64,000 bases of DNA from Brucella cytisi. GTDB lineage: Bacteria; Pseudomonadota; Alphaproteobacteria; Rhizobiales; Rhizobiaceae. Shown here one piece after another: positions 1-64,000 of the stretch. The position numbers and the translations under genes were made by a program. The stretch covers positions 1,178,001 to 1,242,000 of the forward strand of contig JAAVLQ010000003.1 in NCBI GenBank assembly GCA_012103075.1, given 5' to 3'. The notes beneath the pieces were generated by a model. The model ran no database searches. It saw only the letters and a list, made by a program, of their open reading frames with translations, and had not been told where the DNA came from. Every line of letters begins with the position of its first letter. Position 1 is the stretch's first letter.

Positions 1-31
1 CGCCTGAACGAACATCGATCCAGCGTGTCTT

Positions 32-50
32 GCAGGCATTTCGGGCCTGC
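32..50. other. small GC-rich hairpin
   Basis: GCAGGC and GCCTGC form a six-base stem around a seven-base loop. No T-run follows, so this is at best a weak terminator for an upstream gene outside the window. No gene is recognisable in positions 1-114. Confidence 0.25.
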
Positions 51-114
51 GTTCGCGTAAAGACGGGACAGTCGCGTTGAGCGATAAAAAAGGGGAGTGC
101 GGTTGTTGAATGCA

Positions 115-918
115 ATGCGACCGACTTTGGTGTCAGGGTCTGCTGGCGTGGTAAATGCGCCGGCCTCCGCAGCGAAACTCATACGCCTTGAGGGGGTGAG
201 CAAGCATTTTCGGGGCACATCTCGTCCTTGAGGATATTGATCTGGAAGTCGCGCAAGGCGAAGTGCTGGCAATCATCGGTCCCAGCGGCTCGGGCAAGAG
301 TACGCTTCTGCGCTGCATCAATTATCTGGAAAGGCCGGATGGCGGTCTGCTGACAGTAGGCAAGGTAAAGCTCGACGCCACCCAGACGCCGCGCACCTCG
401 CAGCTCAAAGAACTGCGCAATACCGTTGGCATGGTGTTTCAGTCGTTCAATCTGTTCCCGCATATGAGCGTTTTGCGCAATGTCAGTCTGCCGCAGGAAC
501 GTGTGCTGGGCCGCAGCCGGGCGGAGGCCGAGGAGCGGGCGATCCAGCTTCTCGATCGCGTCGGCCTCGCCGACAAAGCGACGCAATATCCGGCTCGTTG
601 CTCCGGCGGTCAGCAACAGCGCATCGCAATCGCCCGCTCGCTAGCGCTCAATCCGCAGGTGATGCTGTTCGACGAGCCGACCTCGGCGCTCGATCCCGAA
701 CTGGGGCTCGAAGTCCCGCCGTCATGCGCGAGTTGGCCGAAAGCGGCATGACCATGCTCGTAGTCACCCATGAAATGGGCTTCGCGGAAAATGTCTCCGA
801 CACGGTCATGATCATGGCCGATGGGCGCATCATAGAAAAGGGCGCATCGAAGGACGTCATGCGCAATCCGCAAGAGGAACGCACGAAGCAGTTTCTTCGT
901 GCGGTGCATGACCGATGA
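115..918 (+). CDS. polar amino acid ABC transporter ATP-binding protein (frameshifted)
   Basis: ATPase subunit of a HisP/GlnQ-type importer, working on the cytoplasmic face with the two permeases that follow. Walker A GPSGSGKST lies near 278-304, the Q-loop VFQSFN near 436, the signature SGGQQQR near 602-622 and Walker B MLFDEPTSALD near 661-693; the H-loop VVTHEMGF follows. The residue before SGG is Cys rather than the usual Leu. Two frame breaks, near 220 and 708, split the reading frame; joined, they give about 267 residues, the normal family length. ATG at 115 (or TTG at 103) precedes the conserved start; AGGGGAG at 90-96 is a rather distant ribosome-binding site. The stop overlaps the next start (ATGA), so translation is coupled. 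Confidence 0.85.
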
Positions 919-1558
919 CAGCGGACAATGTTCTTCTCATCCTGAGCGGTCTGCCATGGACTATAGCGCTCACACTTGGTTCCTTCGCAATCGGCTGCAT
1001 TCTGGGCGTCCCGCTTCTCGCAGCGCGTCAGGCGCGTCTGGCGCCGGTACGGTGGATCGCGGCTGTACTGATCCAAATAGTGCGCTCCTTGCCGCCGATC
1101 CTCTGGCTGTTCATTATCTTCTTCGGCATTGGAATGGGCATCATGCCGATCAATCCGTTTTGGCGGCGCTGATCGGTCTGGGGCTCATCGCATCAGCCAA
1201 TATGGCGGAAATCTATCGCGGTGCGCTGGCCTCACTTCACCATGGCCAGTGGGAAGCGGCGACGGCGCTGAATTTCGGTACGCGCCACACGCTGGTCGAT
1301 GTGGTTGCACCGCAGGCCTTTCGCGTCGCGCTGCCATCTGCGGCGAGCTATCTGATCGGGCTGATGAAGGAAACCGCAGTTGCCTCGACCATCGGTGTCG
1401 CTGACCTCGCCTTCCGTGGCAATCAGGTATCACAGCTCACCTTCAAGGGCATTGAGGTCTTCGCTCTGGTCGGCCTGTTCTACATATTCCTGAGCCTCCC
1501 CGTCGCATGGCTGTCGCGCTCTGCCGATAGCTATCTAAGAGCAAAGGTGGCGCGCTGA
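915..1558 (+). CDS. amino acid ABC transporter permease 1 (frameshifted)
   Basis: Inner-membrane permease of the HisM/HisQ type. The N-terminal part (TADNVLLILSGLPWTIALTL) and the C-terminal part, with an EAA-type loop (GQWEAATALNFG), lie in different frames joined near 1165. The joined product is about 214 residues with roughly five hydrophobic segments, as usual for the family. The start overlaps the ATPase stop by four bases. The stop TGA shares its A with the next ATG (TGATG), so the three genes form one translationally coupled unit. Confidence 0.85.
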
Positions 1559-2220
1559 TGCTCCCGACTTCTGAAGAATTCTTCGAATGGATGCCTGCGC
1601 TCCTCGGCGGGTTGCAGGTCAGCTTGCAGGTGGCGGCGCTGAGCCTCGCCATTGGCATCCCGCTGGGGCTTCTGCTGGCGCTGGGCGTTGGCTCAAAATC
1701 GCGCTTCAACCGCTATATGAGCCTGTTTCTTGTCGAAATCGGGCGCGGCGCTCCGGCGCTAGTGCTGTTGCAGTTCATGTATTTCGGCCTGCCTGTGACC
1801 GGTCTGACGATGACCTCGTTTTCGGCTGCTGTCGTAGCGCTGGCACGGAATACGGGCGCTTACACGAGCGAGATTATCCGCGCGAGCCTGCAATCAATCC
1901 ATTATGGCCAGCGCGAGGCAGCGGAGGCGATGGGCTTCAATACGATCGACGAACTGCGCTTTGTTCTGCTGCCGCAGGCGCTGCGCGTGGCGCTTCCCGC
2001 GCTGCTGGGCTTCGCGATCCTGATCTTTCAGGGTACGTCGCTCTGCTTCACGATTGCCCTGCCGGAACTCGTCAGCAATGCCTATGAGATCGGCTCTAAC
2101 ACGTTCCGCTATATGCCTGCCTTACTACTGGCCGGATTGCTCTATGCGACGATCTGCATTCCGGCTGCATGGATTGTTTCCTATGTGGAGAAGCGCTCAT
2201 CCGCTTACGCCACCCGATAG
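1558..2220 (+). CDS. amino acid ABC transporter permease 2
   Basis: Second permease, 220 residues, with no frame break. Hydrophobic segments span most of the length. The EAA-like cytoplasmic loop reads GQREAAEAMGFN near 1909-1944, followed by LLPQALRVALPALL. It pairs with the permease just upstream to form the membrane channel. The start shares one base with the upstream stop. The substrate is not evident from the sequence; the gene cluster suggests an amino acid or methylated amine. Confidence 0.9.
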   Translation: MLPTSEEFFEWMPALLGGLQVSLQVAALSLAIGIPLGLLLALGVGSKSRFNRYMSLFLVEIGRGAPALVLLQFMYFGLPVTGLTMTSFSAAVVALARNTGAYTSEIIRASLQSIHYGQREAAEAMGFNTIDELRFVLLPQALRVALPALLGFAILIFQGTSLCFTIALPELVSNAYEIGSNTFRYMPALLLAGLLYATICIPAAWIVSYVEKRSSAYATR

Positions 2221-2267
2221 AACCCAACGCAACAATAAATACCAAAACAACAAAAGGGGAGTAGCAG

Positions 2268-3102
2268 ATGAAAAACGGGATGATGCGTAAAGGTGCTCTC
2301 GGCGCCGTATTGCTTATGGGGCTGTCTTCGGCAGCGTTAGCAGAGGATTGCAAGCCGAAGCATGAATTCAAGACCATCACGCCGGGCACGTTGACAATTG
2401 CCGTCACCACCTATGCGCCGCATTCCTTCATGGATGAGAGCGGCATGCTTAAGGGTCTCGATGGCGATATTGCCACCGAATTCGCCAAGCGCGAATGCCT
2501 GACCGTCAAGCCGATAGCCGTCGATCCGGCTGCGGCCATCCAGTACGTGCTGTCGGGCGGGGCCGATATCACCACTGGTGACTGGTATCGCACAGCTGAA
2601 CGCGCCAAGGTCATGAACCTTTCCTATCCGCTCTACAAAGACCAGATGGGTCTTTATTCCAAGGATGGCGCAAAGACTGTCGAAGAACTGGTCGGCAAGA
2701 ATGTCGGCACCGTTCAGGGGTATCTCTGGGTGACGGACGCCAAGAAGCTTCTGGGTGCGAAACTGCGCCTTTATCCGAATTCCGTGAACATGCATCAGGA
2801 TCTCGCATCCGGGCGCATCGACATCGGTATCGACGGCTATTCGACCGGCGCCTATGCGGCCAAGAATGGCACGCTCAAGGATATAAAGGTCGAGGTTGCG
2901 CAGCCCGATCCGCGCATCCGCGCCACCAAGGAAGCGGCGCAGGCAAGCCTGCCATACGCCGGGGAGCGCAACGGATTTTGGTGCTGCACTCGACGCCAAT
3001 ATCGAGGAGATGCACAAGGATGGCACCATTGCCAGAATCCTAAAGTCTTACGGTCTGGATGAGAGCGCAGGTGATACCGGAGCCCCGATGCTTATCGAAT
3101 AG
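2268..3102 (+). CDS. amino acid ABC transporter substrate-binding protein (frameshifted)
   Basis: Periplasmic binding protein of the SBP_bac_3 (HisJ/GlnH-like) family. A clear signal peptide (KNGMMRKGALGAVLLMGLSS, then AALAED) is followed by the family opening TLTIAVTTYAPHSFMDESG. The ligand-core motif SGGADITTGDWYRTAERAKV is visible. A frame break near 2970 moves the last 45 residues (FGAALDANIEEMHKDGTI onward) to another frame. GGGGAG at 2255-2260 is a good ribosome-binding site for ATG 2268. The gene is last in the importer operon; a strong hairpin follows. Confidence 0.88.
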
Positions 3103-3118
3103 TCCTTGCGCGATGACC

Positions 3119-3141
3119 GGTGCAGCGGAAACCGCTGCACC
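3119..3141. promoter_or_regulatory. perfect 10-bp hairpin between transporter and racemase genes
   Basis: GGTGCAGCGG and CCGCTGCACC pair perfectly around an AAA loop, 17 bases after the binding-protein stop. A T-rich stretch comes only about 10 bases later, so it may be a leaky terminator or an mRNA-stabilising 3' structure. Confidence 0.6.
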
Positions 3142-3174
3142 TGCCTCAATCATTTTTCATTGGAGACTGCTACG

Positions 3175-3909
3175 ATGACTGTTTACGCGGTCAGCCGGAA
3201 CAGCCAGTCGTGGTATGGGGAACAGGTCGGCATTCTCATCCCGGATGCGGCCTATCCCTGTGTACCCGGCAATGTCGGCAATGCAACGACCTATAAATAT
3301 CCGGTTCGTTATCAGGAGGTGCGCGGTGCTTCCATCGATAGGCTTCTAAACCAGCGCGATCCGGCACTGCGAGAGGCATTTGTAGAAGCAGCTCTGGAAC
3401 TGCAGGGACGGGGTGTGAAAGCAATTACCGGCGCGTGCGGGTTCATGGCCTATTTTCAGGAGGAGGTTGCGGATGCGGTTGATATACCCGTCTTCCTGTC
3501 GAGCCTGATGCAAATACCTTTCATGCATGCTGTGGCGCGTGGCACTGTGGGCGTGATTACAGCCAATGCAGAACGTCTCACACCACGGCACTTCGCTGCA
3601 AGCGGTGTTCCGGACTCGATCCCGATCGTGCTCGCCGGAATGGAAAATCAGGTCGAATTTCGCGAAGCGATCCCGGAAGAGAAGGGGACGCTCGATTCAG
3701 CCGTCATCGAGCAAGAAGTTTGCGAAGTCGCGGGGAAGCTTGTGCGTGACAACCCGCAGGTCCGCTCCATTCTGCTCGAATGCAGCGATCTACCCCCTTA
3801 TGCTCATGCTGTACAGAAGGTGACAGGACGGCCCGTATTCGATTTCATCTCGATGATCAACTATGTCCAGCAGACCGTCGCCTGTCGAGCTTATCAAGGC
3901 TTCATGTGA
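3175..3909 (+). CDS. aspartate/glutamate racemase family protein
   Basis: 244-residue intact protein of the Asp/Glu/hydantoin racemase superfamily. Two cysteines in the expected places, ITGACGFM and LLECSDLPPY, match the two-cysteine, cofactor-independent mechanism of the family. ATG 3175 follows GGAGACTGCTACG, with GGAG as ribosome-binding site. The substrate is not clear: hydantoin, maleate and decarboxylase-type relatives share this fold. It lies between a transporter and an aldo/keto reductase on the same strand and is probably part of the same catabolic block. Confidence 0.75.
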   Translation: MTVYAVSRNSQSWYGEQVGILIPDAAYPCVPGNVGNATTYKYPVRYQEVRGASIDRLLNQRDPALREAFVEAALELQGRGVKAITGACGFMAYFQEEVADAVDIPVFLSSLMQIPFMHAVARGTVGVITANAERLTPRHFAASGVPDSIPIVLAGMENQVEFREAIPEEKGTLDSAVIEQEVCEVAGKLVRDNPQVRSILLECSDLPPYAHAVQKVTGRPVFDFISMINYVQQTVACRAYQGFM

Positions 3910-3932
3910 CCTGATAATCAGGAGTTCTCCCT

Positions 3933-5056
3933 ATGGCATTCGATCATTATTTCCTTCTCGGCCGTTCCGGTCTTCGTGTCAGTCGACTGGCGCTTGGCAC
4001 GATGACATTCGGCAATGCCGGGATCAGGGGGATCGGTGGATCATGGGGCACTGACGAGGACAATGCACGCGCCATAGTCAACCGCTACGGAAGCGGGTGG
4101 CAATTTCATCGACACTGCGGATTCCTACGGCGCGGGTCTCAGTGAAACACTGGTCGGCAAGTTCATAGAGGAAGCCGGCGCGCGCGACCGTGTTGTCATT
4201 GCGAGCAAATATTCGAACAATCTGCAGCCGGGAAACCCCAACGCAGGCGGCAATGGTCGCAAGAACATGATGCGCGCGATCGACCAATCGCTGAAGCGAC
4301 TGAAGACCGATTACATCGATCTCTATATGGTGCATACGGGACGGGATGACCCCGTGGAGGAGGTGATACGCGGCTTCGACGATCTGATCCGCGCTGGTAA
4401 GATCCGCTATTGCGGCCTGTCCGACGTGCCTGCCCGGTATGCGGCGCGGGCCCAAAACGGGCGGAGGCGCATGCGCTCTCGCAGCCCGTCAGCCTTCAAT
4501 TGCCCTATTCGCTGGTCGAGCGCAGCATCGAGCAGGAATTCGTGCCGCTCGGACAAAATCTCGGTCTCGGCATCATGGCATGGAGCCCAATGGCCATGGG
4601 GCTTCTGTCGGGAAAGTATCGCGCGGGTGGCGAAGGCCGTCTGAACCGTGACAATGCTGAAGGGTTGGGGCTGTTCACCGAACGAAACACCCGCATTGTC
4701 GCAGCATTGGCCGAGGTTGCAGACGCCATGGGAAAGCCGATGGCGCAGGTAGCTCTCAACTGGGTGGTGACGCAGCCGGGCATTGCGGCGGCCATTATCG
4801 GCGCAAGCAAGCTTGCGCAGCTCGACGACAATCTGGGCGCGCTCGCATTCGCAATTCCGGATGAACTTCGCACCCGACTGGAGACCGCAAGCGCCATTAA
4901 GTCCACTTATCCCTATTCCTTTTTGCGCCGGATTATCAGGCGGGCATTTTGAACACCGGCGTTTCGCTCGGTGACAAGCCTGCCGGTTATCAGCGTCCGC
5001 ATTTCGTGCCGAAGGTCGGTGAATACACTTTCGGAAAGCCTCCCGGGAACAACTGA
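3933..5056 (+). CDS. aldo/keto reductase (frameshifted)
   Basis: NAD(P)H-dependent oxidoreductase of the AKR family. It opens with LLGRSGLRVSRLALGTMTFG. The catalytic tetrad is visible as Asp and Tyr in IDTADSYGAGLSE, Lys in VIASKYS and His in DLYMVHTG. The C-terminal barrel and cofactor region includes GIMAWSPMAMGLLSGKYR and AAAIIGASKLAQLDDNLG. Frame breaks near 4085, 4450 and 4922 divide it. After the last one the protein continues as FFAPDYQAGILNTGVSLGD and stops at TGA 5054-5056, giving about 374 residues. AGGAG 9 bases before ATG 3933 supports the start. The physiological substrate is unknown. Confidence 0.82.
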
Positions 5057-5075
5057 TCAGCCTCAAGGAACCACC

Positions 5076-5969
5076 ATGAACGACATGCCAGCGAAAGTGC
5101 GGTCCGTCGCCACTGTCGAACCAACCATTTTTGTCCTCACGCTTGATTGCGATGACAAGCCCGGCATCGTAGCGGCCATCACCACGGAACTGGCGGCAAT
5201 CGGCGGTAACATCGTGGAAAGCAATCAGTTTCGCGACAGGCTGACCAACCGCTTTTTCATGCGCATTGCTTTCAGCGCTCCGCTTGGCATGTCGCGTGAG
5301 ACGGTCGAGCATTCGCTGAAGCCGGCGGGCGAGCGCTTCGGCATGAAATTCGCGGTGGCCGATGCCAGCCGCAAGCCGAAGATCGTGCTCATGGTTTCAA
5401 AATTCGATCACGCCATGCTTCATCTGCTCTATCAGATCCGCGTCGGCTGGCTGAATGCCGATGTCGTTGCCATCGTCTCCAATCATGAGGATAGCCGCGG
5501 GACTGCGGAAAGTGCGGGGATTCCCTATCATTCCCGGGGCGTGAACAAGGAAAACAAGGCCGAGCAGGAAGCCCGCCTGATCGATCTCGTACGTGAAACG
5601 CAGGCCGATCTCGTCGTTCTTGCACGCTATATGCAGGTTCTATCGGACAATCTATCCAACCGCCTGTTCGGCAAGATCATCAACATCCACCATTCGTTTC
5701 TGCCATCCTTCAAGGGTGCAAAACCCTATCATCAGGCGTTCGAGCGTGGCGTGAAGCTGATCGGTGCGACAGCGCATTATGTAACGCCGGACCTTGACGA
5801 GGGTCCGATCATCGAGCAGGAAACCGAGAGGGTCACGCATTCCATGAATGCCGAAGATTTCGTCGCCACCGGGCGCGATATCGAAAGTCGGGTTCTTGCG
5901 CGAGCTGTAAAGATGCATCTGGAAAGCCGCGTCATGCTCAATGGCCACAAGACGGTGGTTTTCACGTAG
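5076..5969 (+). CDS. purU: formyltetrahydrofolate deformylase
   Basis: Hydrolyses 10-formyl-THF to formate and THF, freeing folate when one-carbon units are in excess. Intact, 297 residues. An N-terminal ACT domain (LDCDDKPGIVAAITTELAAI) is followed by the formyltransferase-fold domain (KIVLMVSKFDHAMLHLLYQI, NHEDSRGTAESAGIPYHSR). The active-site region INIHHSFLPSFKGAKPYHQA contains the conserved Asn and His, and the family Asp lies in VTPDLDEGPIIEQE. ATG 5076 follows CAAGGAACCACC. Placed before a predicted demethylating enzyme and ETF, it fits THF recycling during oxidation of N-methyl groups. Confidence 0.95.
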   Translation: MNDMPAKVRSVATVEPTIFVLTLDCDDKPGIVAAITTELAAIGGNIVESNQFRDRLTNRFFMRIAFSAPLGMSRETVEHSLKPAGERFGMKFAVADASRKPKIVLMVSKFDHAMLHLLYQIRVGWLNADVVAIVSNHEDSRGTAESAGIPYHSRGVNKENKAEQEARLIDLVRETQADLVVLARYMQVLSDNLSNRLFGKIINIHHSFLPSFKGAKPYHQAFERGVKLIGATAHYVTPDLDEGPIIEQETERVTHSMNAEDFVATGRDIESRVLARAVKMHLESRVMLNGHKTVVFT

Positions 5970-5982
5970 TAGGCCGACGGGT

Positions 5983-6904
5983 CTATAGGTGCAGTTCTGC
6001 GTCCGCTCCCTGTTCGAGAAGCCAGTCGCGGAACAGTTCTGCCCCTCGCTTCGGCGGGCGTTGAGCGGGCATGACCAGATGGATCGTATCGCCGGAACGA
6101 TGAAAAATATGCATGGCAGGCACCGGGCGTCCAGCCACGATATGATCATGGACGGTGTTTCCAGCCAAGCGCCACGCCTTGTCCCTGCACCGCAGCCTCG
6201 ATGGAGCTGAGCGCGTCGGTGAAGACAAAATCCTGTTCGATGCGCGGGTTCGGTACGCCGGAGCGTTCCAGCCATTCGCGCCAGCCAAGCCGCGAGCGGT
6301 GGCGCTCCTCGAAATGCAGCAGTGAGTGGTTCAGCAGATCGCTGGCTTCCCCGATCTGTCCGCGCTCTTTCAGATAAGAGGGACTGCATACGGGCCAGAC
6401 CTCCTCCGTCACGAAGGGCCGGGCGAGAATGCCCGGCCACTTGCCTCTGCCCAGACGTGCTGAAACGTCTATATCTTCTTCAAGCAGATCCTGATTGTCG
6501 CGGCTGCTTTCCTCGATGCGCAGCGCCACATCCGGGTGCTTTTCCTTGAACCCCTTCAGGCGCGGCAAAAGCCACAGCTGCACGAAGGATGCCGAGAACG
6601 ACACGCGGATGATATCGCGCGAGTGCTTCTTGCGCATGGACGAGATGACCATGTGCAGATGGTCGAATGCTTCCTGCGTTTCGCGATAAAGCCGCTGGCC
6701 TTCTGCTGTCAATTCCAGACGGCTGCGCTCGCGCCGGAAAAGCTTCAGTCCGGTGGCTTCCTCCGGGAGCTTGATCGTCTTGCTCACCGCTGGCTGACTG
6801 ACATTCAGCTCTTCTGCTGCCGCAGTAAAGCTCAGTCGTCGGGCCGCTGCCTCGAACACGAAAAGGTAATTGGCCGATGGAATGAGCGAGCGGAGTCTGT
6901 GCAT
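5983..6904 (-). CDS. LysR-family transcriptional regulator (frameshifted near C-terminus)
   Basis: GcvA-like LysR regulator. The N-terminal winged helix-turn-helix reads LSFTAAAEELNVSQPAVSKT, followed by a long linker helix and a type-2 periplasmic-binding effector domain (WLLPRLKGFKEKHPDVALRI). A frame break near 6170 moves the last 60 residues (VAGRPVPAMHIFHRSGDTIH onward) to another frame; joined length is about 306 residues. It converges on purU with a 13-base gap and diverges from the FAD enzyme at 7048, which it probably controls together with the following ETF genes. Confidence 0.88.
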
Positions 6905-6909
6905 AATCT

Positions 6910-6923
6910 GAAGTTATATCTTC
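6910..6923. promoter_or_regulatory. possible LysR-type operator
   Basis: GAAG-TTATAT-CTTC, a short perfect dyad a few bases from the LysR start and about 125 bases upstream of the divergent oxidoreductase gene. Position and symmetry fit a LysR autoregulatory site; no experimental or comparative support was available. Confidence 0.35.
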
Positions 6924-7047
6924 GCGGATTTTTATCAAGCTCACAGGGCGCAGAACCCTCTGTAAGGTAACGAACAAAGGAGTCCGTTTTGTCGCCGTCA
7001 GCGACGCTTCGGCAATCTCCAAATCATATACTGGAAGGGAACCGGGA

Positions 7048-9485
7048 ATGCAGACTCATGCGCGCGCGGTTGTCATCGGGGAGGTTGCGTCGGCGCCTCC
7101 ATTCTTTACGGTCTGGGCGGGGCGAGGCTGGTCGGATGTCGTCCTCCCGAGCGTACGCAGCTGACCGCCGGTTCAACATGGCACGCGGCAGGCCTGATCC
7201 CTCCTATGCGCGCAGCATCAATATCGGTCGCATGATCAACAAGTCCATCGAGATATATGAAGGTCTGGAAGCCGAGACCGGCCAGCATGTCGGCTGGCAC
7301 AAATGCGGTCAGCTGCGCATTGCCAATACGCGTGACCGGCTGGACGAATATAAGAGCTATATGAGCGTTGCCGAAGTGCAGGGCGTGCGCGCCGAACTGG
7401 TTTCTCCGGCGCGTGCCCGCGAGTTGTGGCCGCTGCTTGAAAACAATCACGATATGCTGGGCGCACTCTATCACCCGGATGACGGTCATATCGCGCCTGC
7501 CGACGTCACCATGGCGCTTGCCGGGGTGCACGCGACAAGGGCGCGAAGATTCATCTCAACACACAGGTCAATGGTTTCGAGCGTCTGCCGAGCGGCGAGT
7601 GGAAGGTAAAGACCAATCAGGGCGACATCATCTGTGAGCATATCATCTCGGCCACAGGTAATTATGCCCGGCAGACCGGGGCCATGCTCGGCCTCGACAT
7701 TCCGGCAATTCCAATCATCCATCAATACTGGATTACCGATGCGGTGCCGGAAGTAATCGAGCGCAAGCGTCAGGGCCTGCCTGAAATGCCGATCCTGCGT
7801 GACGAGGGCTTTGAAGGCTATCTGCGCGAGGAAGGTGACGGGCTGATGTTCGGCCCTTATGAAAAGACGGAGCACCTGAAGCTTTTGCTGAGAACGGCGT
7901 GCCGGAATGGTTCGGCGCGGACCTTCTGGAAGAGGATTTCGATTCCGTTTCGTGGAACTGGGAACAGGCCATCGATATGGTTCCCGCGCTCGGTCGCGTT
8001 GGCATCAAAGCCAATGTGCGCGGGCCATTTCAGATGACGGCCGATGAACTGCCGCTGGTCGGCCCGGCACGGGGCTGGACAACGTATGGTTGGCAGAAGG
8101 CGTTCCGGGCGGCATCCTATGGGGCGGCGCTATCGGCTATTACCTCTCGGAGCGTATCGTGGAGGGTGGCAACAGCATCGACACATCAGAACTCGACCCA
8201 CGCCGTTTCGGCGATTACGCCAACAAGAACTGGACGCGCGAGAAGGTGCGCGAATCGTGGGGCACCCATGCCGAGCAGCATTATCCGGGACAGGATATGC
8301 CCGCCGCGCGCCCACAGAAAACTGCGCCGTCCTATGACCGCCTGACGGAACTGGGCGCTGTCTGGGGCTGTCTCAATGGTTGGGAAATGCCGAACTGGTT
8401 CGCCCCCAAGGGCGTCGAGGCCAAGGACCAGTACAGCTGGCGCTGGACTGAAAAGGGCAAATATGTCGGCGAGGAAGTCGAAGCAGTGCGCAACGCGGTT
8501 GGCCTCGTCGAAATGACACCGATGACCAAATTCGAGGTCAGCGGTCCCGGCGCGGAAGCTTTGGCTCGATGGCATTCTCGCCAACCGCCTGCCGAAAATC
8601 GGTCGCGTCAACCTCGCGCATCATCTGACCAAGAAGGGCGGAGTTCAGGCGGAATATGTGGTGTCGCGTCTCGATGACGGCACTTTTTATATGATTTCCA
8701 CCCCACGCGCCGAACGCTGGAACTTTGACGACCTGTCGAAGCTGCTGCCGAAGGACGGTAGCGTCAACCTGCGTAATGTAACCAATGATCGGGGTTGCTT
8801 CACGATCGTCGGGCCAAGGGCGCGCGAAGTATTGCAGTCGCTCACCGAAATCGACCTCTCCAACGAAGCATTCCCGTGGTTCAGTATCAAGTCTGGAACG
8901 ATCGGCCTTGCCAGCGATGTGCGCCTGTTGCGCGTCAATTACGAAGGCGAACTGGGCTGGGAGCTTTATCATCCGCTGGCCTTTCAGCGTCATCTGCTAG
9001 AAGCGTTGCTCGCATCGGGCAAGGAGCACGGCCTGCGCCTTGTCGGCCTGCATGCTCTGGAATCGCTGCGCCTCGACAAGTCCTATCGCGCTATGTACCG
9101 CGACATGAATATCGAGCTTAGCGCTTGGGAAAGCGGCCTCGAACGCTTCATCCGTCTCGACAAGGGCGATTTCATCGGCAAGCAGGCGCTGGTCGAGGAA
9201 AAGGAACGCGGTATCAAGCGCCGATCTGTCACCCTTGCCGTCGAAACCGATGGCGCCAGCACGTTGACTTGTGAAGGTGTCTACCGTGATGGCGAACTGG
9301 TGGGTCGTGTCACCTCGGGCAGCTATTCCTACACGTTCGGACACGATATCGCGCTGGCGCTGTTGCCGGTTGAGCTTGGCGTACCGGGCACGGAACTGGA
9401 AATCCCGGTTCTGGGTGAAATGCGCAAGGCCCGCGTGATCGAGGAATCTCCATACGATCCGGAAGCAAAGCGCGCGCGTCTCTGA
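7048..9485 (+). CDS. dimethylglycine/sarcosine-dehydrogenase-like FAD enzyme with GcvT domain (multiple frameshifts)
   Basis: Two-domain enzyme of about 813 residues. The N-terminal half is a DAO-type FAD domain (AVVIGGG-like dinucleotide fold, HAAGLIPSYARSINIGRM, GHIAPADVTMALA). The C-terminal half is a glycine-cleavage T-protein (folate-binding) domain (NDRGCFTIVGPRAREVLQ, RVNYEGELGWELYHP, RLDKGDFIGKQALVEEKE). Such enzymes oxidise N-methyl groups and pass the formaldehyde unit to THF, reducing ETF. Frame breaks occur near 7080, 7140-7180, 7530, 7890, 8070 and 8565-8650. ATG 7048 is preceded by GGAAGGGAACCGGGA. The adjacent etfBA and purU support the role; the exact substrate (dimethylglycine, sarcosine or another) is inferred. 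Confidence 0.85.
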
Positions 9486-9506
9486 TCGTCCCGTCCAATA
9501 GTTTGT

Positions 9507-9547
9507 GCGAACCGGACTTGACAGATCGTCACGACGATCCGGTTCGC
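9507..9547. promoter_or_regulatory. intergenic nested hairpin before etfB
   Basis: GCGAACCGGA and TCCGGTTCGC form a perfect 10-bp stem. Inside it GATCGT and ACGATC can form a second stem, so alternative structures are possible. It lies in the 82-base gap between the oxidoreductase and etfB, with no T-run. It may be an mRNA processing or stability element, or a weak terminator. Confidence 0.45.
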
Positions 9548-9567
9548 CGTAACGAAAGGTTAGCCCC

Positions 9568-10315
9568 ATGAAGGCAGTTGTCGCAGTGAAACGGGTTGTC
9601 GATTACAACGTAAAGATCCGTGTAAAGGGGAGACGGTTCGGGCGTTGAGCTTGCAAACGTCAAGATGTCGATGAACCCTTTTGACGAGATCGCGGTTGAA
9701 GAAGCGATCCGTCTGAAGGAAGCGGGCAAGGTGACGGAAATCGTCGCGGTTTCGGTCGGCCCGGCACAGGCACAGGAAACGCTGCGTACCGCACTTGCCA
9801 TGGGCGCCGATCGTGCGATCCCGTGAAGTCGGACGAAACGGTTGAGCCGCTTGGCGTTGCCAAGGTTCTCAAGGGCGTGGTCGATGCGGAAAAGCCGGAT
9901 CTCGTCTTCCTCGGCAAGCAGGCAATCGACGATGATTCCAACCAGACTGGCCAGATGCTTTCGGCCCTTCTCAACTGGAGCCGGGCGACGTTCGCCTCGA
10001 AGGTGGAGTTGGGTGACGGTTCGGCCAAGGTAACGCGCGAAGTTGATGGTGGTCTCCAGACCATCGACGTGAAGCTTCCGGCGATTGTCACGGTCGATCT
10101 TCGTTTGAACCAGCCGCGTTATGCGTCGCTGCCGAACATCATGAAGGCCAAGAAGAAGCCGCTTGACGAAAAGTCGCCCGCTGATTTCGGTGCCGACATT
10201 GCGCCGCGTCTCAAGGTCCTGAAGACTGAAGAGCCGGGTGGCCGCAAGGCTGGCGTGAAGGTCGGTTCAGTCTCTGAACTGGTCGAGAAGCCTCAAGGCC
10301 GACGGCGTACTCTAA
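9568..10315 (+). CDS. etfB: electron transfer flavoprotein beta subunit (frameshifted)
   Basis: Beta subunit of ETF, which takes electrons from the flavin dehydrogenase and passes them to ETF-quinone oxidoreductase. It begins [19 protein letters not shown]. The ETF-beta signature region [20 protein letters not shown] is complete, followed by [20 protein letters not shown]. Frame breaks: an extra G near 9630, a lost base near 9824, and an extra C near 10291. The last places the true stop at TAA 10313-10315 (ending VEKLKADGVL); uncorrected, the frame runs to 10338. Joined length is about 249 residues. AACGAAAGG precedes ATG 9568. Confidence 0.93.
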
Positions 10316-10338
10316 AGAAATCGGAAGGGACGATATAA

Positions 10339-11268
10339 ATGGCTATTCTTCTTATTGCCGAACATGACAATGCAACCCTTTCCGACCAGACGGCGAAGGC
10401 GCTGACGGCAGCTGCCCAGATCGGCGGCGACGTGGATGTTCTGGTTGCAGGCAGGGGGCGCGAAGGCTGCTGCCGATGCCGCAGCCAAGCTGAAGGGCGT
10501 GCGCAAGGTTCTGCTTGCTGAAAGCGATGCACTGGAAAACCGTCTGGCCGAGCCAACGGCCGCTCTCATCGTGGAACTGGCAGGCAATTACGACACGATC
10601 ATTGCTCCGGCAACGACCTCGGCCAAGAACATCCTGCCGCGTGTTGCAGCGCTTCTCGATGTGATGCAGTTGTCCGAAATCATGGAAGTCGTGTCGGCTG
10701 ATACGTTCAAGCGCCCGATCTATGCGGGCAATGCGATCCAGACGGTCCAGTCGACCGATGCAAAGAAGGTTATCACTGTGCGTACCGCGTCGTTCCGGGC
10801 AACGGGCGAAGGTGGTTCGGCTGCAGTTGAAAGCGTCAATGCAGCAGCCGATCCGGCGCTATCGAGCTTCGTCGGCAATGCGCTGTCGGATTCGGACCGT
10901 CCGGAACTGACCTCGGCCAAGATCATCATCTCCGGCGGTCGTGCACTCGGTTCTGCCGAAAAGTTCCGGGAAGTGATCCTGCCGGTTGCTGACAAGCTCG
11001 GTGCAGCGGTCGGCGCAAGCCGTGCCGCAGTCGATGCGGGCTACGCGCCGAACGACTGGCAGGTTGGCCAGACCGGCAAGGTGGTTGCCCCGGATCTCTA
11101 CATCGCCGTCGGAATCTCTGGTGCGATCCAGCATCTGGCCGGTATGAAAGACAGTCGTGTGATCGTGGCGATCAACAAGGACGAGGAAGCGCCGATCTTC
11201 CGGTGGCCGATTACGGCCTCGTCGGCGATCTCTTTACGATCCTGCCGGAACTGCAAAACGTTCGTTGA
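10339..11268 (+). CDS. etfA: electron transfer flavoprotein alpha subunit (frameshifted)
   Basis: Alpha subunit of ETF, carrying the FAD. The FAD-binding C-terminal domain is clear: [60 protein letters not shown], then [20 protein letters not shown]. Frame breaks near 10450 and 11203 interrupt it. After the second the protein ends [18 protein letters not shown]... with stop TGA 11266-11268, about 309 residues as expected. The start is 23 bases after the etfB stop, with GGAAGG as ribosome-binding site. Confidence 0.93.
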
Positions 11269-11285
11269 TTCACCTGAAAAATTTT

Positions 11286-11314
11286 CTGATCGCCTGAACT
11301 ATCCGGGCGATCAG
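11286..11314. terminator. hairpin downstream of etfA
   Basis: CTGATCGCC pairs perfectly with GGCGATCAG around an 11-base loop, 18 bases after the etfA stop. It is preceded by AAAAATTTT but not followed by a T-run, so termination in this direction is uncertain. The inner 16 bases recur at 12650-12665. Confidence 0.5.
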
Positions 11315-11677
11315 AATGTTCATGTGACTAATCGAAGGAACAAAGCTGCCACGGCGATTTTTGACTGGCGATCAAAGCGAACGTGAATAGCCGCTATCTG
11401 CGGCATCAGGCAGGTAGGTAAGGACAAAACCTCGACCTGCTACGGAACTGTTTCAAGGTCCGTTTCGCGAAACTCGTTATCTGTCGCCGGGACCGGCACA
11501 CGATAATATTTTGCGGACGCGTAATGTATGCAGTCTGCCAAATTCAGCCCGCGGCGGCTCTATTGGCCGCATGGAGTGAAGGTGTTGTGGCCTGTATTGC
11601 CGACGGTATGTCGCAAAGCTCGATGGCGCGGGCGTCCAGTTCCCCGGCATCAGGGAACTGAGATCACGAGGTGAGCT
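11315..11677. other. intergenic stretch, nothing recognised
   Basis: About 360 bases between the etfA hairpin and the antitoxin gene. No ORF with a recognisable product, ribosome-binding site or conserved motif is apparent on either strand. Confidence 0.4.
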
Positions 11678-11960
11678 TACGCCGCGCGGGGAGCCACAGT
11701 TAATCTTACTCCGAGAGCGGACAGAACCTTTTGCACCGTATCATACCGCAACTTGGAGCCAGTCTTTAGAGCTTTGTAGAGGCTTTCCCGCCCGAGGCCG
11801 GATTCACGGCAATCTCGGACATTCCCTTTGCCTTGGCAATGTGCCCGAGAGCGGCAATGAAAACCTCTGGATCGTCTTCCATGGCCGCGGCAAGGAACTC
11901 TGCAATCATCTCGTCGCTATCCAGATAGTCCGACACATCGAAATCGGTGAAGTTAGTCAT
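11678..11960 (-). CDS. type II antitoxin, HTH addiction-module antidote (frameshifted)
   Basis: Small antidote protein of the HigA-like addiction-module family. It begins TNFTDFDVSDYLDSDEMIAE. After a one-base loss near 11815 it continues as a helix-turn-helix region (ARESGLGRESLYKALKTGSK) and ends LSALGVRLTVAPRAA at TAA 11678-11680, about 93 residues. AAGGATCGACC precedes ATG 11960. The start overlaps the upstream toxin stop as ATGA, so the two are translationally coupled, toxin first. The HTH protein most likely binds the operator upstream of the toxin. Confidence 0.85.
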
Positions 11961-12260
11961 GGTCGATCCTTTCCAAGCGTTGCGGCCATTTCGATAGCCT
12001 TTTGATGTCACGCTTTTGTGTGCTCTTGTCTCCACCGATCAGCAGCAGGTACACAACGTCCCCTTGCCGGGTGTAATAGAGCCGGTATCCCGCCCGTAAT
12101 GAATGCGCATTTCGGAAACACCGTGTCCTACCGGCTCAGTGTCACCGAAGTTACCCTTCTCGGCGGAGACAATGCGCGCCAGAATGCGGGTCTTCGCCCT
12201 CAAATCCTTTAGCGCTTTGAACCACGCTTCAAATTCGTCGGATTTCTTGAATTGATTCAT
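11957..12260 (-). CDS. type II toxin, RelE/ParE (HigB-like) family (frameshifted)
   Basis: Addiction-module killer protein, probably a ribosome-dependent mRNA interferase by family. N-terminus NQFKKSDEFEAWFKALKDLR, then RILARIVSAEKGNFGDTEPV, then GVSEMRIHYG. After a frame break near 12095 it reads GYRLYYTRQGDVVYLLLIGG DKSTQKRDIK (basic C-terminal segment). A second break near 12005 leads to the end TLGKDRP. Joined length is about 101 residues. The ATG lies only about six bases from the -10 box, so the transcript should be leaderless or nearly so. Confidence 0.85.
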
Positions 12261-12265
12261 GGTTT

Positions 12266-12294
12266 ATTGTATCCATTCGGATACGTTTTGTCAA
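12266..12294 (-). promoter_or_regulatory. sigma-70 promoter with palindromic operator for the toxin-antitoxin operon
   Basis: On the minus strand TTGACA (12289-12294), a 17-base spacer and TACAAT (12266-12271) make a near-consensus promoter. The spacer contains the perfect palindrome GTATCC-GAAT-GGATAC (12269-12284), which overlaps the -10 box and is a natural autorepression site for the antitoxin or the complex. The toxin ATG is at 12260. Confidence 0.8.
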
Positions 12295-12309
12295 GGGAGG
12301 TTGGCCGGT

Positions 12310-12644
12310 GGCACCGTAACCTTAATTTTGTTGTAAAGCTTAGCGGTGGAACAGAGGGCATGCACGACAGTCGCTCCTCGCTTTATCACCGCCGTTGCTT
12401 TCCGCCTGAGATTATTGCCAAAGTAGTGTGGCTGTATATCCGGTTTCCGTTGAGTTTTCGTATGGTCAAAGACATACTGGCATACCGAGGAATTGTCGTT
12501 AACCTCAAGACAGCGCGCGAGTGGGCTGAAAAGTTCTGACGAGACTACGCCAACACAATCTGGCGCGATATCGCTGGCGTGTAATCTGCCCAATCACGAC
12601 ATCATAGATCAACACGCATCCGGGTACAGGTTAAGGTTACGGTG
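12310..12644 (+). mobile_element. internally deleted IS6-family element (335 bp, both ends kept)
   Basis: Terminal inverted repeats GGCACCGTAACCTTAA (12310-12325) and its exact complement (12629-12644) bracket a short relic. The relic contains the N-terminal transposase segment (CFPPEIIAKVVWLYIRFPLS, then REWAEKF at about 12405-12537). It jumps to the extreme C-terminal end (IWRDIAGV) of the same transposase type seen at 42230-42950. The junction falls at a short shared AACAC-ATC sequence, suggesting deletion between microhomologies. The 8-bp flanks do not match, so no target duplication remains. It could still be mobilised in trans. Confidence 0.8.
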
Positions 12645-12683
12645 CCTTCTCATCGCCTGAACTATCCAGCCGATGGATGCTAA

Positions 12684-13576
12684 ACTCATCCCGAGACTGC
12701 GTGTTTTCCTGCATAGTCGTAGCCTATTGCGGCCTTGAACTGACTGATTTTTTCCAGAAGCATTTCGCGGTATGCCTCAGGTGACATCGTTCGATCGTCG
12801 ACCCGTGTCAGCCCGCGTGATACAGGCACCAGCAGATCTCCGGGTGTGAACCACGAAGTGAATGTATACTTGTTACATCACCTCCCTGAGCGCCAAGTCC
12901 GGTGCAAGGATGATTGAGTGTGGAAGAAGATGTCGCAAGCGCCGACCTTCCTGAGGAACAGTGGCGCCGATCACCGCTCCGATAGGAGACAGGGACGTTC
13001 GGCGGTGAAAAGCTGCCAATCAAATCTGCGACCCGGTCCGATATCAGCCTGTTTCCAGTTAACTTGTCCCGGATCCAGCCAGCGCACGGATTGGATGTTC
13101 GACACAGGACAAACAAACCTTTTCCATACCGCTTCGAACATTCTACGAAAGGTGCAAGTGTGTCGGGGCCCATAAGTGGGTTAATCGTCAGGCAGTCTGC
13201 CTCGAAATCCCCGCTGCCACCGTCTGCAAGGGGCGTGAGATATGCACGGGCATATGCAGCGGCTGTCGCACCAATATCCCCGCGTTTGGCATCGAGAATG
13301 ACACCAATTCCGGCATCCCCGGCTCGCCTCATTCCAGCGGAGAGGGCCGCGAGGCCGGCAAGCCCGCCGGCTTCGAAATAGGCGGCCCGGAATTTTACAA
13401 ACCCAACTTTCCCTCGATTGAATCAAGAATGAGATTGACGTACCGATCCATCCAGCAGCCATCTTCCCTCTCGAAGAATTGTGGGATATCGGACAAAGAG
13501 GGATCTATGCCTACGACTAGGTCGCCATACTTGCCGACATTGGTTTCCACGATCTCCGTCCGGTCGGTTTTCCCAT
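12684..13576 (-). CDS. pyrF: orotidine 5'-phosphate decarboxylase, type 2 (frameshifted)
   Basis: Converts OMP to UMP, the last step of pyrimidine synthesis. The catalytic motif GVILDAKRGDIGATAAAYAR is intact, as are DCLTINPLMGPDTLAPFVE and GKGLFVLCRTSNPCAG, the type 2 (Mycobacterium-like) arrangement. Upstream, KYGDLVVGIDPSLSDIPQFF gives the N-terminus; downstream, ILAPGLGAQGGDV then SRGLTRVDDRTMSPEAYREM give the C-terminus, stopping at TGA 12684-12686. Frame breaks occur near 13570, 13395, 12990 and 12870. ATG 13576 is preceded by GAGGA at ideal spacing. Joined length is about 297 residues. Confidence 0.85.
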
Positions 13577-13764
13577 GTCAGAATCCTCGTTAAGATTTGC
13601 CGTTGCGCTGACCAATCAGTTCTCGCTCTTGGACATCAGATCGTGCGCTGGGTCAAGAAATTGATGGATCGAATGTCGCGGCTGGGCTGCCTTTTGCGAC
13701 AGCTTCAGTTCTTTGTCGCCGAAATTATCATGACTGGCGATCATCATAAATGATGCCAATAATC

Positions 13765-13780
13765 TGGCATGAAACCTGCT
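13765..13780 (+). promoter_or_regulatory. weak sigma-54-like promoter candidate
   Basis: TGGCATGAAACCTGCT keeps the GG and GC elements at the correct 10-base spacing but departs from TTGC at the -12 half. It lies 24 bases upstream of the small membrane ORF. Confidence 0.3.
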
Positions 13781-13803
13781 TGTTTAAGACAAAACAATAA
13801 CGG

Positions 13804-14134
13804 GTGCTTCTTGTGTCTTATACAGTCTTCCTGCTCGGCCTATTAAGTGCCTCTTTCGGTCTCAGCTGGCCCCCGGGTTTGCATCGATCTTTTTTCTCAG
13901 CGCGTTTACTACAGAAAATCAGGTTTGGCGTTGATGATGACCGCAAGTCCGATCTGCATTACCGCCATGGCGCTCTCCGTTTCAGATTTTGGTTTGTTCT
14001 ACAGTGGGTTGGTTGTAACTGCCGGGTGGCTATTCTCAGCGTTAATCAGGGATGTGATCTTCCCGGCAATACCGGTAGCCATGTCCGCAGGGGCGTTGAT
14101 CGCCTATCTTCGGTTTGGCGAGCACATCGTATGA
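13804..14134 (+). CDS. small membrane protein of unknown function (probably frameshifted)
   Basis: Reading VSYTVFLLGLLSASFGLSWP and, after one or two frame breaks near 13880-13930, LALMMTASPICITAMALSVS, GLFYSGLVVTAGWLFSALIR, then AIPVAMSAGALIAYLRFGEH. That is roughly 110 residues with three hydrophobic segments. GTG 13804 or 13813 are possible starts. No family is recognised. It sits between pyrF and the truncated cysG. Confidence 0.4.
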
Positions 14135-14169
14135 GAAAGGCGAATTGTTCCTTGGTTTGCACATTATTG

Positions 14170-15123
14170 TTACCGAAATGCATTATCCGAAGTGTTTTTG
14201 TTCGATATCAGACAAACAATACGGCATTGATTTAGCTTGGATATCTGACCGAAAATATCTTCTATTCGATAGCGCTTAGCTTCACGTCGTCCGAATTCCA
14301 ATATTGCTGGAACAATGTCCTTGTTGAAATAGATAACGTCTGCGGCTTGCAGTGCGCGAATGGCTTTGAGCGTCATCAGCTCGGGGTCTACGGGATTGAC
14401 GGTAAAGACTTTCACACTCTCCTGCATCAGATACCTCCTGTGAAGCAACCGCGAGAAGATCGGTTTCCGAGCTGCTGGTCCACGGTTCCGAGAAGGCTTT
14501 GTCAGCAAATATATCCCAAAAATGGCGACGCGCCGCTGCTGTCGTCACCATGGAACCGACACGGGTGCGTAGGTTTTGGGCAAGCCGTGCCCAGTCTTTC
14601 AGCGAAGCTGGCAAAAGCGCTTCGATCTTACGGCGGATGGTTTGCGCCAGAACAGGCGCCCCGCCATCTGTCGAGATAGCCACGATAACCGGTGAACGAT
14701 TGACGATCGACCCAAACTGGAATTGGCAATATTGTGGTTTATCGATGACATTGACGGGAACACCGGCTCGTTTGCAGGTGGCAAAAAAGGAAGGCTGCGG
14801 CTTCGCCTTCGTCGCGGCAATCGGCAATTGCCATAGCCGCACGGCAAATCCGCATCTTGCAATGGCCCGGTAACCAGCGATATGCACGCTTCCGCATGGA
14901 CCACCGGACGGACGGCCAATGCACGCATCATGTCGTCGGGCGCATCAGCATAGACCTCGACACGAGCCCCGCAGGCGGCCAGCAATTCTGCCTTCCATGC
15001 GGCGGCATCGGAACCGCCAGAGATAATACAGCGTCTTCCCTCCAGCGCCCAAAACACCGGAAGTTTTGCTAGGGGTTCGATGCGAGTAAAGGCTTCACTC
15101 TGCTGCGGTCGCGAGACACCCAT
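14170..15123 (-). pseudogene. cysG: siroheme synthase, truncated in the methyltransferase domain
   Basis: CysG makes siroheme for NirB. The precorrin-2 dehydrogenase/ferrochelatase half is recognisable: LPVFWALEGRRCIISGGSDA, CKRAGVPVNVIDKPQYCQFQ, SPVIVAISTDGGAPVLAQTI, then KIEALLPASLKDWARLAQNL. The uroporphyrinogen methyltransferase half begins (VNPVDPELMTLKAIRALQAA, then FGRREAKRYRIEDIFGQ) but is lost after about 14220, where unrelated sequence leads to a stop at 14170. Several frame breaks (near 14840, 14800, 14440) add to the damage. ATG 15123 overlaps the nasA end. About 160-170 C-terminal residues are missing, so the SUMT activity must come from elsewhere. Confidence 0.75.
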
Positions 15124-17756
15124 TGATGATCCCCTGATTTCGGCGCGGCACGAGCCGCAATTGGTTCCAGCGTTGAGTTGCTTGCCGATGGCCTCTACAC
15201 TATGGCAACCGGAGTGAATGGCAGCGGCAATCTGATTGATGCCTACACCGAAGCACGAGCAAACTGTTGCGCCGGGATCCGGCTTGTCCATACCGGGTCG
15301 ACCTGCAACGATTGCAAAGCGCTTGCGCAAATCGTCATGGGTGACAATCAATTGCTGGATGGCCCAGTTACGAGCGACGGCGACCGGTTGCGGCGCGATG
15401 AACAGCGCCGCAAGCAATCGCGAACCCGCAAAGAAGGCGAGCCGCGTTTCGCCGGTCGCAGTGTCGGTATAGCCGATAGGATCGATCTCTTCGGGAATGG
15501 CGAGATGCACATAACACCATTCCACCCAATCACCGATATCGCCAAGCGAAGCCAATTCCAGCCGCCAGCCACCCTCGGCGCGAGCCAGCGCCCAATAATC
15601 GCAGTCGATAGCGGAGGGTTTTGCAATCGAAACGGCAAAGCCGTAGCTGCGAGCCTGAAACGGCCTCACAGTTACGGCCACGTTTTTTTTGGAGGCGGGC
15701 TGACCGGACACCGGATCGACTACCGGCGCAACCAGCGCGTCGATACGGGCACGAGCGGAAAACTGATCGTTCCAGTGCATCGGCACGAAGACACTGCCCG
15801 CGCCTGCCGCGCCGTTACAAGAGCGCGCACGATGGCCTTGCCGTGGGGGCTTTCAATTTCCACCAGCCCGGCGCTGCCTATACCCAGCGCCGTCGCATCA
15901 CGCGGATGAAGCTCGGCAAACGGTTCGGCGATATGAGCAGAAAGCCGCGTGCTTTTGCCGGTTCGCGTCATCGTATGCCATTGGTCGCGGATGCGGCCCG
16001 TATTGAGCGTGAACGGAAAAACGCTGCTGACGCGGTCTCTCTCCGGCACAGCAGTGACGACAAAGCGGGCGCGCCGGTCGGGATGGAAATAGCCGCCTTT
16101 TTCGAAGTAGCGCGATGCGGTCTCTGCGGCGCCGGATGCCTTCGGCCACTGGAAAGGCATCATGGCATCGTATGCGGTGGGAGCGATGTACTGAACCGCA
16201 CCGATATCGAAATCGCGGCTGCCGTTATTCTCAAAAGCCGACAATGCCGCGTGTTCGGCAAAGATCGCAGACGGGCTCCTATAGTCGAACGGAGCGGCAT
16301 GATTCATACGGCGCGCCACTTCGGCAAGCTGCCACCAGTCCGGCTTGGCCTCGCCCGGAGCGGCCAGAAATGCCCGCTGCCGGGAGATGCGCCGTTCGGA
16401 ATTGGTGACGGTGCCGTCTTTCTCGCCCCAGCCGAGCGATGGCAACAATACATGAGCGTGGCGCGTTGTGTCGGTGTCGTGAACGATGTCAGAGACGACA
16501 ACAAAAGGGCAGGCCGCTATTGCAGCTTCAACTGCATCGGCATTCGGCATGGATACAACCGGATTGGTGGCCATGATCCACAGCGCTTTGATGCGTCCGT
16601 CCGTCACCGCACGGAACATGTCGACGGCTTTCAGTCCGGGCTTTTGGCAATGGCGGGCGAGGACCAGAAACGCTGCACGCGGTCGCGGTCGTCTGGATTC
16701 TCGATAGCCATATGGGCTGCGAGCATATTGGCGAGACCACCCACTTCACGACCACCCATGGCATTGGGCTGTCCGGTTAGTGAAAAGGGCCCCATTCCAG
16801 GTCGCCCGATCCTGCCAGTCGCCAGATGACAATTGATGATGGCATTGACCTTGTCGGTTCCCGAGGACGACTGATTGACGCCCTGACTGTAGCAGGTCAC
16901 CGTATTTTCGGTGGCCTCAAACATCTGGAAGAATTCTCCAAGCTTGGCTGACGACAGACCCGTGCGCTCGACCAGCATTTCCCTATCAATCGCTGCTGAT
17001 GCTTCGACGGCTAGCCCCGGGCCGGATGTATACGCATTGACATAGTTCATATTGAGCGCTGGACTCTTCACCAGATGGGCGAAAAGCCCCATGAAAAGCG
17101 CCACATCGCCATCCGGGCGGATTGCCAGATGCAGATCGGCAATGTCACAGGTCATCGTTCGACGCGGATCAATGACGACAATCTTCATCTGCGGTCGGGT
17201 TGCCTTTGCTGCGGCAAGCCTTTGATAAAGCACTGGATGGCACCGGGCGAGATTGGAACCAGTCAACACTACCAGATCGGCAAGTTCAATATCCTCATAG
17301 GTGCCGGGCACCGTATCGGAACCGAAAGCGCGGCGATGCCCTGCCACGGACGAGGACATGCAAAGGCGCGAGTTCGTGTCTATGTTTGCTGACCCTATAA
17401 AGCCCTTCATCAGCTTGTTTGCGACGTAATAATCTTCGGTCAGCAATTGGCCCGACACGTAGAAGGCTACAGAATCTGGCCCATGTTCAGCTATCGTCTC
17501 CGAAAATCTCCGGGCCACAAGATCGAGCGCCCGGTTCCACTCTGCACGCTGGCCGTCGATTTCAGGAAAGAGTAGCCGACCATCGAGATCGATGGTCTCT
17601 GCAAAACCGAACCTTTCGAACACAATCGTCCGAAATTCGCCGGGTGATCGGGATCGCCTCTAACTGATACTGAGCCGGCTTCATCCACCTTGGCGATTAC
17701 GCCGCAGCCGACGCCACAATAGGGGCAGGTGGTTTTGTTTCGGTGATCGTCGCCAT
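15095..17756 (-). CDS. nasA: assimilatory nitrate reductase catalytic subunit (frameshifted)
   Basis: Molybdopterin-bisMGD enzyme reducing nitrate to nitrite in the cytoplasm. An N-terminal 4Fe-4S site CPYCGVGCG with downstream Cys (GRLCSKG) opens the protein. The Mo-cofactor regions include FYVSGQLLTEDYYVANKLMK, NSRLCMSSSVAGHRRAFGSD and CYSQGVNQSSSGTDKVNAII. The C-terminus carries a BFD-like 2Fe-2S domain (CSCFGVG ... GTNCGSC), as in NasA proteins. Frame breaks fall near 17725, 17600, 16625, 15790 and 15135. After the last the protein ends GIINGCLATAAE at TGA 15095-15097, about 887 residues. Confidence 0.92.
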
Positions 17757-17799
17757 TTCGGACCTCATATCGAAACCGCAAGCTTGGCGCGTGCCTGTC

Positions 17800-18243
17800 T
17801 TACCAGCTGTTGTAGGAGAGGAACTTGCCACTCATCCGGATCTCGATGCGTTCGCCCTTCTGGTTCGGCACCTTGTCCACGCTCATCTCGAAATCGATGG
17901 CGCTCATGATCCCGTTGCCGCTCTTTTCCTGAATGAGTTCTTTCAGCGTCGGACCGTAAATCCCGACAATTTCGTAGAAGCGATAGATACAGGGGTCGGT
18001 CGGGATAGCGCGATCCCATTCCTTGGTCGGATATTCCGCCAGCACCACACCTGCTTCCTGCGGCAAGCCGAGATTGATCGCCAGCTTGTCCGCCTTGTCG
18101 CGTGGCAGGGCATTCATGCCAAGACAGGCCGAGGTGACGAACACTTCACTCATACCAATGCCTTCGGCAATTGAGGCCCGTGTCTGACCGGCGAGTCGCT
18201 TTTTCTCATAGATTAGATCGGTGACGTCACTTTTGCTCAGCAT
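17800..18243 (-). CDS. cynS: cyanate hydratase (cyanase)
   Basis: Converts cyanate and bicarbonate to ammonia and CO2. Intact, 147 residues, close to the usual length. It opens LSKSDVTDLIYEKKRLAGQT with the helical DNA-binding-like domain. The catalytic C-terminal segment has Arg and Glu in CIYRFYEIVG and Ser in NGIMSAIDFEMSVDKV, the three residues of the E. coli active site. It lies between nirD and nasA on the same strand with short gaps (about 40 bases each), so it is probably co-transcribed with nitrate assimilation. The NrtABC-type transporter may carry cyanate as well as nitrate. Confidence 0.95.
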   Translation of the reverse strand: MLSKSDVTDLIYEKKRLAGQTRASIAEGIGMSEVFVTSACLGMNALPRDKADKLAINLGLPQEAGVVLAEYPTKEWDRAIPTDPCIYRFYEIVGIYGPTLKELIQEKSGNGIMSAIDFEMSVDKVPNQKGERIEIRMSGKFLSYNSW

Positions 18244-18284
18244 GCCATCTCCTCTAGTTGGTTGATTTCGCTAGTGTCGGTTCG

Positions 18285-18610
18285 TCAGAAGGCCAGCGCG
18301 AGATAGACGGTGTCGCCTTCCTGCTTGACTGGAAACGTCCGCGTCACGCCTTCGTCGGCACCCTGCGCCTTGCCGGTCGCAAGATTGATAACCCAGTTGT
18401 GCAGCGGGCAGGTCACGCAACCGTCATGGACGATGCCCTGACTGAGCGGCCCGTTCTTGTGCGGGCAGCGATCCTCGATGGCGAACAGGCGGTCGTCGAA
18501 AGTGCGGAAGACGGCAATCGTCGTTGGTCCGTTTTTCACACAGCGCGATCCCTGACGTGGAATGTCGTCCAGCGTGCCGATGGCAATCCAGTTCTGGCCA
18601 TCTCGTTCAT
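18285..18610 (-). CDS. nirD: nitrite reductase (NADH) small subunit
   Basis: Rieske-fold partner of NirB, about 108 residues. IAIGTLDDIPRQGSRCVKNG begins the domain, and both halves of the iron-sulfur motif are present: CPHKNGP and CPLHNW. The ATG at 18610 overlaps the nirB stop (ATGA), but the domain lies one frame away, implying a single-base loss just after the start. Without it the frame still reads on from RNERDGQNW. It ends at TGA 18285, about 40 bases before cynS. Confidence 0.9.
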
Positions 18611-21052
18611 TCCGCAGCCTCCGCATTCAAGACGGCCATAGGCTGGAACTCGTGCTTGTCCTTGCCGGAAGCGCGCTCGGACCGGGGATCGACCTGCGCA
18701 AATTTCTGCGAAAAGACGAAGCGGTCGTAATAGGCTTCGCGCTTGTCCTGATCGTCCATGATCTGACGGCGGATTTCATCGAGACCGATGCGCTTCGCCC
18801 ATTTATAGATGCGCTCCAGATAGCGGGCCTGTTCGCGATACATCTGCGTCAGCGCCACAATATGCTCCAGCGCTTCGTCTTCGGTCTTCACCAGTCCCAG
18901 AACTTCCGTGCCCTTGATGTCGAGACCGGCGGCACCGGCGAAGTGGATTTCGAAGCCGGAATCGACGCAGATCACGCCGATATCCTTGCAGGTCGCCTCC
19001 GCGCAATTGCGCGGACAACCCGAGACCGCCATTTTCAGCTTGGCCGGGGTCCGGGAACCCCACATGAATTTTTCGATGCGAATGCCGAGACCGGTGGAAT
19101 CCTGCGTGCCGAACCGGCACCAGTCCGAACCGACGCAGGTTTTCACCGTGCGCAATCCCTTGGCGTAAGCCTGACCGGAAATGAAGCCCGCCTTACCGAG
19201 ATCGGACCAGACCGCTGGCAGTTGTTCCTTTTCGATGCCCAGAAGATCGATGCGCTGACCGCCCGTGACCTTGACCATCGGAATGGCGAACTTGTCCACC
19301 ACATCGGCGATGGCGCGCAGTTCCCCGGAATTGGTCACGCCGCCCCACATGCGCGGCACGACGGAATAAGTGCCATCCTTCTGGATATTGGCGTGCACGC
19401 GCTCATTGATGAAACGCGACTGGTAGTCGTCGACATATTCGTCCGGCCAGTCGCAGACGAGGTAATAGTTGAGCGCCGGGCGGCATTTGGCGCAGCCGCA
19501 GGAGGTCTTCCACTCCAGTTCCTGCATGACGGCGGGAATGGTCTTCAGCTTCTTGGCCTTGATGAGCCTGCGCACATCGTCATGGCCGAGATCGGTGCAA
19601 CCGCACATGGGCTGCACAGCCTTGGGATTGTAGCTGTCGCCGAGCGTCAGCGCCATGAGCTGCTCGACCAGCCCCGTGCAGGAGCCGCAGGACGCCGACG
19701 CCTTCGTATGCTCTCGCACATCGTCGAGCGAAGTCAGGCCCTTTTCCGTCATGGTGGAGACGATTTTACTCTTGCAAACGCCGTTGCAGCCGCAGATTTC
19801 CGCATCATCCGGCAAGGCTGCAACGGCCGCCATAGGGTCCAGCGGGGTCCCTCCCTGATAGGCCTGACCGAAGATCAGCGTATCGCGCATGGCCGAAATA
19901 TCGGCCGCCTTTTTCTTCAGATCGTTGAACCGGGCACCATCAGCCGTCTCGCCATAGAGAACCGTGCCGATGATCCGGTTTTCCTTGATCACAAGCCGCT
20001 TGTAGATACCAGCTGTCGCATCGCGCAGGACGATCTCCTCACGGTCCGCACCGTCGGCAAAATCGCCAAGCGAGAACAGATCGATGCCCGTCACCTTCAG
20101 CTTGGTCGGCGTGTCGGAATGGGTGAAGGCGGGGGTCGTATCGCCTGCCAGATGCGAGGCCGCCACACGCGCCATTTCGTAAAGCGGCGCGACCAGACCA
20201 TAGACCGTGCCGCCCACTTCCGCGCATTCGCCGAGCGAGAGAATATTGGCATCCGAGGTTCGCATGCCCGCATCGACGACAATGCCGCGATTGACCGCCA
20301 GACCCGCTTCCTTGGCCAGCCCGACATTCGGACGAATGCCGACAGCCATCACCACCAGCGTGGCGGGAATGACCGTACCATCGTCAAGCTCGACACCTTC
20401 AACCTTGCCATTGCCGATAACGGCCTTGGTGTTGGCCTTGCAGATGACCTTGATGCCACGCTCCTCGACCGCCCGTTGCAGCAGATAGCCTGCGGCGGGG
20501 TCGAGCTGGCGCTCCATCAGCGTCGGCATGACATGCAACACCGTCACATCCATGCCGCGCTGGGCCAGACCGGCTGCGGCTTCGGCCCAGCAGACCGCCG
20601 CCGATGACGATGGCCTTCTCGCGCGATTGCGCGGCGACCAGCATCGCATCCACATCGTCTAGATCGCGATAGCTGATGACACCGGGCAGATCCTTGCCCG
20701 GAACGGGAATGATGAAAGGTACCGAGCCGGTGGCAATCACCAGCTTGTCATAGCTTTCCGTAACGCCGTGATCCGAGGTAACGGTCACGGCGTCGCGGTC
20801 GATGGCGACGACCTTATGACCCTTATAGAGCGTGATGCCGTGCTTGATGTACCAGCCGTCGCCATGAATGACGATCTGCTCATAGGTCTTCTCGCCGGAG
20901 AGGACCGGCGACAGCATGATGCGATCGTAATTGACGCGCGGTTCGGCGTTGAAAATGGTGACTTCATACTGGCCCGGCGCCTGCTCGAACAGATGTTCCA
21001 GCATGCGGCCCGGCGCCATCCCATTGCCGACGATAACGAGTTTCTCAGCCAT
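18607..21052 (-). CDS. nirB: nitrite reductase (NADH) large subunit (one frameshift)
   Basis: Cytoplasmic enzyme reducing nitrite to ammonia; about 815 residues. An N-terminal FAD/NADH domain (KLVIVGNGMAPGRMLEHLFE, KAIVIGGGLLG) leads to a BFD 2Fe-2S domain (ICGCNGVCKSKIV ... ASCGSC). The siroheme/4Fe-4S catalytic region has the ligand cysteines in TCVGSDWCRFGTQ and SGCPRNCAEA. A single frame break near 20600 separates the GGG-LLG motif from EAAAGLAQRGMDVTVLHVMP. ATG 21052 is five bases from the nrtC stop, so the genes are coupled. It needs siroheme, yet the local cysG is truncated. Confidence 0.95.
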
Positions 21053-21057
21053 AGAAT

Positions 21058-21843
21058 TTACTCCGCAGCTTCCACGAAGCGATGACGCTCGTAGAGGAAC
21101 TTCAGAACAGCCTCACGGCATTTCAGATAGGTGCGATCGGAGGCCAGCTCGATACGGTTGCGCGGGCGCGCAATAGCGACGTCCAGCACCTCGCCGATCT
21201 TCGCCGCCGGACCGTTGGTCATCATCACGATGCGGTCGGAAAGCAGCACCGCCTCATCGACATCGTGGGTGATCATCACCATCGTATTGCCAAGCCGGGC
21301 GTGGATTTCCATCACGGCATCTTGAAGATGCGCACGGGTCAGCGCATCCAGCGCGCCGAATGGCTCGTCGAGCAGCAGGATTTTCGGCTCCATGGCCAGC
21401 GCACGGGCAATACCGACACGCTGCTTCATGCCGCCGGAAATTTCCGACGGGCGCTTGTCTTTTGCATGCGCCATCTGGACGAGGTCAAGATTGGTCATGA
21501 CCCAGTCATGCCGTTCGGCCTTGCTTTTACTGGAGCGGAAAACCTTGGTCACGGCAAGATTGACGTTTTCGTAAACCGACAGCCGGGACAACAGCGAATG
21601 GTTCTGGAAAACCACCGCCCGCTCCGGTCCCGGCGCGTTGACTTCTTTGTTTTCCAGCAGGACCGCGCCGGACGAAACCGGCGTCAGCCCGGCAATCAGG
21701 TTCAAAAGCGTGGATTTTCCGCAGCCGGAATGGCCGATGATGGAAACGAACTCGCCCTTGGAGATCGAAAGATTGATGTCATTCAGGACTTCGGAGCGGT
21801 CGAAATGCTTGTCGATATGGTCAAGTTTGAGATAGGCGCTCAT
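21058..21843 (-). CDS. nrtC: nitrate/nitrite/cyanate ABC transporter ATP-binding protein
   Basis: ATPase of the NrtD/CynD/SsuB type, 261 residues, intact. Walker A GHSGCGKST, Q-loop VFQNHSLL, signature EISGGMKQRVGIARA, Walker B ILLLDEPFGALD and H-loop MVMITHDVDEA are all present. GAGGAG seven bases before ATG 21843 is an excellent ribosome-binding site. No CmpC/NrtC-type solute-binding extension follows, so it is the short form. Confidence 0.93.
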   Translation of the reverse strand: MSAYLKLDHIDKHFDRSEVLNDINLSISKGEFVSIIGHSGCGKSTLLNLIAGLTPVSSGAVLLENKEVNAPGPERAVVFQNHSLLSRLSVYENVNLAVTKVFRSSKSKAERHDWVMTNLDLVQMAHAKDKRPSEISGGMKQRVGIARALAMEPKILLLDEPFGALDALTRAHLQDAVMEIHARLGNTMVMITHDVDEAVLLSDRIVMMTNGPAAKIGEVLDVAIARPRNRIELASDRTYLKCREAVLKFLYERHRFVEAAE

Positions 21844-21854
21844 GACTGTTCTCC

Positions 21855-22767
21855 TCAGCTTGCAGAAGCGCTGCGGGTGAAAAGCCGCCCGATGGCCGCA
21901 ACCAGCTTGTCGAGCGCAAAACCGACGAGGCCGATATAGGCGAGAGCGACGATGATGTCGGACAGACGTGACGAGTTCCACGCGTCCCAGATGAAGAAGC
22001 CAATGCCGACACCACCGGTCAGCATTTCGGCGGCTACGATGGCAAGCCGAGGAGAGGCCGACGCCGATCCGCAGACCCGTGAAGATGTAGGGCGCCGCCG
22101 AGGGCAGCATGATCTTGAAGAAGAACTCGAACTGGTTGAGCCGCAGCACCTTGGCGACGTTGCGATAATCCTGCGGAATATTGCGCACGCCGACTGCGGT
22201 GTTGATGATGATCGGCCAGATCGAGGTGATGAAAATCACGAAAATCGCCGACGGATTGGCATTTTGGAAGGCCGCAAGCGACAATGGCAGCCGGGCCAGC
22301 GGCGGCACGGTGCGCAATACCTGAAAGATCGGATCGAGGCCGCGCATGGCCCAGACCGACTGACCGATAACGGCACCGATCACGATGCCTGCAATGGCCG
22401 CCGGGCCGAAGCCGTAGGCAACGCGTTCCAGCGAGACGAGCACGCGCCAGCCAAGTCCGATATCCTGCGATCCGTAGTTGAAGAAGGGATAGGCGATCAG
22501 ATCGTAGCTGTCTTCCCAGACCTTGGACGGCGCAGGCAACGATGAGTCAGGGGCCGCGCACAATATCTGCCAGATCCCCAGCAGGATGGCGAGCACCACC
22601 AGCGGCGGCACGATGTTACGTGCGGCACTGCGCGCCAGCACGCCGAAATCGAAGACGGATTTGGGCTGCTTGGCCAGCCGGACGACGTTCCCGGCGGCAG
22701 TTGGCGCCTTCGGCGCCTTGGTCGTCAGCGACGTGACGACATTTGGATCTTTCAGCAGGGCGGACAT
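21855..22767 (-). CDS. nrtB: nitrate/nitrite/cyanate ABC transporter permease (one frameshift)
   Basis: Inner-membrane permease, about 304 residues. A cytoplasmic N-terminus of some 45 residues precedes hydrophobic segments starting IVPPLVVLAILLGIWQILCA. The EAA-type loop reads DYRNVAKVLRLNQFEFFFKI MLPSAAPYIF. A one-base change near 22050 shifts the end, which continues LAIVAAEMLTGGVGIGFFIW, then DIIVALAYIGLVGFALDKLV, stopping at TGA 21855-21857. It lies 11 bases upstream of nrtC. Confidence 0.92.
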
Positions 22768-22878
22768 TCAACGCTCCTTGAGCATTTCCGGCAAAAGTGT
22801 GAAGCGGCTTTGCGTTCGGAAATGCGTAAAAACAAAGGGACAGAGGAGAGACGCACCGATCGCGCGCCCGAAGTTGGC

Positions 22879-24189
22879 TCAGGACGCAGCCTTGATCGCG
22901 AGACTGTCGAGATAGGCCGAGGGGTTTTCGGGATCGAAGACCTTACCGTCAAAGAAGGTTTCCTTGCCCCGCGAAGTCGAAGCCGGAACATCGGCTGCGG
23001 CAATGCCCAGATCCTTGGCGGCTTCGCGCCAGATATCCTCGCGGTTGACCTGATCGACCAGCGCCTTGATATCGGTATCAGGCGCGAATTTGCCCCAGCG
23101 GATGTTTTCCGCAATGAACCATGTGTCGTGGCTCTTGAACGGATAAGACGCCCCGTTCGCCCAGAATTTCATTTGCAGGTCGGTACCTTGCACGACACGG
23201 CCATTGCCGTAATTGATGTCGCCCTTGAGACGGCCCAGCACATCCTTCGGCGGCACGTTGAACCACTGGCGCTTGCCCAGTATCCCGGCCATTTCGGCCT
23301 TGTTGTCCATGCTTTCGCACCATTGCTGTGCTTCCATCACAGCCATGAGCAACGCCTTGGCGGCATTCGGATTCTTCTCGATCCAGTCCGCGCGCATGCC
23401 GAGTGCCTTTTCCGGGTGGTGCTTCCAGATTTCACCTGTCGTCGCAGCCGTGAAGCCGATGTTCTGATTGACAAGCTGCTCGTTCCACGGCTCGCCCACG
23501 CAGAACAGGTCCATATTGCCGACCTTCATATTGGCGACCATTTGTGGCGGCGGGACAACGATAGTCGAAACATCCTTGTCTGGATCGATGCCGCCGGCGG
23601 CGAGCCAGTAGCGGAGCCACAGATCGTGCGTGCCACCGGGGAAAGTCATGGCGGCCTTCACCTCCTTGCCCTCGGCCTTCTTCTTCTCGAAGGCGGCCTT
23701 GAGCTTGGAGGAATCGAGCTGGACGCCGGTGTCGGCATAGTCCTTGGCGACCGAAATGGCCTGACTGTCATAGTTCAGGCGCGCCAGCAGGGCCATCGGC
23801 ACCGGCTGGTTGTTCTGCGTCAACTTGCCGGCATGGATCAGATAGGGGAGCGGCGAGAGGATATGCGCGCCATCGATCCCGTTCGACGCACCGCCCAGCA
23901 CAAGATTGTCGCGTGTGGCACCCCATGACGCCTGCTTGGCGACCTCGACATCCGGCAGGCCGTGCTTTTCGAACAGGCCCTTTTCCTTGGCGACGATCAG
24001 CGGCGCCGCATCGGTCAGCGCGATGAAGCCAAGCTTCGCGCCACTGACTTCCGGCCCGCTGCCAGCCGCGAACGCGCCACCGGGAAAGGCCGAGCGAACG
24101 GCAGTGAAGAGCGCAGCGGCAGCACCGGTTTTCAGAATGCTGCGCCGGGTGATGCCGGTCGTCGTTTCTGCCTTCTTATGCATTGTCAT
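22879..24189 (-). CDS. nrtA: nitrate ABC transporter substrate-binding protein
   Basis: CmpA/NrtA-family binding protein, 436 residues, intact. It begins with a Tat-type signal (ITRRSILKTGAAAALFTAVR), suggesting export folded. Ligand-domain motifs include LGFIALTDAAPLIVAKEKGL, MTFPGGTHDLWLRYWLAAGG and VGEPWNEQLV. ATG 24189 is preceded by GGAAGCCAGCTG. The gene heads the nrtABC-nirBD-cynS-nasA-cysG series and follows a sigma-54 promoter and a leader of about 180 bases. Confidence 0.95.
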   Translation of the reverse strand: MTMHKKAETTTGITRRSILKTGAAAALFTAVRSAFPGGAFAAGSGPEVSGAKLGFIALTDAAPLIVAKEKGLFEKHGLPDVEVAKQASWGATRDNLVLGGASNGIDGAHILSPLPYLIHAGKLTQNNQPVPMALLARLNYDSQAISVAKDYADTGVQLDSSKLKAAFEKKKAEGKEVKAAMTFPGGTHDLWLRYWLAAGGIDPDKDVSTIVVPPPQMVANMKVGNMDLFCVGEPWNEQLVNQNIGFTAATTGEIWKHHPEKALGMRADWIEKNPNAAKALLMAVMEAQQWCESMDNKAEMAGILGKRQWFNVPPKDVLGRLKGDINYGNGRVVQGTDLQMKFWANGASYPFKSHDTWFIAENIRWGKFAPDTDIKALVDQVNREDIWREAAKDLGIAAADVPASTSRGKETFFDGKVFDPENPSAYLDSLAIKAAS

Positions 24190-24369
24190 CAGCTGGCTTC
24201 CCCTTGCTTGCTTTGAATTGGGCTGGCTTGAAAATGGGCACAAAAAAAACGCCGCTTGGAGATCGCGCCTTCGAACAAAGGTTCGGGCTGCAATTCCTTG
24301 CGACGTCGGTGTCGTGACAGGAGCGGTATATGGCTCGCTTGCTGCATCGGTCGCCGTTGACCGGTGCAT
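24190..24369 (-). promoter_or_regulatory. nrtA leader, candidate NasT-responsive attenuator
   Basis: The transcript leader between the sigma-54 promoter and nrtA contains a run of eight T (minus strand, 24242-24249), preceded by the GC-rich AAGCGGCG. Upstream is CCTTTGTTCGAAGG, which can fold into a four-bp stem with a six-base loop, the loop size bound by ANTAR proteins. I could not find a fully convincing terminator stem, so the call rests mainly on context (NasT/NasS encoded next door). Confidence 0.4.
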
Positions 24370-24378
24370 AAATCTAAC

Positions 24379-24395
24379 AAGCAAGAAGCGTGCCA
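24379..24395 (-). promoter_or_regulatory. sigma-54 (RpoN) promoter of the nitrate assimilation operon
   Basis: Minus strand TGGCACGCTTCTTGCTT matches the -24/-12 consensus TGGCAC-N5-TTGC exactly, about 190 bases upstream of the nrtA start. This implies NtrC-type nitrogen control in addition to NasS/NasT. Confidence 0.8.
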
Positions 24396-24550
24396 GAATT
24401 TTAACATCTTTGCAAGTGTTTGAAAATAATAAATTTAAAGGGATGAGAAAATAGTCAGCGACCCATCCGAACCCGTGCGAACATGGCTGTATTTTAGGCG
24501 TTTTCGTTCAATCATCCCGCCTGATGTGCAATCAAATTGGGCATCGAGGC

Positions 24551-25833
24551 TCAATCTTCCGCTGCGCTTGAGCTTGCCAATACATCGCGACGCACATCAA
24601 AACCGTGCACATAGGATTCGACATCCGACGGATCGAAAATTCGACCATCCATGAAGCGATCCCCGGCATGCGCACCTTCGACCGCACCCGGCTCGAAAGG
24701 CGGATGGGCAATGCCGAGCGCCGCGCAATAGAGGTCCGGCCTATAGGACTGGGCCGCCCTTTGCTGAGCCGCCTGCGTCGCCCCGATCTGGCCCCAGCGC
24801 ACCATCTGGCTATAGATCCACATCGCATCATTGGGGCGTGGACAATTGGCAAGCCCGGCATGGAAGCTGAAGTAATGCTCGATGACGCGGTGACTGCCCT
24901 GCGCATCGAGATTGAATGTTCCGGCCAGCACATTGCGAACGATATGCTGCGACACACCAAGATAGCGGCCATCGGCGGGATCTCGGCCAGCGCATCGTGA
25001 TTTCCGGTGTTGTCACACCAGCGTGCTGCCTTGTCGAGGGCAACGATCAGGCGGGACACGGTTTCGGGATGGGTTTCGGCCCATTCCGGACGCATGCCGA
25101 TGACCTTTTCCGGCGCAGCCGGCCAGATATCCTGCTTGGCCGCAACGATGCGCCCTGTGCCGCGCGCTCGGAAGCCACCATGTTCCATGGTGCACCGACG
25201 CAGAAGCCGTCGATGGCACCCGTGGCCAAAGCATCCGAGGTGAGCGGCGGCGGCACGACGACCAGCTTCACATCGCAGTCGGGGTCGATGCCTCCAGCGG
25301 CCAGCCAGTAGCGAAATTCATAATTATGCGACGAGAAAGGATAGGTCATCGCGAGTGTCAAAAGCGGCTCACCGCGCGCCTTCATGTCGCGCGCACCACC
25401 GAAGCCAAAGCCTGCGCATTTTCCAGCGCATCCGCCGTCTCGGCCAGAGCGGCGGTTGCACGCATGCGCTCATAAAGCCGCGCCGACAAGGTGATGGCAT
25501 TACCGCCACGCCCCAGTGAAAAAGGCGTTATTGTCGGCGACGGATTGGAGCCCAGTCCCAGCATGGACGCTACGGGCATGGGCGACAGCATATGTGCAAT
25601 ATCGAATTGCCGGAAAGCGAGACGATCGCGGACATTTGCCCGGAGACATCCTTTACAAGATCGAGCCGCAGGCCTTCGGCTCTTGCGAAACCGAATTCAG
25701 CAGCGGCGATTAGTACGGACGCATCGACAAGCGGAATGAAACCGGCGCGCAGCGTCCTGATTTCTCTCGCCGTAATGCCCGCAGGCGTGGCAAGACTGCT
25801 GCCTGTCTCGGTAAATCTGGTCGGCATGTTCAT
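24551..25833 (-). CDS. nasS: nitrate sensor, NrtA-like cytoplasmic protein (frameshifted)
   Basis: Homologue of NrtA without an export signal, as expected for NasS, which binds nitrate or nitrite and releases NasT. It starts PTRFTETGSSLATPAGITAR, then TLRAGFIPLVDASVLIAAAE. Later motifs are MTYPFSSHNYEFRYWLAAGG, IDGFCVGAPWNMVASERAAQ, GMRPEWAETHPETVSRLIVA, then FHAGLANCPRPNDAMWIYSQ. Frame breaks near 25590, 25385, 25150 and 24960 separate these; joined length is about 427 residues. GGGAG nine bases before ATG 25833 supports the start. It lies 46 bases after nasT. Confidence 0.87.
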
Positions 25834-25879
25834 TTGCACGCACTCCCGGAATGTTTCGCCCCGGTTCTTGAAAGAGGAA

Positions 25880-26468
25880 TCATTTCACTAGCAGTCCGGC
25901 TGCCGTAACTATACTTTGTGCGATGTCTGATATTTTTTTTCTTCTCGTTCATCGCGGACTGTCGCAACAGTGCAAAAGCGTCTTCTTCGGACAGGCTGCG
26001 CATTTTCATGAGAATGCCTTTGGCACGTTCTACCGTCTTGCGTTCCTCCAGCGCCGACGGCGTCCGCCAGTTCGCGCTGCAAACGACTGAATGCATTGAA
26101 CCGGCTGACAGCCATATCTAGGATAGGTTTTACGCGTTCTTTCTTTAGTCCGTCGACAATATAGGCGGAAACCCCTGCCTCTACCGCTGCTTCGATCGAC
26201 GCCGTGTCGGAACGATCCACAAACATGGCAATCGGGCGACTGAGAGTTCGGGTCAGTTGAAAAGATGCTCCATCATGTCGCGGTTGGGGTTCTCGATGTC
26301 GATCACGATAACATCGGGGTTGAGCGTCTCTATCATGCGTGCGATACCGTGCATCTCATTCATAACGACGACTTTACCGTGGCCTGCCTCGCGCAATCCT
26401 TCCTCAATGATTGAGGAGCGGATGGCGTTCTCATCGATAATGAGGATGGTGAGGTCCTGTGTCTTCAT
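25880..26468 (-). CDS. nasT: ANTAR-domain antiterminator NasT (frameshifted)
   Basis: RNA-binding response-regulator-like protein. The N-terminal receiver-like domain reads LTILIIDENAIRSSIIEEGL, then VMNEMHGIARMIETLNPDVI. After a break near 26255 it continues RPIAMFVDRSDTASIEAAVE, then AGVSAYIVDGLKKERVKPIL. The C-terminal ANTAR domain is LEERKTVERAKGILMKMRSL, then SEEDAFALLRQSAMNEKKKI, ending QSIVTAAGLLVK at TGA 25880-25882. Breaks also occur near 26060 and 25935. Joined length is about 196 residues. In known systems NasT binds a leader hairpin and prevents termination when not held by NasS. Confidence 0.9.
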
Positions 26469-26486
26469 ACTGCATTGATGGAGCAT

Positions 26487-27016
26487 AGCGCCTGCGTTGG
26501 CAACCGTTATGTGTCTATATAATAATCATTATACCTATTGATTAATTTTTAATCACCAATGACTGAATTGGCAGCAAAATCATTTGAAGCGCGGTGATCA
26601 GCGCTTGAATTCTACTCGACTGCTTTTGTGAAGGGGCCCAACATTATCAAGCGAGATGAAAGATCGTGCGTGGGTCCAAGCGAGAGGGAAAATTCCTGAC
26701 TGGAAATCTGAGCACGGAGTTGGCTGTATGTGGCTGACGCGATGCCGCTTTTCACGGCCAGTAGCCTTAAGTTACTTATAGCCAAATTGATCGTTCGTTT
26801 GGCTGGGTTCCATTACGTATCCCGTTGGCATACCCCAATTTACGCACCCATATGATCAATTGATTGCTGGCCACGCTCGCCGTAGGCAGACATCCTGCCG
26901 TTGGATAAAATTCACCGATTCAATTCGAAACGTTGAACTAAAATTGTGTGAGAAGCTCTCCGCTGGGCCGCACAAGTCCAAAATGGCTATTGATGGGGCC
27001 GACGGAGAGGCGGTCA
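26487..27016. other. intergenic stretch, no gene recognised
   Basis: About 530 bases between nasT and the MFS gene, AT-rich near 26500-26560. Short open stretches on both strands lack a recognisable product or ribosome-binding site. The nasT promoter should lie at the left edge. Confidence 0.4.
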
Positions 27017-28217
27017 CTAGCGACGACCGTTTGCAAGCTTGATGGCTTCGGGTGAGCGGCGAAGCGCCAGCATCGCCGATGCCCCAATAAAGGACCGGGT
27101 GCCGGGATAATGAAAGACCATCTCCAGCTGCCGAGCCAAGCGGCGATCTCGGGCACCAGCCAGATAACAAATACCGTGAGCGCAAAACCAAGCCCCATCT
27201 GCAGCGATAGCGCCGTACCAACAAAGTCCCGATCGGCGAGCTCGGTTACCGCTGCAGAAAAGAGTGGAGAATCCCCAACAATGGCGATGCCCCATACAAT
27301 CGCTATGAGAGCGATCAACCAGATAGGTCCCGAAAAAGCAAGTCCGATAAGTAGAGCACACAGGCCGGATACGATCATCAAGCCTGCCGTTGTGGCAGTG
27401 CGCCCGAATCTGTCTGACAAGAAACCGCCGGCTACGCAGCCAACGAGACCCGCTGCAATGGCGATAAAGGTTATGAGCGAAGTCATATTGGGTGGGAGTG
27501 TGTCTTCGGTCGATTTACGTAAGAAAATCAAGAGCCACGCCCACATTGCGTAGAGTTCCCACATGTGTCCGAGATAGCCGACATTCACAAGGAACAGATT
27601 GCGATCACGAAGAACGCGGCCAATTTGCCGAGGATTGAATACCGCCCTGCCAAAGGGATAGGGGCCCTCGCGCGCAAACAGCAAGAAGGAAATACCGGCA
27701 ATCAGAGAGGCGGCACTCGACATGCTAATGACAAGGCGCCAGTCGACATACTCTGTAATCGTACGGAAAAGATGAGGCATCGACGAGCCGAGAGTTAAGG
27801 CGCCCACAACAGCACCAAGCGCAAGGCCTCTGTTGCGCACGAACCATGTCGAGACCAGTTTCATAGCTGGAGGGTAGACGGCAGCAAGTGCCATTCCGGT
27901 CGCAAAACGACACGCGATAGCTCCAGCGGGACCGGGCTCCAACAACAACAACAGGTTCAGGCCTGCCGCCATTATGGAGGCAACTGCCATGAGGCGGTTG
28001 AGCCGAACGATATCGGGTAAATTAATCAGACTTGCCAGTAGTGCGCCCGTTACGAAACCCATTTGCACACCGTTCGTCAACCGGGCGACGACTGAGTCGG
28101 AAAGCTGCCGGGCGGCTTTTAACTCAGGGGTGACGGCAGTGGCAGAAAACCATGTTGTCATGGAGAACACGACGGAGGCGCACAAGGTTATCAGGACGGG
28201 CCGGGGTTGGTTTTCAC
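27017..28217 (-). CDS. MFS transporter (frameshifted at both ends)
   Basis: Major facilitator of about 400 residues with some twelve hydrophobic segments. The inter-helix motif A appears as GGFLSDRFGRT between the halves. It opens TLCASVVFSMTTWFSATAVT with an upstream KTNPGP segment in another frame (lost base near 28194, GTG 28217). It ends GASAMLALRRSPEAIKLANG after a break near 27095. The GTG start is less certain because no strong ribosome-binding site is seen. It resembles cyanate/nitrate or metabolite MFS proteins only in general form; the substrate is unknown. Confidence 0.8.
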
Positions 28218-28555
28218 CGGGTATTCAATTGCAGATAAGGATCTCTTTTCCGTGAAGGGCATGCATCACGCCTTTCGAGAGGAACCGTTTAAGCGGTTGC
28301 TGGCCCGCTCAGGCAAGTTTCACCTGCTTCGTTCCGCACGATGGCGATGATCTTACAGATGACCCCGAAGCCCGGCATTCTCCATTACCAGATCTGGAAT
28401 ATAATCTGACGGTTATAAAGTGACAACACGCTCGATTGGCCATTCGGAATTATGCCGCTACGGTTCCCAAGACAGGGTGGAGCGTAGCCCATGGAAATCC
28501 GACTGGCGGATCTGTGTACTCCATGAACGATCAGTTGTCGGCGAATGATGTCGGT
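28218..28555. other. intergenic stretch, no gene recognised
   Basis: About 340 bases between the MFS start and the DUF2182 gene end. No credible coding frame or strong terminator was found. Confidence 0.4.
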
Positions 28556-29385
28556 TTATGTCACGAGCAGGCGCAGCCCCGCAGCCAGCAAGCCGATCCC
28601 CGCCACGCGGGAGAGCAGGCGTCCGGTTGATATGAGCTTTTCCGTAAGGGTGAAGATGGCGAGCGCAGCGATCCAGAGAACATTCATCACGCCGCCTACG
28701 AAAAAAGGAGGGCCATCAGCGCCCAGCAGCAGCCGAGGCAGTAGACCCCGTGCATGGCCCCATCTTGCAGGCTCCGGTCGCGTCGCGGTGAAAGCCGCCG
28801 AAACGTTGAATGAACAGGAGCGGCGATTGGCATTGCGACAGACAGGCGTGCTTCAGCGGCAGCCACTGATAAAGCCCGGCCGCAATCAGGATCGCGCCTC
28901 CCAGAACGTTGTTCGTGCTCGCCATGTCAGGATTAAGCAGGGCCAGCCTTTCAAGCGCCCATTGGGCCGTCGTTGCCGCGCGAGCAAACCCGCTCCAAAC
29001 CGCCAGATATCCGGTCACGAACCAACCAGTTGCGGCAAAGGGCCCGGCAGACGCGGCAGCCATTCTTCCCGTTCGTGCGTAGATGAGGATCATCGGCGCC
29101 GCCGACGGCGTCATCATGCCGATCATCATCACCGTCCACATGACGAACATCAAAACGAAATCGCCAACCGTCCACGCCTGCTGCGCTGGCGCCATCGCCA
29201 TCTCAAAGCCGTTCGGGATCATGCGATAGCCCATCATGTCCATCCATCCCGCCCATGTTCATGCCGGCGGCAAGCCGCAGAACATAGGCCCATGCAAGCA
29301 TGGTAAGGGCTGCGATGGACGTTGCGACAATCAGTCCATCGCGCCGCAGCACGGCCTCAAGCGGTGTATCCGTTGTCTTGTTCAA
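28556..29385 (-). CDS. DUF2182 integral membrane protein (frameshifted)
   Basis: Predicted metal-binding membrane protein of the DUF2182 family, about 275 residues. The N-terminus reads NKTTDTPLEAVLRRDGLIVA. The Met-rich membrane segment VLMFVMWTVMMIGMMTPSAA is typical, as are the conserved QWLPLKHACLSQCQSPLLF and, after breaks near 28745 and 28700, HGVYCLGCCWALMALLFVGG. The conserved CLxxCxxP and GxxCLGCCW features are both present. Another break lies near 29240. The start overlaps the DUF1326 stop by four bases, as is common for this pair. Confidence 0.85.
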
Positions 29386-30018
29386 TGGACGACGCCGCTT
29401 TCGGTCATGTTCAGCCGGGAGAAGTGCGCGTGCGAGTCATTCAGCGAAAGCGCTATGACCCCCTGTGTCTCGCCCCAGCCTCGCCCAACCTCGCAAACAT
29501 CGTACTCGAAGCCCTGCGGCAGGTTGATTCGCGCACGATGCGCTTCACCGGTGACAGGATTGCGGATCGGTTCTCCGCGCGCCTCGACCCAGCCCGGAAC
29601 GGATACGCTCGCGGTACGGCCATCGACGTCGATCTCGAAATCGATCTTCGCGAAAACCGGTTCGTGTACCTTGTCAAAAGTCGTCGCGAAGACACGGAAA
29701 AACGTGGCACCGGGCTCAGTGTCCAGACCGCTCATGATGCGCAACAGCGATTCACGCTGTTCGGGCGATGCACGCTCGTCGACGATCGGCACCACCTGCC
29801 CTCTGCCCTCGTGAATAGCGCCCGGCCGGGGAGGCGATTATGCCGATCGTCAGTCCGCCGAGTTTCGTATCTCCGTGATATCCTTCTTCGATAGCCACAA
29901 AGCCGACAGCGTCGCAGCCACCTTTGGTGGGGCGGGCATTGAACTGACACGGACACCCATATGCACAGTTGCAGTGAATGAATTCTCGACCTTTGATGGC
30001 CCATTTTATCTCGGACAT
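29382..30018 (-). CDS. DUF1326 domain protein (frameshifted)
   Basis: Cytosolic DUF1326 protein, about 212 residues. It opens SEIKWAIKGREFIHCNCAYG then CPCQF, the cysteine cluster typical of the family, and continues DERASPEQRESLLRIMSGLD, then EARGEPIRNPVTGEAHRARI. One break near 29810 joins the parts. The AGGAGGAGAC ribosome-binding site before ATG 30018 is strong. Its partner, the DUF2182 protein, overlaps downstream. Function is unknown; the pair has been suggested to handle metal, from the Cys and Met motifs only. Confidence 0.87.
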
Positions 30019-30038
30019 TGTCTCCTCCTTTTCCAGAT

Positions 30039-30440
30039 TTATATGTCATGGTGAACCGCGCCACTGTCGGCGTGGTGTATGGCGTTGAACTGGCCATATG
30101 TGTCTTTGAAATCCAACACGATAGGATTGGACACCTTCGTCGAAGCGCTGGCGATTTCCGTAGCGGTGAACTCTATCCCTGCCGGAAGAACGATGCGAAT
30201 GCGATGCGGCTCTTCCGCCGCCGAACACACAATCGACCGCGCGAAGATAGCTCCCTGCCATTCGTAGAGCCCCGCCAATGAAGCCGTCGAGATTAATTTC
30301 ACCGAGGTCGCCGCGCTCATGCCGGTCCATCTCGGAACAATGGCAGCTGCCGAGGGTGGAACCCAGTCCGAATTGGCAAGGGGAGTGTACGCGCAATTGC
30401 AGCTGCTATGCGCCGGAACGTCGATTCTCCACTCGATCAT
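30039..30440 (-). pseudogene. decayed DUF1326 paralogue with internal deletion
   Basis: Keeps the DUF1326 start (IEWRIDVPAHSSCNCAYT) and end (PAGIEFTATEIASASTKVSN, then VLDFKDTYGQFNAIHHADSG). It is only 133 residues long and lacks the central ERA-type and RNPVTG regions and the second half of the Cys cluster. The frame is open, so a shortened protein could be made, but it looks like a deletion relic of a tandem duplicate of the next gene. Confidence 0.6.
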
Positions 30441-30855
30441 GGCGCCCTCCCAAACCGTATTTCTCGGTTATTGGACCCACCAAGCTGACTGGCCATATCA
30501 GGCCGTAGTCATAAATTATACACTATTTGCAATGTTCCCAGAAGGGGTGTGGTGCGGAATGTGTACCTAGCATTCTTGATTAAACCGAACCGTCGGCGCT
30601 GATCTAGTTATCTGTTTATACGCATTTTCAGCTGAGCATCCGTGTTCGACAGGCGCTGGAATCTGCAGGCGTTCGAGTATTAAGCGCGCCAATTCACCGG
30701 CGCTCTTGCCAATGGGCTCGATAGTCTCCTTGCGTCAGCTTGCAGAGCAAAATAAAATTCTGCGCCCGAGCCGGTTGCACCGTGAGGGAAGTGCAGTATT
30801 CAATTCTCATTTTCGAGTATCGATAGTTGGAAACGAAGCAGCCCCAAAATTTCTC
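30441..30855. other. intergenic stretch with short unassigned reading frames
   Basis: About 415 bases. The minus strand near 30570-30720 reads some 45 helix-like residues (PIGKSAGELARLILERLQIP), perhaps a remnant of a regulator's C-terminus, but it is too short to assign. No other feature was seen. Confidence 0.3.
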
Positions 30856-32107
30856 TCAGGCAAGTCGCAGATACCGTGCGTGAACATCGATAAAACGTGC
30901 TGCGGCCTCAACCCCACCCTCGTGATGGATTTTTTTCGCCAGATCACCGGCCCTTTGTTGCATGTTTTGATCGTCAAGCTCGCGGAATATCCGGGCCAGA
31001 TGATCTGATGTCACTGCCTTCCGGTCTATAGGGGAGGGGCCGACGCCGAGTTCCTTAACACGACGGGCCCAAAAGGGTTGGTCGCCAAAGAACGGCATGA
31101 TGGCGGTCGGTAAACCAGCCCGTAGTGATGCACCTGTCGTGCCGGCACCACCGTGATGCAGAGCGGCAGCAACATGCTGGAACAGCGCGTCATGTGGCGC
31201 GGAGGGGAGGCAGATGACATGATCTGCGGCTGCGTTTGAACCGAGAGCACCGTTGCCAGTCAATAATATACCTCGTTTGCCTGCCTTCCTGAGGCCTTCC
31301 GTAATGATAGCTGTCAACCTGTCTGGTTCAGATGGCGGCATACTCCCCAAAGCCAACATAGAACGGCTTTTCACCTGCACGCAGGAAGGCTGCAAGCGGG
31401 TCTGGCATCTGCCATTGCTCACCTCCATCCAGAAACCAGAAACCTGATACAAAAGTGGATCCATTCCAGTCATCTGGCACCGGCACTACGTGTCGACTGT
31501 AGCCATAAACGGTCGCATCCGGCGTCAGCTTGATGTGCCCACCCACAAGTCAAGTGAACTCGCCCGCCATTCCCCTTAAAGGCCGCGCGAATAAAATGTC
31601 GGCACCCCGTATCGCAAGTCGATGGCTCATTTTGTTCAACGGGCCCAACGACCGAAAAGGCAGCAACGGGCTTGGAAATTCGCTCGTGGGTGTAAATCCG
31701 GGAATAGGTGAGGCCAAAATCGCGGGTATACGAAGAGCCTCTGCCATATGGAGCGAAGCCAGAGACTTCGGATGATAAACAATCAGGTCGGGCCTGAAAT
31801 CGCGTACAAAGTTCCATTCTGCTTCAAGCAGGCTCTCCATTATGGGCTTTACGTGCTTCAGTAGCCTGAAGCCGGCACTGAACCCTCTGCCCTTGGCGAC
31901 CGCATTTTGCCCTTCGGGTGAGTTGAGGAGAGTCAGAAAGTCTCCCCGGCAATGGCGCGAATTCAACTCCATACAGGGCGGCGAGTTTCGAAAATTGTTG
32001 CGGTGCTTTTAGTTGAACCGGTGCCCCAGTTTTGAAAGGGCGCGTGCTAACGCCAGATAAGGCTGGACGTCACCTCTTGTGCCGAGCGTTCCAATTGCAA
32101 TTCGCAA
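30856..32107 (-). CDS. GT1-like (UGT/sterol-type) glycosyltransferase (frameshifted)
   Basis: Transfers a sugar from a nucleotide-sugar to a lipid or small acceptor. The N-terminal GT-B domain begins IAIGTLGTRGDVQPYLALAR, then ALSKLGHR. The C-terminal donor-binding motif is APHDALFQHVAAALHHGGAG followed by TTGASLRAGLPTAIMPFFGD QPFWARRV, typical of UGT80/MGT-like enzymes. Frame breaks near 32010, 31935, 31550 and 31335. Joined length is about 417 residues. TTG 32107 with GAGG upstream is the likely start. The acceptor is unknown. Confidence 0.83.
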
Positions 32108-32264
32108 ATCTGACCTCACTGGTGATTTACAATCACGCCGTTAATCAACGACAATTAGGTTCACTGAAACTGCCGACGGAACAATAGTGAAATTTCTGGC
32201 GGGATGTATAATTTTGAATACAAGTCAACGTCTGCGGTTCTGTCTCGGCAAACAGAAAAGATAT

Positions 32265-33721
32265 CTATCTTTGCCAGAACCATGGCTGAAGCACGATAAA
32301 GAACGTTACCAGTTCAAGCCGTCCCATTATCATAGATAGGGATATCAGCCATTTAGCAGTATCGGGAATAGCTGAAAAATTGGTTGCAGGTCCAACGACA
32401 GGTCCAAGACCGGGGCCGGCATTCGCCATTGCCCGGGCCACAGAAGAGACCGACGAAAGATAATCAAGTCCGGTCGCAGAAACCAGAAGCGACATGACCA
32501 GCAGGGTCATAAGGTAAAGAAAGAAGAAGTTTCGAACGTTGCTTATAGCGGTATCGCTGACTGGTTTCCGGTTAAGACGAACAGGTGCCGCCACGTTTGG
32601 ATAAAGCACGAGCTTGAGTGAGCGGTTTGCACTGCTGAACAGTACCTGCCACCGGAAAATCTTTATCGCTCCTGCGGTCGAACCGGCGCAACCGCCAATG
32701 AGAAACAGCATGAAAAACAAGCCGGTTGCGAAGCTTCCCGTGCAGAAAAATCGTCTGTGGCAAAACCGGTATCGGTCAGAACCGAGGTGACGTTGAACGC
32801 AGATTTTCTCAATGCTTCGCCCGCTTCCATTCCTTGTGACACATTCCACAACATGCAGGCAAAGATTGCTGAAGCAAGAATTGCAAGGAAAGGCCCAACC
32901 CGGCCTTCCAAGGTTCGACGCTGACCCCGGCTCATCAAACTACTGCATAGAACGCCAGCGGCAGAGCTCCAGCTGTCATAAAGACTATGGTGACGAGTTC
33001 GATGGGTAATGAGTTATAGAATCCAATCGAGGCGTCCTTTGTTGAAAGGCCGCCGGTCGCGATTGTCGTCATGGCGTGATTGACTGCATCGAAGATTGAC
33101 ATGCCCGCCGCCCCAAGAGCCAGCGCGCATGCAAGCGTCAGCGTCAGGTAGACAATAAGGATGTTGCGTGCTAGCTGCCGCACCTTTGGAAAGGGCTTTT
33201 CGGAAACGTCTGACGATTCAGAGCGAAAAAGCTGCATTCCACCGACGCCCAGAGCCGGAAGTACGCTAAGTGCCATAACAATAATACCGATGCCGCCGAT
33301 CCATTGCAGGATCGAACGCCATAACAATATCCCCTTGGGCATATCGTCAAGCCCGGTCAGGATGGTTGATCCTGTCGTAGTGAGTGCAGACGTGGATTCG
33401 AAAACAGCGTCCGTCCAGCCTATACCGAGGAACGAGCTATATAACGGAACCGCGCCGACTGCAGAAACCGAAAGCCATGCGCTCACAGTGATAAGAAGAC
33501 CAGTTCTGCGGTCACCAAGCTTCTGTAATTCCGGACGAAAGCCCACTATCAGCAACAAGGCCACCGCACCATTCATCATAGCAGATCGCAGAAATACTGC
33601 GGCGTCACGGAAGTTCGAAAACGAAATATCGATGACCGCCGGAACCAGCATGGCAATCGACACAGCAAGGACGAAAACTCCATTAAAAAAAGAGAACGAT
33701 CCGAAGTCGTTCGAGGGTCAT
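32265..33721 (-). CDS. TrkH-family potassium uptake protein (frameshifted)
   Basis: Membrane subunit of a Trk/Ktr potassium system. The four selectivity-filter loops of the TrkH fold are visible in order: SALTTTGSTILTG, MTTIATGGLSTKD, SVLTDTGFATDD and MANAGPGLGP. The hydrophobic segments between them and GGCAGSTAGAIKIFRWQVLF support the call. Frame breaks near 33685 (a T-run), 32935 and 32740. Joined length is about 485 residues. ATG 33721 with GGATAGCTGA upstream starts ERLRIVLFFNGVFVLAVSIA. No TrkA partner is encoded nearby. Confidence 0.88.
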
Positions 33722-33900
33722 TCAGCTATCCAGTTTCGAGTTCAACCCGCAACTGGTAACAGCTTCTCAAACGGGCCGACATAAAAAAAGCATAGTGATT
33801 GCCCGGTGATCACTATTTGGTCACCAAGGATTTTCACAACGAATTCAGCGCGAACCAGCGCTAATATCTTAAATACAACGAAATATAGTCCGGGTCGCTC

Positions 33901-34400
33901 TTAAGAATTTAGCGTGGATAATAACAGATAATACTCATTCAGAATTACATTTAATGCGCACGGTTGGCACACATTCTTAGCTGGCAGTGTGAAAATCAAA
34001 CTACGGGCTGTGACGACGCTTTGAGACTGCATGAACTCTTGGATCAGACGATCCCGATTAACTGGTGATTTGTGTCTGTCAGCCGATTCCAGTGCTTCTA
34101 TCAATTCGCCTTCCGCAAGCTCCGTACAATAGCGGGTGTTCCGGGCTGTTGTCTCCGGGAATCTGATAAAAGCCCGGCGTTGACTACATCGAAACCGGTT
34201 TCTTCGACGGGCTTCATGATAATAGCCTTTGCAACTGGCTCATAACCGGACACAGGTATCGCAATGCGGTCCGCTGTTCCCTTTAGTGCGGCCTCGTTCA
34301 GCCAGAGTGGTCGCCAATGCAGCATTGCGCCATCAGCACTTGCGGCAGAGTAGGTGCCATCCCGGATAGCCATTCAGGCTTCTCCGGCAAGTTCGGAAAG
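33901..34400 (-). pseudogene. remnant of an NADPH-dependent reductase (COG2085-like)
   Basis: C-terminal half of a predicted dinucleotide-binding oxidoreductase: LKGTADRIAIPVSGYEPVAK, MKPVEETGFDVVNAGLLSDS, then PGTPAYCTELAEGELIEALE after a break near 34115. The N-terminal Rossmann motif and most of the first half are missing; upstream frames do not restore them. Best read as a truncated, decayed gene. Confidence 0.55.
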
Positions 34401-34559
34401 GCAATCACCCCACACACCTTTCCGAAACGGGGCCCGGCACGTCCCTCTCCGGGCCTCACTTTTGCCGTCACGGGCTTTGATATCCATCTTATCGATGTTG
34501 TTGTCTGGCAATCATAGACTGGCGTGTCGTCGTCTTTCGTTTCTTGCGAAATCTGTCAA

Positions 34560-35633
34560 TCACCTTTTCAGTAAGCCTTCCACAACATCGGAACCGAGTG
34601 CCTCTCTTAACGCTTTCACTCCGTTTTTGGGTAGTCTGGATAAGCCACTGACGATGCTCTCTTTCCACGCATCACCGCGCTCCCATGCTTCCTCCCAAGC
34701 ATCGCCTAACTCATTGCCGTGGCGCGTTTCCACGAGAGCTTCGAAGAGCAAAGCGGCTTGCGTTAGATCTTTGTCAGCCTTCAAACGCCCCAACGTGTCA
34801 GTGAGTCTTCGCGACGACACAATCAGCTTGTGTACGGCATACCTCTCGGGAGCAGGAACGAGAACGTTTATGCCTTCGCGGAAAAGAAGCACTGTGCGGA
34901 TAGGCTCGTAGATCAGGTAATCAAGGAACCGCAGATTCTCCGCCGACGCGCCGCCGAGGGCGGGCATGGGCGACGGCTTGCCAGTGTATTCTTCTGATCC
35001 TCGATTTCCGGTTAAGAACTCCACCCGATAGCCTTTGGCGTTCACGAAGGCGACCACCTTAGCCTTATCGGCCCGGTGCGGAATCGCTCGGAATTCAGGG
35101 TCTACTGACTGGAGGATTTCGAGGATTGGCGGGAGACTATCTTGGACACTCGCCGATATTGCGAAGTCCTGAGCGAAGTCTGCGTCGCCTGTCTGCAGCG
35201 CGGCAGAGGGCAGCCGGACACCGAGCATTCCAGCATAGGTGCTGAATGCCACCGACCCAATCAAGATGGCGCGCAGCCGGAACAACCCAGCGTCGGCTAA
35301 GGCTTTCGTGACGTCCCCAGCGAAGGGATCAGGACCGGGAAGGCCGGCGCGTCGCAGCGTGCTAACCATGCGTCTACGCTCTCGGATGTTGTCCTTGATC
35401 TCTTTGTGGGCTCTTACCCGCTTAGTGATGGCTTCGTCACTCGCGGGGCCGACGTAGCTTCGTTTGTCTTTGCCCTCGGGGGTGGGGAGATCGAAATACC
35501 AATAATTGCGATCTTTGACGGTTACGGTCACAAACCATCCTTCTAAAGGGAAGTCTGCTACGAATTGTGCATCCATTGTCCGCTGCGCCAACTCCGCGAA
35601 CATCGTTCTATAGCTGATGTCGATCTCTTTCAT
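34560..35633 (-). CDS. GSU2403-type nucleotidyltransferase-fold protein
   Basis: Intact 357-residue protein. The nucleotidyltransferase core shows GSVAFSTYAGMLGVRLPSAA then TGDADFAQDFAI, with the G-S and D-x-D features of the fold. RVEFLTGNRG follows, then a helical C-terminal region (HKLIVSSRRLTDTLGRLKAD). The N-terminal 100 residues are basic and helical (KRVRAHKEIKDNIRERRRMV). No partner antitoxin is evident next to it; distant relatives include toxin-like nucleotidyltransferases. Two palindromic repeats lie just upstream and probably control it. Clean compared with its frameshifted neighbours. Confidence 0.8.
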   Translation of the reverse strand: MKEIDISYRTMFAELAQRTMDAQFVADFPLEGWFVTVTVKDRNYWYFDLPTPEGKDKRSYVGPASDEAITKRVRAHKEIKDNIRERRRMVSTLRRAGLPGPDPFAGDVTKALADAGLFRLRAILIGSVAFSTYAGMLGVRLPSAALQTGDADFAQDFAISASVQDSLPPILEILQSVDPEFRAIPHRADKAKVVAFVNAKGYRVEFLTGNRGSEEYTGKPSPMPALGGASAENLRFLDYLIYEPIRTVLLFREGINVLVPAPERYAVHKLIVSSRRLTDTLGRLKADKDLTQAALLFEALVETRHGNELGDAWEEAWERGDAWKESIVSGLSRLPKNGVKALREALGSDVVEGLLKR

Positions 35634-35685
35634 CCTTGGCCTTTTCGAATGAGTTGGTCGTACCGGCGGCGAGTTGAACTATGTC

Positions 35686-35763
35686 GTTATAAGTTCCCGC
35701 CAAAAACCTTATAACCAATCTTACCGTTAGCAACGTTATAAGTTTCTGCCAAAACCTTATAAC
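35686..35763. promoter_or_regulatory. two direct copies of a palindromic operator-like element
   Basis: GTTATAAG and CTTATAAC form an 8-bp inverted repeat around 13-14 bases (core TTTCTGCCAAAAC or close). This unit occurs twice, at 35686-35715 and 35735-35763, starts 49 bases apart. Both lie within 130 bases upstream of the nucleotidyltransferase start, a natural place for a dimeric regulator or for cruciform structure. Confidence 0.6.
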
Positions 35764-36213
35764 AAGTTAACCGCGAATAAAAAGCCTAGGAACGGGCGCA
35801 AGATATGGTGCTCGCCTGTACGGGGCCGTCACAGGCCAAACAGGCTAGAGGGCGGGAGCCGACCATTACCCCTCCAGTCGCAAATCACAACCCCGCCTGA
35901 AAACCCGGGCGAGATTTTTATGAATTTGGGGCTGGCGGCGTTACATCCTGACGGCAGTTGTTCCAATTCACAGCAAAAAGCCGAATGGCCGCCTCGGACG
36001 TTATTCCAGACGTCAGAATTGATGGAGCAAGGGTTCTTGACTGGCAATCAGAGCTGCAGTCTGACTGCTTTGCTCTTAATTACAGAAACTTAGATCGACA
36101 TGACACGCTATTCACTGTCAGCCACTCAGATCTACATGCCGCCGCACGGTACTTTCGGGGCGGTGGCGTCGCCTTAGCTGTCTGGTTGGGATGGGCTTGA
36201 TATTGGGGTTGCC
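35764..36213. other. intergenic stretch, no gene recognised
   Basis: About 450 bases. One plus-strand frame (35958-36200) reads RIDGARVLDWQSELQSDCFA without a recognisable family. An 18-base piece of it (36034-36051) recurs at 51633-51650, also near an IS6 copy. Confidence 0.35.
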
Positions 36214-36493
36214 ATGACCGAAGCCCCGCACTCCCATTTCAAACGCCATCGCTTTCCCGCTGAGATCATTGCTCACGCCGTGTGGCTCTACTATCGATTT
36301 CCGTTCAGCTTGCGCGATGTCGAAGATCTGTTAGCCGAGCGCGGTATCGCCGTCTCGTTTCAGACCGTCGCGGAATGGGCAGCTAAATTCGGCTTGAAGT
36401 TCGCTCGTCAGCTCCGGCGCCGCTCACGAGGTTAGTTTGCCGACAAGTGGCAACTCGATGAGATGGTGGTGACAATCAAGGGGAAAAAATACT
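36214..36493 (+). mobile_element. 5' fragment of an IS6-family transposase
   Basis: Reads KRHRFPAEIIAHAVWLYYRF, then LRDVEDLLAERGIAVSFQTV AEWAAKFG. After an in-frame TAG near 36434 come DKWQLDEMVVTIKGKKYW with the first catalytic Asp. Homology ends exactly where the next IS6 copy begins (36494), so that element landed in or recombined with this one. Confidence 0.8.
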
Positions 36494-37303
36494 GGAACTG
36501 TTGCAAACTTTCCGTCAATGATCGGGTGTATGATCTGGTTTTCAAGCGAGCCGGGATTATGTGATGTTCAAGGGCCGTCATTTCGATAAGTCAGTAATCT
36601 TACTTTGTGTGCGATGGTACCTTTCCTACAATCTGAGCTTGCGCAATTTGAAGGAAATTATGGCTGAACGCGGTATCGATCTCGACCATTCAACAGTCCA
36701 CCGTTGGACGCAGTATTTCAGTCCGATATTGCTTGAGCGCTTCAACCGCAAGAAACGCCAAGTCACTCGAAAATGGAACGTCGATGAAACCTATGTTCGC
36801 GTCAAAGGCCAATGGATGTATTTCTACCGTGCCATTGATAGTAATGGTGATACGGTTGAGTTCTGGTTTAGTGAAGAGCGTGACTTAAGGGCTGCCAAAC
36901 GCTTTATGCGCAAGGCTTTAGCACGCGATGGTAGCCCGAACCGCATCACGATTGATGGCAGTCAGACAAACCGAACAGCAATCATCCAGTGTGACGCCGA
37001 AGATCGACTAAAGCGAGATGGAAACCCGATTGCTATTCAATCCTCCAAGTACATGAATAACCACATTGAACAGGATCACCGGCGTATCAAGCGCCGGATA
37101 AGATCCATGCTAGGGTTCAAATGCACAACCTCAGCCAACACCACTTTGGCTGGTATCGAACTCATTCACATGATGAGAAAGCAGCAGGGCTTCTTCGCCG
37201 CAGCGACACCGCTTTCACTCAAACAACAGTTCACAGCCCTCGCAGCATAATTGCGTCTGCAGCGGGGCATGCTCCGTGATGAACGAATTTTTGCAACGGA
37301 ACC
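36494..37303 (+). mobile_element. complete IS6-family insertion sequence (810 bp)
   Basis: Ends GGAACTGTTGCAAA (36494-36507) and the complement of GGTTCCGTTGCAAA (37290-37303) are imperfect 14-bp inverted repeats of IS26-like type. The size of 810 bp is normal for the family. The 8-bp flanks (AAAATACT and ATTGTTAT) differ, so there is no target duplication; insertion by cointegration or later recombination is likely. Confidence 0.88.
36564..37250 (+). CDS. IS6-family transposase
   Basis: Intact DDE transposase, 228 residues from ATG 36564 (GTG 36561 possible). It begins FKGRHFDKSVILLCVRWYLS. The helix-turn-helix is SLRNLKEIMAERGIDLDHST. Catalytic Asp in WNVDETYVRVKG, second Asp in ITIDGSQTN and Glu in NNHIEQDHRRIKRR are present. 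It is probably active. Confidence 0.93.
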   Translation: MFKGRHFDKSVILLCVRWYLSYNLSLRNLKEIMAERGIDLDHSTVHRWTQYFSPILLERFNRKKRQVTRKWNVDETYVRVKGQWMYFYRAIDSNGDTVEFWFSEERDLRAAKRFMRKALARDGSPNRITIDGSQTNRTAIIQCDAEDRLKRDGNPIAIQSSKYMNNHIEQDHRRIKRRIRSMLGFKCTTSANTTLAGIELIHMMRKQQGFFAAATPLSLKQQFTALAA

Positions 37304-37441
37304 ATTGTTATCGCTTGGAAGTCGCACTTCAAGCTAGCCAGAACCCACCGGGCTACATGCCGTGTTTTAGCAAGTTAAAGTTGCGACGTCTCCAGCAAAA
37401 TAGAAATGTGACAGGTGGTCGATGATAGGCACGGTGGTCCA

Positions 37442-37489
37442 GCTCCCGATCTGGCCGACTGGTTGGAGTTGCAAGGCCAGATCGGGAGC
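37442..37489. repeat. perfect 15-bp inverted repeat
   Basis: GCTCCCGATCTGGCC (37442-37456) and its exact complement (37475-37489) flank an 18-base spacer. There is no T-run and no coding overlap. It lies about 80 bases beyond the cupin gene end and 140 bases from the IS6 copy. It may be a strong terminator-like structure, a recombination site or the ends of a vanished element. Confidence 0.75.
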
Positions 37490-37569
37490 GGGTGAGTACG
37501 CACCTCTTCGGCTTTAAATTCCTCACTAACAGGCGACTGTGCGGCACGTCGACATTACGCTAATGCGGA

Positions 37570-37962
37570 TCATTGCGAGGGAGGTAATTCAAGGCCGTCG
37601 GGTAATGAAATCCAGATTACCGTTTGCACTTCCGTAGAGTGCCGTGACGATCCTTTACCATGTGTATCAGTGACTAACACAAAGCTGCCAGCCGAGACAT
37701 GTCGTATTTAGCCGTCACTCGTTTCGTATTTAACTGAGCCATCAAGTCTAACAGTCAGAACTGGTTCCGGCACCTTATTTATGCCACGCCACTTCTCGCA
37801 TCCCGCTGGGATGTGAGTGATGCGCACGCGAGAGGCTGGGTAGCTGGCGGTCACATCAAAGGGAACCGCTTCCGGATGCACTGACCGCATGGTAGTCGGC
37901 AAATCAATCTCATCGAAATGAGATTCCCCGTCCGTCGAGGCGTATATGCGCAGGCACTTCAT
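37570..37962 (-). CDS. cupin-like domain protein (frameshifted)
   Basis: Small beta-barrel protein of about 130 residues. KCLRIYASTDGESHFDEIDL opens it; VPFDVTASYPASRVRITHIP is followed by a break near 37790 and KVPEPVLTVRLDGSVKYETS. After a break near 37715 it continues IRHVSAGSFVLVTDTHGKGS, with a His typical of cupins, and ends at TGA 37570-37572. ATG 37962 or an upstream TTG at 37971 are possible starts. Function unknown. Confidence 0.65.
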
Positions 37963-37971
37963 TGCGACCAA

Positions 37972-38247
37972 CCCGCATGGATATCCGCAATGGGGCCCAA
38001 AGGGGACGATTATTCTGCCGCTTCCATACGCGCCGACGCCTTCTCCCGACGCGCGATAACTTCCGGCTCGTTGTGTATTTTGAATCGCATAAGTTCTTTA
38101 CGGAACTTTTATGCTGCCTTTCTGGAAGACACTTGGTGTTTCGTCCGTTCTTGTGCGACCAGATGGCTGTGTGGCGTGGGTCGCGGCAGATGACGACCAA
38201 GGCTTTGTTGAAGCCGTTTCGCGTTGGTTCAGCAAGGCTTGATAATT
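37972..38247. other. intergenic stretch between cupin and LysR genes
   Basis: About 275 bases without a credible gene. An imperfect inverted repeat (GGCTTTGTTGAA near 38201 with TTCAGCAAGGC near 38230) lies close to the LysR stop and may terminate it or mark an old insertion-sequence end. Confidence 0.35.
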
Positions 38248-39168
38248 TCAACGATCCACTGCCGAATTTCTCGCTTTGCCGGTCTCCTTCAAATGGTCGA
38301 TGAATGCGCGGAACGCGGGCGAGATTCTTCGTCGGCTCGGGTAAAACAGGCTGAAGCCGGGCAAATCGTCGACCCAGTCGTCAAGGACTTGCACCAACTC
38401 GCCGGTTTCGAGATCGGCGGCCACTTGGGAGCGGAGCAGAACGCCAAGACCCAGCCCGTCTATAACGGCCTTTCTGATCGCCTCGCCGTCGTCAAAGATG
38501 AGAGAGGGAACAACTTTGTAGTCCAGCTTCTGATGCTCTTTTGCCAACGGCCAGCGCAGGAGTTGCGATGAGCTGACATATCGATATGATACGGTGCGGT
38601 GATCGATTAGATCTTCCGGACTAATCGGCACGGGGTATTTCTCGAAGTAGGACGGCGCGCCGGCGATCACGACAGGGGTTGTTGCGGTCAAAGGAAGCGC
38701 CACCATGTCCTTGTCGATAAGGGTGCCAAAGCGGATTCCGCCATCGAACCCCTGCGCCACCACATCATCCAGTCCTTCATTGGTGGAGATATCAATAACG
38801 ACATGAGGGTAGCGCTGACAGAAGCTCGACAGCGCCGGACGGATAATGCTCTCAAACGCGACGGGGATCGTTGTCACGCGAATACCGCCTGTCACAGTCG
38901 TCCTTTCCTCTTGTAAGGTCTTCAATTCCTCTGCCAGATCACGCATCGCTGGGCCAAGGATTTCCAGCAAACGCCGCCCGGGGTCGGTCGGGGCGACGCT
39001 TCGAGTTGTTCTCGCGAGCAGCGGAACCCCTATCTTCTTCTCTAACTGGCTGATCGTATAGCTAAGGGTAGATTGTTTTATTCCGAGTTCGGAGGCGGCC
39101 TGTGTGAAGCTTCGACAGCGTGCCACCACTTCGAAAACAGCCAAATCGCGAAGGATCATCCGGTCCAT
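38248..39168 (-). CDS. LysR-family transcriptional regulator
   Basis: Intact, 306 residues. Helix-turn-helix: RSFTQAASELGIKQSTLSYT, followed by ISQLEKKIGVPLLARTTRSV. The effector domain includes GGIRVTTIPVAFESIIRPAL and DGGIRFGTLIDKDMVALPLT. Diverges from the quinone-oxidoreductase gene at 39318, its most likely target. TTTATCGAT occurs twice in the shared region (39168-39176, 39208-39216). Confidence 0.93.
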   Translation of the reverse strand: MDRMILRDLAVFEVVARCRSFTQAASELGIKQSTLSYTISQLEKKIGVPLLARTTRSVAPTDPGRRLLEILGPAMRDLAEELKTLQEERTTVTGGIRVTTIPVAFESIIRPALSSFCQRYPHVVIDISTNEGLDDVVAQGFDGGIRFGTLIDKDMVALPLTATTPVVIAGAPSYFEKYPVPISPEDLIDHRTVSYRYVSSSQLLRWPLAKEHQKLDYKVVPSLIFDDGEAIRKAVIDGLGLGVLLRSQVAADLETGELVQVLDDWVDDLPGFSLFYPSRRRISPAFRAFIDHLKETGKARNSAVDR

Positions 39169-39317
39169 TTATCGATCTCATCTCTAGGTTCTTTCGAAAA
39201 ATGGCAGTTTATCGATATCCGGCTGGGCGTCTATCCTCCCCTTGAACGTCTGGTGGTGAAGCAGGGCAAAGCCAGCTTCATCGTGAGACAACTAAGTTTC
39301 GTTGAGGGATAAAGACC

Positions 39318-40272
39318 GTGAAGGCAGCTGTTTACGACGAGGCGGGGACTCCTGACGTATTGCAATACCGGGATGTTGCCGACCCCAAAATTGGTCCGGG
39401 CGATGTTCTGATTGCTACGACTGCAATTTCGATCGAAGGCGGTGACTTGATCAATCGCCGCTCGAATCCTCCTGCTTACTCGTCGTGGATTGTCGGATAC
39501 GCGGCCTCGGGACGGGTCGTGGAGGTCGGTGCCAACGTCCGCAACCGCAAAGTCGGGGACGAGGTCACGGCCTTCAACATGCAGGGGTCGCACGCCGAAC
39601 TTTGGGGGTACCTGCAAACCACTCATGGATCGTGCCAGCAAACGTGGATGCAGCTTCTGCTGCAGTCGTGCCTATCTCGTTTGGTACCGCTCACCATTGC
39701 CTTTTGCCAAAGGCAGCCTTCGTTCGGGGAGACAGTTCTCATACAGGGAGCGGCCGGAGGTGTCGGGCTCGCAGCTGTGCAACTCGCTGCTCGAACCGGA
39801 GCAAGGGTGATCGCCGTTTCCAGCGGCGAGCGACGGCTGGAGAAAATTTCATCTCTCGGTGCGGACTACGTCATTGATCGTTCCTCCGGCGATGTGGTTG
39901 ATGCGGTACAGCAGATTACGGAAGGAAAAGGCGTTGACACGGTGATTGATCCTGTCGGTGCCACCTTGGCCATATCGCTTGCGACCATGGCCCACGAAGG
40001 CCGTCTCGTCTTTGTCGGCAACGCGGGCGGCGGCGGTCTCTCCTGGATCTCTGGCCCGCCATGCAATCGAACCAGACCTTACACGGCGTGTTCATGGGGC
40101 CGCTTCTCGAACGATATCAGGTCAGTTCAACAATTGACGACCTGTTGACCGCTCTCGGAAGGGGTGAGATTCGGGTCATGATTGAAAAGACATTTCCCTT
40201 TCGCAGGCGCGAGATGCGCACGATTTTGCCGAGAAAGCGAAGCCACTTGGCCGGATCATCATGACCCCTTAG
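39318..40272 (+). CDS. zinc-independent alcohol dehydrogenase / quinone oxidoreductase family (frameshifted)
   Basis: NADPH-dependent MDR-superfamily oxidoreductase. It starts KAAVYDEAGTPDVLQYRDVA at GTG 39318. The cofactor motif ETVLIQGAAGGVGLAAVQLA is followed by GARVIAVSSGERRLEKISSL GADYVID. The end DFAEKAKPLGRIIMTP stops at TAG 40270-40272. Frame breaks near 39605, 39700, 40040 and 40205. Joined length is about 318 residues. Probably controlled by the divergent LysR protein. Confidence 0.85.
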
Positions 40273-40339
40273 CGGAACGTAAATGCACGGAATGAGATTA
40301 AGGCCGATCGTGGGGCCCATAGACGCAGAAGGGCGAAAG

Positions 40340-40723
40340 TCACCCCCGGCCGACAGCCGGATGATCTCGCGAATACTCCCTCATCGCCAGCAGGACCGGC
40401 ATGAGCTCATGGCCCGCACGGGTCAGCCGGTATTCAACATGTGGTGGAGGCTGCTCATGGAAGTCTCGTCGCTCGACGAGACCGTCGGCTTCAAGATCCC
40501 GCAGGTGCTGTGTGAGTACCTTCTGCGAGATGCCGTACATTTCCCGCAGAAACTGGGAACTACGCATCGATGGGCTAGCGAACAGGCGAAACAGAATCTG
40601 CAGCTTCCATCTTCCGCTCAGCATTGCCAGAATGCGACTGACATGGGCGACGGAGCCATCTGGCCCGAGACACGCGGAATGTTCGCTTACGGGCACTTTT
40701 AAGTGCGTAATTGCCTCAGTCAT
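40340..40723 (-). CDS. HxlR-family transcriptional regulator
   Basis: 127-residue winged-helix regulator. After the start (TEAITHLKVPVSEHSACLGP) the domain reads LSGRWKLQILFRLFASPSMR, MYGISQKVLTQHLRDLEADG, then VEYRLTRAGHELMPVLLAMR, the typical HxlR pattern. AAGGAAG before ATG 40723 supports this start over the longer frame from 40819. It diverges from the SDR gene 46 bases away and probably regulates it. Confidence 0.88.
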   Translation of the reverse strand: MTEAITHLKVPVSEHSACLGPDGSVAHVSRILAMLSGRWKLQILFRLFASPSMRSSQFLREMYGISQKVLTQHLRDLEADGLVERRDFHEQPPPHVEYRLTRAGHELMPVLLAMREYSRDHPAVGRG

Positions 40724-40769
40724 CAACTTCCTTTTTGTCGGTTCCTGATTGAGTATCGGAGTGATCATA

Positions 40770-41454
40770 ATGAATTTGAAACTCGACGGAAAGATCGCAC
40801 TGGTTACGGGCAGTAGCAAGGGGATCGGCGAGGGATAGCTCGCGGGTTAGCGCGCGAAGGTGTAATCGTCATCGTCCACGGTCGCGATAAAGCAAAAGCA
40901 GAAGAGGTCGCGAACGCGATCTGCCTCGAGGGCGGGCGCTCGCACGTCGTCATCGGTGACTTGACCTGTGAAGACGACGTCCAGCGTCTGGTTGAAAAAG
41001 CGCAGGCCTTTATCAGGCCTGTCGATATCCTCGTTAACAACGCCGGAGGCTCGGGGAGCAAGAGGACTGGGCGACGACGCAGTCTCGCACATGGATAGAC
41101 GGGTATGAGCGGAACGTTGTTGCCGCGGTGAGGGTGACGTCGCGTGTGCTGCCGGCGATGCGCGTCGCGAGGTGGGGGCGTGTGATCAATATTTCCAGCC
41201 TTGCAGGTATGATGCCTCCAGCAGGCCGGCCCGACTACGGGGCAGCGAAAGCGGCGATGCTAGCGATGACAGCATCACTGGCAAAAGATGTCGCGGCAGA
41301 CGGGATTACTGCGAATACCGTATCTCCGGGCACCATCCACAGCACCAGCCCCGAAGCAGCATTTCGCAAGGTTGCTTTTCTTGCCAGTCCACGCGCAGGT
41401 TATATCACTGGCTCAAACCTGAGGCTCGACGGTGGGCTTTGGCCGGGGCTGTGA
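40770..41454 (+). CDS. SDR-family oxidoreductase (frameshifted, shortened)
   Basis: Short-chain dehydrogenase. Cofactor motif LVTGSSKGIGEG near 40797-40832, then DILVNNAGG. The catalytic Ser is in INISSLAGMM and the Tyr-x-x-x-Lys in DYGAAKAAM. Frame breaks lie near 40837, 41070 and 41090. The segment between NTVSPGTIHSTSPEAAFRKV and AFLASPRAGYITGSNLRLDG is some 25 residues shorter than usual, so activity is doubtful. Confidence 0.75.
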
Positions 41455-41493
41455 AGCAGGCTGATTTTTCAGGTCGCCTGAGTTGTGGACGCG

Positions 41494-42234
41494 CTAGGTC
41501 AAATGCGACTTTGGTCGGCGTGACAGATTCTCGGTTCTGTATCCGTGTCCGATAACATTGGCGCGGAAGACCTCGGCAGGCGTTCGATAGCCGAGGCCGA
41601 GGCATTTTCTTGAGGTCGCGTTAAGACCTGCGCAGAGGACACGCAGGTCGTCTTGCGTAAAGGTTTCGGGATCGGTGTCGCGGCATATAAAGCGCCTGAG
41701 CCGTTTGTTCGCATTTTCGATGCTGCCTTTCTGCCATGGGGATTGTGGATCGCAGAACCACGTGCGAGCGCCTAGCTCGGCCTGCAGGTGGGGCCAGTCG
41801 ATGAACTCCGAGCCGCGATCGAAGGTGACCGATCGGCGCGCGGTTGCGGGCAGGGGGGCGCAGTGCCGCGGCAATCTGTGACATGATGGGGAAGGGGTAT
41901 CCACACCATCAGTGGCCGAACTCTCTGCGCCCTGCGACGACATCGGGCCGGAACAGAATGCTGAGTTCAGGCGCAAATTTCGGCGGTGGTCGCTTGCGGT
42001 GGCGATAGCCATGACGTTTGCGACGGCCTGAGGCGAGGTGCCGCCAAAGCTCCGCCGCGCGACCCTCCTCGGAATAGACGAACTGGTAGATCGTCTCCGG
42101 CTCGCGCGTGGCGTCGCACCCTCGAACCACATCCGTCCGGCAATCTGTTCCGGGCGCCAGCCAGCCTTCAGACAGACCACGATCCGTTGGCGCAACTCAG
42201 AGTAACGGATGAGCTTACGGTGCCAGAAAGGCAT
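41494..42234 (-). mobile_element. IS30-family transposase fragment (frameshifted)
   Basis: C-terminal two thirds of an IS30 transposase. RIVVCLKAGWRPEQIAGRM precedes the core. The catalytic region keeps Asp in VTFDRGSEF and the signature FCDPQSPWQKGSIEN with Asp and Glu, ending ATSRKCLGLGYRTPAEVFRA. The middle (42110-41860) has several frame breaks, and the N-terminal helix-turn-helix is missing. It abuts an IS6-family fragment at about 42230. Confidence 0.85.
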
Positions 42235-42950
42235 CGTTACGTTAACCTGCCTACGGACATATCTCGGACTTTATGCATTGTTTGTAAGCGGATTACAGGC
42301 CAGCGATATCGCGCCAGATGGTGTTAGCGGCTTGGCGCAGTTCGCGGTGAATGGCAGAGGTGAAGCGGTCGCGGGGAAATGGTGAAGGTTGTAGATCGGG
42401 TCGTGAATGGATGCGAAACGCTGCAAGTGTCGTGCTGATTTGAAGCGCTTCATGCACCGCTCTTTCCGTCTTATGGGTTGATGAGAATTCTCGGCCCGAT
42501 TGTTCAAACCTTTATGTTGGCGATGATCACAGACCGTAAGGCTGATCTCCCGATTGGCAGCACCATAAGATCCCAGTTTATCCGTGACCATGACGCGGGG
42601 AGCTGTGCCCTGACATGACAGCAACTTCCGAATGAAGCGCCTCGCAGCTCTGGTATCGCGACGTTTCTGGACCAGCACTTCAAGCACAAAGCCATCCTGA
42701 TCAACAGCGCGCCACAGAAAATGTCGCTCACCATTGATTGTCACGACAGCCTCATCGAGGTGCCATTTATCACCAAGGCACGGTGTGCGGCGACGGATTG
42801 TATTGGCATAGTCTCGTCCAAACTTTTCAGCCCACTCGCGCACCGTCTTGTGAGTGACGATGATCCCTCTGTAACCCAGCATGTCTTCGACCATGCGAAA
42901 GCTTAGCGGAAACCGGAAATACAACCACACTGCTTCGGCGATACAGTGCC
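42230..42950 (-). mobile_element. IS6-family element, 5'-truncated and with hybrid end
   Basis: Transposase frame (42271-42930) reads VWLYFRFPLSFRMVEDMLGY, catalytic Asp in KWHLDEAVVTINGERHFLWR and MVTDKLGSYGAANREI, then the family end. The usual Glu region is altered (NNRAENSHQPIRRKERCMK), as normal for this subgroup. The 3' end has GGCATCGTTACGTTAACCTG (42230-42249), close to the terminal repeat at 12310. At the other side only GGCACTGT (42943-42950), the start of a different IS6-type end, precedes a truncated N-terminus. Confidence 0.78.
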
Positions 42951-43067
42951 CTCATTCATACTCCATTTGACATTCTTACATATTGCGTCGATGAAAGCAG
43001 GAAGCGAATTCACACCGTTCGCTACGGGCGGAATTCTATGGCAATATACTGTTGAACAGGTTTTTCA

Positions 43068-44238
43068 TTGGCGCAGTTTGCAGATGTTTCTCTGATCGAG
43101 GTTCCCAAGCTGACGGCAAGCGCCCGGGCTGTGTTTCGCACCTTGGCCCGGAACGGATCGGCCACCCGACCTGAATTGGCGGAACGCACAGGATTGTCCC
43201 GGCCCACCATGTCCATCGCGATGGAGGATCTGGAGCGCCTAGGTTATGTCGAGATGACAGGCGTGCGCCAGCGCGGTACAGGCCGTAAGGCCGTTATGTA
43301 CAGGCTTGGACCAGAGGTCGGCCATATTATTGCGGTGGATGCTGGCTCCACCAATGTGCGCCTCACCGTATCGACATTCGATAACCGCATCCTGTACAGC
43401 GGCGGCTATCATCTCGGCGCCGACCAGCGCCGCTTTACGCCGGAACTCGAGCAGGCCGTAGCCCGGGGCTGAGAGATGTCCGCCGGGCAACGCAGGATAG
43501 TTGGGGGCCGTTGCGATCGATCGGCATCGCATTGCCGACAAAAGTCGAGCATCAGATTGCTTCCTCGGAAGAAATTTCTGCGCTCTACCCCCACATATCC
43601 CGATCGATTGAGGCGTTGAACATTCCTGTCATTCTTGAAAATAACGTCAATTGCGCAGCAATCGCGGAGGGCGCGTTCGGCAACGCGACGCATGCTTCCG
43701 ACTTCGTCTACATTCAGGTCGGCGTCAAAATCGGGATGGGGATCGTGTTGTGCGGCGAGCTGGTTCGCGGCAGGAATGGGGGCGCGGGTGAAATCAGCTC
43801 GCTTCCTTTCCCCGGTCGCCAGATATTGCTCCGAACAAGGAAGCGCTGGAAGACTATCTTGGCTCGGAAAGTCTCATGCAGCGCGTTTTGAACGAATGGC
43901 CCGCCGGAGAAGCGCCTCCGAAGGATGCTCCTGCCCTGTTCGCGCTGGCCCAGAATGGCCATGGCATTGCGCGCTCGCATGTCGATCGGCATGCCGACGA
44001 CGTGGGGAGGCTGGTAGCGGCCTGCGTTTCGGTTCTCGATCCGGGTCTGGTGATACTCGGCGGCGGTATCGGGCACAATGCGCAGATCCTGCCGAAAGTC
44101 CGCGATGTGGTGAATCATCTGTCCGGACCGACCCAGATCGAGGTCACGGGGCTGGGGGTGGAAGCTACATTGAAGGGCATACAGCGCCTGACGCTCCGAT
44201 GTGCCGAAGAGCGACTGATTGGGGAAAACGCAGAGTAG
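43068..44238 (+). CDS. ROK-family transcriptional regulator (frameshifted)
   Basis: Sugar-responsive repressor of the NagC/XylR type, about 390 residues. The N-terminal winged helix-turn-helix is TRPELAERTGLSRPTMSIAM. The ROK sugar-kinase-like domain contains HIIAVDAGSTNVRLTVSTFD, VILENNVNCAAIAEGAFGNA and SVLDPGLVILGGGIG. The usual zinc-binding ExGH..C..C motif region is damaged (EISSLPFPW). Frame breaks near 43470, 43520 and 43825. TTG 43068 is the likely start, after GAACAGG. It probably controls the amino-sugar genes downstream. Confidence 0.82.
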
Positions 44239-44267
44239 ATCGCTCCACTCTGCGTTTGCCGGGAGTA

Positions 44268-45258
44268 CTAGGCTTTGTCGATCTTCGTATCGGACTGGCG
44301 ATAGCGGAATTTCGTATCGGTCAGTCCGGCGGCGTCCGAAAGCTCGGCGGCGAGCAGCTGCGCCGGCAGAATATCAAGAATCGCCCGCGCGATGTAATTT
44401 TCGAAGGCCGGCACGCGGACGACCGTGAGATTGCCTTCGTCGGTGATGTCGGCATTGCCCGTAACCAGCAACACCGCGCAGCCGAGGTCGGCCATATCCT
44501 GTGCCAACTTCAATTCACGCCCGTCTCCAAAAATCACCACGCCGGTCATGGCGTCCATTGGTTCCATCGGGCCGTGGAGATAATGGAGCGTATCGGTTGC
44601 GCTGGCGGGAATACGCGCTGCCTCGCGGATAAGCAGGCCTGCCTCGCCCGCCGTTCCGAGCGACGACACCGCGCCGACGCAGTCGATGGCGCGCCGTTCT
44701 TTGAAGATGGATCCGACGCGCTGCATCTTGGTTGCGGTCTCGTTTAGAATCTGCTCGGCCAGTAGCGGTATCCGCGCCCAGTCGGCGCTGTTGCCGTGGA
44801 GTGCGTCAGACAGCATGCCGGCGGCCAGCAACGTCGCGGTATATCCCGTGCTGGACGGTGTGGCGTCCGCGCCCGACTTGAACGAGAGCGCACCGCGCGC
44901 GGTTTCTGCCAGAGGATTGGCGGATTCGCTCGTAACTGCGAGAGAGAAGACATCCGCATGATTGCGCAATGCGGTCACAGGTTCAATGCTGCGGCCTCCC
45001 GCGGAAAGTGCGATGATCGCATCGGCGGGGTCACTGGTTGCATGAGATCGACGGCGTGCCACGCCATGGCGCGGCGTCCGCGTCGCTGCAATTCCCTGCA
45101 GTGACCACCGCCGCCTCATAGCTGGCACCAATCCCGGTGACGGCGAGTGCACCTTTGCGCAAGAGCGCGAGATCGAGCTGTTTCAGCTCGGTTTCAATGA
45201 CGGACAGACTGCTCGCAAGCTGCTGCGGCTGCCGTGCAATCGTTGAACGATAGCTCAT
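44268..45258 (-). CDS. SIS-domain sugar isomerase-like protein (frameshifted)
   Basis: Phosphosugar-binding protein resembling the isomerase half of GlmS or an AgaS/NagB-II-type deaminase, about 330 residues with two SIS domains. It begins SYRSTIARQPQQLASSLSVI, then GALAVTGIGASYEAAVV. After a break near 45060 come DPADAIIALSAGGRSIEPVT, SESANPLAETARGALSFKSG and YLHGPMEPMDAMTGVVIFGD. AAGGAG overlapping the kinase stop is its ribosome-binding site. Paired with a BadF-type kinase, it suggests amino-sugar catabolism. Confidence 0.82.
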
Positions 45259-45261
45259 TTT

Positions 45262-46183
45262 CTACTCCTTCGTTGATAAATCAGTAGAGGGTGCCCGTAG
45301 CATGCGTCTGGCCAGCGCGCAGGCGCCCATAACGGGGGCTTGTCCGGGATACGTGCCTGAACGCGGCCCTCGAACCTGCATGCGACATGACGCAGAAATG
45401 CCTGCGCGAAATCCGGCTGAGCAGTGATGACGCCGCCCCCGCAACCACCTCGCGGGCTTGCACACCACGGTCCATCAGACGGGCAACTAGCGTAGTCAGC
45501 GCCGCCGCGCCTTCGTCCGGGGTGCGCTTCGCCAGTTCCGAACCCAATTCGGCGGCCTTGAACACCGATGGCGCATGTCGTCCCAGACGTGCACCGGTGC
45601 CGCTTGCCGAAATGCTGCTCCCGATTCGTACCGGCGAGGTGATGCCAAGGCTCTGGCAAAGCAGGTGCACGAGAGGCTCGTCGGTGGACCCACCGCAATC
45701 GAGATAAAGGCTCGCTATGCGGCCCGCCTCGCGGACAAGCCCGCTTGCACTGCCTTCGTCCCCAATCACCCAGCCCCATCCGCCAGCAACGAACATTTCT
45801 TCATCCGGATTCCGGGCTACGGCAATCGAACCTGTGCCGGAGACGACTCCTATGCCGTCGAAAACGCCCATCGCCGCGGGAATTAGTTCAGCATCGTTGA
45901 CCACGCGCACCGGAAACCGGGTGTAGCTTTCGAACGCATTCTGGAAAGCATCACATTCATGCTGGTCGTCACAACCATGTGCGCCGACGGCGAGCGCGCC
46001 GATGGGAGCGCCGTCCACCAGCGAACGGGCCATTTCGGTCAATGTCTGCGCGTCGGCCACCCACTCGTGCCTGCGCCATGACACGGTCGGAACGACCTCG
46101 TCACCCATCATTCTTCCGCCTGCGAACGAACGCAGATGCGTCTTGGTGCCGCCGATATCGATGCCGACTGCGATAACATTCAT
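45262..46183 (-). CDS. BadF/BadG-type N-acetylglucosamine kinase-like protein (frameshifted near C-terminus)
   Basis: ASKHA-fold kinase, about 306 residues. Phosphate-1 motif AVGIDIGGTKTHLRSFAGGR; adenosine region IGVVSGTGSIAVARN, then GGWGWVIGDEGSASGLVREA. A break near 45420 moves the end, which reads GVITAQPDFAQAFLRHVACR, then GRVQARIPDKPPV, stopping at TAG 45262-45264. ATG 46183 has GAAAG at good spacing; ATG 46192 is also possible. By family it phosphorylates an amino sugar taken up by the divergent ABC system. Confidence 0.83.
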
Positions 46184-46217
46184 GAAAAGCATCTTTCTTC
46201 AATAGTTAATTCGACTT

Positions 46218-46313
46218 ACAAATGAATTACACAAAAATCAAGCAATTTTTGTCCAATAATTCGGTAATTTTGTTAGCCTATAAAAAATGATTGGAAAAAG
46301 AAAATTCATTTGT
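46218..46313. promoter_or_regulatory. inverted-repeat operator pair in the divergent promoter region
   Basis: ACAAATGAATT (46218-46228) and its exact complement AATTCATTTGT (46303-46313) lie 74 bases apart in the AT-rich region between the kinase and the binding-protein gene. This is a likely pair of half-sites or sites for the ROK repressor, possibly with looping. Confidence 0.5.
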
Positions 46314-46371
46314 TAATATGCCTAACTAACGAAGACGGCCGTTGGAGGTCGCCGAAGGGGCAAGTCTTAAC

Positions 46372-47651
46372 ATGCCGTTCAAAAGGAGGAATGCATGGGT
46401 TGGATTGGTTTTGGATCGGTCGCCGCACTGGCGCTGACTGGGGCGCTGGCCTCAGGTGCGGTGCAGGCTCAGCAATTGGATTATTGGGTATATTCCGACT
46501 TCGCCCGGGGCGAAGCGCTGAAATTGCAGCAGACTTTCATCGATGAGTTCACGGCCAAGCATCCCGGCGTAAAAATCACGATTTCGGGCCGCGGCGATGA
46601 TGACCTTCTCACCGGCCAGATCGCGGGCGCATCAAGCGGCACCGGACCGGATGTCTTTATGAACTCGACGTCGCTCGGCGCAATTCTTGCGAAGGCAGGC
46701 GCCCTGAAGAACATCTACGAGGACTGGATGGCCATGCCGGAGGAATTCCGGGCCCAGTTCAGTCCCGACCTGATCAAGATGTGCACCCCTCAGCCGGGCG
46801 TCATGTATTGTCTTCCTTATACTGGCTACGGCTCGTTTATGTATCGCAACCTCACGCCCCGGAAGAGGCGGGCATAAATCCAAAGCAGCCGATCAAGGAC
46901 TGGAGCGACTGGAAGGCCCAGATGGAGAACGTCGCCGCCACGGGGAAAAAGGCCATTCCGGACATGTCGCAGACGGCTGTCGCTCGCCAATATCTACTCT
47001 GGCACGGCCCAGCCGGAGGAATGGGGCATCGATTTCGATAACAAGAAGACGCGTATCAACCCTGACAAGCTAGCTGAAACCGCGCAGATGCTGCTCGATA
47101 TCAAGCCTTACACGTCCGGCACATCCGAAGACGACCGGTTACGAAGGATCTGTTCAGCACCAACCAGCTCGCTTTTGTGGTGAGCGGTCCTTGGGTCAAC
47201 CCGATTTTTGAGCAGGCCGCCAAGGAAAGGGGTCTGAAATATGACCGCGTTCTGGTGCCCGGCGCCAAGGAAGGTCAGTATGGCGGCGTGAAGGGTTTCG
47301 AATTCATCGCGATCGCCCCGAAGGCCAACGCCAAGCTCGCACGGGAGTTCGCAGCCTATGTCGCGGAAAAGAAGCAGATGATACGCTGGGCATCAGCACT
47401 CGGCCGCTTCAACAGCAACGAGGCGGCATTGGCCGATCCTCAGGTCGCGGGCCATCCGCTTCTTGCCATCACCAATGAGGCCTCCAAGCATGCGATCTTC
47501 AACCGGCCGCCCTTCTTCGTGAAACCCTATCCGACCGACTACTGGTCGGTGCTCCGACGGCGTGGCCGACATCGTCGAGGGCGACGAAACGCCTGAGGAC
47601 GGCGCCAAACGGATTGTCGGTGAACTCAACGAACTCATCGAGGCCGAATAG
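46372..47651 (+). CDS. sugar ABC transporter substrate-binding protein (frameshifted)
   Basis: Extracellular binding protein of the MalE/UgpB type, about 425 residues. ATG 46372 gives a good signal peptide (PFKRRNAWVGLVL) that joins, after a lost G near 46413, SVAALALTGALASGAVQAQQ. ATG 46395 behind AAGGAGG is the alternative start in the other frame. Ligand-domain motifs: FIDEFTAKHPGVKITISGRG, GTGPDVFMNSTSLGAILAKA, CLPYTGYGSFMYRN, LAFVVSGPWVNPIFEQAAKE and KGFEFIAIAPKANAKLAREF. Breaks near 46855, 46992, 47140 and 47560. Confidence 0.87.
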
Positions 47652-47718
47652 CACACTATAAACTGGCCGGCGCGCCCTGACCGGGCGGGCTGGCCCCAAT
47701 GCGAGCCTTGTTGACGTG

Positions 47719-48599
47719 ATGCAGAAATCATTCTGGAATTATCTGATGCTGGCGCCCTTCATGATCCTGTTCGGCGCCTTCTTCTTCTATCCGATATTGA
47801 GCGGCTTCAGCTATAGTTTCTACAACTGGGATGCTGTGCGAGAACCGGTCTTCGTCGGCCTGAAAAACTATGAATCCGTGCTGGGTTCGCGCAATTCGGG
47901 ATCGCGGCGGGAAATCTTGCAACCTATGTGGCCATTACCGTGCCGTTGGGCATCACGGTGGCATTCGGCCTTGCACTGCTCGTCGATCATTTCTCGGGCT
48001 TCTGGGGCCGGTTTTTCCGCAGCGTCTATTTCGTCCCGGTTGTTATGCCGCTCTTTCTTGCAGCTACGATTTGGCGCTGGCTCTACGCGCCCAATTTTGG
48101 AATGCTCAATCTGGTGGCCGGTTGGGTGGGCGCGGGCAATATCCGCTTTCTCAACGATCCCGATGTGATGCTCTACTCCATGATCGCGGTCGATGTCTGG
48201 GTGTCGGCGGGGTTCAATATGGTCATTTTGCTCGCCGGCCTGAAGAATATCCCACGTCATTATTACGAGGCTGCACGTCTCGACGGCGCGACCAAATTGC
48301 AGGAGATCGTGTTCGTGACATTGCCGATGATCAAGCCGGTAATGATCTTCGTGATCACCTATAGCTTCATCTCGGCACTTCAGGTCTTCGATCTGCCGTG
48401 GCTTCTGACCGGCTCCTCCTTCCTCGACTACGGCGGACGCCAGAAGGCGCTTTTGTTCCCCGTGATGGACATGATGGGACGCGGCTTCGGCAGCCTGAGC
48501 TTCGGTCTCGCTTCCGCCTACGGATTCATCTTAACCTTCGTGATCGTCGTGATCACTGCCGCGATCTTCGCCTTGCAGAAAAAGGATGCACAGACATGA
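47719..48599 (+). CDS. sugar ABC transporter permease 1 (one frameshift)
   Basis: MalF/UgpA-type permease, about 294 residues. It opens QKSFWNYLMLAPFMILFGAF. A break near 47890 leads to ATYVAITVPLGITVAFGLAL. The EAA loop reads YYEAARLDGATKLQEIVFVT LPMIKP. Six hydrophobic segments. The stop overlaps the next start by four bases (ATGA). Confidence 0.9.
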
Positions 48600-49439
48600 C
48601 GCACAGCCTTTCCCGCATCACGCCATGGGCCGCAGCGAAATGGGTGGCAGCCCTGTGCATCGCTATCGTCATGGTATTTCCAATTTGGTGGATGTTCAAC
48701 GTGGTTTTCGCCGATCCGGGCATCCCCGTATCCCTCAATCCGCGTCTTTATCCCACCTCTCTCAGCGCTGGCATCGAAAACATAAGTCGGGTTCTCAGTG
48801 AGACGGGCTATATGCGCGCTTATTATATTTCCGTCGCTTATACCGTGCTGACAATCGCAGGCGTTCTGCTGGTCGGCTCAATGGCTGCGTTCGAATTTGC
48901 CCTGTTCGATTTTCCGGGCAAACGCATCTTCTTTGCACTCGTCATGCTCTCCCTGATGGTGCCCACGGCGGCGACCCTGATCCCGACCTATCTTTTCGTG
49001 GCGAAGCTCGGCTGGCTCAACACCATGCAGGGCCCGGTCGTACCCGGCCTCGCTTCCGCCTTCGGTCTCTTCATGCTGACCCAGTTCATGAAGAGCATTC
49101 CACGGGAAATGCTGGAAGCGGCCCGGCTGGACGGTGCGACGCATTTCCAGCTCTACTGGTTTATAGCGTTGCCGCTTTCGAAAACCGCGCTCGTGACGCT
49201 GGCTATCCTTACCTTCATGAAGACGTGGGGTAACTTCATCTGGCCGCTCGTCATCAGCCAGAGGCCGGAAATGTTCACGGTGAGCGGTGGTCAGCCTGTT
49301 CAACGCGCCCCTTTCCCATACGACAGTTGATGTCGTCATGACCGCCAATCTCTTAGCCGCTATCCCACCGCTCGTCTTTTTCCTGATTTTCCAGCGTCAG
49401 ATCGTGGAAGGCATCGCATCATCGGGAACCAAGGGCTGA
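48596..49439 (+). CDS. sugar ABC transporter permease 2 (one frameshift)
   Basis: MalG/UgpE-type permease, about 281 residues. It begins THSLSRITPWAAAKWVAALC. The EAA loop reads MLEAARLDGATHFQLYWFIA LPLSKTAL. A break near 49285 moves the last 50 residues (FNAPLSHTTVDVVMTANLLA then IFQRQIVEGIASSGTKG). The start overlaps the preceding gene, so both permeases are coupled. Confidence 0.9.
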
Positions 49440-49478
49440 GCCATAGCCCGTCTCGCCGTCTCTTGAATGGAACATATC

Positions 49479-50592
49479 ATGTCGTCGCTACAGATTCTCA
49501 ACGCCACCAAGAATTACGGGGCCATCGAAGTCCTCAAAGACATCAACCTCGATGTATCGTCCGGTGAATTCGTCGTCTTCGTCGGGCCGTCCGGGTGCGG
49601 GAAATCGACATTGCTGCGAACCATTGCTGGTTTGGAGGAAATCACCGGCGGCGAAATCCGGCTCGATGGCAAACGTATCAACGACGTCGATGCTGCAAAG
49701 CGTGGCGTGGCCATGGTGTTCCAGTCCTATGCGCTCTATCCACATATGACGGTCGCGGAAAATATGGGCTTCAGCATGCGCCTGACCAAGGCGCCAAAAA
49801 CGCAGAACACAGGAGCGTGTCCGCAACGCGGCACGCATATTGCAGCTCGAAAAGCTTCTGGACCGCAAGCCGGCGCAGCTTTCCGGCGGCCAGAAGCAGC
49901 GCGTGGCCATTGGTCGGGCGATCGTGCGTGAGCCGAAAGTGTTTCTGTTCGACGAGCCACTCTCTAATCTTGATGCGGAACTCCGCGTCCAGATGCGGGC
50001 AGAGCTGGCCCAACTGCACCGCCGCCTCGGCAATACCATGATCTACGTCACGCATGACCAAGTGGAGGCGATGACGCTTGCCGACAAGATGGTCGTCCTC
50101 AATGGTGGCAGGGTTCAGCAGGTCGGTCATCCTCTGGAACTCTACGACGATCCCGACAACATGTTCGTCGCCGGCTTCGTAGGCACGCCGCGGATGAATT
50201 TCATAAAGGCGCAAGTGATTGAAACCGATGCCAGCGGCACGACGGCGGAATATCTTGCGGAAAGTGCGGGCGGACGACTGCGACTGCCTATAAAGAATGT
50301 TCCCGAAGGCGCGGGGTCGGAAATCTGGCTGGGGATTCGTCCCGATCATGTGAAGCTGTGCGATGCGGCAGATGCCGGAGCGCTTCCGCTTGTCATTGAT
50401 TTCGTAGAGGAGCTGGGCGATAGCACCTGCTTGTATGGTTCACTACCGAATGCAGCCAAAGTTACGGTGCTCACTCATGGCAAGCGTCACACTGACGCGC
50501 AAGGGTCTACGGCCATCGCCTTCGATCCGCAACGCGTCTTCGTCTTTGATCGTGAAGGCGAAAGACTGCGCGCGATGATGTCCATTGGCTGA
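49479..50592 (+). CDS. sugar ABC transporter ATP-binding protein, MalK/UgpC type (one frameshift)
   Basis: About 371 residues. Walker [11 protein letters not shown]-loop [13 protein letters not shown], signature [15 protein letters not shown], Walker [16 protein letters not shown]-loop [14 protein letters not shown]. The C-terminal OB-type regulatory domain ([11 protein letters not shown]) marks the MalK subgroup. A break near 49800 splits it. ATG 49479 is chosen; ATG 49467 is in frame upstream. Last gene of the importer; the IS6 copy starts 86 bases later. Confidence 0.9.
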
Positions 50593-50678
50593 ACGCTGTG
50601 TCCAGCACTCGTGGGATGAGCGCGCAGACGGCGGCACTGTAACGTTAACTTTGTGGAGAAGTTATCCCAATTGCATCA

Positions 50679-51498
50679 GGTTATGTCGCAAATTTTTCAT
50701 CAGGTTAAAAGCGGCCTGATCTTCAGACGTAATTATGCTGCAAGCTCCGCAAAGACCTCGAATGGCGAGCGGTTGTCATTTGCGAACTGCTTCTTGCGGA
50801 TCATATGTGCTACTTCGATGCCCGCGATTGTCGCTGAGGCCGAATGAAATGCCTTGAAGCTCAACATGTGTTTGGTAATTCGCTTGATAAACCGGTGATC
50901 CTGCTCAAGGATGTTGTTGAGATATTTAACCTGCAGGATTTCAATCATCTTGCTGTGACCGGTGATTTTCAGGATTGTGTTTACAGCTTGTGCTCCGGCC
51001 AGATTGGCTCCGCTTTTATCAATGACAATTTTGTCTGGAACACCGTTGGCTGCGATGGCTTTCTTGAAGAAACGCCGTGCAGCACCGAGATTTCGGCGTT
51101 CGGCGAGCCTGAAATCAAGCGTTTGTCCGTCACGGTCAACGGCCCGGTACAGATACGTCCATTGTCCTTTGACCTTTAAATAGGTCTCGTCAACACGCCA
51201 AGACGCAAGCGTTCGACGTCTACGCTTCTGTGCCTGATCTGCGATCTGTGGCGCGTAACGGACAACCCAACGGTTCAATGTTGCATGGTCAACGTTCACA
51301 CCACGTTCGGCCATAATTTCCTGCAGGTCACGATAGGAACCGGGATAGCGCACGTAAAAGAAAAAAACGGCGTAAAGGATGACACTTTTTAGGAAAATGA
51401 GCCCCTTTGAAATCGATTGCCATACCCTGTCACCTCACTCAATTATTCGCTCCGAAGGGACAGTAGCGCAGCAGAAGTGAAAATTTCGCGACAGAACC
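50679..51498 (-). mobile_element. complete IS6-family insertion sequence (820 bp)
   Basis: Ends GGTTATGTCGCAAATTTTTC (50679-50698) and the complement of GGTTCTGTCGCGAAATTTTC (51479-51498) match at 17 of 20 positions. The 8-bp flanks (TTGCATCA, GCCAGTAG) differ, so no target duplication. This is a different subgroup from the copy at 36494. Confidence 0.85.
50733..51423 (-). pseudogene. IS6-family transposase, frameshifted at the 5' end
   Basis: From ATG 51423 the protein begins AIDFKGAHFPK, but two homopolymer changes (AAAAAG near 51391 and the T-run near 51360) break the first 30 residues. The rest is intact: SYRDLQEIMAERGVNVDHAT, Asp in SWRVDETYLKVKGQWTYLYR, Asp in KIVIDKSGANLAG, Glu in LNNILEQDHRFIKR. 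It may be active if the breaks are read errors. Confidence 0.85.
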
Positions 51499-51778
51499 GC
51501 CAGTAGTGATGAACATCAGCAGTGGCCATCAGAAAATTTACCACCACCATGGCAGTTATTTCTTCTGTACCTTCGAAACCGGATTAACTGCTTCGGGCTG
51601 CAATTCGGACGTTGGGACTCAAATAGCATGGTTTCTTGACTGGCAATCAGCGCATCGCCCTGTGACAGGGGCAGATGGTTCATATCCTTTCAAGGCGAGG
51701 GGCTATATTGTTGTCGGGAAGCGGTCGCCGCCGAAAATCTTGACTGGACGTTCAACCGACCCGTGTGTTGAACAATGT
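51499..51778. other. unassigned stretch beside the IS6 copy
   Basis: A plus-strand frame reads GTQIAWFLDWQSAHRPVTGA without a recognised family. The 18 bases at 51633-51650 are identical to 36034-36051. Confidence 0.3.
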
Positions 51779-51945
51779 TCAATTGAAGCAGACCACCGAG
51801 CGGCTTAGGCCACCATCAATTGGCAATGCGAAACCATTGACATAGCTCGCCGCCTCGCTGGCAAAGGAAAGTCATGACCTCGCGCATTTCTCCGGCGTGC
51901 CATAGCGTCCGGTCGGAATTTCTCTCTTGTTTTCGGGCGCGCCCC
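51779..51945 (-). pseudogene. C-terminal fragment of an SDR-family oxidoreductase
   Basis: Across two frame breaks the minus strand reads EIPTGRYGTPE, EMREVMTF and FASEAASYVNGFALPIDGGL SRSVVCFN, the standard end of a short-chain dehydrogenase. About 50 residues remain; the catalytic part is gone. Confidence 0.6.
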
Positions 51946-52686
51946 TTTACCTCCTTGGTCGGCGGTACACCGGCTGTACAACTGGCTCTGACAGCGGACC
52001 GTGCGCGCATCACGCAACCACACTACAACATCTGCCCTACGCAGGACGCCCTGTTTGTTGCTCATGCTGGCGATGGCATGAAATTGCGCGAGGGCAGGGC
52101 AAGCGAATGGCTGACATGTCACGCCCCGATTGATTGGCGGAAATCAGATGAGGCACTTTTCGACGCTTGTCGTTAACGGTTAATCCGCTGACGGGCTACG
52201 CGGCATCACCGACCTTCAGTGACGGTTTCGGTCAATACTTTCGATGTAATAGACAAAGACGGCGCCATTATGTTGTGGCAAAGTTTAAACAACGGGAAAT
52301 TGGATCAGTTCGCCATGAATCTGATCTGATTGAGGAGGTTTTGGCTATGAGAAATAGTTGATATTTCTGGATAGATCGGGAAGTAGCCAGATATACGTGG
52401 ATCTTGTTATCTACATAGGTAAGATATTGAATGGTTATAAAAACAATTTGATATTTTGCTTTTTGAATAAATAAAACCTCCTCAGATTTACCGCAGATAT
52501 CGAAGCTGATCGAGGATAGAGACAAGCTCCTCCGATTGGCGGTTACGATGCTTTGCGAACTGCCGGCATCGTTGGAGCAATAGTCGGGAAATCCCGGGTT
52601 CAAACCCGGCGATGCTCGAATCCTCGCCTTGGCTGGTAGTCAAAAGTGGCCGGTGGCATTTCAACAAAACCAGTAGGAGTATAGTC
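51946..52686. other. gene-poor stretch upstream of the giant repeat gene
   Basis: Plus strand near 51990-52170 has a short frame (QPHYNICPTQDALFVAHAGD) with some resemblance to the PxYNIxPTQ motif of SRAP/YedK proteins, but without the MCGR start or the rest. From 52340 to 52500 the DNA is AT-rich, plausible promoter territory for the next gene. CCGGGTTCAAACCCGG at 52595-52612 is a short palindrome. Confidence 0.35.
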
Positions 52687-55600
52687 ATGTTCAGGAGAAA
52701 GCATTCTTATCTATTTCTTTCTACCGCGACGATAGCTTTGCTGGCTACAGTAATGGCCGGGGCGAAGGCCGTACAGGCGGAGGTTTAGGAGGTTTCGGGG
52801 GCTCGCTCGGCGGTGCCGGAACTTCGGCAGGTAGATCTGAAGGTGGTGTCGGTAGGTCTGCTGGTTCATCGCTGGGCGGTGGGTTTGGTGGAAATCTCGG
52901 GGGTGCCGGGAGATCTGGCGGTAAATCTGAAGGTGGTGTCGGTAGGTCTGCTGGCTCATCGCTGGGCGGTGGGTTCGGTGGGTCCCTCGGGGGGAGGCAG
53001 TGCAGGTTCATCTGTTGGCGGCGCAGGAAATCCGGTGGAGCTGCAGCCGGAGGTGCAGGTAATGGCGGAGGTAAATCGGCGGGTGGTGCGGGGAAATCCG
53101 GTGGAGCGGCAGCCGGAGGTGCAAGTAATGGCGGGGTAAATCGGGGAGATCAGGCGGCAAATCTGAAGGTGGTGTCGGCAGATCGGCCGGCTCATCGTTG
53201 GGTGGTGGCTTCGGTGGATCCCTTGGCGGTGCGGGCAGATCTGGTGGTAAATCGACGGGTGGAGCAGGCAAGTCGGCGGGGAAATCTACAGGTGGCGTGG
53301 GTCGCTCCGTCGGTTCGGCGATTGGTGGCGTTGGTAAGTCAGCCGGGAAATCGGCTGGTGGAGCAGGCAAGTCGGCCGGGAAATCTGCAGGTGGCGTGGG
53401 TCGCTCCGTCGGTTCGGCAATTGGCGGCGTTGGTAAGTCAGCCGGGAAATCGGCTGGTGGAACAGGCAAGTCGACGGGCAAATCTGTAGGTGGTGTGGGT
53501 CGCTCCGTCGGTTCGGCGATTGGTGGCGTTGGTAAATCAGCTGGTAAATCAGCTGGGAAATCGGCTGGTGGAGCAGGCAAGTCGGCCGGGAAATCTGCAG
53601 GTGGCGTGGGTCGCTCCGTCGGTTCGGCAATTGGCGGTGTTGTCGGCGGCCTTGACGGTGCACTCGGTGGTGCACTGGGCGGCGGCGCAGGTGGCATCGG
53701 AGGTATCGGCGGCTCACTTGGCGGTGCTGTCGGTGGTGTTGCTGGCGGTCTTGACGGTGCGCTCGGTGGTGCACTGGGCGGCGGCGCAGGTGGCGTCGGA
53801 GGTATCGGCGGCTCGCTTGGCGGTGCAGTCGGTGGTGTTGTTGGCGGCCTTGATGGTGCGCTCGGTGGTGCACTGGGCGGCGGCGCAGGTGGCGTCGGAG
53901 GTATCGGCGGCTCGCTTGGCGGTGCAGTCGGTGGTGTTGTTGGCGGCCTTGACGGTGCGCTCGGTGGTGCACTGGGCGGCGGCGCAGGTGGCGTCGGAGG
54001 TATCGGCGGTTCACTTGGCGGTGCAGTCGGTGGTGTTGCTGGCGGTCTTGACGGTGCACTCGGTGGTGCACTGGGCGGCGGCGCAGGTGGCGTCGGAGGT
54101 ATCGGCGGCTCGCTTGGCGGTGCTGTCGGTGGTGTTGCTGGCGGTCTTGACGGTGCACTCGGTGGTGCACTGGGCGGCGGCGCAGGTGGCGTCGGAGGTA
54201 TCGGCGGTTCACTTGGCGGTGCTGTCGGTGGTGTTGCTGGCGGTCTTGACGGTGCACTCGGTGGTGCACTGGGCGGCGGCGCAGGTGGCGTCGGAGGTAT
54301 CGGCGGCTCGCTTGGCGGTGCTGTCGGTGGTGTTGTTGGCGGCCTTGATGGTGCGCTCGGTGGTGCACTGGGCGGCGGCGCAGGTGGCGTCGGAGGTATC
54401 GGCGGCTCGCTTGGCGGTGCTGTCGGTGGTGTTGCTGGCGGCCTTGACGGTGCACTCGGTGGTGCACTGGGCGGCGGCGCAGGTGGCGTCGGAGGTATCG
54501 GCGGCTCACTTGGCGGTGCTGTCGGTGGTGTTGTTGGCGGCCTTGATGGTGCGCTCGGTGGTGCACTGGGCGGCGGCGCAGGTGGCGTCGGAGGTATCGG
54601 CGGCTCACTTGGCGGTGCTGTCGGTGGTGTTGTTGGCGGCCTTGACGGTGCACTCGGTGGCGCACTGGGCGGCGGCGCAGGTGGCATCGGAGGTATCGGC
54701 GGCTCGTTTGGCGGCACGATCGGTGGCGTTGTCGGATCGTTGGATGGCGTTCTGGGCGGCACCGGAGAAGACGGTGGCTGGGCGGTTCGCTCGGCGGCAC
54801 GATCGGTGGCGTTGTCGGTGGTTTGACGGCGTTCTGGGCGGTACCGGTGAAGACGGCGGCCCGGGTGGTTCGCTTGGCGGCACGATTGGCGGCGTTGTCG
54901 GATCGCTGGATGGCGTTCTGGGTGGTGCCGGTGAAGATGGTGGCCTCGGCGGTATCGGCGGCACGATCGGTGGCGTTGTCGGATCGCTGGATGGCGTTCT
55001 GGGTGGTACCGGAGAAGACGGCGGTCTTGGCGGCACGATCGGTGGCGTTGTCGGATCGCTGGATGGCGTTCTGGGTGGTACCGGAGAAGACGGCGGTCTT
55101 GGCGGCACGATCGGTGGCGTTGTCGGTGGTTTGATGGCGTTCTGGGTGGTACCGGAGAAGACGGCGGTCTTGGCGGCACGATCGGTGGCGTTGTCGGTGG
55201 TTTGATGGCGTTCTGGGCGGCACCGGTGAAGACGGTGGCCTCGGCGGTATCGGCGGCACGATCGGTGGCGTTGTCGGATCGTTGGATGGCGTTCTGGGTG
55301 GTACCGGAGAAGACGGCGGTCTTGGCGGTTCGCTCGGTGGCACGATCGGTGGCGTTGTCGGTGGTCTGGACGGCGTTCTGGGCAGCACCGGTGAAGACGG
55401 CGGTCTTGGCGGTTCGCTCGGCGGCACGATTGGCGGCGTTGTCGGATCGCTGGATGGCGTTCTGGGTGGTGCCGGTGAAGATGGTGGCCTCGGCGGTATC
55501 GGCGGCACGATCGGTGGCGTTGTCGGATCGTTGGATGGCGTTCTGGGTGGTACCGGAGAAGACGGCGGTCTTGGCGGTTCGCTCGGTGGCACGATCGGTG

Positions 55601-58600
55601 GCGTTGTCGGTGGTTTGGACGGCGTTCTGGGTGGTGCCGGTGAAGACGGTGGCCTCGGCGGTTCACTCGGTGGCACGATTGGCGGCGTTGTCGGATCGCT
55701 GGATGGCGTTCTGGGTGGTACCGGAGAAGACGGCGGTCTTGGCGGCACGATCGGTGGCGTTGTCGGTGGTTTGATGGCGTTCTGGGCGGCACCGGTGAAG
55801 ACGGTGGCCTCGGCGGTATCGGCGGCACGATCGGTGGCGTTGTCGGATCGTTGGATGGCGTTCTGGGTGGTACCGGAGAAGACGGCGGTCTTGGCGGTTC
55901 GCTCGGTGGCACGATCGGTGGCGTTGTCGGTGGTCTGGACGGCGTTCTGGGCAGCACCGGTGAAGACGGCGGTCTTGGCGGTTCGCTCGGCGGCACGATT
56001 GGCGGCGTTGTCGGATCGCTGGATGGCGTTCTGGGTGGTGCCGGTGAAGATGGTGGCCTCGGCGGTATCGGCGGCACGATCGGTGGCGTTGTCGGTGGTC
56101 TGGACGGCGTTCTGGGTGGTGCCGGTGAAGACGGTGGCCTTGGTGGTTCGCTCGGTGGCACGATTGGCGGCGTTGTCGGATCGCTGGATGGCGTTCTGGG
56201 TGGTGCCGGTGAAGACGGTGGCCTTGGTGGTTCGCTCGGTGGCACGATTGGCGGCGTTGTCGGATCGCTGGATGGCGTTCTGGGTGGTGCCGGTGAAGAT
56301 GGTGGCCTCGGCGGTTCGCTTGGCGGCACGATTGGCGGCGTTGTCGGATCGCTGGACGGCGTTCTGGGTGGTGCCGAAGAAGACGGCGGTCTTGGCGGTT
56401 CGCTTGGCGGCACGATCGGTGGCGTTGTCGGTGGTTTGGACGGCGTTCTGGGTGGTGCCGGTGAAGACGGTGGCCTCGGCGGTTCACTCGGTGGCACGAT
56501 TGGCGGCGTTGTCGGATCGCTGGATGGCGTTCTGGGCGGTACCGGAGAAGATGGTGGCCTTGGTGGTTCGCTCGGTGGCACGATTGGCGGCGTTGTCGGA
56601 TCGCTGGATGGTGTTCTGGGCGGTACCGGCGAAGACGGTGGCCTCGGCGGTATCGGTGGCGTTGTCGGTGGTTTGGACGGTGTTCTGGGTGGCACCGGAG
56701 AAGACGGTGGTCTTGGCGGTTCGCTTGGCGGCACGATCGGCGGCGTCGTCGGGTCGCTGGATGGTGTTCTGGGTGGTACCGGAGAAGACGGTGGCCTCGG
56801 CGGTATCGGTGGCACGATTGGCGGCGTTGTCGATGGCCTCGGCGGCACCGTCGGTGGAGTGGTTAGTGGTGTCACTAACTCACTAGACGGTGCGTTGAGT
56901 GGGCTATTTGGCGGCGGCAATACCGGTGGCGGTAACACTGGCGGCGGCAATACCGGTGGCGGCGATACTGGCGGTGGCAATACTGGTGGCGGCAACACTG
57001 GCGGTGGCAATACTGGCGGCGGCAATACCGGTGGTGGCAATACTGGCGGCGGCAATACCGGTGGCGGCAACACTGGCGGTGGCAATACTGGTGGCGGCAA
57101 CACTGGCGGTGGCAATACTGGCGGCGGCAATACCGGTGGCGGTAACACTGGCGGCGGCAATACTGGCGGCGGCGATACTGGCGGTGGCAATGCCGGGGGA
57201 TTGATACGGGCGGAGGGATCATCGTCGGAGATATTATCAATCCAAGCATGATGGACGATATGAACTGCGGCAGTGCACTTGATTGCGTAAGTCCGTCCAT
57301 TGGCTTGGTAACAACGGCAAATCGTGAGCCGAACAAGGTGTTCGTTAATGATGCAGGATCTCCTGTCAAGCCGAAAAGTGAGGCCGCTTACTCTCTTGCA
57401 GGTGCTGACGGTGGTGTAAGCCCGATAAGCTTGCTCGCTTTTGCCTCCGATAGTCGAAGCGAGGGCGCAAACGATTCACTTCCTAATGAGATTGATGCCA
57501 ACTCGAGCGGTCGCAACCGTTTGACGAGTGGTAACCGTTCAAATGGAGTTGGAAGCATTCCGGGCGTAGGTAGAGACATTACGAGCATCGAAATCCGGGA
57601 CGAAACCTCAAATCCGGAATTTGAGGGGAGTGTAACCGATGCAACAGATAAGGCACGTGAAGCTGGTATTGAAAACTTGCTTGCTTACTTGTCCCGCAAC
57701 AGTCGATCTGGCTTCCGCGATCAATCTACTGACACCGGTAATGCAAGTGCGCCCCTATCGTCTCTCGGGCTTGAACCAGCCATCGCTCAAGAGGCTAGCC
57801 CCAACCGCATGCCCGGTCTAAATGGCGCTAATTCAAGTAATAATTCTACTCCGGGTCTCGAAACGACAACGAGTGAAGCTGTTGTAGATCCGACTGATGC
57901 TCACAACGAAGGTAAGAAAGGCAGTCAATCCCCATCTGCGAGCACAACTGGGGAAAATAATGCTGTTGAAGCATCTGGCAGTGGTTTTGAAGAGCTGCTT
58001 GCCTATTTGTCAGATAGCAACGGATCCAAGACGTCCAACTCAATCGTTAACGCTCCGAACGAAACGAACGCAGCCACACCCGGTGAGTTAATCTCCGTTG
58101 AAGGTGCCGCAAATAATGATTGCGCAACAGTCCAATTGACAAAACTGCGCACGAAACACCGGCGGGCTTTCCCGGTAGCAAAAATGTAGATGAGAATCAC
58201 GATCGCACGACAGAACCTGCCGGCAATATTGCTGCAACCGATGACGGGTTTCAGGTTGAGACCCAGATGGTCCCAATCCCCAGTGACCGTCCTACGAATT
58301 CTGCGAGCGGCGCAAGTGGAAGTGAAACCGGAGGAATCCGGTCCGGATTCAAAAATTGCTCGCGAATTTATTCGGTGCTGATGCCGAGAGCGGCGACGAC
58401 CGGCGTGCGGCTTCGAATGAAAGTGCAGGCACGCGCCCACGGGCAAGGCCCCGGAACCAGCCCACTTGCCAACGACCGGCTTGCAGCTTCGAATGAAAGT
58501 GCAGGCACGGATCGCCCACGGGCGGGGCTCCCGGAACCAGCTCACTTGCCAACGACCGGCTTGCAGCGTCGAACGAAAGCGCCGGCATGGGAGCGCCAAC

Positions 58601-59946
58601 CAAAATGGCTCCCGAAACGGAATGCTTGCCAATGAATCGATTGCAGGAGCGAGCGATGGTCAGCAAGCGAGGGATAAAAGCTTATCCGCCAATGATGGTA
58701 GCTCCGGGCAACAACTAGCTTTTGCAGCTGACAGTATTCCGCGCGACCGGAGTACGGGTTTGGCAGGGAACCGCAACGAAGCATTGGGAGGTTCGATTGC
58801 TGCTTTCTGTAGCACCGTCGGAAATTCGCTCGCGAATACAAACAACGTGAATTCGTCGACAGATCTGCTCGCGTACAATGCAGGAGGTCAACGTTCGGCT
58901 CCCAATGTCTCCGTAGGTGTAGCCGTGCCTTCAATCGAGATGAAGGATCTTGAAAAGATCAAGGTGACACGTCTTGTTTATGACGTCCCGAAGTCTGAAG
59001 TCGATGAGCAAGTCGAACATGTGGCAGAAGCTACGCGTGCATATAAGTCCAAGAAGGGCAAAGCGTCTATTGGCGATCGCATCACGGTCAATCTGAATGG
59101 CAAGATCAGCGAGGTGGTGCCAGCTGGTGTCGGGTCAGAACGGACTCTTGTACTTGGTGAAAACGAGCTCATACCGGGCTTTGAGGAACAGTTAGTCGGA
59201 GCTAAAGCCGGCGACGAGAAAATGATTACTGTCGAATTTCCAACGACCTTTCGATATTCAGGTCTGGCTGGAAAAGAGGCATCTTTCAACGTTACGATTA
59301 AGGAAGTCGCTTCACGGGGAAAACTGTCGGTGAATGATGAAACTGCGAGGAAAATCGGTGTTAAATCATTAGCTGACTTGCGCAACGGCGTACGGGCCCG
59401 GATTGAGAATCAATATGGTGCGGTTGCGCAGCACAGGATGAAGGAACAATTGCTTGAACAGCTTGTGGCGTCTTATCAGTTCACCGCTCCTCCTCAGATG
59501 GTGGAGACCGAGTTCAACAATATCTGGACCGGGATTAATCGAAATCTTAAAACGAAAGGCACCACATTCACTGAACTTGGCACCACAGAAGAAAAAGTTC
59601 GGAATGAAACCAGACTTCTCGCGGAGCGTCGAATCCGTAGCGGACTAATCCCGGTCGCGATCGGTCAACAAGCAGGTATTACTGTTACGAAAGAAGATCT
59701 GAAACGGCGCTTGCAAGAGCAGATAAGTGCCCTTCCAACGGGCAAACGGCAAAACATTATTAATTTCTATTCTTCAAATCCGCGAGCTGTGAGCGCGTTG
59801 AAATCTCGGCTTTATGAGGAGAAAGTGGTCAACTATTTGCTGGGAAGAATCTCAATTACCGATAAAAAAGCGGGCAAGGAAGAGTTTTTGGCAATCAATG
59901 GGATAAACAAGTCCACTTCCAGGCAGGTGCCAGAGAAAAAAACTGA
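52687..59946 (+). CDS. giant exported glycine-rich repeat protein with C-terminal trigger-factor-like domain (frameshifted)
   Basis: About 2,420 codons from ATG 52687, which has GGAG eight bases upstream. Order of parts: signal peptide FRRKHSYLFLSTATIALLAT, then VMAGAKAVQA; a Gly/Lys/Ser-rich array; eleven 33-residue Gly repeats; some twenty-five 25-29-residue repeats with GEDGG; a GGGNT array; a Ser/Asn-rich linker with recurring LLAYL motifs; and a final domain matching trigger factor from its PPIase domain onward. Reading-frame changes occur near 52770, 52995, 53030, 53140, 54775, 54826, 55131, 55203, 55771, 57203, 58135, 58360, 58440 and 58610. At each, the same repeat sense continues in a new frame, so one ancestral ORF is clear. 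Uncorrected, the last frame runs to 60073 through the terminator; a one-base A-run correction gives TGA 59944-59946. The role is not known; an exported surface or matrix protein is an inference. Confidence 0.75.
52775..53640 (+). repeat. Gly/Lys/Ser-rich repeat array
   Basis: Units of the kind GGVGRSAGSSLGGGFGG, GGAGKSAGKSAGG and GGVGRSVGSAIGGVGKSAGK follow each other. Lys and Arg make this the only basic part of the repeat region. Frame breaks are frequent in the first 400 bases. Confidence 0.8.
53641..54710 (+). repeat. eleven 99-bp tandem repeats (33-residue Gly-rich unit)
   Basis: Unit GGLDGALGGALGGGAGG followed by VGGIGGSLGGAVGGVV. Successive copies of CTTGACGGTGC or its variant start at 53651, 53750 and 53849, an exact 99-base period. 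Copies differ mainly at GVVGG versus GVAGG and in synonymous positions. No frame break occurs across the array. Confidence 0.9.
54711..56876 (+). repeat. tandem repeats of 75-87 bp (GTIGGVVGSLDGVLGG-GEDGG unit)
   Basis: Unit GTIGGVVGSLDGVLGGTGED followed by GGLGGSLGG (29 residues), GGLGGIGG (28) or GGLGG (25). Asp and Glu make this array acidic. A block of about 395 bp (55132-55526) recurs exactly at 55701-56095. Five one-base losses, all in the same direction, fall between 54775 and 55771. Confidence 0.88.
56905..57197 (+). repeat. 15-bp repeats coding GGGNT pentapeptides
   Basis: About nineteen copies of a 15-base unit (GGCGGCAATACCGGT and variants) encode (GGGNT)n with occasional GGGDT. 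This follows the acidic array after a short bridge (VTNSLDGALSGLFGGG). Confidence 0.9.
58398..58640 (+). repeat. three degenerate repeats of about 78-81 bp in the linker
   Basis: Starting with GACCGGC at 58398, 58474 and 58554, each encodes, in changing frames, DRLAASNESAGT followed by PTGGAPGTSSLAN. The uneven spacing (76 and 80) reflects indels inside the copies. Confidence 0.75.
58915..59946 (+). other. trigger-factor-like PPIase and chaperone domain region of the giant protein
   Basis: In one frame: VAVPSIEMKDLEKIKVTRLV marks the start of homology. The FKBP-type domain follows (GDRITVNLNGKISEVVPAGV, LVLGENELIPGFEEQLVGAK, GLAGKEASFNVTIKEV). Then comes the helical SurA-like domain (LADLRNGVRARIENQYGAVA, FTAPPQMVETEFNNIWTGIN, FYSSNPRAVSALKSRLYEEK, VVNYLLGRISITDKKAGKEE). 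The GFRxGxxP ribosome-binding domain that starts normal trigger factor is absent; repeats stand in its place. The alignment is from memory of alphaproteobacterial trigger factors. Confidence 0.85.
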
Positions 59947-59973
59947 AGAAGATCAGTATGGTTGCAATCATCC

Positions 59974-59999
59974 AAAAGGCCGCCGAAAGGCGGCCTTTT
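59974..59999 (+). terminator. strong rho-independent terminator
   Basis: AAAAGGCCGCC, loop GAAA, GGCGGCCTTTT: a perfect 11-bp stem ending in T, 27 bases after the corrected stop. It supports the plus strand as coding strand and the early stop. Confidence 0.9.
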
Positions 60000-60966
60000 A
60001 TGCTTTGGTCGTGTTCGTTGAAGTCTTGGAATTAGTCCCGGTTTCAAGTTCGTGCAAGCAGATGGTGTGGTAGGGTCACTTCTGCCAAAATCATGGGAAT
60101 GCAACCAGAGCACAGTTGCATATTGTAGCTGAAAACAAAAAAAAAAATGAAGTAAATTAATTTAAAATACGAACTATATTGTTAATTCTGATGGTGCACG
60201 AGTTTCGGTAATGTGGCCCTTTTCAACTCGTCTGCTTTTGTTCAAAAGCGCGGTTTCTAACGACAGCCAGAAGCAATATGCAAAATACCAACAGCCAACA
60301 TTAAACTCAACCGAACCGTTCCGGGCTGCTTATTACAAGGATTGTTATGCAAACGCGTTGCGCCTTATCGGGAGTTCTTATAGCACGTAAATATTTGAAT
60401 TTATTGTAATTATAGGAAAACCAAATGTTAAACTACAAACTTGCATGCCAAGGAAGCAAGGTTCTGGTTATCCCTCTTTCCAGATGCGCGCATTGCGCCA
60501 GCCAGTTCCTGTTCAAACATGCAAATATCACCGAACTCAGTGACGGAAACTGGCTAGGAGTGGGGCGGTAGTTAAACATCCGTCCGAATTCTTCGAAATG
60601 CGAACACTGGTAATCGCGGCGCTGCCACACAATTTACACTTTTTAGTCAAGGTTTCCACACAATAGACAATGACCCAAATCCACCTATATATGAGACAGT
60701 TACTTATTACGGAAAGTGATCGGTGTGTTGTGACTGCGTTAGTTTTTGTTCAATATGAAGATCTGGGAATAATTCGGCGCAGTATATAAACAGATAGTAA
60801 ATATACCATAAGTGGAATTAAAGGAGGTCTGCAACTAAATTCAAGTCGGTGTTATGCCGGAAATTTTTATTGGTCTTAAAGGCAATAATGGATGGCCGAC
60901 TGACGAAGATGCGCGTGTGCCTAACGCTTTCATAGATGTCGTTCACTAAGTGACGAGGGTATTATC
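60000..60966. other. AT-rich intergenic region
   Basis: About 970 bases of low GC. Apart from the small ORF at 60424, it holds a 31-codon frame at 60855 (PEIFIGLKGNNGWPTDEDAR) with no ribosome-binding site close by. No RNA gene or long palindrome was seen. Confidence 0.4.
60424..60570 (+). CDS. possible 48-residue protein with Cys-x2-Cys
   Basis: ATG 60424 follows AGGAAAACCAA. It reads LNYKLACQGSKVLVIPLSRC then AHCASQFLFKHANITELSDG. The CAHC element suggests a zinc site. The minus strand here is also open for 65 residues, so the coding strand is uncertain. Confidence 0.3.
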
Positions 60967-61933
60967 ATGGTTAGTGTACTAGACTTCGAAATGGGGCCGA
61001 AGAAGGGCGTTGCGGGGGATATGACCAAGGGAACTACGGATGTTCGCAAGTTCCCGCTGGATGAAACACATTGCTTTGATCAACTGGAAACGTGCCGGAT
61101 CCTTCAATCAAGCGCCAACCTTGATTGGCCGCAAGTTTATGTATCAAAACAGATAGAAGATCCCAACGAAGGCACGTTCCCCGGCAGTCCCCATCTTTTC
61201 ATCAGTCTGACACGGTCAGGGCCGGCTAGAGTATTTTTCGACATCAAGGCACAAAGGTCCTATGTGAGGTTGCATCCCGGTCAGATGAACATCCCCGGCG
61301 CCAGATGAGCCTGCACGTGTCAGGTGGGAACGCAGGGTGCACACAACCCATCTTTATCTGCGGATTCACTTTTGGCGGAAGTTGCTGCTGATTTTTCCAG
61401 TAAAAGTCCCAAACCCATAGAGATCATTAGCAAGCTGGCGTTCGTCGACACTTTGCTCGAAGGATTGGTCAACGCAATTTGTGATGCCACAGACTGGGAC
61501 ATGGAGGGTCTTTACGTGGATCATCTGGCCCGGGCTACAGCCTGCCATTTGATCCGGAAATACTCGGATCTGAGCTTCCGGCCAATCGGCAAGGAAATTG
61601 CCGGGCAGCTGACGCATACCAGATGGCTAATTTTCGCGACGCGATAGAGGCCGAGATGAGCAAGAAGCTGACATTGGCCGACCCGCCGAGGGAAGTGGAC
61701 TCTCTACCAGCCATTTTGCTCATTTGTTCAAGCAGACAACCGGTAGAACACCGTATCAGTATCTCTTGCACAGCCGCATCGGGCGTGCGCGTTATTTGCT
61801 GACAAAGTCAACATTGCCCCTTGGGCAGATCGCTGCCGAGTGTGGCTTTGCCGATCAAGTCCACTTCACCGTGGTGTTCTCGAAGATAGTTGGCCAGCCT
61901 CCCGCGTCATATCGCAAACTGGCAACCCAATAA
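60967..61933 (+). CDS. AraC-family transcriptional regulator (frameshifted)
   Basis: About 320 residues. The N-terminal part (DETHCFDQLETCRILQSSAN) is a sensor-like domain of unknown ligand. The C-terminal DNA-binding domain reads FAHLFKQTTGRTPYQYLLHS RIGRARYLLTKSTLPLGQIA, then AAECGFADQVHFTVVFSKIV GQPPASYRK, the classic double helix-turn-helix. Breaks near 61310, 61365, 61615 and 61690. ATG 60967 is chosen, but no strong ribosome-binding site precedes it. It may control the secretion genes downstream. Confidence 0.78.
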
Positions 61934-62532
61934 TCGCCAGCCACTGGGAGAATGATTACACCGGATCCGTGGTTTGGTCAACGACGAACCAGAAGCCCAA
62001 TCAATCTGTGTTACCGATTGGGTTTCGAGCGGTCTGTCACTGGTTGGTGGGTTCATCGCGAGGTCCAGTTGATGCAATCATATGTCATCGAACTGTTGTC
62101 CCTGCCAACCCTCGCAAATACTGAAACGGCTCTTCTGGCCGATCAGGCCCGAAAGTATGCTTCACCTCGATCTTGGTGTTGATGCTTGCGCTCTGGGAAT
62201 CTCGGCTGTTCGCTATCGAAACAATCCACGGCGGAAAGCAATTCGCAATTGGGATAATGGACCGGCATTTCTCAATGAGAGGCGTGAGCCGGGGCTGTGA
62301 ACCGAGCTTGGTTGCCTCGCCCTCGCTGGCGTTGAAACCCGTTTCAATAAAGATTACCCTCCATTTCCACGCTTTTTGGGCGGCTAAAGAACTTTGGTCC
62401 GACTATGCCGGCAAGCTTGATTGATGAATTCCTCGAATGCTTGACGCATGTCGTGAAAGCGGGCCCAGTTTCTTGACTTAAATAATAAATGTGGGACCCT
62501 GTTTATGCTAAAAGCAAATATAGGAGGTTCCC
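61934..62532. other. unassigned stretch before the secretion genes
   Basis: Short plus-strand frames (FERSVTGWWVHREVQLMQSY; IETIHGGKQFAIGIMDRHFS) suggest a decayed gene of about 150 residues, but no family is recognised and no good start is seen. Confidence 0.3.
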
Positions 62533-63007
62533 ATGCTTGAGCTTCTATTTGGGGGTGGCGACACAGAGACAACAGCGGTTGTGTCCGATTCTTCTGGATT
62601 ACGATCGGTCGGGTGAAGTCACGTTCGATGATGCTTACGTCAATTTCATGGAAGGTGGCGGGCATCTTGACTGGGTGCTGCGATGCTGGTCGGCAGCGCC
62701 CGGACAGGTATTGCACTCACCCATCACTGATCCCGATCTCTTCAACCAGATGATGGTGTGCATATCGCCTGAATTCGTGCAGGCGGATAAGGTTTCGCCT
62801 GAACGTATAGGTGAGGAGAATCTGAATATTCCCGAATGGCAAAAAGCCGCTGCGGGCAAGAAAGCGCTCGCGGCGGCCCATGATTTCATTGGTGTTTCAC
62901 TGACCCTGCGTGGTCAACCAGTAGCCCGGTTCGTCCAGATGTCTGTCGTCGTCCACGACATAGCAAGGCTTGAACGTCTCGGGAACGAAGGATGCGATAG
63001 TTGTTAG
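62533..63007 (+). CDS. unknown protein upstream of a type I secretion ATPase (one frameshift)
   Basis: ATG 62533 follows an excellent ribosome-binding site (GGAGG, five-base spacing). It reads LELLFGGGDTETTAVVSDSS, then after a break near 62610 GEVTFDDAYVNFMEGGGHLD, RCWSAAPGQVLHSPITDPDL, ERIGEENLNIPEWQKAAAGK and QPVARFVQMSVVVHDIARLE, ending with two Cys (CDSC). About 157 residues, no signal peptide, no recognised family. It is 12 bases from the exporter start, so it is probably in the same operon and may be a secreted substrate or accessory protein. Confidence 0.6.
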
Positions 63008-63019
63008 GGAGCCTTTCGT

Positions 63020-64000
63020 ATGTCATTGGCTGACGCCACCGCGTTGTTCCGCCCGACAAAGAAGCGTGCAGAAAATGAAATCAGCGCGGCGATAAGATCG
63101 CTTCGACCATATCTCATTGTCGTGGGTATTTTCTCAAGTGTTATCAATCTTTTATATCTTAGTTCCCCATTATATCTGATGCAGGTTTATAACCGGGTTC
63201 TCATCAGTGAAAGCATTCCGACTCTTGTCCTTTTGACGCTTGTCTTGGTACTCGCGTTGCTTGTCATGGCAATATTGATGCAGTCCGGGCCCAGATGCTG
63301 GTCAGATGTGGTGTGTTGCTTGATGAGAAACTGGCAAGTCGGGTATTTGCAGCACTTGTCCAGAAATCTTCCGCGCAGGGCTATTCCCCGGCGCTCTTCC
63401 TTTACGGAACTTGATGATTTCAGAACATTCGTGACTGGCCCGGGTATCCATTTCGCATTTGATGTGCCCCCGATTCCGATTTACCTCGGGCCCTTTACTT
63501 TGTTCACCCGGTTCTGGGTTTGGTCGCAACGACGGAGCGCTGATCCTGCTGGTGCTCGCATTTGTCAATGAAGCGGTTACACGCGAGCCGATGGACGATG
63601 CCCGTGCTGCGGCCGCGGTCTTTCGTTTTACTGAAAAATATCATGCAGCACGCGGACGTTATCCGGGCCATGGGCATGCAGTCGGCAGTTGAACGCCACT
63701 GGCAAGGAAGCCGGGCGGGAATGCTGATCAGGCAAGCTTTTGCCAGTGATCGAAATGCAGTCATTTCGGCGAGCATACGTTTTACGCGACTTCTGCTCCA
63801 GTCGCTCATACTTGGCACCGGCGCATGGCTGGCGATCGATCACAGTATCTCGCCTGCAACTATATTCGCGGCGAGCATTATCATGGGGCGCACACTTGTA
63901 CCGGTGGAGCAAGCCGTTTCAGCATGGAAACAAGCAGCTGGTGCCCGCAACGGTTATAGGCGGATCCGCGACCTCTTGAACGAGATTCCTCCAAATGAGG
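63020..64000 (+). CDS. type I secretion system permease/ATPase, PrtD/PrsD type (partial, frameshifted)
   Basis: Membrane domain of an HlyB-like exporter without the N-terminal peptidase domain. SLRPYLIVVGIFSSVINLLY then LSSPLYLMQVYNRVLISESI is the typical PrtD start. FTELDDFRTFVTGPGIHFAF, ADVIRAMGMQSAVERHWQGS, RFTRLLLQSLILGTGAWLAI and FAASIIMGRTLVPVEQAVSA follow. Breaks near 63280, 63390, 63505 and 63625. The ATPase domain lies beyond the window end. ATG 63020 follows GGGAGCCTTTCGT. Confidence 0.85.

What the first reader, a model, noticed from the sequence alone, without database searches (positions are those of the whole stretch)
52687..59946. Giant exported glycine-rich repeat protein ending in a half trigger factor
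The sequence shows a signal peptide, about 4.4 kb of four distinct Gly-rich repeat types, a Ser/Asn-rich linker and then a domain matching trigger factor from the PPIase domain onward. Trigger factor is a cytosolic ribosome-bound chaperone; its catalytic and substrate-holding parts on an exported repeat protein would be a new architecture. One possible reading is that the C-terminal domain acts as a built-in proline isomerase or holdase for the repeats outside the cytoplasm.
Basis: partly seen in the sequence, partly recalled or inferred. Interest (0 to 1): 0.92.

Follow-up and report, generated by a model that had tools for sequence, protein, structure and literature searches.

The report
Exported giant protein with half trigger-factor
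A few bacteria of one order carry a very long, glycine-rich, apparently exported protein whose tail is two thirds of a chaperone that normally sits on the ribosome inside the cell; the fusion is real, arose once, and in most known carriers comes with its own secretion genes.

Summary
The window shows a signal peptide (52687), about 4.4 kb of Gly-rich repeats, a linker and a C-terminal half trigger factor (FKBP plus Trigger_C, hardly any Trigger_N). Two relatives prove it: open frames of 3,190 and 3,211 codons (G221, G565) with the same order of parts. Seven genomes carry the exported half; its TF domains form one clade (100/100) beside Mesorhizobium trigger factors: one fusion, then probable lateral transfer. 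A specific PrtD-type ABC and an unnamed ~440-aa protein accompany it in five of seven carriers and none of ten chosen non-carriers. The half is under purifying selection (dN/dS 0.16-0.25, five pairs). The built-in isomerase idea fits poorly: four repeat stretches hold 1 Pro in 4,023 residues, and two FKBP-pocket phenylalanines, present in all 29 canonical rows, are lost in five of seven exported copies. Aromatic-poor linkers repeat an LLAY(L) motif (24 LA[YF], about 0.4 expected). Best reading: a tethered holdase that binds these stickers and controls solubility or assembly of an exported matrix protein. The mechanism is inferred.

The parts
52687..52785 (+). N-terminal signal peptide (MFRRKHSYLFLSTATIALLATVMAGAKAVQA-), like the N-termini of the G221, G173, G271, G511 and G565 proteins
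   Evidence: by reading only
52794..53248 (+). Gly/Ser repeat type 1, frame-broken; 90-bp units found at 52794-52993, the rest assigned by reading
53249..53642 (+). Gly/Lys/Ser repeat type 2, 99-bp units
53636..54732 (+). Gly/hydrophobic (GGxx) repeat type 3, 33-aa units, 55% Gly, no Pro
54733..56837 (+). Gly repeat type 4 (..GEDGGLGGSLGGTIGGVVG..), about 28-aa units, frame-broken; arrays found from 55101, the start assigned by reading
56909..57191 (+). GGGNT pentapeptide array
57192..58930 (+). Ser/Asn-rich linker, in open pieces 57248-58189 and 58466-58930, with LLAY/LLAF/LAF motifs at about 57431, 57668, 57986, 58715 and 58856
58916..59946 (+). C-terminal half trigger factor (FKBP-like about 59057-59299, Trigger_C about 59366-59842), lacking the ribosome-binding domain
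59974..59999 (+). GC-rich hairpin with a T run, inside the nominal ORF end (60073), so the natural end probably lies before it
   Evidence: read directly; not listed by the consensus scan
60967..61960 (+). AraC-family regulator, frame-broken in the window (end approximate)
   Evidence: by reading; the G221 homologue confirmed by Pfam, those in L103, L104, L105 by reading
63020..64000 (+). start of a PrtD-type type I secretion ABC gene; HlyD adaptor and ~440-aa protein follow beyond the window

Best explanation
A giant matrix- or fibre-type protein with an N-terminal signal peptide carries, as its C-terminal domain, the FKBP and arm domains of a duplicated Mesorhizobium-type trigger factor. Shown: architecture in single frames in two genomes, one clade for the TF part, purifying selection on it, linkage to a T1SS module in five of seven carriers, loss of part of the isomerase pocket in those five. 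Inferred: outside the cytoplasm the half-TF acts as a tethered holdase. Its hydrophobic cradle binds the recurrent LLAY(L) stickers of the neighbouring linker (in cis at first, perhaps in trans later), keeps the chain soluble during export and controls when it assembles, much as the terminal domain of a silk protein does (analogy recalled). The T1SS probably exports the ~440-aa partner, while the giant uses its N-terminal signal.
Against: No binding, localisation or expression data; the export route was not tested. Two of five AlphaFold models were poor (pLDDT 57 and 49). Carriers G565 and G477 lack the closely related ABC and the 440-aa protein and keep F177/F194, so neither is essential to the architecture. 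The linker is only weakly constrained (dN/dS 0.67 and 0.55). Only 24 of 49 linker aromatics lie in LA[YF], 5 of 12 in the window pieces; G565's two motifs stay within the shuffle maximum of 3. Sec export runs N to C, so the TF half emerges last and cannot shield the repeats early.
Confidence: 0.5

Rival explanations
1. Tethered SurA-like general foldase: the half-TF serves other envelope proteins, including the 440-aa partner, with the repeats as a scaffold.
For: Fold of TF chaperone domains; the SurA chaperone module is structurally homologous to that of TF (PMC2956729, passages); F198, Y221 and F233 mostly kept.
Against: F177/F194 lost in five of seven copies; rare, accessory distribution.
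Confidence: 0.15
2. Retention plug: the folded C-terminal domain stalls or anchors the giant chain at the envelope, and chaperone activity is irrelevant.
For: Folded C-terminal end on a low-complexity chain; T1SS genes adjacent.
Against: Constraint on the TF half and recurrent LLAY motifs beside it.
Confidence: 0.13
3. Active prolyl isomerase for its own chain.
For: FKBP_C hit; the G221 linker has 119 Pro in the 1,291 residues counted; F198, F233 kept in 7 of 7 and Y221 in 6 of 7.
Against: 1 Pro in 4,023 repeat residues; two pocket residues lost in five of seven; flap loop pLDDT under 50 in the window model.
Confidence: 0.1
4. Assembly artefact or decaying fusion without function.
For: Window copy frame-broken and assembly noisy; the G477 copy is also broken; G221's genome is estimated 9% contaminated.
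Against: Two single-frame homologues, that of G565 in a one-contig genome; dN/dS well under 1.
Confidence: 0.03

Closest known systems
Trigger factor (TIGR00115; Pfam Trigger_N, FKBP_C, Trigger_C)
   Same: FKBP and C-terminal arm domains; the window half is 45-49% identical to same-genus TFs and 50-53% to g19 TFs; NCBIfam scores the window and G221 halves above the 'trigger factor' cut-off
   Different: No ribosome-binding domain, a signal peptide, C-terminal on a ~3,200-residue repeat protein, FKBP flap degenerate in five of seven copies; an extra gene beside the canonical tig in the own genome and in g19 carriers
SurA and PpiD periplasmic chaperones
   Same: Chaperone module related to the TF arms (PMC2956729, passages); envelope location
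   Different: They carry parvulin domains (recalled) and are not repeat fusions; no parvulin match here
Chloroplast Tig2 (PMC11731035, abstract and outline)
   Same: A truncated TF with a new task
   Different: [quoted passage not shown] this keeps the other two
Rhizobial PrsDE-type T1SS and its substrates (PMC2275737, passages)
   Same: PrtD-type ABC (TIGR01842) and HlyD (TIGR01843) next to large secreted-protein genes
   Different: The giant has an N-terminal signal peptide and no RTX match
Spidroins (recalled)
   Same: Gly-rich repetitive body, signal peptide, folded C-terminal control domain
   Different: No homology claimed; that domain is not a chaperone relative

Membership tests
Trigger factor | N-terminal ribosome-binding domain (Trigger_N) | tested here: not met
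   Only about the last 32 of 144 positions match, below cut-off, in the window and in G221
Trigger factor | FKBP-like domain plus Trigger_C arms | tested here: met
Trigger factor | Intact PPIase pocket | tested here: inconclusive
   F177 and F194 lost in 5 of 7, F198 and F233 kept in 7 of 7, Y221 in 6 of 7; activity not measured
Trigger factor | Cytosolic, ribosome-bound | not testable with these tools
   Signal peptide and missing Trigger_N argue against it
SurA/PpiD | Parvulin (rotamase) domain | tested here: not met
   No such match in the Pfam scans at E 1 (TF part of the window) and 0.1 (whole G221 protein)
RTX-type T1SS substrate | RTX nonapeptide repeats | tested here: not met
   Whole G221 protein: only three TF-related Pfam families at E 0.1
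PrtD-type T1SS (neighbouring genes) | ABC and HlyD subunits above curated cut-offs | tested here: met
   TIGR01842 620 bits (cut-off 510), TIGR01843 346 bits (cut-off 209) for the G221 proteins; the window's own copies were compared by search only

The most novel reading that the evidence does not exclude
A laterally spread secretion module builds a self-assembling extracellular material in which each giant chain carries both the glue and its own regulator: LLAYL stickers in the linker and a half trigger factor that first masks them in cis and then binds them in trans, so that a ribosome chaperone has become a cross-linker and assembly switch outside the cell.
Probability: 0.2. Interest if true: 0.93.

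Novelty: new variant of a known kind. Interest (0 to 1): 0.8.

Why it matters
Trigger factor is known as a cytosolic, ribosome-bound chaperone. Here two thirds of it has been fused, apparently once, to a giant protein with a signal peptide, kept under purifying selection, and is found in two families of one order, mostly with a dedicated secretion module. It would be a natural counterpart of the artificial trigger-factor solubility tag, a test of whether a chaperone can work in cis outside the cell, and a warning that automatic annotation may label such proteins 'trigger factor' (the half alone passes the NCBIfam equivalog cut-off).

Tried and rejected
Paralogue idea: a second locus at C3:12 kb (pieces at 58-88% protein identity, with stops) is best read as the other end of a circular contig with assembly errors; rejected.

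Artefact of assembly: rejected because of G221 and G565. Chance open frames: the GC-rich repeats also give long minus-strand ORFs, so length alone was not used; signal peptide, TF half and dN/dS were.

Plasmid origin: in the plasmid collection the half-TF has no relative of 60% identity or more (41 records, best 48%, annotated as trigger factor where annotated in the 20 rows listed), and the 440-aa protein no match.

Literature: seven searches showed no exported or repeat-fused trigger factor in their listings; one search listed 25 of 46 papers; only open-licence PMC papers are covered.

Organism name: not established. The genus of f50/g57 is unnamed too. Tat export: the twin arginine near the N-terminus of several copies was not tested; G565 has Lys-Arg. 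Structure of the repeats: not obtained.

G237 showed two weak TF matches; not followed up.
Full report
1. Observation. The signal-peptide start lies at 52687. Repeat arrays run to 57191. The linker follows, in two open pieces (57248-58189, 58466-58930) in the same frame as the TF half, with another frame open between them. The C-terminal half matches Trigger_C and FKBP_C strongly and only positions 112-143 of 144 of Trigger_N, below cut-off. The window frame is broken several times. The own genome (5.87 Mb, 3 contigs) is estimated 85.8% complete and 6.4% contaminated. The start of contig C3 repeats window 47.8-64.0 kb at 96.9% identity with 370 gap positions, and the two copies differ by many small indels; a further short piece joins with about 1.9 kb missing between. 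The simplest reading is an untrimmed circular overlap in an uncorrected assembly.

2. Is the fusion real? In 397 genomes of the order (E 1e-20, at most 5 candidates scored per genome), besides the own genome G221, G173, G271 and G237 showed two matches; G237's are weak and were not followed. In the genus of G271 (146 genomes, E 1e-112, so a copy as divergent as the window's would be missed) G271, G511, G565 and G477 showed two. G271 contig C55 (45,878 bases) has the length and match position of NZ_JAKREW010000036.1, Mesorhizobium sp. IRAMC:0171, so g19 is taken as Mesorhizobium. G221 holds one frame of 3,190 codons from the start Met (3,199 stop to stop) and G565 one of 3,211: signal peptide, Gly-rich repeats, linker, half-TF, with 0 stops in frame and 58 to 87 in each other frame. 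G565's genome is one contig, 100% complete and 1% contaminated; G221's has two contigs, 99% and 9%. G173, G271 and G511 have C-terminal pieces that run off one contig and N-terminal pieces that run off another; that each pair is one gene is inferred. G477 has a broken copy. Counting the window, seven carriers: two intact, three at contig ends, two frame-broken.

3. Rarity. Among 394 genomes of the family (E 1e-130) only G271 had two matches, and the own genome's match was its exported copy; G511, G565 and G477 do not appear among the matching genomes and were probably not drawn. The match list of that call is cut, and genomes without a match are listed only in part. The genus of G221: 2 of 5. 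The 23 other same-genus genomes each show one match, at 45-49% identity, taken as the canonical TF. The window's linker piece is absent from 34 of 34 other same-genus genomes (one weak hit, 6.6e-4, in another family).

4. Origin. A maximum-likelihood tree of 36 rows (34 different; 7 exported, 29 taken as canonical, of which two are second fetches of the same gene) puts the seven exported halves in one clade, 100/100, in 100% of 200 bootstrap trees. That clade lies in an 18-row branch (100/100) with the g19 and g23 TFs, not with the seven TFs of the window's genus; its place inside g19 has 90/88 only. Dropped before the tree: L009, whose row lacks the pattern I cut at, and the own canonical TF, which is frame-broken. 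The window row has a long branch (0.9). The join with the linker falls at the same place in the six aligned copies. So: one fusion from a Mesorhizobium-type TF; presence in f50/g57 and in one genome of the window's genus is best explained by lateral transfer (inferred). Order within the clade: G565, then G477, then the rest. The PrtD-type ABC proteins of G271 and G221 are 90% identical.

5. Module. G221: AraC (reverse) - ABC - HlyD - ~440-aa protein - giant. G271, G511 and G173 show, by reading, AraC, ABC, HlyD, the ~440-aa protein and then the giant's N-terminus at the contig end. The window has the giant first, then AraC and ABC; HlyD and the 440-aa protein follow beyond its end. Only the ABC and the 440-aa protein were searched in other genomes. 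Among 17 genomes (7 carriers, 10 non-carriers chosen by me) the 440-aa protein is in 5 carriers and 0 of 10 others. The closely related ABC is in the same five (89-98% to G221 in three; 57-68% in pieces in the own noisy copy); elsewhere there are only more distant T1SS ABCs, up to 43%. The 440-aa protein occurs in 2 of 146 genomes of g19 and 2 of 5 of g57, all four carriers. It has no Pfam or NCBIfam match and a strongly conserved C-terminus in four copies, so it is the likelier T1SS cargo (inferred).

7. Repeats and linker. Four repeat stretches (two window pieces, G221, G565; 4,023 residues) are 41-55% Gly with Gly enriched at lags 3, 4 and 7, and hold 1 Pro in all. Larger segments of G221 and G565 counted hold 24 and 2 Pro; the G221 segment reaches into the linker. 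The linkers are rich in Gly, Ala, Asn and Ser, and the motif LA[YF], mostly LLAYL, recurs: G221 7, G565 2, G173 3, G271 3, G511 4, window pieces 3 and 2, in all 24, against summed shuffle means of about 0.44; 24 of the 49 aromatics of these stretches lie in it. For G565, G173, G271 and the window pieces the shuffled stretch was everything before the TF half in that piece. Three N-terminal pieces scanned in the same call have none. In G565 the count does not exceed the shuffle maximum. Cys sites recur after the pentapeptide array (a pair in G221, G511, G565 and the window piece) and before the TF half, which would suit export.

8. Mechanism. TF-client contacts are predominantly hydrophobic and mostly involve aromatic residues (PMC8573040, passages). 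A half-TF without ribosome-binding domain, next to a linker in which about half of the aromatics sit in repeated LLAY motifs, suggests a tethered holdase acting on those motifs. The repeats offer almost no proline for an isomerase. If export is by Sec it runs from the N-terminus, so the half-TF would come out last and could act on the linker rather than on the repeats. A switch from cis to trans binding would give assembly; that is the bold reading.

9. Verdict. Architecture: confident (about 0.95). Single origin: well supported. Functional link to the module: likely for the five derived copies. Mechanism: open (0.5).

Noticed in passing
window 50733-51353 (-) and 36561-37250 (+): IS6/IS240-type transposase genes (the first confirmed by Pfam; the second by reading); one lies about 1.3 kb upstream of the giant gene.
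   Followed up: no
start of contig C3 versus window 45-64 kb: Probable untrimmed circular overlap of a noisy assembly (96.9% identity, 370 gap positions); apparent duplicates in this genome need care.
   Followed up: partly
L055:4424-5734; L103:6077-7276; L104:1652-2836; L105:1674-3101: A 395-476-aa protein family without Pfam or NCBIfam match (G221 copy) and with a strongly conserved C-terminus (ALQITEGVA..TPILTFVGQP); in the genomes searched, found only in module carriers.
   Followed up: partly
L055:15116-16165: NCBIfam equivalog TIGR00115 scores the exported half 269 bits against a cut-off of 180, so automatic annotation may call these giant proteins trigger factor.
   Followed up: no
window 62489-63007: Small ORF with an EF-hand-like stretch (DYDRSGEVTFDDA) between AraC and the ABC gene; homology untested.
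   Followed up: no
window 43-50.6 kb: Frame-broken sugar ABC transporter genes with a kinase-like gene, near matches in Sinorhizobium medicae plasmids.
   Followed up: no
G237: Two weak trigger-factor matches in one genome, perhaps a split gene.
   Followed up: no
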